From Cladochytrium replicatum (lineage: Eukaryota; Chytridiomycota; Chytridiomycetes; Cladochytriales; Cladochytriaceae): 64,000 nt of DNA. The position numbers and the translations under genes were made by a program. Of the stretch, positions 1 to 64,000 are shown in pieces. The DNA is taken from contig JAHLKD010000077.1 of NCBI GenBank assembly GCA_025526935.1, positions 229,589 through 293,588 of the forward strand, written 5' to 3'. Each line of letters opens with the position of its first letter. Position 1 is the stretch's first letter. The notes under the pieces are model-generated. The model made no database searches. It saw nothing but the letters and a program-made list of their open reading frames with translations, and was not told the origin of the DNA.

Positions 1-2046
1 CGACTTGGGGTTCCAGACTTCGCTGGGAGCACCACATTGACATCATCCTGTTGCTGCACAGTGCCCTCAACACTTGTGAACTCCTGCTCGAGTTCACTTA
101 TGGCCATGAAATCATGCTGACTGCCATCTTTTTGGCTTGAATGATGATCATGATCCTCGACGGATTGATCTCCAATATACGATGTATTCAGAGAGGGTTG
201 ACCCAGGTCCTCTAGTATCTCGTCTTTGGCACCTTGCGGTGTCGTGAAGAACTCGTTTAAAAGCGACTCGGGAAGACTATAACCTTGTTCGCCACCAAAG
301 AATGCTTTGTCTTCTTCAAGTGGGTCTGGAGCTTGCCCACTGGTTTCAATGCCGGCTGGGTTTTGTTGCTCAAGCTCGTCAAATCCGGGGGTAGTAAACT
401 GACCAGGCGGCGCAATAAACTGAGTTGCGTCACCTTGATCGGGATCTGTACTTCCGTTATAAACTTGCGAGTGCAACACAGACTCCCCGTATATCGCAGA
501 TTCAGTTGTATTCTCCGGCGAATCAAATGTTTGGCCAGTTCCATGATCTGCCTCATCTCCTTCCTCGATCGGCCCAGGACTTCCCAGTGGTTGCCGAAAT
601 AACACCTCAGCTTCATCCGAAGCCGATTCAAATCCTCCCTCTGATCCAAAATCACTGAATGCACCTCCCGTAGGATATGCACTATCTCTTGCGGGACGCG
701 CTGATTTGGGGCGGGTGGGATAAGGAGGCCCACCCTGATCGACACCATCGGTACTTCTCTTTGAATTATGCGCCAATTTTTCTAAATTTTGAGCGGATCC
801 AGGACGCAATGGAGTCTGAGGTCCAGAACGTTCCCGTTTTGAGAGTATTGATCGTATCGCCTAAATCGGCACATCTGGATTATCCAGTGTCACTACAAAA
901 CATTTTTTACAACTTGCCTGTCCCGTGTCAGCACCAGCGCTTTTGATCATGGATAGAAGCATCTTTTCTGATGACGTCCAATAAACATTTGGTGCCATAA
1001 TTTGAAGTGTTGTTTCAAAATCTTCATCATCAGTAACTATTCCATCAGATCCAAGTCTTCTCAACAGTGCATATAGCGCTTTTCGAACACCAGTGACATC
1101 GGCCGCTTCAAATGCCCTTCGGGAGGATTCAAATAGTTCACTAACGTCACAATCTAATGATGGTCCTCTTTGCTCCATCCATCCTTGTGTCTGCACAGGG
1201 GGTAACCGAGTCTCCATCACCGCTGAGCTGTTTTCTCTCTTCTCAAATGAGACTGGCAGAGCTCGTATGGTGCTTTCTTCGTCCTCGTACTCATCGGCAC
1301 TTAGATCATCGTGGATGACCTGTTCATCAGCACCGCTCAAGCCCGTTGGCCATTCGTTGCCCTTCTGTACTTCATATTCGTAAAAATTGTACTTTTCAAA
1401 CTGTTTCTGCTGCTTAACACGTCGCTTTGCTTGAAGTATACGGCGATGTGTAGCTATACCTCCAAGCTGAACGGGGGACCGATTTTGCAGCCGAGCAAGT
1501 ATCATTTGGTCAATGCTCATCAGTTTTGCGGGTTTCTCCGAATATAGCAAGGCGGTTTTATACATGGTGATCGGGTACTGGTCCAAAATTGCCTGGTTTG
1601 TATACTTATCCTTGTGGGATGCTTAGAAAACTAAGAGTCATCCACAGATGGCTTACCAGATTCATTCGCTTTAGTTTCTGCGATCTTGGGTTCTTCTCTT
1701 CAGCTAACTGGCGACGTATAGCAACCTAGTTTTTGGGTCAATAACCCTTTTTCGAGAGACGGGGCGTCCCAAGCTGACCTCAATTTGCCTGTCAAGCTCA
1801 ATCTCCTCTCGTTTCTTGAGGATATCCCTCTCATATTGTTGCTTATCCAGCCGAATCTGATCGTACTTAAATGTTTTCGGGTCTACTATTCGACCGGAGC
1901 TATCGATCTTGTAACGGGAATGTGAGTTTGAATATCAACAGGTTACAAGGACCTACCAGTCCCAGTTTCGTTAGATGCTCCCGCATCTTCGGTAGATTAA
2001 AGTAATCGTGAAGATACTCGTCCATCAGTGGCTCGTAAATAGGCAT
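1..2046 (-). CDS. ERICH3-like cilium-associated protein, partial at left edge
   Basis: Spliced gene running off the left end. The exons I can place are 2046-1957, 1907-1779, 1725-1657 and 1592 onward, with GT-AG introns of 51, 53 and 64 bp or so that keep one frame. The first ~75 residues (EPLMDEYLHDYFN, MREHLTKLGL, then SSGRIVDPK and a charged helix KKREEIELDRQIEVAIRRQL) follow the N-terminal layout of animal ERICH3 proteins (a conserved 'DKHL-YF-RRHL-SGLI-GRI' block). The rest is low-complexity and rich in Glu, Asp, Ser and Gly. ERICH3 is linked to cilia in animals, so a flagellar role is inferred. The ATG at 2046 is the first in frame before the conserved block. The frame contains one TAG at 863-861 and stays open on both sides to base 1; a short intron (gtagtg...tttag, about 36 bp) ending on that TAG, or a nonsense mutation, would explain it. 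The family assignment rests on pattern memory only. Confidence 0.6.
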
Positions 2047-2449
2047 GTGCGTAGTGACGAGGTTCACATCGTAGGTCTGTTCCCTCTTAAGCAGGCTGTC
2101 TCGGAGCAAACATGGTTAGTCTACTTGACGAGTATCCGAACCACTCCCACCGTCTTCTTTCTCGCAAATCAGCGACGGCCTGCCTTAGTTTTGCTGACGG
2201 CTTGTAGGCTGCTGTTGGAGGAACGCTTTTTCGTTCCTGTGCGAATGGAATGATCGCATCTTCATCTTGTTCTCCGTCTTTTCAATTTGAGCAACCTCGC
2301 GATAGTCACCTCTGAGTTGGCTTACCCATCACCATTCTCACAACACTTCTATGCTCCGTCATCTTTTTGGTGAACGTTTATTGTTGTTGTAGTGTCAGAT
2401 CATGTCCGATTATCGAACCAATACATCCAATCAAAACATGGAAAGTTGT
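2047..2449. other. intergenic, 5' flank of ERICH3-like gene
   Basis: About 400 bp between two minus-strand genes. No convincing ORF, tRNA or repeat is seen. It should hold the promoter of the ERICH3-like gene and the 3' end of the VOC gene; a further 5' untranslated exon cannot be excluded. Confidence 0.5.
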
Positions 2450-3406
2450 TTACAATTTAGGGTTTGATATCCGCTCGCTTTCGCTAATGAAGGCCACATT
2501 GGTCGAAACTCCAGCAGACTGATCAAGTGTGAAAATCTTCCTTCCTGGTTGGACCGCATCTTTGAGCGTGCGAGCAAAGGATCCCATTGACTTGTGTGAA
2601 TTCACAATGTTGTCGCAAATGAATGTGATGCCCCATAATCGCGCAACATTACCGGTGAATTCTCGAATTTCAGTTGCGACGGCCTGGAAGAACAGAGGAT
2701 GAGGATGGGCTGTTTGACTCAAGTTTTGGTTTACCTCTGCAGCGTCGTCTCCTTTCATAGTTTCCCACGGGCGAAGGGCTGGGTGATTGGGATCATTGCT
2801 CGGGCGGAATCCGGGAAGCGGATAGTCGATCGCGGGCCCAACCAACTCAATGACCACGTCATCGACTTTCATGAACATGTATCTTCGTCCGTTCACATCT
2901 CTCGTCCGTTTCACTTTCCATCCGAGATAACCACAAGCAAATGCGGTACGGTCAACTGCGGGACTGAATACGACAATATGGTCGATGCGAGTAACCCCAT
3001 TTGGATGAGACACAGGATTGCTCGCATACGAACGGTGCTCGGTGTCACGAGGAGACACTAATGCAGTCGCAAGACCATCAATGTTGAAGATCATATCCCC
3101 TCCATGAACGGGACTTGTTTCCCAGCTCCATCCAGCTATTCCCCTCACAATGCGCCCACGATCTCCTAGAAATCAAAAGCCGAATGAGTCCCCCTACTGT
3201 GTGAAAGCCATGGGCGGAGAAATACCGATTGCATTTGGGCCAACCAGGGAAATACGAACTTTTCCGACCGTCACGAATGGATGAATGAGTTCCGGAATGC
3301 GTGAAACGGCAAAGCCAGCACGCTCCCAATCTTCGGCCGTGTCTGCGATCCGAAGTTCCAACAGTCTCTCCGCAGGGAAGGTAGGCCCTTTGTGGGGCTG
3401 CGCCAT
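2450..3406 (-). CDS. two-domain VOC (glyoxalase-like) protein
   Basis: Exons 3406-3226 and 3165-2450 joined across a 60-bp intron; about 298 aa starting MAQPHKGPTFPAERLLELRI. Two vicinal-oxygen-chelate halves are visible. The first has the RLLELRIADTAEDWERAGF and VGKVRISLVGPN strands. The second has the VTRIDHIVVFSPAVDRT start, FMKVDDVVIELVGP, then RLWGITFICDN and a C-terminal AVQPGRKIFTLDQSAGV strand. VOC folds bind a metal and act in glyoxalase, dioxygenase and related reactions; the substrate cannot be read from sequence. The 'LxELRIAD..W...GF' and 'QPGR...AF' pattern is, from memory, like bacterial VOC proteins of ~250 aa, so bacterial ancestry is possible. The single intron argues against contamination. 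Confidence 0.75.
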
Positions 3407-3500
3407 TACTAGCAAATGACAAATCATTGGCCTTTTATCATGTAGTTGGATGAAAGTGCCCAAAAAACATTAAGTGTAGAAAACGTCCGTTCCATCATAA

Positions 3501-4233
3501 TCAATACAGCTTCAAATGCCCAGTAATCTTATCAATTGCAGATTTCGGAGCTGTGTTTGTAGGACAAGACATGTGGTTAGAAGTCCTTTCAACTTGGTAT
3601 CGAAAGATTTACGCTTACCTGGACCAATGGCCAAGACCGTCCTTGTTCCGGCAGCAATTTGTGTCCGGCCAGCATCCTGAATCGACCTGGCCACCAACCC
3701 AGTTGCGCGTGCTTTCTTTTGCATCTCCAACCTAATGCCTCACAAGGTCAGCAAATATAGGCATCAGTTAAACTTCAACCATACATATCCTCCTCAGAGT
3801 CGCACTTCAACGCTATCTTAGCGGCTCCATATGTTTCCCAATGCCGGAGTATTCGCGGTGCCTTTTTCTGCGCTTCAACGTATGCTGCAACAGCAGCATG
3901 TCCACATTGTGCAGCTACTTTTCCTTTCCCCATTTGAATATCGGTTCTCACGACCAGCACCTGCGACTATCGGTTCAGCTCAAACTTAAGTGAAATACTG
4001 AGCGTACTTACCATTTTACATTCTTCGCCTTTGGAAACGGAATCCGTTTTCTTGGTGTCATCTTCGCTTTCAGTTTCATAGTCGTCCGAATCATGTTCTT
4101 TTCTACGTGGTTTCTGTTGATGTGAGCTGATTTTTCTGGAATCGATCACCGAAGGGTTCGTAACGAATCTCGCCAGAATTGCCGTCACCACGACCCCCGC
4201 CAGAAAGAACAGAACTCGCTCCAACCACCCCAT
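3501..4233 (-). CDS. PTH2: peptidyl-tRNA hydrolase 2 (PTRH2/Bit1 type)
   Basis: Four exons (4233-4012, 3960-3785, 3731-3619, 3550-3501) give 186 aa with all phases consistent. Residues ~5-24 (VLFFLAGVVVTAILARFV) form one membrane helix, as in PTRH2 proteins anchored in the mitochondrial outer membrane; then an acidic linker; then the PTH2 domain with MGKGKVAAQCGHAA, GLVARSIQDAGRTQIAAG, TVLAIGP and the C-terminal GHLKLY. The enzyme releases tRNA from prematurely dropped peptidyl-tRNAs; animal homologues also act in cell-adhesion-dependent survival. Full length with all the core motifs I know for the family. Upstream neighbour on the same strand is an unrelated acidic protein, 117 bp away. Confidence 0.93.
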
Positions 4234-4350
4234 TTACAGTTCACAAGCCACAGCGATTCTTGTGAACACAAAGCCCTTTTAATTCCAATTAAAAATGCCT
4301 TAATCAACCTGCAATGATTTCTAGATTTTTTTGAGCTTGTTGAATCATTT

Positions 4351-5445
4351 TCATAAACGGTCGGCCTGACCAGTTCGTCCTCGAACGTAACGACCTCCTG
4401 GAGCTGATCTCGGACGCTCAATGTAGTATTCGGGCGATGAACCAGTCTGGTCAGAACTCTCATAAAAAGGTTCTTCGAGACCGGGCGATGACTCTTCTCC
4501 GAAGTCAGCAAAAGCGTCTCGATTACGATTTCCAATATCGCGGAGAACCAAGTAAGGTTGGACAGAGCTGTTCATGATTCGCAGTAAGGAGTACATTGTG
4601 TCTTCAAGCTCTGTGGAGCTGTCCTCAGTTGCTTGTCGTCCAGGTGGCCGCCAAAACTCACCAAGGGCGATATTTTGCATAACATTTTCAGCGTCATCAC
4701 GAAATCGCTGAGCTCGATCTTCGAGAACTTCCAATTCTAAAGCTGTCTGTTCGAGACTCATGGCCAGACGCTGGTTACCTCCACTGCTGGGATAACGCAC
4801 CAGAACATCCCGGTGTTCTGCGTTGGGCAAGTTCGGCGAGTAAACCGCTTCAGTTCGGCGATTGTCGAGAGTCGCTCTGTTGGAACGAACTATTTCTGCC
4901 CAAGTGCCTTGATGTCGCCGCCGTGTCCTCGCCACTCGTGCAGCATCGTCCAAGGTCGAAGACCAACCTGAAATCGGCTGATTTTCTTCATCCTCGTCGG
5001 AATGCACATCGTACCAAGCACCAAGGTTGAAGATTCTTGCGATATCCTCTTGGGATCGAGGTCTCCAGAAAGTAGACCCGGCTTGTCCGAAAGTGAAGCT
5101 GTCATCGTCACCGGCTCTATTGCTGCCCTCGCCGATGCGCCGAGGAATTTCGAAGAGATCTCTTTCCAAGTCATCAAGGGTTCCCCACTTGTTTACTTGT
5201 TAGTCTCTCACGCTTAAACTTTTGTGTAAATCTGCACATACCAAGCAATTTATGAGAGCTTCCTTCGCGGTAGTGCCGGGTATCGCAAAGAGAAGCTCGA
5301 AAAAGCTCTTCAGGTCATTCCCAGACAACTCTCTTCTTATTCTCGAAACGAGGTGCCCAGGTGAAAGAGGTATATCAAGATCATCCGCCGGTGCCGGGGA
5401 CAGGCAGGAGGGGGGTGCTGAGCTTGGCCGGAATGGAATGCCCAT
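4351..5445 (-). CDS. hypothetical acidic protein
   Basis: Exons 5445-5242 and 5187-4351 (54-bp intron, phase 0), about 346 aa. The ATG at 5445 (MGIPFRPSSAPP) is the only in-frame ATG after an upstream in-frame stop. The N-terminal ~100 residues look folded (HLVSRIRRELSGND, FFELLFAIPGTTAKEALINC, LWGTLDDLERDLFEI). The middle carries an acidic DVHSDEDEENQ patch and a helical LEVLEDRAQRFRDDAENVMQ segment. The tail is Ser/Glu/Arg-rich and ends in GGRYVRGRTGQADRL. I do not recognise the family, and no catalytic motif, signal peptide or membrane segment is evident. It is divergent from PARN with 92 bp between start codons. Confidence 0.7.
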
Positions 5446-5537
5446 GAGTGGTGTGATCCATTCTGGCTCATCTGTGATAAAGTATTTTGTGATCCTCGAC
5501 TTTTCCAAAAATACTCCCCTTGCGCCACATTATCAAC
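5446..5537. promoter_or_regulatory. bidirectional promoter region
   Basis: Only 92 bp separate the divergent start codons of the acidic orphan gene (minus) and PARN (plus), so both core promoters must overlap here or extend into the coding regions. I see no clear TATA box. Confidence 0.5.
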
Positions 5538-7941
5538 ATGGAGGTGCTGAAAGACAATTTCGAGGGGCTGTTGCCAGCCATTCAGGAGGCAATCAACGGC
5601 TGCGATCTGATTGCTATAGATACAGAGCTCACCGGTATTTTGCCTGGTGCGTCGATGGTTTTGAAACTAATTTCGATTTGAAAACAAGGTTTACATCCGG
5701 ATGCCAAACAACAGCTCGACTACTTTGATACTCATCAGGAAAGATATACAAAGGTCAGGGAGTCGGCAAGAAAGTTCTTGATTGTGCAGCTTGGAGTCTG
5801 CCCTTTCACATGGGACGCTCAAACGCAGAAGTACATTGCACGACCTTTCAATTTCTACTTATTTCCATCGGTGGGGACGTCGCGAAATGTGCCGGACAAA
5901 TCTTTTCTTTGCCAAGCATCCAGTTTAGAGTTTCTGTTCTCTCACGGTTTTGACTTCAATAAATGGATCGGGAAAGGTAAGATTCAACTTTCACCTCGAA
6001 CTAGTATGATTCTCACTGTACATGCAAAGGAATTCCGTATATGAACCGGAAAGATGAAGAGAACGCAAGAATTCGGATAGAGAATCAAGCAAACATTGTC
6101 CGGGACGACATACCGATCGATGATAAGAACCGCCCTTTCATCGAGGATTTTAAGTATGGCTCCAGTAATTTAATGTGGTCTGCCCGGTTACTTATGTATA
6201 TTATCAGGGAAAAGGTGACAAACTGGATGCAAAACTCTGCCGACAGAACATTGTTTGTTCAAGCTGGAAATGGATACTTGAGACGATTGGTTCACCAAGA
6301 GATCAGAAAAATGTAAGTAATGCAATCCCTGGGGCGGGATTTTGTTCTTATAGAATTGAAGGTACAATGGATTTGTTGCTACTGACGGTAATTCGAACGG
6401 TGTTGAACTCACTCGACTTACGGAAGAGGAGAAGCGAGAACGTGCTGGCGATAAAGGTGCACAGTCGCAAGTGAGCAACCATTAAGGAATTCAAATACTG
6501 GTTTCCTTATTTTTAATTTCAGAAAGACCTTTCAGCAGTAGTGGGGCTCCGAAAAGTTTTCGATATGATCGGAGCGTCAAAGAAGCCGATTTGTGGGCAC
6601 AATATGCTGCTTGGTATACGAATTTCAGGTCAACAATGCTTCCGCAGTCTCACTTTCATGTCAGACGTTTGCCAGATATTCCAGCAGTTTTACGGCGAGC
6701 TTCCGGAAAGATATGAAGATTTCAAACGAATTGTTCACACAGAGTGGCCTTGGTAGGATACGAAACCAAACTATATTCAGCTCTAACCCGTAGCAAAGTG
6801 TTTTCGACACGAAGAAGTTGTCAATGGCTACTACCCAACTTCAGGCATCGTTTATGGGATCACTTATGGTGGAAAAAAAATTCTGAAACTCGCATTTCCA
6901 GAGTCTTATCACCAGTTCGGTACTCGCGGATTTGTTTGGACGAGTCAAGTTAGGACCATTTATGTTCCCGAACTTTGGTATGATATATGAGCTACATATC
7001 CACAATGGAAATAGCTGATCTTCTCTTTATTGTTAGAGCTCCACGCAGAATTCAGAGAATATGAAGAAAACACTTCTCGCTTCCACGAAGCCGGCTTTGA
7101 CTCGTATTGCACTGGTGTTGCTTTCCTGCGAATGGCCGGTCTTGCTACGCAGGCGATCAGCAGTAGAAGACTCGATTTTTCAAACCCAACAATCTCTGAT
7201 TACGAGAATAAGCTATATTTAATGCGATCGGACATCCCGTTCTTTAACTTGGGTGGCCATGAGAGTGAGCCAACCAGTTGTATCAACGTCTACATATCCT
7301 GATGTTGTCTTCTTTTCTATTTAGCAATGGTACCTCGTTCGGACGTTTACTACATCTACGATTTCCCGAACAAATGGCGCACTAACGACATTTTAGAAAA
7401 TCTGCAGAAGCTTGTTGGGCCATTACAAGTTCGCTGGATCGATTCAACTTCTTGTTTCGTTATTGTGCAGGAGTGGAAACGGCTCATTCGATACGTTCTT
7501 CAATGCAGGTCATTTGAAAGGGCTGTTGATGAGTTGGATGAACATTCGATGATCCAGAACCAGACTCCAAGAGGTTTCGTCGCCTTTTGCGACGAGGAGG
7601 CAGCAGACGGCCAGGAAGCCGTTGATGAGGATGAAGACGTAGAGGATGGTGAGCTTGACACGGATGAAGCAGCACTTGACGTCGATCCTGTTTTCTATTG
7701 CATGGAAGGAAGAGATGGTTCGCCGGGGATCCCGATCAATATGTTTAACGGGGCTCCCATGTGGCGAATTAAGACGTACCAGGATTACGCCAAATTCAAA
7801 GAAGCTCTGGAGACTGAGAAGGCTTCGGGAACAACATCGGCAGCCAAAAGGAGCCAAAACGAGCGCGGTGAACAGCACGAAAGTTTGCCTGGTAATGAAT
7901 GTGATGAAAAGCACGCAATCGCCTGGTGTAGCTGCTTTTGA
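5538..7941 (+). CDS. PARN: poly(A)-specific ribonuclease PARN
   Basis: DEDD-family 3' exonuclease that shortens poly(A) tails. Exons that join in frame: 5538-5634, 5689-5976, 6030-6312, 6362-6470, 6523-6613, 6665-6752 and from 6799 on; the last exon starts at about 7322. The four acidic catalytic positions are visible: Asp and Glu in IAIDTELTG, Asp in CGHNMLLD, and Asp in FHEAGFDSYCTG, with the preceding His. An RRM-like part follows (VYYIYDFPNKW, VRWIDSTSCFVIV), then an acidic tail (EDEDVEDGELDTDE). Near 6868-6900 the frame shows one TGA that needs a very short (about 33 bp) intron or is a lesion. PARN is absent from budding yeast but known in other eukaryotes, including some fungi. Family call is firm; middle exon edges less so. 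Confidence 0.9.
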
Positions 7942-8338
7942 GTTTGCATTCTTCAAATCCCCCTTTTCCTTCCTTCGACCCTTCCTCGTCCATCTACCAT
8001 TTGATCCTCAAATCAGGAGACCTTGCAATGATTCAAGGATGATTCCAGATGTTTGCCGTCGCACAACAATGACAAAGCTGCCTTTTTGCTTAGTTTCACT
8101 GAGCGGAGAATAGCAACCCCTTTTTAGTTTGTGCCATATTGCGTTGTATCCGACATCAAAGAATATACCTGCTCGGCATCATGCTCTCCCCGACCCATTT
8201 GCAGAGGCTACTACTAAATATCCTTTTTCTTGCCTTCTTTCAGATCGTCTTGTAGTTCGACCAACTCCGACGAAGTTCCAGCCATCGCCTGCCTCTCGTG
8301 AAGCAGGGGGTCGTACCACCAATCCTTCAGACTTGACC
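7942..8338. other. intergenic, PARN 3' flank
   Basis: About 400 bp between PARN and the next ORF. The frame of the downstream ORF is open back to 8129 but has no ATG before 8339. Nothing else recognisable. Confidence 0.45.
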
Positions 8339-8821
8339 ATGGAGAGGCCCTCTCTTAGGACCGAGAAACGTCCGAGAGATACCGAAGACGGTATCGAACC
8401 TATGTCGATGAAGAGATCTCGTATTGGGGACGAAGAAGATGGGACGGACGACGATGATGATGGGGGTGGACCTAGCACGACAAGCAAGGGCGTGGTAAAA
8501 AGGAAACACATGAGGTTCGATGCAGATGGCGAGCTTGCAGAAGAAGAGGTTAACGAAATTGAGTACGATCTTGACGAGGAACGGAAGGAAAGACGAAGGC
8601 GGCATCGAGAGCGTCGAGAAAATGATTCATCTAATCGCGGTCATGTTGATGAAAGCGAAGGAGGACAGTTGGATGGGGAGGACGAATCGGAGGACGGAAA
8701 CAAAGAAACGAAAATGCCAGAGTCTGGTGTTGGAATTACGGACATATTTAAGTGGTTTTGGGGCTCGCAGTCTCGGCCCAGAAATATGCGAGGGAGCTTC
8801 CCAAGCAGATTTCAGGGGTAG
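8339..8821 (+). CDS. hypothetical highly charged protein
   Basis: About 160 aa from the ATG at 8339 (MERPSLRTEKRPRDTEDG). Strongly charged: a basic MKRSRIG patch, an acidic GDEEDGTDDDDDGGG run, KRKHMRF, then an Arg/Glu block (ERKERRRRHRERRE) and an acidic GEDESEDGN tail. The look is that of a nuclear disordered protein, but no family is recognised. A possible intron (gttgga...cccag, 53 bp, from about 8728) would replace the C-terminus by an amphipathic stretch (KYARELPKQISGVAQFANN), so the 3' end is uncertain. Confidence 0.5.
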   Translation: MERPSLRTEKRPRDTEDGIEPMSMKRSRIGDEEDGTDDDDDGGGPSTTSKGVVKRKHMRFDADGELAEEEVNEIEYDLDEERKERRRRHRERRENDSSNRGHVDESEGGQLDGEDESEDGNKETKMPESGVGITDIFKWFWGSQSRPRNMRGSFPSRFQG

Positions 8822-9097
8822 CGCAATTTGCAAACAACATTAGGAAACGTGTGCTATTTTTTAAATCAAGCTTCAAAACTGAACATTGTGCGCTTCAATA
8901 AGCCGATCCTCGTGATTTTGCGTGGCGTTCAGCGGGTGAGAATTTTGCCGCCCATCCTGCTGCGAGTCCACAGGGGCTGAACACACAAGGAGGAGTGTTA
9001 TTTGAATACGAAACACTGGAGGTAAGCAACCAAACTGTCTTTCTTAACGTTTTGTTACTTACCCTGAGATTTCGGGAAGGTCTCAGCACAATTCAAC

Positions 9098-11665
9098 ATG
9101 CCGGACACGTCGGATTCCGACGGAGACCTTGAAGACTCTCCCAGGAATTCGAAGGACAAGAACAAGCGAAAGAGAATTACACAGGCGTGTGATGCTTGCA
9201 ACAAAAAGGTAAGTTCCGCCGACCCTGCTCCCGCGACCCGGAATCCAATTAACCGATGCTTTCCCACCATTCAATTCCAACCAACCTTGGCGACCAAAAG
9301 AAAGTGAAATGTGATGGTGGAAAACCAACATGTGGACATTGCTCGAGGATTGGTCAAGCGTGCTCTTACTCCCGCGGTGCAAAAAAGCGAGGGCCGCGAG
9401 CCGGCTACATTGAGACTTTGGAGAACCGCCTAAAAGAGATGGAGTTGCTGCTGAATGCACGCCAGATATCTACAGGCGAGAGTATCGCTTCCTCAGACGA
9501 TGCAGATATCGCAGCTGCCAGGTTAACCGCGCTTCGAAGGCGCCAAGTTTCCAGCACGCCCACTGCGAGTGCGACGGGGATACCAGATTTTGATGTAAAC
9601 GGAACGGGGAAGCAGGCAGGATTTGGCATGGATGAAGCTACCCCGCCTATCAGCTCTGCAGCTTTTGGGGCAGACGGTTCGAGCTCATCGCCAGCTTTGC
9701 CTCAGGAAGTGCTTGACGATCTGATTACTTTGTTCTACGAATATTGCGATCCGTTCTTCCCACTCCTAAACCAGCACAATTTCAGGAAAAAAATTCGGCT
9801 GCACTCCCCTCTTCTCCTGAACGCAATCTACGCTCTGTCTGCTCGCTTCTCGACACATCCCTTGGTCCTGACCAAACCTGACCAGCCTTTCGCAAGTGGT
9901 GATGTATTTTACATGCGAGCGAGGGAGCTTGTTGACCATTACATGGACTCCCCAAGCCAATCCACAGTTACCTCACTTGTTATGCTGGCAACATATGCGG
10001 CGGGTTCTGGGAGAGGTGTGGTTGATATCCAGAACATACTATTTCCACAGTTTTTTATTTGAGTCTCTTCAGGTTCTGCAGCATGGATGTATTCCGGAAT
10101 GGCAATCCGAATGGCACAAGAGCTGAAGCTGAACGTCGAACCAGAATTTGAAGAATCGTCGAGCAGCCGGCACCGGACTGATTCTCTGGAGATGGAAGAG
10201 CGGCGAAGGCTATGGTGGTGCTGCTACATCCTCGATAGATATGCCGGGGCCGCAGCGGACAGATCCATGATTATCAACGAAAAGGACTGCAGGGTTTATC
10301 TGCCATGCCCGGAAGACGTGTTTCAAGCGCTTGTTGACGATGAAGAGGCCGAACAGCGTGATCAGCCGAGTGCTACTGCAGCCGCCTTTGCCCACAACGA
10401 ATCTTTCCAAATCGCTGTTCTTACTTCGACAAACATGTTTACACCGGGGATGCCGCATCAGAACTCGACTGGGTATTATATACTGCTCACAAAAATTTTC
10501 GGAAAAATCGTAGAGTACTCCAATCAGCACAAGATGATGAGTCCGCGCAATGGCCATCAGCAGGTTACGGATGGACATAGAGCACAGGCCGTTGCACAAG
10601 GGCGAAGTTTCCCGGCACCTCTGGATGCGGACTACCAGTTATCCGTACTTGATGCTTCGCTTCGAGATTGGATGTCTTCCCTTCCTGACTACATTCGGAA
10701 TGTGGACGATGAATTCACGGTGAATCATAACCCCGATTCAAGTGCCGCATGGATCCCGCCATATCTTCATATTTATTATCACACCTGCGTTATCCTTCTT
10801 CATCGACCAAAGATGATGGGACTGATTCGGGACACGCCGGAACAAGTTCGTTACTCATCGTGCTTCAAAGCGTGTCGCAGTGCCGCTTCAGAAATTTGCA
10901 ACCTTATCGAGAAAGTCATGAAGTCGAATCCGAACTGGAACTACATATGCCCATTTGTGGCATTCTGTATATTCCAGAGTGGGTTGATCCATGTCATGTC
11001 GGCGCAAATGGTTGAAGACGACTCGAGCTCTATTTCACGTTCAAAAGTTGAGATTCACGTTCGAGCTCTCGGTGCTATTGCACGATACTGGTTCATGGCA
11101 GGGAGGTTACACTCCGTCTTGGCATCTTTAATTGAGACAATGCGATCCGATCTTTCGGCAGCAAGGCTTCCTGGGCGCCCTGAGCTCACTGTTCCGACCC
11201 AAGCACCACCAGTTACGACGACTTCTCACTCGTTTATGAACACAGCAGTGCTACGGTACAACTCCATGGACGGAGGAGACCTTGCTCGCCCTGAGCCTAC
11301 TGAACCTAGCAGGATGGTGATGGAAACTGCGTCACCAGGCGTCGCAGTAGTTGGAGGTGTTCCATCGTGGGGCCCCTTTAGAGACAAGTTCCTGTCATCA
11401 GCGATGATCGGTGACGCCTCTGCAGGAATTCCGATGGCCGGTGGGCTGCAGCACCAGCAGTCGAACGTTCGTGGAATACCTCCCCTTTCTTCTTTCGTGC
11501 TTCACCCGCAAACCACGCCCTCTGGTACCGGCACAATGGGAGCACCGTTATCAATGAATGGGGTATGTAACGGCTTTATGAATCTGTTGATTCCTACTCA
11601 CGATATTCATTCAGGATAATTGGGCGTCATTCAATGGGCAAGAGAGTGGTTGGAAGGGTTACTGA
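9098..11665 (+). CDS. Zn2Cys6 fungal transcription factor
   Basis: Exons 9098-9208, 9301-10015, 10073-11562 and 11615-11665 give 788 aa. The zinc cluster has the exact spacing C-X2-C-X6-C-X6-C-X2-C-X6-C (residues ~31-58), split by the first intron within the Lys run. A basic linker (RGAKKRGPRAGYIE) and a short coiled coil (LENRLKEMELLL) follow, as in Gal4-type dimers. The middle contains the fungal_trans domain (YCDPFFPLLNQHNF, AAWMYSGMAIRMAQELKL, RRRLWWCCYILDRYAG). The C-terminus is Ser/Pro/Thr/Gly-rich, possibly activating. It binds DNA as a nuclear regulator; targets cannot be told from sequence, and neighbours give no pathway hint. Confidence 0.92.
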
Positions 11666-11823
11666 ATGAACATTGCACTTCCTTGTTAATTCTTGGTTGC
11701 CTTCCCTTTGTCTTGCATTTGCTTTCCGTGTTTATCTTTTCAGTGTGTATTCAAATCTTCCGTAATACTAATTTCCCACGGTGGTAGTCCTCCTTTTCTG
11801 ATGGTGGCTGGCTGGTGACTGCA

Positions 11824-14800
11824 ATGACGTTGCTTGATCCTTTTGGCGACGTGTCCAGCGATGATATTGGAACACCCGTCGAGCAGAAGACCGAAGAATC
11901 TCACGAACTACCTGCAAAGAGGAAAAAGAAGAGAAAGAGGAGGAACTCGCTGGGTCACCATGAACCAAACGGAGGGACAACACCATTAGACCTCATGCCT
12001 GGCTCGTCCCTGATCGAGGCAGATGTTCCATTATCTATCAGCGATAGTCCTAAGGGGATCAGCAAACGTGAAAGGAAGCGCTTGAAACGTGAGGCAATGA
12101 GACGTGATCGTTCAGACAGCAAAGCACAGAACACAAATCCCATGCCCCCAAAAAATGAAGAAATCGAAAAGGGAAAAGAAAGCTCTCCATTGCAAAAATC
12201 CATCAATGCGAAGGCAAATGGAACCAGCTTGAGCCAAAAGATACAGAAAATACCTTCGTTATCATCACCATCGAATGGATCAACTCAACTCCAGAGTAGA
12301 AATCAGAATCGAGCAGCCGGTCTTACAAGTCCCCTTTCGAAGAAATCTGACGCTCTATTGAAGATCAGAAAGGATCGAGAAATGCTTCCCATATTTAAAG
12401 GTATTTCCCTCTGTCTTTGTGTTTATTCTGGGAGTTGAAAACTAACGACGGAACTCGCATGGACAATAGCCAAAAACGAGATCATTACAAAGGTAAATTC
12501 AAACTCCGCGGTCATCATCGTAAGTGAAACGGGATCTGGGAAAACCACACGTACGTTACACGAACACAACTGGACATCGGTTAACAAGTATTTCGATTTC
12601 AGAGGTCCCTCAGTTTCTGCACGAGGCCGGCCTAACGCGTACCGGCAAGATTGCAGTGACACAACCACGGCGAGTGGCCGCCATTTCGATTGCTAAGAGG
12701 GTATCGGAAGAAATGAACGTCGAATTGGGAGATTTCGTCGGATACACAATTCGGTTCGAAGACGTCACCTCCTCACGTACAAAAATTAAGTACATGACCG
12801 ACGGAATGCTTTTACGTGAGCTTCTGGGCGATCCGAACTTGTCCCAGTATTCTTGTATTATTCTCGACGAAGCGCACGAGCGAACATTGAGAACAGACAT
12901 TTTATTCGGCATGATGAAGCGGATCCAAAGAGTACGAAAGGATTTAAAGATCATCATTATGTCCGCTACGCTGGATGCGGAACGATTTGCTCAGTTTTTC
13001 GGGTATTTTTGTTAAATGAAGTTTTCTGTATCACGGCTAATCCAGTTATGCAGTGCAGAGGTCATATATGTTGCTGGTCGCCAGTATCCAGTCGAGGTGT
13101 ATCATGCCCAGTCCCAGCAAGAAGATCACCTTGATTCAGCGCTTGTAGCGACTTTTCAGATACACATGGAACGCCCACAAGGTGATATTTTGGTATTCTT
13201 GACAGGTATGTCGAGATCCTCGATCCCTTATGGTTCCTAACAACCACATAGGTCAGGAAGAAATAGAGGGACTGGAGAAGTTGATAAATGACCATGCCGC
13301 TGACTTGCCTCCAGAAAAAATGAAGGTGGTTAACTTTTGAAAACCTCTCGTTTCTCAATTGCTTATTTCCTTCCAGCTTTTGGTATGCCCCATCTTCGCA
13401 TCGCTTCCCACCGCTCAACAGAGCCAAGTTTTCGAACCTGCTCCACCGGGAGTACGAAAAGTCATTTTGGCAACCAACATCGCCGAAACCTCCATTACAA
13501 TCGAAGGAATAAAATACATTGTCGACACAGGAATGGTAAAGCAACGGGAATTCCATGCCCGCAACGGTGTGTCTTTATGATGGCGATGGTACAGCTTCAT
13601 TTAACATCAGGGGCAGGTCTGGAAACTTTGAATGTGAAACCTATTTCAAAAGCATCATCAAAACAACGAGCAGGGAGAGCGGGTCGTCAGGCACGTTGGC
13701 CATCCCTTCTCAGAAATGCAAAACTGAAACGCAGACTTCTAGAGCGCGGGAGAGTGCTACCGGCTTTACACGAAGCAAGCATTCTTACGAATGGACAACG
13801 ATATTGTCCCAGAAATCCTTCGCTGTAACCTCGGTAGCGCATTGTTGCAAATGAAGGCAGCGGGAATCACCGATGTCGTCAACTTTGATTACTTGGACAG
13901 ACCGTCACGAGACGCAATGCTCAGCGCCCTCGAGCGGCTCTACGCCCTTCACGCCCTAGATAATCATGGCGAGCTCACAGACCTTGGTAGGTAGCGCATG
14001 GACTCGTTCATGACAGTCTCACATAAGTTCCAGGAAGAAAGATTGCAGAATTCCCTCTAGATCCACCATTCGCGAAAGTTCTCATAATGTCACAAGAATA
14101 CAAGTGCACAAAGGAGATGCTGACGATTGTTGCAATGCTTTCAGTGGAGAATATCACATTTGTGCCTGTCGACAAGAGAGAGCAAGCCGCTGAAGCGAGG
14201 AACAAGTTTATCAATCACCAAGGAGATCATCTGACACTGTTGAACATCTGGAAAGCATATCTGGACGTTGGAAAGGATCGCGACTGGTGCAACGACAACT
14301 TCATCAACGCTCGGTCTCTAAAGCAAGTGGAGGCAAGATTGAGTTTTAGTGGCAGTATTTTTCTTTCTCAAGATTTGAATAGAAGGTGCGAGGACAGCTG
14401 CAGACGTTCTGCGATAGGCTTGGCATCCCTACCGGAACATCATGTTTGAAGGAGGGTATCCAGATTGGCGACACCGAGCCTATACTTCGCTGTTTGCTTA
14501 CTGGGTTCTTCACAAACACTGGAGTGTTGCAGCAGGATGGAACTTACAAGTCTGTGGCAACGTCACAGGTGGGTGTAATTGGTAATAAGGCGAACATCAC
14601 TGATATCTACAAGGTGATGCATATCCATCCTTCATCTGTCCTTTTCCGTAAGAAAGCAAATGCGATTTTCTATCACGAAATGGTATTTAAACGAATATTC
14701 TACACGTATTTCTAGCTGACGAATTGTTTATAAAGGTGAAAACAACAAGAAACTACGTGCGAAGTGTGTCCAGTGTGGAAGCAGGGTGGATAATGGAAGC

Positions 14801-14849
14801 AGCCCCAAACTACTTTGGGTGGATTTCGTTTGGTGAAGTAGGACGCTGA
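11824..14849 (+). CDS. DEAH-box RNA helicase, DHX33-like
   Basis: Multi-exon gene. The N-terminal ~200 residues are basic and disordered ([12 protein letters not shown]). The helicase core follows: ETGSGKTT (motif I), TQPRRVAA (Ia), DEAH (II), SAT (III), FLTGQEE, TNIAETS (V) and QRAGRAGR (VI); then HA2/OB regions ([41 protein letters not shown]) and [10 protein letters not shown]. Unspliced introns of ~50-60 bp break the frame. The order and wording of the C-terminal motifs match DHX33, which acts in rRNA synthesis/ribosome biogenesis and translation in animals; Prp22-type helicases are the main alternative. The stop at 14847-14849 follows the last conserved block. One splice donor near 13685 is unresolved. 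Confidence 0.9.
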
Positions 14850-15167
14850 GTTCCGCGTCACCCGCAGTAGATACAAAATCAAAGCGCATGAATTATGCAA
14901 TGATTTCAGATTATGCTGTTGAACAATAAAGCGATTGCGCCATCGTCCACCACAGCAAGATAAGATCCAGTGAGTTGGCACAAATAGCTACACAGTAGTC
15001 GGCCCGCAATCTGCGATCAGCAATCCCTCCGACCGATTCGCCCTCCAATTCTCAATTCTGATCGTCGTTCATTACCAACCGCCGTGGCTTGTGATTGATT
15101 TTGATTTCAATTCCGCAGAATCTAAAATCTATCGTGGAAACTGCGATTGATCACAAACTGCATCTCA
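14850..15167. other. intergenic, 5' flank of glutamate-cysteine ligase
   Basis: 318 bp between two plus-strand genes, AT-rich toward the start codon. No RNA gene or repeat recognised; the promoter is expected here. Confidence 0.45.
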
Positions 15168-17730
15168 ATGGGTCTCCTCAGTCTCGGCACCCCGCTGTCT
15201 TGGGATGAAGCGCAGAAGCATGCCGACCACGTTCGATGTCACGGGATCACCCAGCTGCTCAATATTTTTCACAGACTAAAGACCCGCAAAAAAGATCACC
15301 TGCTCTGGGGCGACGAGGTCGAATACCTTGTGGTTCATTTCGATGAAGCTGCCCAGAAGGTTACTTTGTCACTGGATGCGCACGCCACCCTCGAAAAGCT
15401 CGAAAAAATCGAGAAGGATGCCGAGGCAAAAGGGTAAGGATGATGATTCCCTTTTGCTCCGAAACGGGTTGTGGAAAGGACGACGATTTCACTAAACCCG
15501 CTGATTCTGATTGTGGTCTTGTATCAATTCAGTGAAATTCCTCCAAGCTCTTGGAAGCCTGAGTACGGTAGATACATGCTGGAATCAACCCCTGGAGCTC
15601 CGTATGGCTCGTCACTGAAGGATCTTTTGTCTGTCGAGCCAAGTATGCGAGACAGGTAAAATCAGCGGCTTTTTGTTAGAATGGCGTTCTCATGAGCATT
15701 CTCAGACGTGCATTGGCGATATCGAATCTGCCTACCACCAATGACTCAGTTTTAACAATTACATCCTTCCCCCTTCTTGGGTCTGGCAAATTTTGGAGTC
15801 CCCCATGCGATCACAATCCACTCTCTCCTTCCAATGGTGCTGCGCGTTCACTCTTTATACCCGACGCCTGCATCAACGAGCATGTCCGGTTTCCAACACT
15901 CACGAAGAACATCCGAACGAGACGTGGTGGAAAGGTGGCCATCAATCTCCCCATTTTTGTTGATCGCGCGACGCCTCGCCCATTCCGGGAGCCCGTCCCG
16001 GTGACAATTCAACACATGACTACAGAGGAGCTCCAAGTGCTCGCCTCCATTGCGTGCAGCACGCGTGCGCCTGAGGACCAGGCTTATCGTGAGAGCAAGT
16101 CTCACTTGCTGGATTGCGTCCCAGATGCAAAGGAGGATTCAGTGTACCTGGACTGCATGTGCTTTGGAATGGGATGCTGTTGCTTGCAGATCACGTTCCA
16201 GGCATGCTCGATTGAAGAAGCTCGGAGATTATACGATCACCTTGCCGTGGTCTCGCCCATCATGGTGAGATAGTGAAGCTTTATAACTTTCTACCTTAAC
16301 ACTTATCGAATTTTTTATTCCTCCACCAGCTAACATTGTCAGCGGCCGCTCCGATCTTCAAAGGATACCTGACAGACGTCGATTGTCGATGGAATGTGAT
16401 TGCTGGTGCAGTAGATGACAGAACGCGAGAGGAGCGGGGTTTAGAAGTAAGCATACAACCCCGTCATCGTCGTAAACCTCACTTTGGTACCCAGCCGCTC
16501 GATAAGTCTCGGTTCGTTATACCCAAATCAAGATATGACAGCATTTCGCTATATTTGTCAAACGGACCCAACTACTCGGGTCCTGGCGGATGCTCCACAG
16601 ACGATGTGCGAGGCAATTTCTACAAGGGGAAGTACAACGACTACGATCTAGTTTACGATAAGGCCATCCATGCCCGGCTTATGGAGGGAGGGATGGATGA
16701 GCCATTGGCACGCCATTTTGCGCATTTGTTTATCCGTGATCCATTGGTCATATACCGTGAGTTGTTGAATCAGGATGACGTACATTCGTCCGATCATTTT
16801 GAGGTGAGGAAACTGGAAACTGGATGGCCTTTTTAACGGACATTGTTGGTGTCCACAGAACATCCAGTCTACCAACTGGCAGACCATGCGGTTCAAACCT
16901 CCGCCACCTCAGTTGCCCAATATGGGTTGGCGTGTCGAGTTCCGTTCGTGCGAGGTGCAACCAACAGACTACGAGAACGCTGCGTTCGCGGTGTTTGTTG
17001 TTCTTCTGACAAGAACTATTTTGAGTTTTGACCTCAACTTCTATATTCCCATTAGCAAGGTATTTCCGTGCTGCGACGTTAAGATTCCCATTTGAATGAA
17101 TTTCTGCACATTAGGTAGACGAGAACATGCAGATCGCCCAGAGGAGGGACGCTGTTCTAAATGAACGATTCTGGTTCCGCAAAAATGTTTTTGGTAATTC
17201 TGATGAGCTTCGCGTTGTAGAGACTGCAGGTTTACCATTCTTTACAGGCAGCTCAGCTGGACGGGCTGCAGCAATGTCTTGTCTGCCCACAATTCATGGC
17301 TTAACAAATGGAGTGAACACGAATGGCGCTGTAGACGAAGATGCTTATGGCCAGTTCACTATCAATGAGATTATTAATGGAAAGGTGAGTATGTTTGCAC
17401 AGCAACATCCGACATATATTGGTAATCAATATGTCAACCCAGGGAGAGTTCCCAGGCCTCGTTCCACTTGTGGAGTCATACCTCAAGACTTCACACTTGG
17501 ATCACAAGACCCATAGCGCATTGACTGATTATGTCAGTGTAATTTCGCGAAGGGCAACTGGAGAGCTGAAAACAGCTGCACGATGGACTCGCGATTTTGT
17601 CGGTTCCCATCCAGACTACTTAGGTGATTCTGTGGTGAATGAGAAAGTTGCCTATGATTTAGTGCGAAAGCTGGATAAAATAGGGCGGCAGAATGGATCA
17701 GTTTGTATTGGCAAGTGCCCCATTGAGTAA
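15168..17730 (+). CDS. GCS1: glutamate-cysteine ligase catalytic subunit
   Basis: Eight exons (15168-15433, 15533-15655, 15706-16264, 16330-16446, 16495-16803, 16859-17059, 17115-17384, 17443-17730) sum to 2133 nt, 710 aa. This ATP-dependent enzyme makes gamma-glutamylcysteine, the rate-limiting step of glutathione synthesis. Family signatures in order: [15 protein letters not shown] start, [32 protein letters not shown]-type block here [67 protein letters not shown], and INGKGEFPGL across the last intron. All introns are GT-AG and phases fit, so the gene looks functional. The start is the conserved Met; an upstream in-frame open stretch lacks support. Confidence 0.95.
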
Positions 17731-18589
17731 ATGAATGCAAATCCAAACATCAATAAAGAACTGATTGTGGAGGGTTGGCCAAAATTGTCAACGGAAATAA
17801 ATCCTTTTTGCATTATTTGTAGTGACCCAGTGAGGCCTTGAGTTGAGTTGGTGGTGTTCTACTTATATAATGAGAACAAGATAGCAGTCAATGACACAGA
17901 TCCCATACCAGGGTTGGCCTTGAACAATCCCTTCCACAGAAGTCCCATTGTGCGGAACCCACAACTTTGGTAGCCTGCCACCAACTATAAAAGGAAAATT
18001 CCAAAACACCAGGCACCACAAGTGTCTTCCACTTAACTGTTCCTCACTATGCCATCTACTGGGCTGGCAGGAGTAACTCCACAACCGCCTTTATGGACTA
18101 CGATAGCCGCCTCCAGCCAGTTGGGCCAAGACAGTCACGGCACACATCAAGCAACAGGAGCGTGCAGAACCCTCTGTAGATGCAGATTAGCAACAAGTGA
18201 AACAAAGCCTAGGAAAGAGCAGCAGAATAATGGCCTGGTGCAAAGACGACGCAGAACAAAACAGTACCAATGTTTTGTTTGCAATCGACAACATGCTATA
18301 GGCGTTGTATTTCTTGTTGAAGCAAAAGAATGGTTTGATGAAAAGATGGTGTGGTTTGCAGGTATCTATGGGAATCAAGAGGCGGAATTTGGTGGCTGGG
18401 AAGAGCAAACACCAAAGTGTTGGAAGAGGGGGATCAACAACACCCCACATAATGGCTATGAAGTATTCTCCATCCCACCAATAAGGTCAAGCACACGTTT
18501 AATCACTTAAGGCACTGCATCAATTCCAGCCTTTGCCAGCTCTCTGTGGGCACAGTTTTGTGCATTTCTCCTAAACCTACTCCAATCAG
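17731..18589. other. non-genic boundary region, with a weak ORF
   Basis: From here rightward codon-like order is lost. A 153-codon open frame (18049-18510, plus) contains RRRRTKQYQCFVCNRQHA and WFAGIYGNQEAEFGGW, which could be a decayed transposase zinc-ribbon piece, but I cannot name it. A TATAAAAGG is present near 17984. I do not call a gene. Confidence 0.35.
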
Positions 18590-19070
18590 ACTTTGTTCAT
18601 GTCTCGTGCTGCACATTGGGCAAAGTCTCACTATATAGAGCACATGGAAGTTGGGTTGCTAATAATATAAAATATGGTGTCATATTAGTTTTCATGTAGG
18701 CAATACTTCCATGGTTGGTTTTCAGATGCCGGAGAAAGTTTCTTGTTGATCTCGTCTTGTCGACCTTCTGGCTCCACTTGGATTTTGCAACCAAACACGT
18801 TATGAGTTCATTATCAACCTCATAGTAATCTTCGCTATGTTGCCTGGGCTGCTTTTATAGTTCAAAATTCTATCAATGTCTGCATCTAATAAAAGCATTG
18901 ATGATTGACCTTCTCCAGCTGCAGGCTCACGTTGCACTGAAGAGTCAGCAAAACTAATGTTTGAAGGAGCCTCTGTTGCATGCTAAGAAGCCTGACCCAA
19001 CTTGCTGGAGTCATTGAGTAGAGTCTATCCTGAGACTCGTACATGCCATTCAATCATCATTGCACACTCT
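18590..19070 (-). pseudogene. degraded hAT transposase 5' fragment
   Basis: The minus strand reads KSKWSQKVDK and NFLRHLK-NHGSI, matching the BED zinc-finger region of the hAT transposase at 25900 (KCKWSQKVDK, NFLRHLKNHHGSI). The flanking segments around 18810-18840 and 18900-18960 also match the transposase 5' coding sequence in reverse complement. Many indels, no open frame. It shows an older wave of the same family than the copy at 24-30 kb. Confidence 0.8.
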
Positions 19071-19538
19071 TATATATACTACTGACTTGATTACTAAACT
19101 ACTCATCCAACATCGAGAACTCCTGGACCTCTCCAGTCTGTCTGTTATGTCGTAATGTTTTATTTGTATGGTTGTTAAAGTGACTGTAGTTATAAAGTCC
19201 TAAGACGTACATAATCCAACACTAGATCAAGATGCAAAACATTCTGAAATATGAGATCGAGAGAGTTGCAGCAAAACAGCGACAACACTGCTTGCGGGGG
19301 TGATGAAACAAACGTCCAAGACGATATTGCAGGAGCCTCAAGATTGCCAAAATAGGGAAGCAAGGAGGTAGAGGGTGGAAAAAGTAGCTTCATGGGGAGC
19401 AAAGCTTGCAGCTATAGCACCATATTCAGATGAGGTTGATTGGTGAAAGTGATTTGCAATAACATCAGAAGGGTTGGGAACTACAACTTTTGCAGTCGGG
19501 AAGAGGAAGGGATTGTGGAAAGGAACAGGAGAAAAACG
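19071..19538. other. unassigned repeat-region sequence
   Basis: AT-rich sequence between the hAT fragment and the 43-bp repeats; no ORF, RNA gene or repeat family recognised. Confidence 0.4.
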
Positions 19539-19667
19539 AAAATGCTTTCCCTGGTGAGTAAAGAATGACAACACAGAGTGGAAAATGCTTTGCCTGGTGA
19601 GTAAAGAATGACAACACAGAGTGGAAAATGCTTTCCCTGGTGAGTAAAGAATGACAACACAGAGTGG
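19539..19667. repeat. 43-bp tandem repeat, three units
   Basis: Three adjacent copies start at 19539, 19582 and 19625 (each begins aaaatgctttnCCTGGTGAG and ends acagagtgg). They differ at only one or two positions. A minisatellite, not coding. Confidence 0.95.
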
Positions 19668-19811
19668 ACCATATCAGGGGCATCATCATCCAACCAACGC
19701 TGAAACATCTGAAACTGCAGATATTGACTAAAACTGAAGGTCAGGAAACTTAAAAAACAGCAACACCCCAGCAATTGAAGTAGGAAATGATATGGAAAGT
19801 AATGGGCACAT

Positions 19812-21045
19812 TCTTTTGAGAAATATTATTTATTTATTCTGCACATAAATTGTGAACGATAAACAAAACCAAAATTACCTTACAAGATGGTCGTTGACCA
19901 GCACATAGGAAAGTACTCAAGTCAGAGGACAAAACAAAAAGAAATCAGAGAACGTAAAACTCATTCCTGTGACTACCCATCAGGCTCTGGTCAAATACAG
20001 GTGATAATGAAAAGAAAGAACACTCAATAAAGCAAAGAATTTAAGAGCAAAGAGCAAAACACCAGGTCAAACAAAGGTCAGAAGTCAAGGTCATCGAACA
20101 GGCGTACAATCAAGCAAGATGCTACGGCGTAGAAAGATGAGAAGGATCAACAAGATAGCAGTAGAACAATGCAACAGCTGGCCCAGTTGTTGTAGCAATC
20201 GCCTTGGCAATTCGATGGAGTATAGAGTCATAGCATTGAAGAGAATCGGAACAGGCAGCATATGAAGAAGGGGACACATTCAAAACAGTGATTTTTTGAC
20301 CAGGCAAGTGTTTGCGGATCAGATCAGCAGTATAAGAACCACAAGGAATTTAACAGAATCAGAGTCGAGAAATGAGATGCAGCGGATGCAATGGTAAGAG
20401 GTGTACAGAAGATCTTTGCAAAGCACACAAAGGTCCCTGATCGCACAACAAGCAAACCAGAAAATCAAAGAGTAGTGAAGGACTGTGGACAGTCTTTGAC
20501 AAATTTGGGACTTCAAGGTCAGCAGGTCGTCCAAGAGGAAGTGCGAACAAGTAAGCTAATTCCTGGAATCATTGGCAGCTGGTGATGAGGCTGGAGATTG
20601 GGCTGAGCACGTGGCTGAACTGTCAAGAGTGGTGGTGGCAGTGTAGATGGCACCAAAGGCAGTGCTGACAGCACCAAGGGCAGATGTGGCAGCGACATAT
20701 ATTGTGGGGAGAAGCTGGAGAGACTGGGAGTTGGAAGCAGATCAGGGTTGAGGGCTGCAGGGGAGATAGCAGCAGTGGAATAGCAGCAAGTTCACAGTAG
20801 AAGTGCAGAGCAATTTAGGAAGGTCAGGGAACTTGCATAGTAAGAAGGCAGAACAGAGGTATGTGAGAGAGATAAAGGATGAGCAGAGGAGTAGCCCCTG
20901 CTTGTCAGACATCAGCAGACTATCCAGGAGAGAAGCAGTAGAGAGTTCAGGGAGAGGAGCAGAGATGACACAGTTGGGATGGATGGATGACTGGAGGTGA
21001 GGTGCAAATGATAATTGGACACGCTTGTCAATAGATTTTGTCTGA
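19812..21045 (-). mobile_element. half-LINE (ORF1-only retroelement), degraded copy
   Basis: Reverse-complement homologue of the elements at 23394 and 31724: the 3' UTR (near 19812-20090), the ORF1 domain (20090-20540) and the Ser/Ala-rich 5' part (to about 20990) align in order. There is no long frame. The 3' end (aataaataaataat) is kept, the poly(A) largely lost. Its 5' side abuts a tRNA-Cys-like fragment at 21046, as copy 23394 abuts a tRNA-Cys gene. Confidence 0.8.
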
Positions 21046-21069
21046 GGTGGCTTAGCTCAGTAGTAGAAC
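21046..21069 (+). pseudogene. tRNA-Cys 5' fragment
   Basis: GGTGGCTTAGCTCAGTAGTA equals the acceptor 5' strand and D arm of the tRNA-Cys gene at 23322-23393 with few changes. It stops where the TAAGG-ended element begins at 21070, and degenerate tRNA-like bases (agtgagca) resume at 21599. Confidence 0.75.
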
Positions 21070-21598
21070 TAAGGTTTGGCACTAGGTCAGGTCCGGGTTA
21101 GAGAATCGACCCGAAAATAACCCAAATGTCAGGTCGTGTATGTCCATGGACATCACTGCATGTAGCAGCACCAAACCAGGACCGCAGTTATTGAAACCTG
21201 TACTTGATCCTGACCCTGTCCGTTTTGCGTTTTAACTTGAAATAGGAGAAGGTAAAACAAAATGTCGATTGTGTCTTCTTGGAAAGTGTCCGCGTGGACA
21301 GAAAGTGCAGCTCTCAAGGTCTGTTGTGGGTAGAAAAAATTTGTTACAAAATGTTGATTGTCATCTTGGAAAGTGTCCGGGTGGACAGAAAATACAAATG
21401 GCTTTCTTCTATCTTTTCTTATAAGGTCAGGTTTTACACGGGTCTAAAGCTTGGCCCGAGAAGGGTTTTGCTTCTGGACCCGATACCTGACCCGGATCCG
21501 ACCTGAAAAACTTTCCTGAAAACCCATCTATCGGATTGGGTATATTTTGTCAATGGACCCGAACCCGACTGGAATACTCAAAAACCTGCCGATCTTTA
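21070..21598. mobile_element. short non-autonomous hAT derivative (MITE-like)
   Basis: Begins TAAGGTTTGGC and ends in the inverted form gccgatcttta, the same ends as the 24253-30718 element. Inside it holds the acccgacccgg-rich end segments and two copies of the GTCC-NNNN-GGACA motif (about 21284 and 21370). It has no coding capacity. Flanks agtagaac / agtgagca could be a mutated 8-bp target duplication, as expected for hAT. Confidence 0.7.
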
Positions 21599-23321
21599 GT
21601 GAGCAGGACCAAACTACAATTCAGGGCAGATTGAGATCACTGTGCGGAACATTCATCAGCTGAAAGAAGCTATCTGGGAACACATTAGTGGTCAGATTAT
21701 GCTTTTAGCAGCATTGGAGAGCTTTCCAGGCAGGTGAAGATAACACCTTCTGAAAGTGGTTTGGGATGGAAAGGTAATGGAAAACATCCTAATTTTCAGC
21801 AAATAAAAGATATCTGGGCCTGCCTTAACCTAACGACATTATCTCAATTATCAATCAATAAATATTGACAAGTTATTCAAATAAGCCTGTATAAAATATA
21901 GCACCTGCCTAGTTGAAGTTGCATAAAATTCACTGCCTCCACCAGTGGTGTTACACCATTATGAACAAATTTATGTTTAAATTATTCTTTAGGACAAATT
22001 TAGATTTTATAGTTTTGACCGCATTGTAGAATGTTGTATCTGGATATATAATTGTTTGACGATATAAATATTGTCATCAAATACGGCAAGAAATTTCATG
22101 TTGTTTTTCCTCAGTGGTCAGAATATTTCATGTGATCCACTGGTTTTGTTGGTTTTTAGCGACCACCTGGGGAGCCATGCAGGTAATGAATGGATGGGCC
22201 ATGCGACATTTGGCAAGGAGCATCTCCAGCAGATCCTACCACAATATACATCTTGTCATCATGGAATATTGATCCATTGTTGTATATAAGTTGGAATGGT
22301 TGATCCCTGTGGAATCACCCTTCTGCTGTTTGACCGCGCTGTGTGGCAAGAGAAGATGAGCAACAGGCAATGATGGTTTCTTCAAAGATGCAGTTGGAGA
22401 AGATTGGGGAGGCTCATATCATTTCTTGGCAAAGGGGCTGCCTACATTTGCTTGAAACCACTCCATGAGCACAATACATTTGTTGAAGCAGGTCCACCTG
22501 CCCATATTGCTCAACTCTTTCACTTTCATGACGCTCCAGAAGCAATTCAGTTATAACAACTGGGAAAGAGCTGTACTACTTTCTGAGGGTTGCTGACTCT
22601 GATTGAATTGAAGATGTTGAGGCCGCAGCTGTTACAATGACGCAAGCCAAATTCAATGCAGAAATGATTATGCGTAAAATTCAGGAAGAGGTGATAGAAG
22701 ATAGGATTGCAACAGCAGGTTGCACCTATCGAGCGTTTATCACCCAACAGCTCAGATTAGCAATTGCAGATATGCCTGATATTGACCACAATGAATTATA
22801 GATGAAGGAGATGACTTTTTGATGTTCATTTTTCAGAGTCTGAAGTTTGACTATTTGTGTATTAATTGCGTGACATCCAAAAACCTGACTCATTGAGGAA
22901 GTTCAGGTGTCCATTGAAAATAGCTGACCACTCAATTCTAATGATCATCAGTGGCGATGCAGTTGATCTTGCAGGGTTGTCGCTCTAATGAACTGTTGGT
23001 TTTGTAGTAGTTCACCCAGACGGATATGGTAGAAGCTCCTTTCTTCCACGGCAAGCAACTTCAGTCCTTGTCTTCCAAGAAAAGGTTGATATTAGCATAA
23101 ATATTAGTCTGCAATGGATCACACTTCTCAACAGCACTGTTGTAGTCCATCGTAATATGTGATAAAATGATAAACATATTGCAGCCCAAACAATGAATAT
23201 ACAGCTGGACTTCATTGAAATCATGAAATCAAAGCATATTTCGTCGTTACTGAAGGAGGAATCGATTATCTTGAAAGCAAACTACGAACTTAATCTCACA
23301 ATAGGGAGAAAACTTCGTTTT
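21599..23321. other. gene-free stretch with decayed open frames
   Basis: No intact gene. Two short plus-strand open stretches look protein-like: about 22380-22553 (LISFLGKGAAYICLKPLHEH) and 22602-22801 (AEMIMRKIQEEVIEDRIA, then YRAFITQQLRLAIADM). They may be relics of one older coding element; family unknown. Confidence 0.4.
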
Positions 23322-23393
23322 AGGTGGCTACGAGAATTGAACTCGTGACTTCTTGATCTGCAGTCAAATGCTCTACCACTGAGCTAAGCCACC
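23322..23393 (-). tRNA. tRNA-Cys (GCA)
   Basis: 72-nt cloverleaf on the minus strand. The acceptor GGTGGCT pairs with AGCCACC, discriminator T (typical of Cys); D arm GCTC/GAGC; anticodon stem TTTGA/TCAAG with loop CTGCAGA, anticodon GCA; T arm ACGAG-TTCAATT-CTCGT. No intron. A TTTT stretch follows ~10 bp downstream on the minus strand. A and B boxes look intact, so it is probably functional. Confidence 0.9.
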
Positions 23394-24252
23394 TTTAATG
23401 CTCTTTGTTTCCTTGTGCCTGTTCACTGCCATGATCATTTGCACCTCACCTCCGGTTATCCATCGCAACTGTGAGCCTTGTACCCCTGCTGCCCTTCTTT
23501 TCACCTCTGCTCCTCTCTCCCTCAGCTCTCCATTGACCCTCTCACCTGCTTCTCTTCTGAGCAGTCTGCTGACTAGCAGGGGCTACTCCTCTGCTCATCC
23601 CTTATCTCTCTCACTTGCCTCTGCTCTGCCTTCTGACTTTGCAAGTTCCCTGACCTTCCTAAAGTGCTCTGCACTTCTATTGCGCTCCCTTTCTGCTCTC
23701 TCCCCTGCTACCCTCAACCCTGATCTGCTTCCAACTCTCCCTGCTTCTCCTCCACATTTACACGTCGCTGCCACCTGTACCCTTGGTGCCACCAACACTG
23801 CCACCAGCACTGCCCCTGGTGCCACCCACACTGCCACCACCACTCTTGACAGTTCAGCCACCTGCTCAGCCCCATCTCCAGCCTCATCACCTGCCACCAA
23901 TCATTCCATGAATGAGCTTACTTGTTCGCACTTCCTCTTGGACGACCTGCTGACCTCGCATAGAAGCTTCAAATTTGTCAAAGAATGTGCCGAATCCTTC
24001 ACTACTCTCCGATTTTCTGGTTTTACTCGTCGCCCAATCAGGGACCTTCGTGTGTTGCTTCGCAAAGATCTTCCGTATACCGCTTACCATGGCATCCGCT
24101 ACATCTCATTTCTTGGCTCTGATTCTGTTGAATTTCTTTGTCGTTCTTATGCTGCTGATCTGATCCGCAAACACATACCTGGTCGAGAAATCACTGATTT
24201 GGATGTGTCCCCTCCTTCGTATTCTGACAGTTCCGACTCTCTGCAACGCTAT
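23394..24252 (+). mobile_element. half-LINE copy, 3' truncated by hAT end
   Basis: Starts immediately next to tRNA-Cys. One open frame, 23398-24252 (285 aa): a Leu/Ser/Ala/Thr-rich N-terminal half and a C-terminal block (FTTLRFSGF, YHGIRYISFLGSDSVEFLC) shared with the ORF1 of the LINE at 33003. It is cut at 24252, exactly where TAAGG begins; the copy at 31724 continues past this point with gactctctgc. Confidence 0.8.
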
Positions 24253-24425
24253 TAAGGTTCGGCGGGTCCGGGTCGGGTCCGGGTTTCAGTGGCGACCCGC
24301 ACCAAACCCTTTGGGTCGGGTCGTGTTTGTCTGGGGACCCGCCGGGTCACTGACGGGTACAAAGGGAATACCCGGACCCGAAGTGGTTGAAACCCGTACC
24401 CGACCCTGACCCGCCGGGTTTTTGC
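24253..24425 (+). repeat. left terminal inverted repeat, GGGTCGGG-rich
   Basis: Starts TAAGGTTCGGCGGGT, rich in gggtccgggtcgg and its complement. Pairs with 30545-30718. Confidence 0.75.
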
Positions 24426-24552
24426 TGCCCAGGAGAGGATTGATTGAATTTTGAGTTAGACCACGGATATTTACATGAACACTTTGTGTCTGTGTGGACA
24501 GTGTGTATTTTAGAAACACTATCGTAAAAAGAAACAAAACTCCACTGAGCAA

Positions 24553-25188
24553 TCACAAGTTGATAGGTGGAACAGCCCAAATCAGCTTCTGTATCTGGTT
24601 CATATCGTCAGAGTCCCATCCACCACTGGTTACGTCCTTCGCCAACCCAGTCCTGATGAACCGATCAATGTCGTCATTTGAAAGCATGAAATCCTTGGCT
24701 AAACCTGTCTTCCAAGGTTTCCAATCCACCTCAGGGAGCGTTATGGACGAAAGATGCCCGATGTATGCCGTCCAGAACCTTAGCCACTCAGAAGGATATG
24801 CATCCACTAATGCCCTGAACATGCGATAGATAGTGGCAGACGTACTTAGCGAATTATTGTGCCGTATCCAGTTTCCGAGCAAAATGTGCACCCTAAGAAG
24901 AGTAAGGCTGCTCCGAGAACTGCTACTTGAAGTTGATATTCGGCTTGAGCGGTCGTCTGATTCAACAAATATGGGCCGTAAAAACTCATTTCGGGAGAGG
25001 ACTTCGTAGTTTACATTGACGTACTTGATTGCTGGTGGAAGAGACGGCAATTTAAGGTCATAAATAACCTCATTGATCTTATGCATCTGGAAGCAGATAC
25101 CCTGGATGACCTCTTTCACCAAAAGGATAGCCGTACGACGATGCTGCTGCAGGCTAAGCAATGTTACTAGCAATAAGATTCTGTCCAC
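24553..25188 (-). CDS. hypothetical ORF inside hAT element
   Basis: 211-codon open frame whose first ~15 codons (VDRILLLVTLLS) are the repeat unit itself, so it is either spliced, 5' truncated or not a true start. The remainder looks protein-like: AIKYVNVNYEVLSRNEFLRP, a Ser run, LLGNWIRHNNSLS, YPSEWLRFWTAYIGHLSS and an acidic SGGWDSDDMNQIQ end. No family recognised. It may be cargo captured between the left end and the repeat array. Confidence 0.4.
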   Translation of the reverse strand: MDRILLLVTLLSLQQHRRTAILLVKEVIQGICFQMHKINEVIYDLKLPSLPPAIKYVNVNYEVLSRNEFLRPIFVESDDRSSRISTSSSSSRSSLTLLRVHILLGNWIRHNNSLSTSATIYRMFRALVDAYPSEWLRFWTAYIGHLSSITLPEVDWKPWKTGLAKDFMLSNDDIDRFIRTGLAKDVTSGGWDSDDMNQIQKLIWAVPPINL

Positions 25189-25790
25189 CCGGACACTTTC
25201 TTAACTCATTGACGGTACTTGAGTGATCTCTATCAAGTACAACTAACATCTCTATCAATGTTACTAGCAATAAAATTATGTCCACCCGGACACTTTCTCA
25301 ACTCATTGACGGTACTTCAGTGATCTCTATCAAGTACAGCTAACCTCTCTATCAATGTTACTAGCAATAAGATTCTGTCCACCCGGACACTTTCTTAACT
25401 CATTGACGGTACTTTGAGTGATCTCTATCAAGTACAAACTAACATCTCTATCAATGTTACTAGCAATAAGATTCTGTCCACCCGGACACTTTCTCAACTC
25501 ATTGACGTACTTCAGTTATCTCTACCCAATACAGCTAACCTCTCTATCAATGTTACTAGCAATACGATTCTGTCCACCCGGACACTTTCTCAACTCATTG
25601 ACGTACTTCAGTTATCTCTACCCAATACAGCTAACCTCTCTATCAATGTTACTAGCAATAGGATTCTGTCCACCCGGACACTTTCTCAACTCATTGACGT
25701 ACTTCAGTTATCTCTACCCAGTACAACTAACCTCTATCAATGTTACTAGCAATACGATTCTGTCCACCCGGACACTTTCCAAGAAGTCAC
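25140..25790 (+). repeat. tandem ~97-bp repeat, seven units, forward
   Basis: Units marked by ctgtccacccggacac recur at 25181, 25278, 25375, 25474, 25570, 25666 and 25760 (spacing 94-99). Each contains caatgttactagcaata and ctcaactcattgac. The core TGTCC-NNNN-GGACA is a small palindrome. The array ends ~110 bp before the transposase start. Confidence 0.95.
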
Positions 25791-25899
25791 AACGGAAGTT
25801 CTGTAACAAACAATTTCTACCACGACAGACCTCGAGAGCTGTGCTTTCTGTGCACCTGGACATTAGAGTCGGTAACGTTCCAGCCACACCACAGCAAAA

Positions 25900-28336
25900 A
25901 TGGACGCCGCCTTTGTTAAACCAAAGCGTAAGGCAGCGTCCGACGCAAGCCAAAGACTAGTGGACAGTCATCCGCTTGACACACGGAAGCGAAGTCTGCC
26001 AGCCCCCCAAATTTCAGAGGCGTCCAGCGAGGGGAACATCATGCAGGACAAACGCAGACGTGTATCAGGACACTGTGGCAACAACAGCGCTCGAGAGCCG
26101 AGCTCCACATCTTCTTCCAATGACTCCAGCGAGTTGGGCCCGGCTTCTCAGCATGCACCACAGCTTCCTGCCGACGTTAGTTTTGCTGACTCTTCAGTGC
26201 GACAGGAGCCTGCAGCTGGATCAGTTCAACCATCAATGCTTTCATCAGACGCAGATGTTGATAGCATGTCGGACTGTAGAGGTAGTCGAGGCGGCATAGC
26301 GAAGGATTACTATAAGGTTGATAATGGTCTGAGAACATGTTTGGTTGCGAAATGCAAGTGGAGCCAGAAGGTCGATAAGACGGGATCAACAAAAAACTTC
26401 CTCCGGCATCTGAAAAACCACCATGGAAGTATTGCCAGGTCGCTTGGACTGTTGGACATCGTCCCCAAGGGACAACAGACATTGAATTTCGGCTCGCAGG
26501 AGAAGGAGCAAAACTTTGTGTTCAATCCAGACGTAGCGTGGCGGTCGATTTTGGACTGGATTGCTGCAGACAATCAGGCTTTTACTGTTGTGGAGAACGA
26601 GTTCTTTGTCAGCATGCTGAAGACTTTTCAGCCAAACTATACACCAAAGACGGCAAAAGCAGTGAAGCAAAAGGAGATGGATCTTTACGATAGGCAGAAG
26701 GAGCTCATTAAAGGTCTGATTGTTGGTTCGCCTTCAAAAGTATCAATAACAGCTGACTGTTGGACATCGAAGAACCAGATTTCTTTTCTTGGAATTACTG
26801 CCCACTTCATCACGAAAGAATGGGAGCCGCAGGACTTGCTGCTGCAGATGATTCCGATGGTTGGAAAGCATGAAGGCGTCGCCATGGCTAGTCAGCTTGT
26901 CAAGTGTCTGGATGAATTTGGCATGCTATCGGGTGAACGCTTATTGTGCATTACAACCGACAACGGTTCAAACAACTTTACCATGAGTGCTAAGCTGGAG
27001 ACGCTCTTGGAAGATAGGGATATTGCGTGGTCTGCAGAAACTCAACACATGCGGTGTATGGCACACATTATCAATCTTGCAGCAAAGGATTTTATCGATA
27101 CATTCGCGCCCGCAGGGGACACAGTCGCAAATGACGATAACTCCGGCGTTAATGTCATAAACCTTCTTCGACGGCTAGTCAGAGGAATCCGGTCTTCCCC
27201 AAAACGACGAAGCTCATTTATTGATTCGTGCCGATTTGTGAAACTGGTTCCTCTATTACCAATTATCGATGTGACAACTCGCTGGAATAGCACGTTCTAT
27301 ATGGTCAAACGAGCCTTACAGCTACGAGAGGCAATGGACAAAATATGCTGGATTGAAGATTCTTTGAAAGATTGGTCAATAAATCCAAAGCAATGGGAGG
27401 TCCTACAGAAGATCCGGGATGGTTTGAGTGTTTTCGAGGTTATATCAAAGGCAATCGAAGGGGTCTAGATATCCAACACTTCCGCTTGTTATTCCATTTT
27501 ACAACGATCTTATCGATCAACTGGAGGACCTAGAGGATGCAGAATTAGATGAAACTTTCACCAAAGCATTTCGAAATGCACTAGATAAGCTGAGAATATA
27601 TTACTCAATCGCTAAGAGCCCGTGTTTAGCAGTTGCTACGGTACTCGATCCTCGTTTTAAGGATCAATATTATCGATTTTCAAAGGCTTGGGAGAAAGAT
27701 GTAGGAAGGGATCAGGTCACCCTAGTGCGGAAAGTCTGGGAGGAATCGTATAAGTCACGGAAAATCAAGAACAGTGGTGCCGATGTTTTTGGAAACACGC
27801 CAGAACGTCGACACGATTCGAGCGGAGCTTCCGGTGATAGACAGAAAAAAACAGACGCTGAACGCTTGAGAGCCATTAGATCCGTTTTCATCTGGCAAGA
27901 AGAGATTCCTGAGGAAAAAGATGAGCTGGATCGCTATCTTGGCGATCAGGTACTCCGCGGTATTGATTCTGATGGGAAGCCAATCAATATTATGGACTGG
28001 TGGAAGACCGTTGGAAGTGTGAACTTTCCAGCCCTAAGCCAGATGGCAATGGACTATTTAGGAATACCAGCAACAAGCGCTCCAGTCGAACGAAAGTTTT
28101 CAGCCGGGGTTGATTTGGTACCTGCAACTCGCAACCGCCTTGCTCCAAGAACAATAAATGCGTTGATGTGCCGTCATGACTGGTTGCATCAATTGAGTGC
28201 TGAAGAACCGTTCAAAAATGATTCCCTAGATTCAAAAAGTGATGTTAGTGAGGATTTTGTAAAGGTGCATAATTTTGGCGAGGATTTTGATGTGGTATTA
28301 GAGTTGGAAGCAACTGATGATAACCCACTCTTTTAA
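25900..28336 (+). pseudogene. hAT transposase, one-base frameshift
   Basis: First frame 25900-27468 (522 aa), second 27428-28336 (302 aa). A BED-type zinc finger lies near residues 140-175 (CLVAKCKWSQK, FLRHLKNHHGSI). Then come the RNase-H-like core (VSITADCWTSKN, GERLLCITTDNGSNN, MRCMAHIINLA, DVTTRWNSTFYM) and the C-terminal hAT dimerisation domain (DELDRYL, DWWKTVG, YLGIPATSAPVERKFS). The break is in a GGGG run at about 27461-27464; one G fewer would give EGSRYPTLP and a single ~800-aa protein. No other lesion was noticed, so the loss is recent or a sequence error. It would cut and paste elements bearing these ends. Confidence 0.9.
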
Positions 28337-28369
28337 ATATAAATTGTTGTTTAGACTGTTCATGTGTTG

Positions 28370-28945
28370 AAGTACCGTCCAGGAGTTGAGAAAGCGACCG
28401 CCTGGACAGAATCCTATTACAAGTAGTATTTGTAGAGAGGTTGGTTGTACTTGATCGAGATCAGTGAAGTATCAGTGAAGTACCGTCAATGAGTTGAGAA
28501 AGTGTCCGGGTGGACAGAATCTTATTGCTAGTAACATTATTAGAGAGGTTAGCTGTACTTGATAGAGATCACTGAAGTACCGTCAATGAGTTGAGAAAGT
28601 GTTCTTAGCCGGAATGTTACAGGAATGTATGCTATAATACTTCCCTGACACTATAGTTTTCTACCCGATCTGAAAATAATAATAAGCTAGGGAAGAAACT
28701 GGCTAGTAACATTGATAGAGAGGATTCTGTCCGGGTGGACAGAATCCTATTGCTAGTAACATTGATAGAGAGGTTAGTTGTATTGGGTAGAGATCACTGA
28801 AGTACCGTCAATGAGTTGAGAAAGTGTCCGGGTGGACAGAATCCTATTGCTAGTAGTATTTGTAGAGAGGTTAGCTGTACCTGATAGAGATTACTGAAGT
28901 ACCGTCAATGAGTTGAGAAAGTGTCCGGGTGGACAGAAATCTGGG
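28370..28945 (-). repeat. inverted copies of the ~97-bp repeat
   Basis: Reverse-complement units (gtgtccgggtggacag) at about 28391 (degenerate), 28499, 28725, 28826 and 28919 mirror the forward array on the other side of the transposase gene. Together they place inward-facing repeats around it. Confidence 0.9.
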
Positions 28946-29226
28946 AGACTGAGTGTCACTGTGTCTGTCTGGGTAGAATAGGATTCTGTCCCCCCGGACA
29001 CTTTCTCAACTCATTGACGGTACTTCAGTGATCTCTATCAAGTACAGCTAACCTCTCTATCAATTTTACTAGCAATAAGATTTCTGTCCACCCGGACAGA
29101 ATCCTCTCTATCAATGTTACTAGCCAGTTTCTTCCCTAGCTTATTATTATTTTCAGATCGGGTAGAAAACTATAGTGTCAGGGAAGTATTATAGCATACA
29201 TTCCTGTAACATTCCGGCTAAGAACA
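28601..29226. repeat. large inverted repeat (fold-back structure)
   Basis: The outer arms 28601-28740 and about 29087-29226 are near-perfect reverse complements (gttcttagccggaatgttac ... gtaacattccggctaagaac). The inner part holds ~97-bp units pointing at each other around a ~45-bp centre (28940-28984). The RNA or single strand could form a long hairpin. Confidence 0.85.
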
Positions 29227-29265
29227 CCGGGCCAGTATCTTCCCACGACAAACAGTACAAACACC

Positions 29266-30378
29266 ATGCCTCGAACTACAAAGAAGCGAGCGTTAAAACA
29301 ATCCAGACCATCATCTGAAAGAGAATCAAGTGCAGAACCTGTGACTGCACCTGAAACATCTCTGGCATCGGGTTCTGAAGTGGAAGCAGAAGAAGTTGGC
29401 CTTGATGTCAAATCGACAGATGTCAAATCGACAGCTCCTTCAAAGAAACCGGCGCGACGTGGTACTAAAGGGGATGCTGACTATTTGCTCATCGACGGAC
29501 TCTGTCCTGCTTCAGACATACGACTTTGGTATCGAAAATTCAAAGCGAGCGGCCACAGCTACGACTCGGAGGCCTTCATCAGCAACTGTCAAACAAATCG
29601 TGATGAATGCGGCCCAAGATTTGTTCTTCAAGGGTTGATCGACCGACTTAACTCTGACAGCAAGCTAGTTCGTCAAGCCCTGAACGAAATTCACGATGAA
29701 TGCAGTGGACGAACGGAGTTCATAACAGCAGCAAACGCCTATCGTATGGAGTGCTTGAAAAGCTCTTCCTTTCAGAAGGAAACAACATTTCTGGACTTTT
29801 ACAGGCGGCAGGGACACAAGTACGGCATTTACAGAGGAATGCCCGTCACTGCAAAGGTTGATGAGTTCCAAGCGACCATCAAACGAGCAGATGAGGACCG
29901 TGAAAGGACAAAACAGGTCCTCAAACAGTCAGAACGACTGTTGAACATGACAAAAGATCTTGAAGAGACTGCAATGAACGAGAGAAGGACCCGCATCGCA
30001 GCAGAAGTGCGAGAGAAGGCTCTCATTGATGAATTGGGCAGGGCGGGTGCATTGATTCAGCACGGCGAGCACGAAGAGCTAGCAAGATTCAGGGAGATCA
30101 CCGCTGCAATGGAAAGGGAGAAGCAGGCAACTTCCCAGGAGATTTCACAATGGAAATCACATGTGACCGCCCTGGAGGGAGAGCTTGCTGCTCTGAAACG
30201 ACAGGCTGGTCATTCAGAAGCTGCAGCACCTGCGGCGCCAACATCAACAGGCGGCCTAATAAGCATATCGTCGGCTATCAAGGGGATTGGTAGAATTCCG
30301 AAGGTACATCGAACCAGTTCTCCAACGAGTTCCCTTGCATTGATAGAGAGGTTAGTTGTATTGGGTAGAGATAACTGA
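29266..30378 (+). CDS. hypothetical coiled-coil protein in hAT element
   Basis: 370-codon frame starting MPRTTKKRALKQSRP, 40 bp after the palindrome. A Ser/Glu-rich, Lys-rich start is followed by a folded-looking part (YLLIDGLCPASDIRLWYRKF, ECGPRFVLQGLIDRLNSDS, ETTFLDFYRRQGHKYGIYRG). Next comes a long coiled coil (residues ~200-315: RADEDRERTKQVLKQSERLL, ITAAMEREKQATSQEISQWK). The last ~13 residues are read from the ~97-bp repeat, so the original 3' end is probably lost or spliced. No family recognised. Intact and long in a decayed region, so it may be a maintained accessory gene. Confidence 0.55.
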   Translation: MPRTTKKRALKQSRPSSERESSAEPVTAPETSLASGSEVEAEEVGLDVKSTDVKSTAPSKKPARRGTKGDADYLLIDGLCPASDIRLWYRKFKASGHSYDSEAFISNCQTNRDECGPRFVLQGLIDRLNSDSKLVRQALNEIHDECSGRTEFITAANAYRMECLKSSSFQKETTFLDFYRRQGHKYGIYRGMPVTAKVDEFQATIKRADEDRERTKQVLKQSERLLNMTKDLEETAMNERRTRIAAEVREKALIDELGRAGALIQHGEHEELARFREITAAMEREKQATSQEISQWKSHVTALEGELAALKRQAGHSEAAAPAAPTSTGGLISISSAIKGIGRIPKVHRTSSPTSSLALIERLVVLGRDN

Positions 30379-30510
30379 AGTACGTCAATGAGTTGAGAAA
30401 GTGTCCGGGTGGACAGAAAATACATGCCTCGATGTCCGTTGTGATGCAAAATTGTTTGATACATACAAAACTTATATTGCGTCTTCTTGGAAAGTGTCCG
30501 CGTGGACAGA
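30340..30510 (-). repeat. two further ~97-bp repeat units
   Basis: gtgtccgggtggacag at about 30399 and the variant gtgtccgcgtggacag at about 30491, between the second ORF and the right terminal arm. The variant also occurs in the short element at 21284. Confidence 0.85.
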
Positions 30511-30544
30511 AAGAACAATAGCTTCGTTTTAGATTCTCTATCAC

Positions 30545-30718
30545 ATCGGGTTTTACTCGGGTCTGACTTTTGACCCGAGAAGGGTTTTCCTACTGGACCC
30601 GATACCCGACCCGGATCCGACCCGAAAATTTTCCATGAAAACCCGGCACTCGGGTCGGGTACATTTAGTCAATGGACCCGGACCCGACCCGAAAGACCCT
30701 AAAACCCGCCAATCCTTA
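30545..30718 (-). repeat. right terminal inverted repeat
   Basis: acccgacccg-rich arm ending ACCCGCCAATCCTTA, the inverted form of the left end. Confidence 0.75.
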
Positions 30719-31164
30719 CTGACAACAAAAGGTCGACTACGGGATATGCTATCTTGATCAATGGGGGAGCTGTTGCCTGGGGGAGCAAGCTTCAAACATC
30801 AGCGGCGAGTTCGACAGCAGAAGCGGAGTACGTTGCACTATCCACAGCTAGCGACAAACTCGTTTGGGTAAAGCACATGCTTGAAGAACTTGGATATTCC
30901 TTTGCTGCTCCGCCTGTAGTCCACTGCGACAATACCGCTGCAATTGCTGGTGCCCGCAATCCCGGATTCAAGTCCCGGCATATCGCTTTGCGATATCACA
31001 TCGTGCGTGGCCGCATTCGATCTGGGGACATTGACGTGCAGTATATCCCCACAGAGGATCAGGTGGCAGACATCTTCACCAAGGGTCTCGCACGACATCG
31101 ACATGAGAAACTGATGGGTCTACTTGGGATGGTAGATGCAATGAAAGAGATGAGAGAAAATTAG
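30719..31164 (+). pseudogene. Copia RNase H C-terminal fragment (third family)
   Basis: Reads TDNKRSTTGYAILINGGAVAW, SSTAEAEYVALSTASDKLVW, HIALRYHIVRGRI and DQVADIFTKGL, the end of a Copia polyprotein, with a stop at 31162-31164. Everything upstream is missing, as it abuts the hAT end. The protein differs clearly from families 1 and 2 in this window. Confidence 0.9.
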
Positions 31165-31285
31165 GTTTTGTTTCTTGAAGGACACACCAATTATGTTTGC
31201 ATTCCTTCTGGCTTCTATGTTTGTTTTTCAATTGTTATTTCTTTTCAACTTTCAAAGGAAGAACTTTTGTTCAGAAACGGGGGAG

Positions 31286-31723
31286 TGTTGAGTGTTGTTT
31301 CGTTCATAAAAGTTTTCCTTCTTTGTTTTTAGTTTCAAAAGAAAAAGTTCAGCTGAGGATAACAACAGGATTATTGTTGATCCTCGGAATCGAACTTGCG
31401 ACATGATGTTGAATGGCTTGTGGTTTAACCCACGACGCTAGCTTTGTTGTTATCCAAAATTTTCATTCTTGTTTGTATTTCGGCTTCATGTTCTTCGACA
31501 AAAACTTCAAAAGCCAGCGTTCCAGAAAATTCTGGATCACCAGCAAACTTGAAGGGGACTTACCAAAGGAGGAAGGAGAGCGCCGCTGCTGACGTGGCAA
31601 GGACAAATTAAGGGAGGCTTTGTTGGGAATGGGAGAACCTATAAAAGGTGTGAGTCTTAAGCTTCCAATAAATTGAACAAGTACCTCTTATCTGATCTTA
31701 CCTGCCTACGACAAAATTCTACA
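31286..31723 (+). repeat. 3' LTR of third Copia family
   Basis: Follows a purine tract (acgggggag); starts TGTTGAGTGTTG and ends ttctaca (TG...CA, 438 bp). Contains tataaaagg near 31641 and aataaa near 31669. Half-LINE sequence resumes directly after it, so the element had inserted into that half-LINE; its 5' LTR is gone. Confidence 0.75.
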
Positions 31724-32875
31724 CTCTCCATTGACCCTTCTGAGCAGTCTGCTGACCAGCAGGGGCTACTCCTCTGCTCATCCCTTATCTCTCTCACTTG
31801 CCTCTGCTCTGCCTTCTGACTTTGCAAGTTCCCTGACCTTCCTAAAGTGCTCTGCACTTCTATTGCGCTCCCTTTCTGCTTTCTCCCCTGCTACCCTCAA
31901 CCCTGATCTGCTTCCAACTCTCCCTGCTTCTCCTCCAGATTTACACGTTGCTGCCACCTGTACCCTTGGTGCCACCAACACTGCCATCAGCACTGCCCCT
32001 GGTGCCACCCACACTGCCACCACCACTCTTGACAGTTCAGCCACCTGCTCAGCCCCATCTCCAGCCTCATCACCTGCCGCCAATGATTCCATGAATGAGC
32101 TTACTTGTTCGCACTTCCTCTTGGACGACCTGCTGACCTCGCATAGAAGCTTCAAATTTGTCAAAGAATGTGCCGAATCCTTCACTACTCTCCGATTTTC
32201 TGGTTTTACTTGTCGCCCAATCAGGGACCTTCGTGTGTTGCTTCGCAAAGATCTTCCATATACCGCTTACCATGGCATCCGCTACATCTCATTTCTTGGC
32301 TCTGATTCTGTTGAATTTCTTTGTTGTTCTTATGCTGCTGATCTGATCCGCAAACACTTACCTGGTCGAGAAATCACTGATTTGGATGTGTCCCCTCCTT
32401 CGTATGCTGACAGTTCCGACTCTCTGCAACGCTATGACTCTCTGCTCCATCGAAGTGCCAAGGCGATTGCTACTACGTCTGAGCCAGTTGTTGCATTGTT
32501 CTACCGCAATCTTGTTGATCCGTCTCATCTTTCTACGCTGTTGCATCTTGCTCGATTATTATGCCCCTTTGATGACCTCAGCTTCTGACCTTCGTTTGAC
32601 CCAGTGATTTGCTCTTTGCTGTTATATTCTTCACATTGTTGAGTGTTCTTTCTTTTCTTTATCCCTCACCTGTATTTGACACCTGAGCAGAGCCTGACGG
32701 GTAGTCACAGGAATGAGTTTTTAAGATCTCAGATTTCTATTTCGCTTTGTCCTCCGACTTGCGCGCTTCCCTATGTGCTGGTCCATGACCATCTTGTAAG
32801 GCACTTTGGGTGTTGTTTGTTGTTATGCATTGTATGTGCAAATAAATAAATAATGTTGTTCAAAAAAAAAAAAAA
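31724..32875 (+). mobile_element. half-LINE copy with 3' UTR and poly(A)
   Basis: The open frame to 32588 (ends FDDLSF) is nearly identical to the copy at 23394 but its 5' end was removed by the Copia LTR. It is followed by ~270 bp of 3' UTR with aataaataaataatg and A14 (32862-32875). Only an ORF1-like protein is encoded: no endonuclease or reverse transcriptase lies between ORF and tail. The degraded copy at 19812 has the same layout. Confidence 0.85.
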
Positions 32876-32876
32876 G

Positions 32877-32899
32877 CTCTCTCTCTCTCTCTCTCTCTC
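32877..32899. repeat. (CT)n microsatellite
   Basis: About 11 CT dinucleotides directly after the poly(A) of the half-LINE. Confidence 0.95.
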
Positions 32900-33002
32900 A
32901 ATCAATGCCGCCTGTGCAGCTGCCTGACGTGCCGCATGCCCGGCATGCGGTGACTCTCAGCCCAGCAGCTTTGATGGAGAAAATTTTCTGTGGGTATATG
33001 AA

Positions 33003-34205
33003 GTGAATTCTCCTCGCGAATCACGTGACCGCCGATCACGTGACCAAGTGTCATCCACTTCACAACCGGCTCGAATTAGAGGAAGATCCCCCGCAAGTGT
33101 CGTTGATGTTCACATGAATGATACAGTCGAAATGTCACTTACCATTGCTGATGCTGATCCCAAAGGGAAACGTCAAGCCTCAAAATCACCCCCGACTCGC
33201 TGACCTGCCTCTCGTGCCAGGGTCGAGACGAATGCCTCTGCAGCTGATCATGCTACCTCTCCCTTGCCCACTCCTTGTGACCGATTCTTGGATGCTCTGC
33301 ATGTGCTGGCCCCTGCTCAAACTTCTGGATCTCATCAATTAGTAATGTCTGCTTTCACTCGTGCAATGCAATTTCTCCCAGTATTGGAACCAGAAACTGA
33401 GGCTGCCTCCTTTGCTGCATTGACTATTGCTGTAGTTCCATTGGTTGAAACTATCAGCTGCCCTCCTGCTGCTGTCTCTGCCGTTCCTTCCTATGCTCAA
33501 GTTGCGAGAGCTAGCCGACCGCCACCTGCCCCTGCTACTCGCAATCCTGGGCCTTTCAGCACTGCAAAATTTGCCTCTCGTGCATCAAATGCTATTGTTC
33601 GTATTGAAGCTGCCGATGCTGATGCTCAACCCGCCCTTTATCGCTCAGTGGTTGCTGGAGTGGACCCCCTATCTCGCAGATCACTACGGCCACCCAGATT
33701 GGTAATTGATTACCCGGCTGAGTCACCAATTTTGATCAATCCTCCTCAACCTGTTCGTGATCGTGCTGCTGGTTTTGCTACTGTGAGGTTTAAGGAAATT
33801 AGTCGTCAGCCACTTAATCAGCTCTGCACTCTGATTAATCGAATTTCTGGAAACCCTCAATTTTCGCATGACATTCGCCATATTAGTTTTATTGAGCGTA
33901 ACACTGCTGAGTTTATTTGTACTTCTGACTGTGCTGACAAGCTCCACAAGGACATTTTACCAGGTGATGAGGTGCCCGTTGATCTTTTTGACCCTGGGCA
34001 GCTTCATTCTGGGTCTGTTCAATCACTTGAGCAACGTCCAGTTGCTGTAGCAAAGGCTGTTCACAAAAGATTTGCTCACCTCTTGCGAATTACTCATGAT
34101 CCTGCAGTTTTTCATTCTCTTCGTTCTAATCTTCCTGCTGCAGACTTTGAAGCTACTGTTTCTTTAGCCCGTTCTTCGTGTTCTGAACCTACATCTCGCA
34201 ATTAA
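33003..34205 (+). pseudogene. LINE ORF1, one nonsense codon
   Basis: One frame from at least 33003 to TAA at 34203-34205, interrupted only by TGA at 33201-33203 (a CGA-to-TGA type change). The N-terminus is Arg/Ser-rich (SRDRRSRDQVSSTSQPARIR), the middle Ala/Pro-rich. The C-terminal ~130 residues (AAGFATVRFKEISRQPLNQL, HDIRHISFIERNTAEFIC) match the half-LINE protein. Probably the RNA-binding ORF1 protein; no zinc knuckle is visible. No ATG is found at the start, so the 5' end may be truncated. Confidence 0.75.
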
Positions 34206-35057
34206 TGTGGACTTTTCGTTCTGGAACCTTCAACTGTAGAGGTTTGCCTCTGGATTTTTCAGATTTACTTGCTTGGCTTGTTACTCATCAGCTTGATTTT
34301 TTACTTTTAACAGAAACTCATCAGTAGAGTGTTTCCTCAGAGTATTTTTTGTTTGATTCTTGTTCTCCACCAGACACTCCTTTGGCATCTGGTGTTGCTC
34401 TTCTTATTAACCAACATCGTTGCAGTACTTATCAATTTAGGTTGACAACATTATCAATTTAGGTTGATTGCATCAGTTCCTTCTGGGTTTGGTTTGTGGT
34501 TTAGGTTTCGTCAGGTCGTGATTGGTGGATTTTATTTCCCCCCACGTTGGACTGCGGAAGACTGTTTGGGTGCATTATCTGATTTTCCTCAATTTGTTTC
34601 GAATTCGGAACACCAGTAGTTTTGATGGGTGACTTCAATTTTAGAACTCAGAGCACTGGTGATCATGTTACTAATGCCCGTGCCAGAGCACTTCTTCCTT
34701 TTTTTACAGCCCACTCACTTTCATTGGTTGTCCCAGCTTCTTCTTCAGCTCCTCGCCCAACTTTTCATTCCCACTTAGGGAGTTCAATTGTTGATTTGAT
34801 TTTTGCTTTCTACTTATGTGACAGCTTCCCTTATTTAGTGCATGCAACCCCAGTCTATGGCTCCCCATCCTTCAGACCATTTTGCAGTGACCTGTTTATT
34901 TTCTTTAGCTGGCCCAGATCCTCAGGCCACTGTGCCTCCTCCTCTACCTTCTTGGAATCTCCGATTGTTAAAGGATGAAGTTATTCGTAAGTCGCACAGA
35001 GAAACTGCTAAGATTCTGCTTCCTCCAACATCAGAGGCGCTAACAGCAGCATTGGAA
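34205..35057 (+). pseudogene. LINE ORF2 endonuclease domain, truncated
   Basis: The ATG overlaps the ORF1 stop (TAATG). Apurinic-type endonuclease signatures appear in order across several frames: SGTFNCRGL, LDFLLLTETH, VIGGFYFPP, LMGDFNFRT, SSIVDLIF and SDHFAV. Lesions: TAG after ETHQ (~34327), a ~20-bp duplication near 34430-34465 and at least two frameshifts. It ends at 35057 in the linker before the reverse transcriptase, where Copia family 1 sequence starts. Dead copy. Confidence 0.85.
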
Positions 35058-37491
35058 GCATAAAGGATGGCAAATTTGATGAACTGTAAAGTGTGTGGAA
35101 GACCAGCTGTTTTTAGCATAGACTTGTACATCTCTTTCATTGAACGGACATTCCATTCAGCAAGACCATTCAGCTCTTTGACTGATGCAGGTGAAGGATG
35201 GCATGTATGTGTGGTACCTTGTTACTGCACCAAGTCAAGAATTGGTTTGACAATAGTTCTCCAGAATCGGGTCTCACTTCATAGACGTGAAGTGGCAGAA
35301 ATCTATTTTCAACATCTGCAATGTGTCTTAGCATACTATCAGAGGCTTCGCTCTTTCGTCGCAAGGAGTAGATTGTAATGTGAGAACTGTATCCATCTAC
35401 GATAATCTGCCAGTGACCTATTATTTTGCCATTTCTGACAACTGGTACTGCATCAGTATGTAGGTGATATAAATTCCTCAGTGCTGGACTTAGCGTTGAG
35501 TAAATTGGAGTTTGTACAGCCTTAGTCTGGTTGCAAATTATGCAGTTCTGTAAAATAGACGAGTTAACAAAATCAAGTGCATCACTCCTGACTTTGGGCA
35601 GTTTCTTTCCCAGAGAATGTAGAGTTTGCAGGATTTTCCGCAAATGTATGTGACCAAATTGCCGGTGTAATCTAGCTAATTTGTTGATGGTCACAGCTGA
35701 AACGTTGTTTACTCCATTATCAGCCATTATTTGGGAGTATAGACTTAATTTGGCAGATGAAGCTCCGTCTAAAACTTCACCCCCGTAATGTCTAGTTTTG
35801 TTAGAATCTTTTGGGAAAACATTGTTGTCCTTCACTGTGTCAAACCTTACACCAGACATGGTTGTCTGCTGCTCTTGGGCAGTGTTTGTAGTGGTACCAG
35901 GTAAAACATTCTGTTTGCCAACAGAGAGTGCAGAATTAGAAAGATTCGTCAAAATAGCTGCACCTATTTTGGAAGAGTGTTTAAGAAATGGATTAGTAGT
36001 ATCCAAACTCCCATGGAGATAATATAAACCTCCACCTCTTAAACCAATGGTAACACATTGTTCAGTTCCTTTGTTTGACAAATAGACTTTGTCTTTGGTG
36101 AAACTGACTATATCACCTTCATCCCCGATGATGCTATAGACAGATATGTGTATCCTCTAAATCGGGAACAAAAAGTGCATTTTGAATGTGTTTTATTGAA
36201 CCATTTGACAAAACAAGTGCAATATCTCCATAGCCTTTAATAGGAATGGGATGATTGTCTGCCAAGTAAACATCTCCTGCATCATTAATGTAAAATAAAT
36301 TCTTGAATGCATGTCTGTCTGGAGTCATCCAAGCAGTAGCACCAGAGTCAATCAAACCGAGAGGTTTGGCATTTACGTGTAGATTGCAGTTGGTACTCTT
36401 CAATGCTGTGATAATAGAGGGATGTGTAAAATCCACAATATTATTAGCTTTGAAGATTGAAGAGAAGGATTTGATTGATTGTACCTTGCTGGAAGGTTCT
36501 GATTCCTGAGAATCGATATCCATGTTCTGGGATGTTGAGGAGGAAGCACGAGATGCTTTTATCTGTTTCCATTCCTCATCATTCAAACTTTTGGCTAGTT
36601 TGCGTTTCCTGCAGAAATTCCGCATGTGGCCAGATTTGCCACAGAAATCGCAAGATATTTTGTTGTTCTTCGCATCCTTTGATTTTGATGCGGCACGATT
36701 GTTTGTAGTCTTACTGTTGGCATTTCCTTTATGTGAGGAAGCATGTTTCTCAATCAAATATTTGAGTTGTTTACACTCTGCAGAAGAATGAGAAGAGTTG
36801 GGATGTAAAACACAAACCTCATGAGTAGCATGAGCTTTGAGTAGTCGTTTGGTCTTTGCTCTCATGGCTTTGCCTTTGATTTGAGGTGAATGTGAAGGAG
36901 TGTAATCGCGAGTTACATCCATTTGAATGATTTCTCTCATCTCAGCAAGTAAGTTCTGCATTGTTCTCAGGTAATGAATGGTGTTCTGATTGTATCTTCT
37001 GACCAGAATCATCCTCATCATCAAGTAGATCAGGTTCATACTTTGGGAAAGTATCCATTGTCTCTGAGTAAAATCGAAAAGGATTGTAGATTGATATCAG
37101 GTTCACTGATCTTTGAGCAAACTCGAGTGAGAAGTTCCTGAATAACAGCTTCAGCTGGTTGGGTTGAAAGCTTTTCCTCGGTGAGTTGAATCAGCTCAGC
37201 AATGAATGATTTGACTTCAAGTGCATCTTCACTGTTGGAGCAAGCTAGAGCTTTGAAACGGTCTTCCCAATGGCGGCTCTCAAAAGTCTTCTGCCGTTTA
37301 GCTGCGTAAATTCCGCGTAAAGCAGCAACTCGATCAACGGCATTCTGATGTTTTTGTACTAAATTGTGTCGAAGTTTGGTTTGAGGGCGATGTGATTTGA
37401 TCAGTTTTAGTGCTGCTGATCTGGGACTTGCGCTAGAGATAGTCCTCAGGTTGATCTGTGTATGTGCAGAGTTTCGTGTTTCTCCAATCAC
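35057..37491 (-). pseudogene. Copia family 1 gag-protease-integrase (copy A)
   Basis: Read leftward: Gag (HWEDRFKALACSNSEDALEV), CCHC knuckle (CDFCGKSGHMRNFC), protease (LGLIDSGATAWMTPDRH), integrase HHCC (LHRQFGHIHLRK ... CIICNQTK) and part of the DDE core (SDSMLRHIADVENRFLP). Frameshifts occur near 37080, 36150 and 35190. It is cut mid-integrase at the LINE junction, so no RT follows. The Gag start appears shortened compared with family 2. Confidence 0.88.
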
Positions 37492-38047
37492 GCTCTTGCG
37501 CCACAGCCACCCGAAATCTCATATCGCCACAGGCTCTTTGAATTGTGCAAACAATTCAAATATCCTGTCGTTTCGGCTTTTATAATTAACCTGTGGCTAT
37601 AGATATATGGAAATATCTAATATAAACATTATTCTCTCGAATAGAGAGATATAGATCCCAGTGATCGTTCACAATAACCATTGTGAGCAGAACATGAAGA
37701 TTAGCTATAATCTTGTCTACAATGACATGTTCTCTATGAGAAATAAGTATGTAGTACCTTGCATTAATATCATACGAGATGTACTCGAGTATGATATAAC
37801 TGTCAGCAGCAAACTGATTAGCATCACATTCTTTCTCAAACGCGTGATCACTCTCAGAACTCTACTAGATTCCAATGAGTAAAGGAGGATGTCTTCATGA
37901 CCAATAGTTAGAAATGCCAGTTCTTTCATGTAATGTATGATTACGCATGAACTTGTCCCAGACGTCTCTGGTAAGGCTATTTCCCCTCAGTGTCGGTAGT
38001 GGATGAAGACTGGAGTAGCTAGTTCCATATATGTGCATGCATCAACA
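37440..38047 (-). repeat. Copia family 1 LTR shared by copies A and B
   Basis: On the minus strand the LTR begins TGTTGATGCATGC at 38047, after the purine tract ctgcgggggtg. The inner end is not resolved (about 37440-37510). It lies between RNase H (copy B) and Gag (copy A), one LTR serving both. Confidence 0.65.
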
Positions 38048-38132
38048 CACCCCCGCAGTCAAAGCTGCGGTAGACAATGAGGATATTGGTATGAGCGTTG
38101 ATTCGCACGTCTGTTTGTTGGTAATGTATGTA

Positions 38133-39892
38133 TTAGTCAACAAGGGTCAAATCAGATTGACGTGTAAGACCAAGTGCGCGTGTGAATTTTGAAAATAATT
38201 TGAATGTCAAGGGTTTTGTGAAAATATCAGCAATTTGGTTCTCAGTATCAATATCTCTGAGTTCCTGCTGCTTCTGCTCAATTTGAAGATTCACAAACTT
38301 TTCTTGAACATCCATGTGTTTAGTTCTGTGATCATTAAGCAGGTCATTGGCAATAGACTGCGTAGAGGTATTATCTTGCCAGAGGATCATGGGCTTACTT
38401 TTGGATGAAATACCAATGGTTGCCATGAGGTTTTTCATCCACTTCATCTCACGTGATAATTCATTCAATGCATATAACTCTGCTTCAGTGGAAGAGCAAG
38501 TTATAACCTGTTGCTTTGTAGACTGCCAGCAAACAGCTGCATTGGCAAACATTACAACATATCCTGTCCTGGAATAGCGAGCAGGATCATTTGCCCAGTC
38601 TGCATCAGCATATCCCATAGGGATGTGTTCATTTGATGCAAACTCATATACACCATCAGAGTGTACGTTGGGAGTGGGTATGTTATTGCATGTGTAATGC
38701 AAACCATAGTCCCATGTTCCCAATAAGTAACGATGCAGGCGAGCTAGTGCCTTTTGTTCGCAAACTCGTGGTTCAACCTGATGTTGTGCCAAGACATTGA
38801 CAGCATAAGATAAATCAGGTCTGGTCTTTGTAGCTAGGTACGAGATTTTCATGAGTTCCGAGCGAAAAATAGTTGCATCAATTTTGGATAAAATAGGCAA
38901 GCTTGTTTCATGTTTGTAGTGAGAAGAAATAGGTGTTTTGGCTGGTTTAAGATTGGATTCCCATAATTTCAATCTCTGCAATATTTCCTTTGCACATTGA
39001 GCATTGGTTATGAAATAGCCGTGAGTAGTTTTGATCAATTGCATTTTCAGAATCCATTTGGCTGTAGAGTGACTTCCGACCTTGAATGAGGAATTCAAGC
39101 CATCCATGAAGTCTTGGTAGCCATTTGGGTCTGGAGAGAAATGAAGAATATCATCTACATGAACTTTGCACATTGAGCATTGGTTATGAAATAGCCGTGA
39201 GTAGTTTTGATCAATTGCATTTTCAGAATCCATTTGGCTGTAGAGTGACTTCCGACCTTGAATGAGGAATTCAAGCCATCCATGAAGTCTTGGTAGCCAT
39301 TTGGGTCTGGAGAGAAATGAAGAATATCATCTACATGAACTTTGCACATTGAGCATTGGTTATGAAATAGCCGTGAGTAGTTTTGATCAATTGCATTTTC
39401 AGAATCCATTTGGCTGTAGAGTGACTTCCGACCTTGAATGAGGAATTCAAGCCATCCATGAAGTCTTGGTAGCCATTTGGGTCTGGAGAGAAATGAAGAA
39501 TATCATCTACATGAACAGTAGTGTGTTCACGTATCTTCACAGTGGAACTGTGAGTAGATGGTTTCATTTGCCAGAAATGACAAGCATCTGAAAGATCATG
39601 TATCCCATGTCTTCATATTTCGCCCAGAGGCATTTGTACCATTCTCTAGCAGCTTGATGTAAACCATATAAGCTTTTGACAAGATTACAAACTAATGGAT
39701 TGCCAGATTCGTCAGTCTCTGTAAATCCATGGGGCATTTCAACATAAACATCTTCCTCAAGTGATGCATTGAGATATGCTCCTGTAATGTCAAATTGATA
39801 AATGTGTAATTTGACAATTGCAGCAAGAGCAACTAGTAATCGAATTGTAGTGGTTTTTGCCACAGGAGAATAGGTTTTGTCGAAATCGAGTT
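38133..39892 (-). pseudogene. Copia family 1 RT-RNase H (copy B)
   Basis: Minus strand: DFDKTYSPVAKTTTIRLLVA and GAYLNASLEEDVYVEMPHGF (RT), HVDDILHFS (active-site Asp pair), then TKTRPDLSYAVNVLAQHQ, GYADADWAND, SSTEAELYALNELSREM and ENQIADIFTKPL (RNase H). It is broken by three tandem copies of a 176-bp segment. At 39892 it meets a plus-strand Gag head to head. Confidence 0.9.
38990..39517 (-). repeat. 176-bp tandem repeat in RT, three units
   Basis: Equivalent points at 39161, 39337 and 39513 are 176 bp apart. Each unit encodes the HVDDILHFSPDP active-site segment through FITNAQCAK. As 176 is not a multiple of 3, each extra unit shifts the frame. Confidence 0.95.
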
Positions 39893-42800
39893 GCTGCTTT
39901 ACGCGGAATTTACTCAGCTAAACGGCAGAAGACTTTTGAGAGCCGCCATTGGGAAGACCTTTTCAAAGCTCTAGCTTGCTCCAACGGTGAAGATGCACTT
40001 GAAGTCAAATCATTCATTGCTGAGCTGATTCAACTCACCGAGGAAAAGCTTTCAACCCAACCGGCTGAAGCTGTTATTCACGAACTTCTCACTCGAGTTT
40101 GCTCAAAGATCAGTGAACCTGATATCAATCTACAATCCTTTTTGATTTTACTCAGAGACATCTCAATGGACACTTTCACAAAGTATGAACCTGATCTACT
40201 TGACGATGAGGATGATTCTGGTCAGAAGATACAATCAGAACACCATTACCTGAGACCAATGCAGAACTTACTTGCTGAGATGAGAGAAATCATTCAAATG
40301 GATGTAACTCGCGATTACACTCCTTCACATTCACCTCAAATCAAAGGCAAAGCCATGAGAGCAAAGACCAAAAGACTACTGAAAGCTCATGCTACTCATG
40401 AGGTTTGTGTTTTACATCCCAACTCTTCTCATTCTTCTGCAGAGTGTAAACAACTCAAATATTTGATTGAGAAACATGCTTCCTCACATAAAGGAAATGC
40501 CAACAGTAAGACTGCAAACAATCGTGCCGCATCAAAATCTAAGGATGCGAAGAACAACAAAATATCTTGCGATTTCTGTGGCAAATCTGGCCACACGCAG
40601 AATTTCTGCAGGAAACGCAAACTAGCCAAAAGTTTGAATGATGAGGAATGGAAACAGATAAAAGCATCTCGTGCTTCCTCCTCAACATCCCAGAACATGG
40701 ATATCGATTCTCAGGAATCAGAACCTTCCAGCAAGGTACAATCCATCAAATCCTTCTCTTCAATATTCAAAGCTAATAATATTGTGGATTTTACACATCC
40801 CTCTATTATCACAGCATTGAAGAGTACCAACTGCAATCTACACGTAAATGCCAAACCTCTCGGTTTGATTGACTCTGGTGCTACTGCTTGGATGACTCCA
40901 GACAGACATGCATTCAAGAATTTATTTTACGTTAATGATGCAGGAGATGTTTACTTGGCAGACAATCATCCCATTCCTATTAAAGGCTATGGAGATATTG
41001 CACTTGTTTTGTCAAATGGTTCAATAAAACACATTCAAAATGCACTTTTTGTTCCCGATTTAGAGGATACACTTATATCTGTCTATAGCATCATCGGGGA
41101 TGAAGGTGATATAGTCAGTTTCACCAAAGACAAAGTCTATTTGTCAAACAAAGGAACTGAACAATGTGTTACCATTGGTTTAAGAGGTGGAGGTTTATAT
41201 TATCTCCATGGGAGTTTGGATACTACTAATCCATTACTTAAACACTCTTCCAAAATAGGTGCAGCTATTTTGACGAATCTTTCTAATTCTGCACTCTCTG
41301 TTGGCAAACAGAATGTTTTACCTGGTACCACTACAAACACTGCCCAAGAGCAGCAGACAACCACGTCTGGTGTAAGGTTTGACACAGTGAAGGACAACAA
41401 TGTTTTCCCAAAAGATTCTAACAAAACTAGAAATTACGAGGGTGAAGTTTTAGGCGGAGCTTCATCTGCAGCATTAAGTCTATACTCCCAAACAATGGCT
41501 GATAATGGAGTAAACAACGTTTCAGCTGTGACCATCAACAAATTAGCTAGATTACACCAGCAATTTGGTCACATACATTTGCGGAAAATCCTGCAAACTT
41601 TACATTCTCTGGGAAAGAAACTGCCCAAAGTCAGGAGTGATGCACTTGATTTTGTTAACTCGTCTATTTTACAGAACTGCATAATTTGCAATCAGACTAA
41701 GGCTGTACAAACTCCAATTTACTCAACGCTAAGTCCAGCACTGAGGAAATTATATCGCCTACATACTGATGCAGTACCGATTGTCCGAAATGGCAAAACA
41801 ATAGGTCACTGGCAGATTATCGTAGATGAATACAGTTCTCACATCACAATCTACTTCTTGCAACGAAAGAGCGAAGCCTCTGATAGTATGCTAAGACACA
41901 TCGCAGATGTTGAAAATAGATTTCTGCCACTTCACGTCTAAGAAGTGAGATCCGATTCTGGAGAACTATTGTCAAACCAATTCTTGACTTGGTGCAGTAA
42001 CAAGGTACCATGCATACATGCCCATCCTTCACCTGCATCAGTCAAAGAGCTAAATGGTCTTGCTGAACGGAATGTCCGTTCAATGAAAGAGATGTACAAG
42101 TCTATGCTGAAAACAGCTGGTCTTCCACATACTTTACAGTTCATCAAATTTGCCATCCTTTATGCTGCGACTGTCAAAAATTGTGTTTACCATTCTAGAA
42201 CTAAGAATGTACCACATACTGTTTACTTTGACAAGCTGATTGATCCGGCAATCATTCACACCTTTGGTAGCCTGGTTAGTCTCTGGATCTCTCCAGAACA
42301 AAGGTCTAGTCGCAAAGTATCAGAGAAGTCAGAGCTAGGACTATTTCTGGGTTATAAGGGTGAAGATATGAAAATCATTCATGCTTTGAATCTTAATACC
42401 AAACGCATAAGCGAATATTTTCATTTTACTTTTCATGAGGGAGTATTTGTTGGCTTAAACCCAACATCACAAACTTTAAATGACCTCACCAAACACTATC
42501 CTATTCCTCAGGGTTAACATTTTGATATTTCAAATTTACCTGATATGAATAGCGATAATGACAAAACTACAGACTCAGATTCTGATGATAGTGCTAACAC
42601 CTCATCTGATGAGGAGTTGGATCCCAACCAACGATTTTATCATCGAATGGATATCTCACAAATGCATCTTACTCCTATGTCCCAACATGATTCAAATGTT
42701 GACGACGAGCACGATACCACCAACGACTATAACCATTCGTTAAACATGAACGATGACACTTATGTACCACTTTCTGTACAACACGTACAAGAACAAAATG

Positions 42801-44512
42801 AAGATGATTCCCAAAGTGATTTGGAAGATTTACAATGGATTGGTGAAGATGATGACAACAATTATGGATTTATTGCACACAAAGCCAAACGTCGCAAACT
42901 TAAAGGCAAACAACCTATGGTTACTCCAACAAACAGATTTCATCCCCAGCGAAGACATCCCTTGTTGAGACGTAATATCCCCAATGTCAATGTAAATGAG
43001 AAAGCAAAATCGAGTACACCTGACGTTCCTATACCTCAAGGACACTTGAGAAGTATTCCCAAAACAGTCCAGGAAGCTATGTCGCGACCTGATGAATGGC
43101 CATACTGGCTTGCCGCCATGTGTGAAGAAAATCAACAACTTATCAATTTGGGAACATGGAACAAACGCATCTTGCCAAATGGGAACAACCTTCTCACTGG
43201 CAAATGGGTTTGTTCATACAAACTTGATGAAGACGGCAACATCATCCGATTCAAGGCACGATGGGTAGTTAGAGGGTTCTCCCAGATACAGGGAATGGAT
43301 TTCGACAAAACCTATTCTCCTGTGGCAAAAACCACTACAATTCGATTACTAGTTGCTCTTGCTGCAATTGTCAAATTACACATCTATCAATTTGACATTA
43401 CAGGAGCATATCTCAATGCCTCACTTGAGGAAGATGTTTATGTTGAAATGCCTCATGGATTTACAGAGACTGACGAATCTGGCAATCCATTAGTTTGTAA
43501 TCTTGTCAAAAGCTTATATGGTTTAAATCAAGCTGCTAGAGAATGGTACAAATGCCTCTGGTCAAAATATGAAGACATGGGATACATCCGTGATCTTTCA
43601 GATGCTTGTCATTTCTGGCAAATGAAACCATCTACTCACAGTTCCACTGTGAAGATACGTGAACACACTACTGTTCATGTAGATGATATTCTTCATTTCT
43701 CTCCAGACCCAAATGGCTACCAAGACTTCATGGATGGCTTGAATTCCTCATTCAAGGTCGGAAGTCACTCTACAGCCAAATGGATTCTGAAAATGCAATT
43801 GATCAAAACTACTCACGGCTATTTCATAACCAATGCTCAATGTGCAAAGTTCATGTAGATGATATTCTTCATTTCTCTCCAGACCCAAATGGCTACCAAG
43901 ACTTCATGGATGGCTTGAATTCCTCATTCAAGGTCGGAAGTCACTCTACAGCCAAATGGATTCTGAAAATGCAATTGATCAAAACTACTCACGGCTATTT
44001 CATAACCAATGCTCAATGTGCAAAGGAAATATTGCAGAGATTGAAATTATGGGAATCCAATCTTAAACCAGCCAAAACACCTATTTCTTCTCACTACAAA
44101 CATGAAACAAGCTTGCCTATTTTATCCAAAATGATGCAACTATTTTTCGCTCGGAACTCATGAAAATCTCATACCTAGCTACAAAGACCAGACCTGATTT
44201 ATCTTATGCTGTCAATGTCTTGGCACAACATCAGGTTGAACCACGAGTTTGCGAACAAAAGGCACTAGCTCGCCTGCATCGTTACTTATTGGGAACATGG
44301 GACTATGGTTTGCATTACACACGCAACAACATACCCACTCCCACCGTACACTCTGATGGTGTATATGAGTTTGCATCAAATGAACACATCCCTATGGGAT
44401 ATGCTGATGCAGACTGGGCAAATGATCCTGCTCGCTATTCCAGGACAGGATATGTTGTAATGTTTGCCAATGCAGCTGTTTGCTGGCAGTCTACAAAGCA
44501 ACAGGTTATAAC
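39893..44512 (+). pseudogene. Copia family 1 gag-pol (copy C)
   Basis: One nearly continuous frame: Gag (from RVAALRGIYSAKRQ, start missing), CCHC knuckle CDFCGKSGHTQNFC, protease LIDSGATAWMTPDRH, integrase (LHQQFGHIHLRK, CIICNQTK, NGLAERNVRS), RT (KARWVVRGFSQIQGMDFDKT, HVDDILHF) and RNase H. Lesions: TAA at 41939-41941 and 42515-42517, a 176-bp duplication at 43673, and a frameshift near 44130. At 44512 RNase H is interrupted by a family 2 LTR. The most complete family 1 copy here, inactive. Confidence 0.9.
43673..44024 (+). repeat. 176-bp tandem repeat in RT, two units
   Basis: gttcatgtagatgatattc recurs at 43673 and 43849 (176 bp). Same unit as in copy B, here twice. Confidence 0.95.
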
Positions 44513-45111
44513 TGTTAAGTATTTCGATTGATGGACTTGGCCAATCCAGTCATTGATAGTACAAAAACACAAACGCCCGATATACAGAAATGTCACTCTT
44601 CACTGAGCAACATTTCTAACTATTGAACTAAAGCATATAGATGATGATCTATTACGAGTTTGGATACCTCCGGGTATTTCTTCATGGGTTATATTTATTG
44701 CGGCCATAGGTATAGTAAACTGTCATTACTTTTCTATCATCCACTTGTAGAAGTGAAGCCCGGATCAGATCACAGCAAAGGTTTACATATGATTAACGCG
44801 TTCGTGGGAATCATGTGTGAGAACAATCCTGTTGAGGAGAGCTAGATCTCACGCACAGCTTAGCATGATTATGCTTTGCTACGCCTGTGAGAAGAAGAGT
44901 CAAACCTTATTGCTTCGATCCAGATCTTCCGGAAGGAAAAGCCAAAACGACAGTACACTTATTTAAGGAGCCTGTGGCGATACACACAAGGAGCATTCTC
45001 TTGCGCTAGTACTTGTGACTCGCAATCTTCTTTATTCATCTCTTAGAAACATTAACCCGTGAATTAGCAACACACATAACCTGAGGATCCAGACAACAGC
45101 TTTGTTCAACA
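44513..45111 (+). repeat. Copia family 2 LTR 1
   Basis: TGTTAAGTATTTCG ... gttcaaca, 599 bp. Differs from LTRs 2-4 at several sites (for example attgcggcc versus attgcagcc, tgctttgct versus tgcttcgct). Inserted in family 1 RNase H after ataac (44508-44512), a possible target site. Confidence 0.92.
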
Positions 45112-45162
45112 CAATAGTTACGAATCGTTGCTTAACACATTTCTTCGGACAACAACGACAAG

Positions 45163-46718
45163 ATGGGTTCAGGATCGAATGACGCCACATCTTCGCGGCC
45201 GAAGCCATTCACTGGTAAAACGCTGCAGGATTTCGATCTGTACATGGAACAAGTGCAGACTTACGCAAACTTACGTGGCGGCGCTGGCACTATGCTTCTC
45301 CAAGAACCAATGGCTCTTCCTGATAGTCCGAATTACGAAGCGGAAGGAAATCGCCCACAGCGTCCGATAGTCATCGCCGGAGCTGCTGGCGGAGCTGCTA
45401 ACGAAGCACGAGCACAATGGGAAGCAGATCTACGTGAACATTTGGCGATTGTCACACACAATAGTCGCTTACGTACGCAATATCGTGCTGAGATGCAAGA
45501 TTACCGTGCACAACAAGCCGACAATAACGTCGCAGTTGGAATTCTATGCAAATGTTTCCCAAAACGCGACATGAATCGAGTCAGAGCTTATGCGTCAGCA
45601 AAAGGCAAAGTCGATGGACTTCGCCGAATTTTCAGTGCTGGCGGTCAAGCTCCGATCGAATCGTCTATGTGGGAGCAACGGCTGGTAGATCTGAAATGTA
45701 CGAACGGTCAGTCGGCAGAAAGCGTTCAGCAGTTTGTGACCGACCTCACTGAGTTGTTCGAACTCAAACTGAACTCTTTACCGGACGAACTCGTAATCAA
45801 GGATCTACTAAACCGGTTAGTCGCAAAAATCACGATGCAGACAATTGAACTACGGACCCTCGTACCTTTTCTCGGAAAAATGATCACTTCTGCGTATGCC
45901 GAATGGGAACCGGCGTTAATACAAGATCCAATTGATGCTGCAAATCCGAATGCTCCGCGACCATTCCACCAAAAGCCAACGCATTACTTCGAAACAGTGT
46001 CAAATATCTTGACCGACCTCAACCAATTGGTCCAACTCAACGTCACCATGGATGCCGGTGGGCCTAATGGGACAAAGAAGGCCATGAAGGCAAAGGCGAA
46101 GAAAGCGAAGGCGAAAGCGAAAGCCAAGGTTGCGAAGTCGGAGGATATTTGTACCTTGCATCCGAACTCATCTCACACCAATGCTCAATGCCGTAAGCAG
46201 GATGCCTCGGGTGGCTCAAGCAGTAGCGGTGGGAGTAGCAGTTCCGCTCGGACCAGGCAGTCGCAGGACTCCAGGTTGTCCACATCTTCTTCTGCAAAGA
46301 AGACAGATCTCACATGCAACTTCTGTGGCAAACGAGGACACAAGCAGTCGGCATGTAAACGCTATCTCACTGCAAAGAGTCTTTGTTTTGACACGGATTT
46401 TCGTGCATTCATTGCCAGCCGTGGCGATGCAGGTGATGATTCGTCGGAGGACGAGTCCACCGCCAAACTGGTGTTGACCAAGAAGGTAATCTTTGACCTT
46501 ACCCAACCTACTTCTGTTGATGAAGATGCTGACACATACATCGGAAATATGTTTTCGATAGTGAACGCACACTCGGCACAGAAGGTTGTCCGTGTACATG
46601 TTCAAGCAAAGGATCGTGTGGGTTTGCTTGATACAGGCGCAACTGTTTGGATGACACCTAATCGTCATGCCTTTAGTTCGCTGACGTATATGAATGACGA
46701 GGACGTGGTGGAACTAGC
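45163..46718 (+). pseudogene. Copia family 2 gag-protease, truncated (unit 1)
   Basis: Starts MGSGSNDATSSRPKPFTG. Gag with a Lys/Ala-rich stretch (KAKAKKAKAKAKAKVAK), knuckle CNFCGKRGHKQSAC and protease motif LLDTGATVWMTPNRH. The frame is open but ends at ...GAACTAGC (46718), where LTR 2 starts. Lacks integrase, RT and RNase H. Confidence 0.92.
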
Positions 46719-47317
46719 TGTTAAGTATTTCGATTGATGGACTTGGCCAATCCAGTCATTGATAGTACAAAAACACAAACGCCCGATATACAGAAATGTC
46801 ACTCTTCACTGAGCAACATTTCTAACTATTGAACTAAAGCATATAGATGATGATCTATTACGAGTTTGGATACCTCCGGTTATTTCTTCATGGGTTATAT
46901 TTATTGCAGCCATAGGTATAGTAAACTGTCATTACTTTTCTATCATCCACTTGTAGAAGTGAAGCCCGGATCAGATCACAGCAAAGGTTTACATATGATT
47001 AACGCGTTCGTGGGAATCATGTGTGAGAACAATCCTGTTGAGGAGAGCTAGATCTCACGCACAGCTTAGCATGATTATGCTTCGCTACGCCTGTGAGAAG
47101 AAGAGTCAAACCTTATCGCTTCGATCCAGATCTTCCGGAAGGAAAAGCCAAAACGACAGTACACTTATTTAAGGAGCCTGTGGCGATACACACAAGGAGC
47201 ATTCTCTTGCGCTAGTACTTGTGACTCGCAATCTTCTTTATTCATCTCTTAGAAACATTAACCCGTGAATTAGCAACACACACAACCTGAGGATCCAGAC
47301 CACAGCTTTGTTCAACA
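46719..47317 (+). repeat. Copia family 2 LTR 2
   Basis: 599 bp, same ends; its diagnostic bases agree with LTR 3, not with LTR 1. Confidence 0.92.
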
Positions 47318-47376
47318 CAATAGTTACGAATCGTTGCTTAACACATTTCTTTGGTTCTTTGGACAACAACGACAAG

Positions 47377-48932
47377 ATGGGTTCAGGATCGAATGACACC
47401 ACATCTTCGCGGCCGAAGCCATTCACCGGTAAAACGCTGCAGGATTTCGATCTGTACATGGAACAAGTGCAGACTTACGCAAACTTACGTGGCGGCGCTG
47501 GCACTATGCTTCTCCAAGAACCAATGGCTCTTCCTGATAGTCCGAATTACGAGGCGGAAGGAAATTGCCCACAGCGTCCGATAGTCATCGCCGGAGCTGC
47601 TGGCGGAGCTGCTAACGAAGCACGAGCACAATGGGAAGCAGAACTACGTGAACATTTGGCGATCGTCACACACAACAGTCACTTACGTACGCAATATCGT
47701 GCTGAGATGCAAGATTACCGTGCACAACAAGCGGACAATAACGTCGCAGTTGGAATTCTATGCGAATGTTTCCCAAAACGCGACATGAATCGAGTCAGAG
47801 CTTATGCGTCAGCAAAAGGCAAAGTCGATGGACTTCGCCGAATTTTCAGTGCTGGCGGTCAAGCTCCGATCGAATCGTCTATGTGGGAGCAACGGCTAGT
47901 AGATCTGAAATGTACGAACGGTCAGTCGGCAGAAAGCGTTCAGCAGTTTGTGACCGACCTCACTGAGTTATTCGAACTCAAACTGAACTCTTTACCGGAC
48001 GAACTCGTAATCAAGGATCTACTAAACCGGTTAGTCGCAAAAATCACGATGCAGACAATTGAACTACGGACCCTCGTACCTTTTCTCGGAAAAATGATCA
48101 CTTCTGCGTATGCCGAATGGGAACCGGCGTTAATACAAGATCCAATTGATGCTGCAAATCCGAATGCTCCGCGACCATTCCACCAAAAGCCAACGCATTA
48201 CTTCGAAACAGTGTCAAATATCTTGACCGACCTCAACCAATTGGTCCAACTCAACGTCACCATGGATGCCGGTGGGCCGAATGGGACAAAGAAGGCCATG
48301 AAGGCAAAGGCGAAGAAAGCGAAGGCGAAAGCGAAAGCCAAGGTTGCGAAGTCGGAGGATATTTGTACCTTGCATCCGAACTCATCTCACACCAATGCTC
48401 AATGCCGTAAGCAGGATGCCTCGGGTGGCTCAAGCAGTAGCGGTGGGAGTAGCAGTTCCGCTCGGACCAGGCAGTCGCAGGACTCCAGGTTGTCCACATC
48501 TTCTTCTGCAAAGAAGACAGATCTCACATGCAACTTCTGTGGCAAACGAGGACACAAGCAGTCGGCATGTAAACGCTATCTCACTGCAAAGAGTCTTTGT
48601 TTTGACACGGATTTTCGTGCATTCATTGCCAGCCGTGGCGATGCAGGTGATGATTCGTCGGAGGACGAGTCCACCGCCAAACTGGTGTTGACCAAGAAGG
48701 TAATCTTTGACCTTACCCAACCTACTTCTGTTGATGAAGATGCTGACACATACATCGGAAATATGTTTTCGATAGTGAACGCACACTCGGCACAGAAGGT
48801 TGTCCGTGTACATGTTCAAGCAAAGGATCGTGTGGGTTTGCTTGATACAGGCGCAACTGTTTGGATGACACCTAATCGTCATGCCTTTAGTTCGCTGACG
48901 TATATGAATGACGAGGACGTGGTGGAACTAGC
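47377..48932 (+). pseudogene. Copia family 2 gag-protease, truncated chimera (unit 2)
   Basis: Same extent as unit 1, ending at GAACTAGC (48932). Up to about 48273 its variant bases follow unit 3 (GNCPQRP, EAELREH, NSHLRT, ILCECFPK). From 48414 they follow unit 1 (KQDASGGSSSS, LCFDTDF, VDEDADTY, FSSLTYMND). The leader carries an 8-bp duplication (ttctttgg) absent from units 1 and 3. Confidence 0.92.
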
Positions 48933-49582
48933 TGTTAAGTATTTCGATTGATGGACTTGGCCAATCCAGTCATTGATAGTACAAAAACACAAACGCCCGA
49001 TATACAGAAATGTCACTCTTCACTGAGCAACATTTCTAACTATTGAACTAAAGCATATAGATGATGATCTATTACGAGTTTGGATACCTCCGGTTATTTC
49101 TTCATGGGTTATATTTATTGCAGCCATAGGTATAGTAAACTGTCATTACTTTTCTATCATCCACTTGTAGAAGTGAAGCCCGGATCAGATCACAGCAAAG
49201 GTTTACATATGATTAACGCGTTCGTGGGAATCATGTGTGAGAACAATCCTGTTGAGGAGAGCTAGATCTCACGCACAGCTTAGCATGATTATGCTTCGCT
49301 ACGCCTGTGAGAAGAAGAGTCAAACCTTATCGCTTCGATCCAGATCTTCCGGAAGGAAAAGCCAAAACGACAGTACACTTATTTAAGGAGCCTGTGGCGA
49401 TACACACAAGGAGCATTCTCTTGCGCTAGTACTTGTGACTCGCAATCTTCTTTATTCATCTCTTAGAAACATTAACCCGTGAATTAGCAACACACACAAC
49501 CTGAGGATCCAGACCACAGCTTTGTTCAACACAATAGTTACGAATCGTTGCTTAACACATTTCTTTGGACAACAACGACAAG

Positions 49583-52500
49583 ATGGGTTCAGGATCGAAT
49601 GACACCACATCTTCGCGGCCGAAGCCATTCACCGGTAAAATGCTGCAGGATTTCGATCTGTACATGGAACAAGTGCAGACTTACGCAAACTTACGTGGCG
49701 GCGCTGGCACTATGCTTCTCCAAGAACCAATGGCTCTTCCTGATAGTCCGAATTACGAGGCGGAAGGAAATTGCCCACAGCGTCCGATAGTCATCGCCGG
49801 AGCTGCTGGCGGAGCTGCTAACGAAGCACGAGCACAATGGGAAGCAGAACTACGTGAACATTTGGCGATCGTCACACACAACAGTCACTTACGTACGCAA
49901 TATCGTGCTGAGATGCAAGATTACCGTGCACAACAAGCGGACAATAACGTCGCAGTTGGAATTCTATGCGAATGTTTCCCAAAACGCGACATGAATCGAG
50001 TCAGAGCTTATGCGTCAGCAAAAGGCAAAGTCGATGGACTTCGCCGAATTTTCAGTGCTGGCGGTCAAGCTCCGATCGAATCGTCTATGTGGGAGCAACG
50101 GCTAGTAGATCTGAAATGTACGAACGGTCAGTCGGCAGAAAGCGTTCAGCAGTTTGTGACCGACCTCACTGAGTTATTCGAACTCAAACTGAACTCTTTA
50201 CCGGACGAACTCGTAATCAAGGATCTACTAAACCGGTTAGTCGCAAAAATCACGATGCAGACAATTGAACTACGGACCCTCGTACCTTTTCTCGGAAAAA
50301 TGATCACTTCTGCGTATGCCGAATGGGAACCGGCGTTAATACAAGATCCAATTGATGCTGCAAATCCGAATGCTCCGCGACCATTCCACCAAAAGCCAAC
50401 GCATTACTTCGAAACAGTGTCAAATATCTTGACCGACCTCAACCAATTGGTCCAACTCAACGTCACCATGGATGCCGGTGGGCCGAATGGGACAAAGAAG
50501 GCCATGAAGGCAAAGGCGAAGAAAGCGAAGGCGAAAGCGAAAGCCAAGGTTGCGAAGTCGGAGGATATTTGTACCTTGCATCCGAACTCATCTCACACCA
50601 ATGCTCAATGCCGTAAGCAGGGTGCCTCGGGTGGCTCAGGCAGTAGCGGTGGGAGTAGCAGTTCCACTCGGACCAGGCAGTCGCAGGACTCCAGGTCGTC
50701 CACATCTTCTTCTGCAAAGAAGACAGATCTCACATGCAATTTCTGTGGCAAACGAGGACACAAGCAGTCGGCGTGTAAACGCTATCTCACTGCAAAGAGT
50801 CTTTGTTTAGACACGGATTTTCGTGCATTCATTGCCAGCCGTGGCGATGCAGGTGATGATTCGTCGGAGGACGAATCTACCGCCAAACCGGTGCTGACCA
50901 AGAAGGTAATCTTTGACCTTACCCAACCTACTTCTGTTGATAAAGATGCTGACACATACATCGGAAATATGTTTTCGATAGTGAACGCACACTCGGCACA
51001 GAAGGTTGTCCGTGTACATGTTCAAGCAAAGGATCGTGTGGGTTTGCTTGATACAGGCGCAACTGTTTGGATGACACCTAATCGTCATGCCTTTGGTTCG
51101 CTGACGTATACGAATGACGAGGACGTGGTGGAACTAGCGGATAGTCATACAATTCCAGTTTGTGGTTTTGGAGATGTATCTGTAGTTTTACCCAATGGGC
51201 GAATTAAGATAATACACAACGCACTTTATGTTCCTGATCTCGAAGACACACTTGCATCAGTGTGTAGTATCATTGGAGACTCCGGGGACATTGTGAGTTT
51301 CACCAAAGACAAGGTTATCCTCACGCATGGTGATACGGATGAACACGTTATTATTGGGCGACGGGAAAGAGATTTGTACTATCTCTATGCTGATGTTAGT
51401 ACCGTCGGAACTCACCAACCGCGGCATGCGATTGCTCAACAAGCTAAAGCAGTAGCGGTATCCGCAGAAGGTCTCGATCAGTCGATGGACTTTACGTCCG
51501 GTGTACGATCTTCTCACGCGATGGGTCTCGATGTAATGTCAGACAACAACATTCGTCAAACGAACGATGATGAATGTCAACGAGCATCTCAAGATACAGT
51601 TGGAGTGAGCACCAACTTATCGCCAGTGACAGTACACGAACTTGCAAAGTTACACCAGCAGTTTGGTCACATCCACTTACGGACGATCTTTCGAACGGCA
51701 GAGAAGCTCAACATCAAAATGCCCAAGATTGAACCGGATGCATTCAATCTTGTCAACAAATCAATTATGCAGAATTGTTTGGTCTGTAGTCGCACGAAGC
51801 TGAAGCAGAAGCCGATTTATTCTACAATAAGTCGAGCTCCGAGGAAACTTTTCCGTCTGTTTTCCGATGGCGTACGTTTAATCTACGACGGACAGAAGAA
51901 GAGATATTGGCAGATCATTGTCGACGAACAACCTCGTTTCATCACTATCTACTTCCTGAATCGAAAGAGTGATGCGGTGGATAGTATGATTCGACATATC
52001 GCTGATGTGGAAAATCGCAATCACCCATTACACGTTGCTGAACTACGTTCCGATTCAGGAGAATTGATTACTAAACGGTTGATCCAATGGTGCAATACCA
52101 AGATTCCTCGCATCCGCGTCCACCCAGCTCCTCCGTCAGTAAAGGAGCGGAATATACAATCGATCAAGTATATGTCGGACGCGATGCTGCTACAAGCTGG
52201 ACTACCACGAACACTTCAATTCGTGCAACTCTCCATCCTATACGCTGCGGTCGTCAAGAACGCTACTTTCCATTCAGCTGTGAATGCGATTCCGTACTGT
52301 GCTTACCTTGACAAGCGGATAGATTTGGCAACTATCCACGCCTTTGGAACACTCGTTAGTTTGTGGATCTCACACGAACAAAGGTTGGCGCGCAGAATCC
52401 GAGACAAGTCTGAACTAGGTCTGTTTCTCGGATACAAGGGTGAAGACCTGAAGATCGTCATAGCACTCAATTTTCGGACAAACACAATAGGCGAATACTT

Positions 52501-54738
52501 CCATGTTACGTTCCACGAGGGAGTTTTTGTTGGTTATAATCCTACCCGACAGTTACTCGACGATCTTACGGTACAATATCCACTGAAGGCCGGGACATAT
52601 TTCGATGTTGATCAAATACCAACCGGGGATCAGGGGGTGCAAGAGACGACTGTTGAGTTTGTCTCAGACAATTTCCCGATTTCTACCGTTGCAGACGAAG
52701 AAATCGATGAGGATATAAACGACGACCCCATATATTACCGCTTAGAAGAAGCCGGTGACATGCATGTTGTTGAACATTTACATGGACTAGACGATGATGA
52801 CCCAGACGATGCTGATTATGATCCAAATGCTGATTTATCGACTCCACAATCCATTACTGAAGAATCTCCGAATTTGTCTTCCGTATCTCCTGTAGAGGAA
52901 TATGATGCACAACTCGAAAGTGATCTTCAATTCATTGGAGAAGATGTCGACGAAGCGTATGCAGCAAGAAAACGAAAACGTCAAGCAAGTGCAAATTTGT
53001 CGAACGCCAAAAGGAAACAAAATTCCTTGTTTACCCGGTCCGTTCCTAATATCGATTGGACCCTGAAGGCCGATTCCTCATATCCAACACAACCAATTGC
53101 GAATGGAAATATACGGACTGCACCAAAGACTCTTCGTGAGGCTTTATCACGATCCGATGAGGCTCCATTCTGGTTAGCGGCGATGAAGGAGGAAGTTCAC
53201 ACAACTAGTCGGCAACAATACTTGGGCCGAAACGTTTTTACCTGATGGACGGAATTTATTATCGGGCAAATGGGTTTTCACATATAAGCTTGACGAACAT
53301 GGCAATATTACTCGATTCAAAGCACGTTGGGTCGTACGAGGATTTTCACAAATTGAAGGATTGGATTTCGATGAAACCTATTCTCCAGTTACGAAAACGT
53401 CCACGATCCGTTTTCTGATTGCATTAGCAGCATTAGTCGGCATGATCATATTCCAGTTTGATATCAAGGGTGCATATCTCAATGCGATACTGGAAGAAGA
53501 GAACTACGTCGAACTCCCTCATGGTTTCGGACGAGTAGATTTCCAGAATCGACCCATCGTCTGCAGACTTATCAAAAGTCTGTACGGTCTACACCAGGCA
53601 GCTCGAGAATGGTACAAAACTCTTTGGAAACAATATCTCAGTGTTGGTTTCGTGCGGAATATTGCAGACATCTGTCATTTCTGGCGATACAATCCAACAA
53701 ATAATACCCGCGAACACACTACCGTTCATGTCGATGATATACTACATTTTTCCACAGATCCAAACGCATATCATCGGTTTCAGACCGATTTGGAAACTTC
53801 GTTCACAGTAGGCAGTACTTCGAAGGCGAAATGGATTCTGAAAATGGAGTTATTGCAGACAACGGAAGGATATTTCCTTAGTAATGCATTGTTACGTAAA
53901 GAAGATTCTCGAAGAAGCGAATTTATGGGGTACCAACATCAAACCGACCAAAACACCGATGTCAAAATCATATATCTTTGATGAGACCACACCAACACTG
54001 TCCGATGCCGAGGCAACACAATTTCGATCAATGTTAATGAAGATATCGTACGTGGCGACTAAGACACGACCGGATATTTCATACGCAGTCAATATTTTGG
54101 CACAACATCAGATTGATCCTCGACAGTCAGAATCAAAGGCTCTCTATCGATTACAACGATATTTACTCGGTACTTGGGATTACGGTTTACACTATACACG
54201 GACTGGTATCACGTCTCCGATGCTAAGACCCGACGGTCTCTACATGTTTGATTCGGCTAACAACCCACAAGGTTATGCCGATGCAGACTGGGCGGGCGAT
54301 GCAGATAGATACTCACGAACCGGTTACGTGGTAATGTTCGCTAATGCGGCAATCAGTTGGCAGTCGATTCGACAACAGACTATTGCAGCCTCGTCGTCGG
54401 AAGCCGAACTGTATGCGCTGAACGAACTATCGCGTGAGATGAAGTGGATGAAAAATCTTATGACGGGTATCGGAATTACGTCGTTCAATCCGCTCCGTTT
54501 ATGGCAAGACAATCAATCCACCGAGTCTATCGCAAGCAATCTGTTCAACAACAAACGGACCAAACACATGGACGTTCGCGAGAGATTTGTGAATCTCCAA
54601 GTTGAACAGAAACATCAGGAGTTACACCATATGGATACTTCTGATATGATCGCGGACATCTTAACTAAACCTCTTGGAAGTAAATTATACCTTAAACACA
54701 GGGGCTCGTTAGGGGCTAGTCAGTCAGTCTTCACTTAA
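49583..54738 (+). pseudogene. Copia family 2 gag-pol with two frameshifts
   Basis: The first frame runs to 53245: Gag, knuckle CNFCGKRGHKQSAC, protease LLDTGATVWMTPNRH, integrase HHCC (LHQQFGHIHLRT, CLVCSRTK) and core (VDEQPRFITIYFLNRKS, ELRSDSGELITK). RT follows (TKTSTIRFLIALAAL, GAYLNAILEEENYVELPHGF, HVDDILHFS), then RNase H (GYADADWAGD, SSSEAELYALNELSREM, DMIADILTKPL) to the stop at 54736-54738. Compared with sister copies it has one extra T near 53197, one extra T near 53892, and an in-frame 18-bp loss near 52145 (SVKERN versus SVEELDGLSERN). Otherwise full length, about 1700 codons. Confidence 0.92.
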
Positions 54739-54878
54739 TATACTATCTTGAACGACCGGCTGGCGATGTCCATACAACTCACCTTTATTTCAATAGAATA
54801 TCAACTTCAGCATTTACAGAAAGTTATGATCGGTTGAGTGATACTCTCGGTTGTACCTATCTAATGACTGAGGGGGTG

Positions 54879-55478
54879 TGTTAAGTATTTCGATTGATGG
54901 ACTTGGCCAATCCAGTCATTGATAGTACAAAAACACAAACGCCCGATATACAGAAATGTCACTCTTCACTGAGCAACATTTCTAACTATTGAACTAAAGC
55001 ATATAGATGATGATCTATTACGAGTTTGGATACCTCCAGGTTATTTCTTCATGGGTTATATTTATTGCAGCCATAGGTATAGTAAACTGTCATTACTTTT
55101 CTATCATCCACTTGTAGAAGTGAAGCCCGGATCAGATCACAGCAAAGGTTTACATATGATTAACGCGTTCGTGGGAATCATGTGTGAGAACAATCCTGTT
55201 GAGGAGAGCTAGATCTCACGCACAGCTTAGCATGATTATGCTTCGCTACGCCTGTGAGAAGAAGAGTCAAACCTTATCGCTTCGATCCAGATCTTCCGGA
55301 AGGAAAAGCCAAAACGACAGTACACTTATTTAAGGAGCCTGTGGCGATACACACAAGGAGCATTCTCTTGCGCTAGTACTTGTGACTCGCAATCTTCTTT
55401 ATTCATCTCTTAGAAACATTAACCCGTGAATTAGCAACACACACAACCTGAGGATCCAGACCACAGCTTTGTTCAACA
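54879..55478 (+). repeat. Copia family 2 LTR 4 (3' LTR)
   Basis: 600 bp; equals LTR 3 apart from an extra base near 55037 (cctccaggtt versus cctccggtt). Confidence 0.95.
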
Positions 55479-57582
55479 CTAGCGGATAGTCATACAATTC
55501 CAGTTTGTGGTTTTGGAGATGTATCTGTAGTTTTACCCAATGGGCGAATTAAGATAATACACAACGCACTTTATGTTCCTGATCTCGAAGACACACTTGC
55601 ATCAGTGTGTAGTATCATTGGAGACTCCGGGGACATTGTGAGTTTCACCAAAGACAAGGTTATCCTCACGCATGGTGATACGGATGAACACGTTATTATT
55701 GGGCGACGGGAAAGAGAATTGTACTATCTCTATGCTGATGCTAGTACCGTCGGAACTCACCAACCGCGGCATGTGATTGCTCAATGAGCTAAAGCAGTAG
55801 CGGTATCCGCAGAAGGTCTCGATCAGTCGATGGACTTTACATCCGGTGTACGATCTTCTCACGCGATGGGTCTCGATGTAATGTCAGACAACAGCATTCG
55901 TCAAACGAATGATGATGAATGTCAATTAGCATCTCAAGATACAGTTGGAGTGAGCACCAACTTATCGCCAGTGACAGTACACGAACTTGCAAAGTTACAC
56001 ACCAGCAGTTTGGTCACATCCACTTACGGACGATCTTTCGAACGGCAGAGAAGCTCAACATCAAAATGCCCAAGGTTGAACCGGATGCATTCAATCTTGT
56101 CAACAAATCAATTATGCAGAATTGTTTGGTCTGTAGTCGCACGAAGCTGAAGCAGAAGCTGATTTATTCTACAATAAGTCGAGCTCCGAGGAAACTTTTC
56201 CGTCTGTTTTCCGATGTCGTACGTTTAATCTACGACGGACAGAAGAAGAGATATTGGCAGGTCATTGTCGACGAACAACCTCGTTTCATCACAATCTACT
56301 TCCTGAGTCGAAAGAGTGATGCAGTGGATAGTATGATTCGACATATCGCTGATGTGGAAAATCGCAATCACCCATTACACGTTGCTGAACTACGTTCCGA
56401 TTCAGGAGAATTGATTACGAAACGGTTGATCCAATGGTGCAATACCAAGATTCCTCGCATCCACGTCCACCCAGCTCCTCCGTCAGTAGAGGAACTCGAT
56501 GGTCTATCAGAGCGGAATATACAATCGATCAAGTATATGTCGGACGCGATGCTGCTACAAGCTGGACTACCACGAACACTTCAATTCGTGCAACTCTCCA
56601 TCCTATACGCTGCAGTCGTCAAGAACGCTACTTTCCATTCAGCTGTGAATGCGATTCCGTACTGTACTTACCTTGACAAGCGGATAGATTTGGCAACTAT
56701 CCACGCCTTTGGAACACTCGTTAGTTTGTGGATCTCACACAAACAAAGGTTGGCGCGCAGAATCCGAGACACGTCTGAACTAGGTCTGTTTCTCGGATAC
56801 AAGGGTGAAGACCTGAAGATCGTCATAGCACTCAATTTTCGGACAAACACAATAGGCGAATACTTCCATGTTACGTTCCACGAGGGAGTTTTTGTTGGTT
56901 ATAATCCTACCCGACAGTTACTCGACGATCTTACGGTACAATATCCACTGAAGGCCGGGACATATTTCGATGTTGATCAAATACCAACCGGGGATCAGGG
57001 GGTGCAAGAGACGACTGTTGAGTTTGTCTCAGACAATTTCCCGATTTCTACCGTTGCAGACGAAGAAATCGATGAGGATATGAACGACGACCCCATATAT
57101 TACCGCTTAGAAGAAGCCGGTGACATGCATGTTGTTGAACATTTACATGGACTAGACTATGATGACACAGACGATGCTGATTACGATCCAAATGCCCACA
57201 ATCCATTACTGAAGAATCATCTCCGAATTTGCCTTCCGTATCTCCTGTCGAGGAATATGATGCACAACTCGAACGTGATCTTCAATTCATTGGAGAAGAT
57301 GCCGATGAAGCGTATGCAGCAAGAAAACGAAAACGTCAAGCAAGTGCAACTTTGTCGAATGCCAAAAGGGAACGTAATTCCTTGTTTACCCGATCTGTTC
57401 CTAATATCGATTGGACCCTGAAGGCCGATTCCTCATATCTAACACAACCAATTGCGAATGGAAATTTACGGACTGCACCAAAGACTCTTCGTGAGGCTTT
57501 ATCACGATCCAATGAGGCTCCATTCTGGTTAGCGGCGATGAAGGAGGAAGTCACACAATTAGTCGGCAACAATACTTGGGCC
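55479..57582 (+). pseudogene. Copia family 2 protease-integrase-RT remnant (host copy)
   Basis: Resumes at the target duplication CTAGC with ADSHTIPVCGFGDV, the codons that follow the interrupted VVELA in the complete copy. Integrase and the start of the RT region are read with a TGA near 55786, a 2-bp insertion near 55998 and a frameshift near 57200. Truncated at 57582 (NNTWA) by family 1 sequence on the other strand. It keeps the 18 bp missing from the complete copy. Confidence 0.9.
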
Positions 57583-58255
57583 TGTCGAAGTTTGGTTTGA
57601 GGGCGATATGATTTGATCAGTTTTAGTGCTGCTGATCTGGGACTTGTGCTAGAGATAGTCCTCAAGTTGATCTGTTTATGTGCAGAGTTTTGTGTTTCTC
57701 CAATCACGCTCTTGCGCCACAGCCACCCAAAATCTCATATCGCCACAGGCTCTTTGAATTGTGCATACAATTCAAATATACTGTCGTTTTGGCTTTTAAA
57801 ATTAACCTGTGACTATAGATTTATCGGAATATCTAATATAAACATTATTCTCTCGAATAGAGGGATATAGATCCCAGTGATCGTTCACAATAACCATTGT
57901 GAGCATGAAGATTAGCTATAATCTTGTCTATGACATGTTCTCTATGAGAAATAAATATGTAGTACCTTGCATTAATATCATACGAGATGTACTCGAGTAT
58001 GATATAACTGTCAGCAGCAAAGTGATTAGCATCACATTCTTTCTCAAACGCGTGATCACTCTCAGAACTCTACTAGATTCCAATGAGTAAAGGAGGATGT
58101 CTTCATAACCAATAGTTAGAAATGCCAGTTCTTTCATGTAATGTATGATTACGCATGGACTTGTCCCAGACGTCTCTGGTAAGGCTATTTCCCCTCAGTG
58201 TCGGTAGTGGATGAAGACTGGAGTAGCTAGTTCCATATACCTGCATGCATCAACA
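57583..58255 (-). repeat. Copia family 1 gag start and LTR (copy F)
   Basis: Minus-strand copy of the 37370-38047 block: a short Gag 5' piece at the left, then the LTR, which begins TGTTGATGCATGC at 58255 beside the purine tract. The inner LTR edge is unresolved. Confidence 0.75.
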
Positions 58256-58339
58256 CACCCCCGCAGTCAAAGCTGCGGGAGACAATGAGGATATTGGTAT
58301 GAGCGTTGATTCGCACGTCTGTTTGTTGGTAATGTATGT

Positions 58340-60104
58340 ATTAGTCAACAAGGGTCAAATCAGATTGAAGTGTAAGACCAAGTGCGTGTGAATTTTGAAA
58401 ATAATTTGAATGTCAAGGGTTTTGTGAAAATATCAGCAATTTGGTTCTCAGTACCAATATCTCTGAGTTACTGCTGCTTCTGCTCAATTTGAAGATTCAC
58501 AAACTTTTCGCGAACATCCATGTGTTTAGTTCTGTGATCATTAAGCAGGTCATTGGCAATAGACTGTGTAGAGGTATTATCTTGCCAGAGGATCATGGGC
58601 TTACTTTTGCATGAAATACCAATGGTTGCTATGAGGTTTTTCATCCACTTCATCTCACGTGATAATTCATTCAATGCATATAACTCTGCTTCAGTGGAAG
58701 AGCAAGTTATAACCTGTTGCTTTGTAGACTGCCAGAAAACAGCTGCATTGGCAAACATTACAACATATCCTGTCCTGGAATAGCGAGCAGGATCATTTGC
58801 CCAGTCTGCATCAGCATATCCCGTAGGGATGCGTTCATTTGATGCAAACTCATATACACCATCAGAGTGTACGGTGGGAGTGGGTATGTTGTTGCGTGTG
58901 TAATGCAAACCATAGTCCCATGTTCCCAATAAGTAACGATGCAGGCGAGCTAGTGCCTTTTGTTCGCAAACTTGTGGTTCTACCTGATGTTGTGCCAAGA
59001 CATTGACAGCATAAGATAAATCAGGTCTGGTCTTTGTAGCTAGGTACGAGATTTTCATGAGTTCCAAGCGAAAAATAGTTGCATCATTTTTGGATAAAAT
59101 AGGCAAGCTTGTGTCATGTTTGTAGTGAGAAGAAATAGGTGTTTTGGCTGGTTTTAAATTCGATTCCCACAATTTCAATCTCTGCAATATTTCCTTTGCA
59201 TATTGAGCATTGGTTATGAAATAACCATGAGTAGTTTTGATCAATTCAAGCCATCCATGAAGTCTTGGTAGCCATTTGGGTCTGGAGAGAAATGAAGAAT
59301 ATCATCTACATGAACAGTAGTGTGTTCACGTATTTTCACAGTGGAACTGTGAGTAGATGATTTCATTTGCCAGAAATGACAAGCATCAGAAAGATCACAG
59401 ATGTATCCCATGTCGTCATATTTTGACCAGAGGCATTTGTACCATTCTCTAGCAGCTTGATGTAAACCATATAAGCTTTTGACAAGATTACAAACTAATG
59501 GATTGCCAGATTCGTCAGTCTCTGTGAATCCATGAGGCATTTCAACATAAACATCTTCCTCAAGTGATGCATTGAGATATGCTCCTGTAATGTCAAATTG
59601 ATAGATGTGTAATTTGACAATTGCAGCAAGAGCAACTAGTAATCGAATTGTAGTGGTTTTTGCCACAGGAGAATAGGTTTTGTCGAAATCCATTCCCTGT
59701 ATCTGGGAGAACCCTCTAACTACCCATCGTGCCTTGAATCGGATGATGTTGCCATCTTCATCAAGTTTGTATGAATAAACCCATTTGCCAGTGAGAAGGT
59801 TGTTCCCATTTGGCAAGATGTGTTTGTTCCATGTTCCCAAATTGATAAGTTGATTGATTTTCTTCACACATGGCTGCAAGCCAGTATGGCCATTCATCAG
59901 GTCGCGACATAGCCTCCTGGACTGTTTTGGGAATACTTCTCAAGTGTCCTTGAGGTATAGGAATGTCGGGTGTACTCGATTTTGCTTTCTCATTTACATT
60001 GACATTGGGGATATTACGTCTCAACAAAGGATGTCTTCGCTGGGTCGTTGGTGGTATCATGCTCGTCATCAACATTTGAATCATGTTGGGCCATAGGAGT
60101 AACA
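58340..60104 (-). pseudogene. Copia family 1 RT-RNase H (copy F)
   Basis: Minus strand from PLLRRNIPNVNVNEKAKSST and WPYWLAAMCEEN through KARWVVRGFSQIQGMDFDKT, HVDDILHFS, TKTRPDLSYAVNVLAQHQ and SSTEAELYALNELSREM. It has one copy only of the 176-bp segment, with a deletion at about 59240 and a stop near 58468. A family 2 LTR is inserted at 60105. Confidence 0.88.
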
Positions 60105-60685
60105 TGTTGAACAAAGCTGTGGTCTGGATCCTCACGTTTTGTGTTGTTAATTCACGGGTTAATGTTGCTAAGAGATGAATAAAGAAGATTGCGAGTCACA
60201 AGTGCTAGCGCGAGAGAATGCTCCTTGTGCGTATCGCCACATGCTCCTTAAATAAGTGTACTCGTTTTGGCTTTTCCTTCCGGAAGATCTGGATCGCAGC
60301 GATAAGGTTTGACTCTTCTTCTCACAGGCGTAGCGAAGCATAATCATGCTAAGCTGTGCGTGAGATCAACAGGATTGTTCTCACACATGATTCCCACGAA
60401 CGCGTTAATCATATGTAAACCTTTGCTCTGATCTGATCCGGGCTTCACTTCCACAAGTGGATGATAGAAAAGTATGACAGTTTACAAAACCTTGGCTGCA
60501 ATAAATATAACCCATGAAGAAATAACCGGAGGTATCCAAACTCGTAATAGATCATCATCTATATGCTTTAGTTCAATAGTTAGAAATGTTGCTCAGTGAA
60601 GAGTGACATTTCTGTATATGGGGCGTTTGTGTTTTGTACTATCAATGACTGGATTGGCCAAGTCCATCAATCGAAATACTTAACA
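60105..60685 (-). repeat. Copia family 2 3' LTR (copy E)
   Basis: Minus-strand TGTTAAGTATTTCG at 60685, ending gttcaaca at 60105; 581 bp with small deletions compared with LTRs 1-4. The purine tract cctcagtcatt lies at its right. Inserted into family 1 after taaca. Confidence 0.9.
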
Positions 60686-60812
60686 CACTCCCTCAGTCAT
60701 TAGATAGGTATAACTGAGAGTATCACTCAACCGATCATATCTTTCTGTAAATGCTGAAGTTGATATTCCATTGAAATAAAGGTGAGTTGTATGGACATCG
60801 CCAGTCGGTCGT

Positions 60813-63800
60813 TCAAGATAGTATATTAAGTGAAGACTGACTGACTAGCCCCAACGAGCCCATGTGTTTAAGGTATAATTTACTTTCAAGAGGTTTAGTT
60901 AAGATGTCCGCGATCATATCAGAAGTATCCAGATGGTGTAACTCCTGATGTTTCTGTTCAACTTGGAGATTCACAAATCTCTCGCGAACGTCCATGTGTT
61001 TAGTCCGTTTGTTGTTGAACAGATTGTTTGCGATAGACTCGGTGGATTGATTGTCTTGCCATAAACGGAGCAGATTGAACGACGTAATTCCGATACCCGT
61101 CATAGGATTTTTCATCCACTTCATCTCAGGCGATAGTTTGTTCAGCGCAAACAGTTCCGCTTCCGACGACGAGGCTGCAATAGTCTGTTGTCGAATCAAC
61201 TGCCAACTGATTGCTGCACTAGCAACCATTACCACGTAACCGGTTCCTGAGTATCTATCTGCATCGCCCGCCCAGTCTGCCTCGGCATAACCTTGTGGGT
61301 TGTTAGCCGAATCAAACGTGTAGAGACCGTCGGGTCTCAGCATCGGAGACGTGATACCAGTCCGTGTATAGTGTAAACCGTAATCCCAAGTACCGAGCAA
61401 ATATCGTTGTAATCGATAGAGAGCCTTTGATTCTGACTGTCGAGGATTAATCTGATGTTGTGCCAAAATATTGGCTGCGTATGAAATATCCGGTCGTGTC
61501 TTAGTCGCCACGTACGATATCTTCATTAACATTGATCAAAATTGTGTTGCCTCGGCATCGGACAGTGTTGGTGTGGTCTCATCAAAGATATATGATTTCG
61601 ACATTGGTGTTTTGGTCGGTTTGATGTTGGTACCCCATAAATTTGCTTCTTCGAGAATCTTCTTTACGTACAATGCATTGCTAAGGAAATATCCTTCCGT
61701 TGTCTGCAATAACTCCATTTTCAGAATCCATTTCGCCTTCGAAGTACTGCCTACTGTGAACAAAGTTTCCAAATCAGTCTGAAACCGATGATATGTGTTT
61801 GGATCTGTGGAAAAATGTAGTATATCATCGACATGAACGGTAGTGTGTTTGCGGGTATATTTGTTGGATTGTATCGCCAGAAAGGACAGATGTCTGCAAT
61901 ATTCCTCACGAAACCAACACTGAGATATTGTTTCCAAAGAGTTTTGTACCATTCTCGAGCTGCCTGGTGTAGACCATACAGACTTTTGAAAAGTCTGCAG
62001 ACGATGGGTCGATTCCGGAAATCTACTTGTCCGAAACCATGAGTGAGTTCGACGTAGTTCTCTTCTTCCAGTATCGCATTGAGATATGCACCCTTGATAT
62101 CAAACTGGAATATTATCATGCCGACTAATGCTGCTAATGCAATCAGAAAACGGATCGTGGACGTTTTCGTAACCGGAGAATAGGTTTCATCGAAATCCAA
62201 TCCTTCAATCTGTGAAAATCCTCGTACAACCCAACGTGCTTTGATTCGAGTAATATTGCCATGTTCGTCAAGCTGATATGTGAAAACCCATTTGCCCGAT
62301 AATAAATTCCGTCCATCAGGTAAAAACGCTTCGGCCCAAGTATTGTTGCCGACTAGTTGTGTGACTTCCTCCTTCATCGCCGCTAACCAGAATGGAGCCT
62401 CATTGGATCGTGATAAAGCCTCACAAGAGTCTTTGGTGCAGTCCGTAAATTTCCATTCGCAATTGGTTGTGTTGGATATGAGGAATCGGCCTTCAGGGTC
62501 CCATCGATATTAGGAACGGATCGGGTAAATAAGGAATTTTGTTTCCTTTTGGCATTCAACAAATGTGCACTTGCTTGACGTTTTCGTTTTCTTGCTGCAT
62601 ACGCTTCATCGGCATCTTCTCCAATGAATTGAAGATCACGTTCGAGTTGTGCATCATATTCCTCGACAGGAGATACAGGAGACAAATTCGGAGATTCTTC
62701 AGTAATGGATTGTGGGGTCGATAAATCAGCATTTGGATCGTAATCAGCATCGTCTGGGTCATCATCGTCTAGTCCATGTAAATGTTCAACAACATGCATG
62801 TCACCGGCTTCTTCTAAGCGGTAATATATGGGGTCGTCGTTCGTATCCTCATCGATTTCTTCGTCTGCAACGGTAGAAATCGGGAAATTGTCTGAGACAA
62901 ACTCAACAGTCGTCTCTTGCACCTCCTGATCCGCGGTTGGTATTTGATCAACATCGAAATATGTCCCAGCCTTCAGTGGATATTGTACCGTAAGATCGTC
63001 GAGTAACTGTGGGGTAGGGTTATAACCAACAAAAACTCCCTCGTGGAACGTAACATGGAAGTATTCGCTTATTGTGTTTGTTGAAAATTGAGTGCTATGA
63101 CGATCTTCAGGTCTTCACCCTTGTATCACAGAAACAGACCTAGTTCAGACTTGTCTCGGATTCTGCGCGCCAACCTTTGTTCGTGTGAGATCCACAAACT
63201 AACGAGTGTTCCAAAGACGTGGATAGTTGCCAAATCTATCCGCTTGTCAAGGTAAGTACAGTACGGAATCGCATTCACAGCTGAATGGAAAGTAGCGTTC
63301 TTGACGACTGCAGCGTATAGGATGGAGAGTTGCACGAATTGAAGTGTTCGTGGTAGTCCAGCTTGTAGCAGCATCGCGTCCGACATATACTTGATCGATT
63401 GTATATTCCGCTCTGATAGACCATCGAGTTCCTCTACTGACGGAGGAGCTGGGTGGACGTGGATGCGAGGAATCTTGGTATTGCACCATTGGATCAACCG
63501 TTTCGTAATCAATTCTCCTGAATCGGAACGTAGTTCAGCAACGTGTAATGGGTGATTTCGATTCTCCACATCAGCGATATGTCGAATCATACTATCCACT
63601 GCATCACTCTTTCGATTCAGGAAGTAGATTGTGATGAAACGAGGTTGTTCGTCGACAATGATCTGCCAATTCTTCTTCTGTCCGTCGTAGATTAAACGTA
63701 CGACATCGGAAAACAGACGGAAAAGTTTCCTCGGAGCTCGACTTATTGTAGAATAAATCGGCTTCTGCTTCAGCTTCGTGCGACTACAGACCAAACAATT

Positions 63801-64000
63801 CTGCATAATTGATTTGTTGACAAGATTGAATGCATCCGGTTCAACCTTGGGCATTTTGATGTTGAGCTTCTCTGCCGTTCGAAAGATCGTCCGTAAGTGG
63901 ATGTGACCAAACTGCTGGTGAAACTTTGCAAGTTCTGTGTACTGTCACTGGCGATAAGTTGGTTGCTCACTCCAACTGTATCTTGAGATGCTCGTTGATT
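60813..64000 (-). pseudogene. Copia family 2 pol (copy E), runs off right edge
   Basis: Read leftward from the edge: integrase HHCC part and core (VDEQPRFITIYFLNRKS, ELRSDSGELITK, DGLSERNIQSIKYMSD), acidic linker (HGLDDDDPDDADYDPN), RT (KARWVVRGFSQIEGLDFDET, GAYLNAILEEENYVELTHGF, HVDDILHFS) and RNase H. Lesions include a frameshift near 63120, one near 62400, one near 61850 and TGA at about 61534. The 5' LTR and Gag would lie beyond 64000. Confidence 0.9.

Follow-up and report, generated by a model that had tools for sequence, protein, structure and literature searches.

The analysed window, a stretch of 64,000 nucleotides on contig C77 of the Cladochytrium replicatum genome (50.5 Mb, 198 contigs), contains a whole but rearranged copy of a hAT element at positions 24253-30718, as found from its ends and by mapping its segments against six other copies. 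The TAAGG ends that the first-pass annotation had placed at 24253 and 30718 were borne out to the exact base. The copy is oriented with the canonical right end at its left side and the canonical left end at its right side. The right end (TAAGGTTCGGCGGG..., 24253-24460, minus strand) is 99.5-100% identical to the right ends of five copies. The left end (30521-30718, minus strand, closing with ...CCAATCCTTA) is 97.5 and 98.5% identical to those of two copies and 100% identical to that of a third across the 156 bp present there. The motif ACCCG/CGGGT was counted 15 times in the right end and 14 times in the left end, where its frequency in the remainder of the window would predict 0.16 per 200 bp. 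From left to right, the interior comprises a degenerate palindromic core with one mismatch (TGTCTGTGTGGACA, 24487-24500, 234 bp from the right terminus), the C-terminal part of a second gene (24553-25163, minus strand), the left breakpoint of an inversion with CAATG microhomology (25159-25163), array A with seven forward 97-bp units upstream of the transposase (25182-25774, plus strand), a further degenerate core immediately upstream of the transposase ATG (TGTGCACCTGGACA, 25849-25862), the transposase gene (25900-28336, plus strand), a remnant of array B with inverted units and, at its end, forward and hybrid units (28361-29100, minus strand), the N-terminal part of the second gene (29266-30337, plus strand), the right breakpoint with CATTG microhomology (30338-30342) and the last array unit core together with the terminal core (TGTCCGCGTGGACA), the latter 210 bp from the left terminus (30402-30508, minus strand). 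The copy also contains a 146-bp inverted duplicate (28599-28744) that is 100% complementary to 29082-29227; of this pair, the six other copies hold only 29082-29227.

The transposase, 811 aa long in intact copies and searched with the frame of one of these, matched Dimer_Tnp_hAT (PF05699) at an E-value of 2.2e-20, past the cut-off, and hAT-like_RNase-H below the cut-off. Its match in the PDB was to Hermes chains (2.3e-12), with residues 694-759 as the only aligned part, and candidate DDE motifs in the 811-aa frame were picked by eye. A C-x4-C...H-x3-H pattern was likewise read by eye near 26340-26430, where the Pfam BED family gave no match at E up to 1. All Pfam matches were to hAT families, and neither a P-type (THAP) nor a Mutator transposase was matched. 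The frame is broken in the window copy, which reads 522 aa and continues in another frame after a frameshift; in the six other copies it measures 811 aa in four, 522 aa in one and 419 aa in one. The terminal inverted repeats of hAT elements are short and of the YARNG consensus type, and the repeats found here, TAAGGATCGGCGGG and TAAGGTTCGGCGGG, fit it. With its dimerisation domain, 8-bp duplications and short terminal inverted repeats, the element is a member of the hAT superfamily.

The two open reading frames beside the transposase, earlier taken for two genes that could be accessory or cargo, turned out to be one 560-aa gene split by an inversion that was seen once. The parts at 29266-30337 (plus strand) and 24553-25163 (minus strand) form a single frame in canonical copies, by which two unrelated reading frames are ruled out. 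In the window, the stretch that begins in the second gene and runs to array A is inverted and CATTG is found at both junctions; the window copy probably originated by an inversion at this 5-bp microhomology, which array A and the second gene have in common. A recurrent inversion switch was considered and rejected, as the window junction occurs once genome-wide versus 247 times for the canonical one. Among the 30 best-scoring loci, which include the window copy, 19 have the 560-aa frame intact. We found no family above the cut-off for the second protein in Pfam and no relative in the PDB (best E 0.86), and a search of viral contigs returned relatives of neither this protein nor the transposase. 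Single-sequence fold models of the two parts were poor (mean pLDDT 57 and 40), and their sole credible stretch is a predicted long central coiled coil. As a gauge of purifying selection on the gene, changes were classified among 20 distinct copies (24 sequences, with four loci entered twice); 8 of the 23 distinct changes are synonymous, versus 28% expected from the codon table.

A target-site duplication is lacking in the window copy, whose flanks read AACGCTAT on the left and CTGACAAC on the right. Its left flank is a coding-like repeat (23383-24252) with nearby copies at 31737-32435 (98% identical) and 20908-20230 (83%), and Pfam returned no match for 23383-24255 or 31677-32588. The right flank reads by eye as the RNase H end of a copia-like element, for which Pfam gave no match. 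These flanks could stem from recombination between two insertions or from misassembly. Elsewhere in the window, a gene with Zn_clus and Fungal_trans domains (9253-11619) marks the DNA as fungal, and the half at 35170-63944, in which several copia-like polyprotein frames were recognised by eye, is rich in retroelements; the one such frame tested (49556-53245) gave a Pol_BBD match.

Exact markers of the element were found across the genome in large numbers: 247 for the second gene, 177 for the transposase start, 190 for the left end and 192 for the right end. Out of 454 second-gene candidates, 40 were scored, and these copies show 99-100% identity across 1055 bp; the family appears to have amplified recently, in a burst. 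Six further copies, five chosen from second-gene matches and one from core matches, were read over 7.5-8 kb each. The canonical order is a left end (TAAGG, with many CGGGT motifs over about 200 bp), the terminal core, array A in forward orientation, the transposase gene, array B in inverted orientation, a few forward or hybrid units, the 560-aa second gene and the right end. Arrays surround the transposase in 7/7 copies read (the window copy and the six others), three of which are flanked by perfect 8-bp duplications (L038 read whole, L039 and L040 nearly whole), in agreement with the earlier description of a hAT element with the arrays as an integral part. L038 measures 6719 bp between the duplicated TCTTTAAT. 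Both ends could be compared in 18 copies, and in 12 of them the 8-bp target duplication is perfect, which around a whole element is the mark of cut-and-paste insertion; the flanks of the other six agree at no more than 4 bases. Element order was also assessed for 75 of the 100 left ends listed, namely those on contigs that were also covered by the second-gene listing (the last of the 75 sits just beyond it). A second-gene marker lies downstream on the same strand for 45/75, at 4.4-8.4 kb for 39 and at 1.3-2.1 kb, too short a distance for a transposase, for 6, and is absent downstream for 30. The distances in the 39 are consistent with a conserved element order, and we regard the family structure, with high confidence, as well supported.

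Several irregular copies were observed as well. In 4 of 28 copies (L018, L028, L030 and L008/L037) the right end adjoins array sequence of another copy, and the three of these tested at both ends (L018, L030 and L008) lack a duplication, which suggests recombination or aberrant transposition at the arrays. Elements with two left ends were rejected as mobile units, since of four such pairs three have no duplication and one is an inverted duplication that includes the flank. The left ends at C34:7402 and C34:10465 face outwards and have mirror-image host flanks; this pair is either an inverted duplication or a foldback produced by the assembly. In two cases, C14/C58 and C100/C191, copies on different contigs have the same flanks (TTCCGGTC; CTCAGTGGTTGC...), a hint of haplotigs or duplicated segments, in which case the copy counts would be too high. 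Two points count against the interpretation given below: 6/18 copies are without a duplication, and copies so alike are prone to misassembly.

The arrays are built around a palindromic core. We confirmed seven exact forward cores in array A at 25182-25774, with spacings of 97, 97, 99, 96, 96 and 94. Inverted cores are indeed present on the other side of the transposase (28503, 28825, 28922, 30402 and 30495), but forward or hybrid units lie there too (28728, 28987 and 29085), so that this side does not form a single clean inverted array. Similarly, the TGTCC-NNNN-GGACA pattern is real but its centre is not free in the arrays: 2690 of the 3502 core sites in the genome (1288 + 1402) are TGTCCACCCGGACA, with ACCC at the centre. 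The pattern does not arise by chance, given the 3502 sites genome-wide versus 23 for the reversed pattern, and the 20 matches at up to one mismatch in the window versus a mean of 1.84 after shuffling. For conservation, array units were picked by an anchor outside the core, which gave 148 hits; 11 were set aside (8 that were not units, 2 that are one base out of register but have an exact core and 1 with a base inserted in the core), and the core is exact in 133 of the 137 in-register units. Over 37 distinct units, the mean identity is 0.994 in the core versus 0.938 elsewhere (permutation P 0.049), a marginal signal of conservation, and windows overlapping the 3' flank of the core are conserved equally or slightly more. 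The motif CGGGT is centred in 12 of the 13 exact cores of the two array stretches, and is lacking in the terminal core and one array core. This overlap with the ends is weak evidence, as a random 97-bp unit holds CGGGT in about 8% of cases and the units are of one origin.

Array A was found to vary by whole units. The 64 distances from left end to ATG form a ladder of approximately 97-bp steps with a mean residual of 0.06 unit; calibrated on L038, 23/64 fall in the nine-core class and 5/64 above it. Differences of whole units are what one expects of unequal exchange or of slippage during replication. The 30 distances from ATG to second gene span 3.6-7.3 kb and agree less closely with whole units (mean residual 0.12 unit), which indicates that the array B side varies widely and that some copies are otherwise deleted.

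A 529-bp non-autonomous derivative is found in the window at 21070-21598, composed of about 190 bp that resemble a right end, two cores and a left end. The core had been noticed in it before, and is present twice, at 21287 and 21374; the derivative thus retains the two ends and two cores, and the array is absent. The segment between these cores resembles the transposase leader (25757-25861), the segment of the degenerate core at 25849-25862, and also the segment from the terminal core to the array. All 40 derivative candidates that were scored, out of 585, matched, and the unscored ones may include ends of full elements. The derivatives are more diverged, the majority base averaging 0.91 per position over 30 copies. 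In these 30 copies the core is no better conserved than other sequence, 225 and 353 of 499 equal-length windows being conserved as well as the two cores, and selection on the core was not seen. The derivative family spread with two cores and without an array, so the arrays are not needed for mobility, and this spread, together with the unremarkable core, weighs against an essential role of the arrays. There may also be short forms that have several units left: at C1:214699-214994 and C1:443059-443448, four and five cores lie beside a left end, and near both there was no transposase start or second-gene marker among the matches listed.

The reading that we favour, somewhat above even in our estimate, is that the arrays are expansions of an ancestral two-core module and that the cores bind the element's own protein, the binding being deduced from sequence. 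The ancestral state would have had two cores between left end and transposase start, as still seen in the short derivative, and in the simplest case the arrays grew between these two. Each core would be a putative binding site for an element protein, most likely the transposase, possibly joined there by the coiled-coil second protein, and extra cores beside the transposase start could improve recognition of the ends, regulate the element's genes, or both. In favour of binding sites are the conservation of the palindrome and its 3' flank, which rank with the best conserved stretches of the unit, the CGGGT common to ends and cores, the core near each terminus, and the two cores retained by the derivative, along with the likeness of its inter-core segment to the transposase leader. 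Against them are the internal position of array B, far from both ends, and its poorer fit to the ladder, the terminal core without CGGGT, the spread of a derivative family that has two cores and no array, and the derivative cores that are not specially conserved. The first-pass proposal of expanded transposase binding sites is plausible. A more tentative reading, which we consider doubtful, is that of a recently active two-protein hAT in which both proteins would co-assemble on 15 or more palindromic sites per element, with array length as a tunable control of transposition or expression.

It is fairly unlikely, in our view, that the arrays are instead promoter or enhancer monomers setting transcription, by analogy with the tandem monomers in L1Md promoters (PMC6454616). 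Array A adjoins the transposase leader, forward units precede the second gene too and the leader resembles the inter-core segment of the derivative, all as this would have it, but array B points the opposite way, into the 3' end of the transposase, and transcription alone leaves the core near each terminus and in the gene-less derivative unexplained. Unlikely as well is that the arrays are neutral and functionless, a by-product of unequal exchange that homogenises itself and is carried along by a successful element. The ladder of array A, the wide variation around array B and a derivative that does without arrays and whose core is not specially conserved would all be expected then, whereas retention of the arrays around the transposase in all seven copies read and a palindrome among the best conserved parts of the unit would not. 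Chance nesting of unrelated sequences, highly improbable, fits only details of the window copy (the split second gene, the inverted duplicate at 28599-28744 and the two unlike flanks) and, where the family is concerned, is refuted by the architecture that recurs in the six other copies compared, the marker distances agreeing in 39/75 left ends and the 8-bp duplications that flank elements.

The element has several features in common with known hAT elements like Hermes and Ac/Ds, i.e. the dimerisation domain, 8-bp duplications, TAAGG-type ends, ends of about 200 bp packed with a short motif and short internally deleted derivatives; unlike them, it carries a second gene and has 97-bp units repeated in long internal arrays. 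En/Spm is a two-protein DNA transposon and PIF/Harbinger has been described with two ORFs; a transposase accompanied by a gene for a second protein is common to these and the present element, whose second gene, unlike theirs, is without a relative in Pfam, the PDB or the viral contigs. In Ac the repeated motif is instead the hexamer AAACGG, situated in the terminal 200 bp, which have been reported as necessary for full transposition (PMC3260210). The first-pass statement that no hAT of this design had been described agrees with the open-licence literature searched (titles and starts of abstracts), where we found no hAT with long internal arrays and a second gene.

Comparable tandem repeats are also found outside the hAT superfamily. 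Galileo, of the P superfamily in Drosophila, has internal tandem repeats, some of which hold extra transposase sites according to binding assays (PMC3688188), so that the concept is already known. Internal tandem repeats are common to both elements, with a site content that was assayed in Galileo and is proposed from sequence here. Galileo, as described there, has a THAP/P-type transposase and its repeats lie inside long terminal inverted repeats, whereas here the element is a hAT and the arrays mirror-flank the transposase; long terminal inverted repeats of tandem units of the foldback/Galileo type are absent, the right end having no array. The authors of that paper knew no fully functional Galileo sequence (PMC3688188), whereas intact frames exist here. 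They also suggested that a long transposon may make up for the cost of its length by having several binding sites in its long repeats (PMC3688188). What differs from Galileo, as far as it is described there, are thus the hAT setting, the mirror placement around the transposase and the second gene. Tetris, a foldback element of D. virilis, shares with the present element tandem repeats that vary in number and have sequence in common with an end segment (PMC4079207); unlike the present element, it is non-autonomous, its transposase was not known and its authors suggested Mutator (PMC4079207).

If the two-protein reading were true, the element would be the first known autonomous hAT whose repeats follow a Galileo-like design. 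One fungal genome here offers numerous copies that are almost identical and in part have intact frames, together with a natural ladder of array lengths and a derivative that lacks arrays, which would make the purpose of the arrays a directly testable question. The second gene, present across the burst, poses a question separate from that of the arrays.
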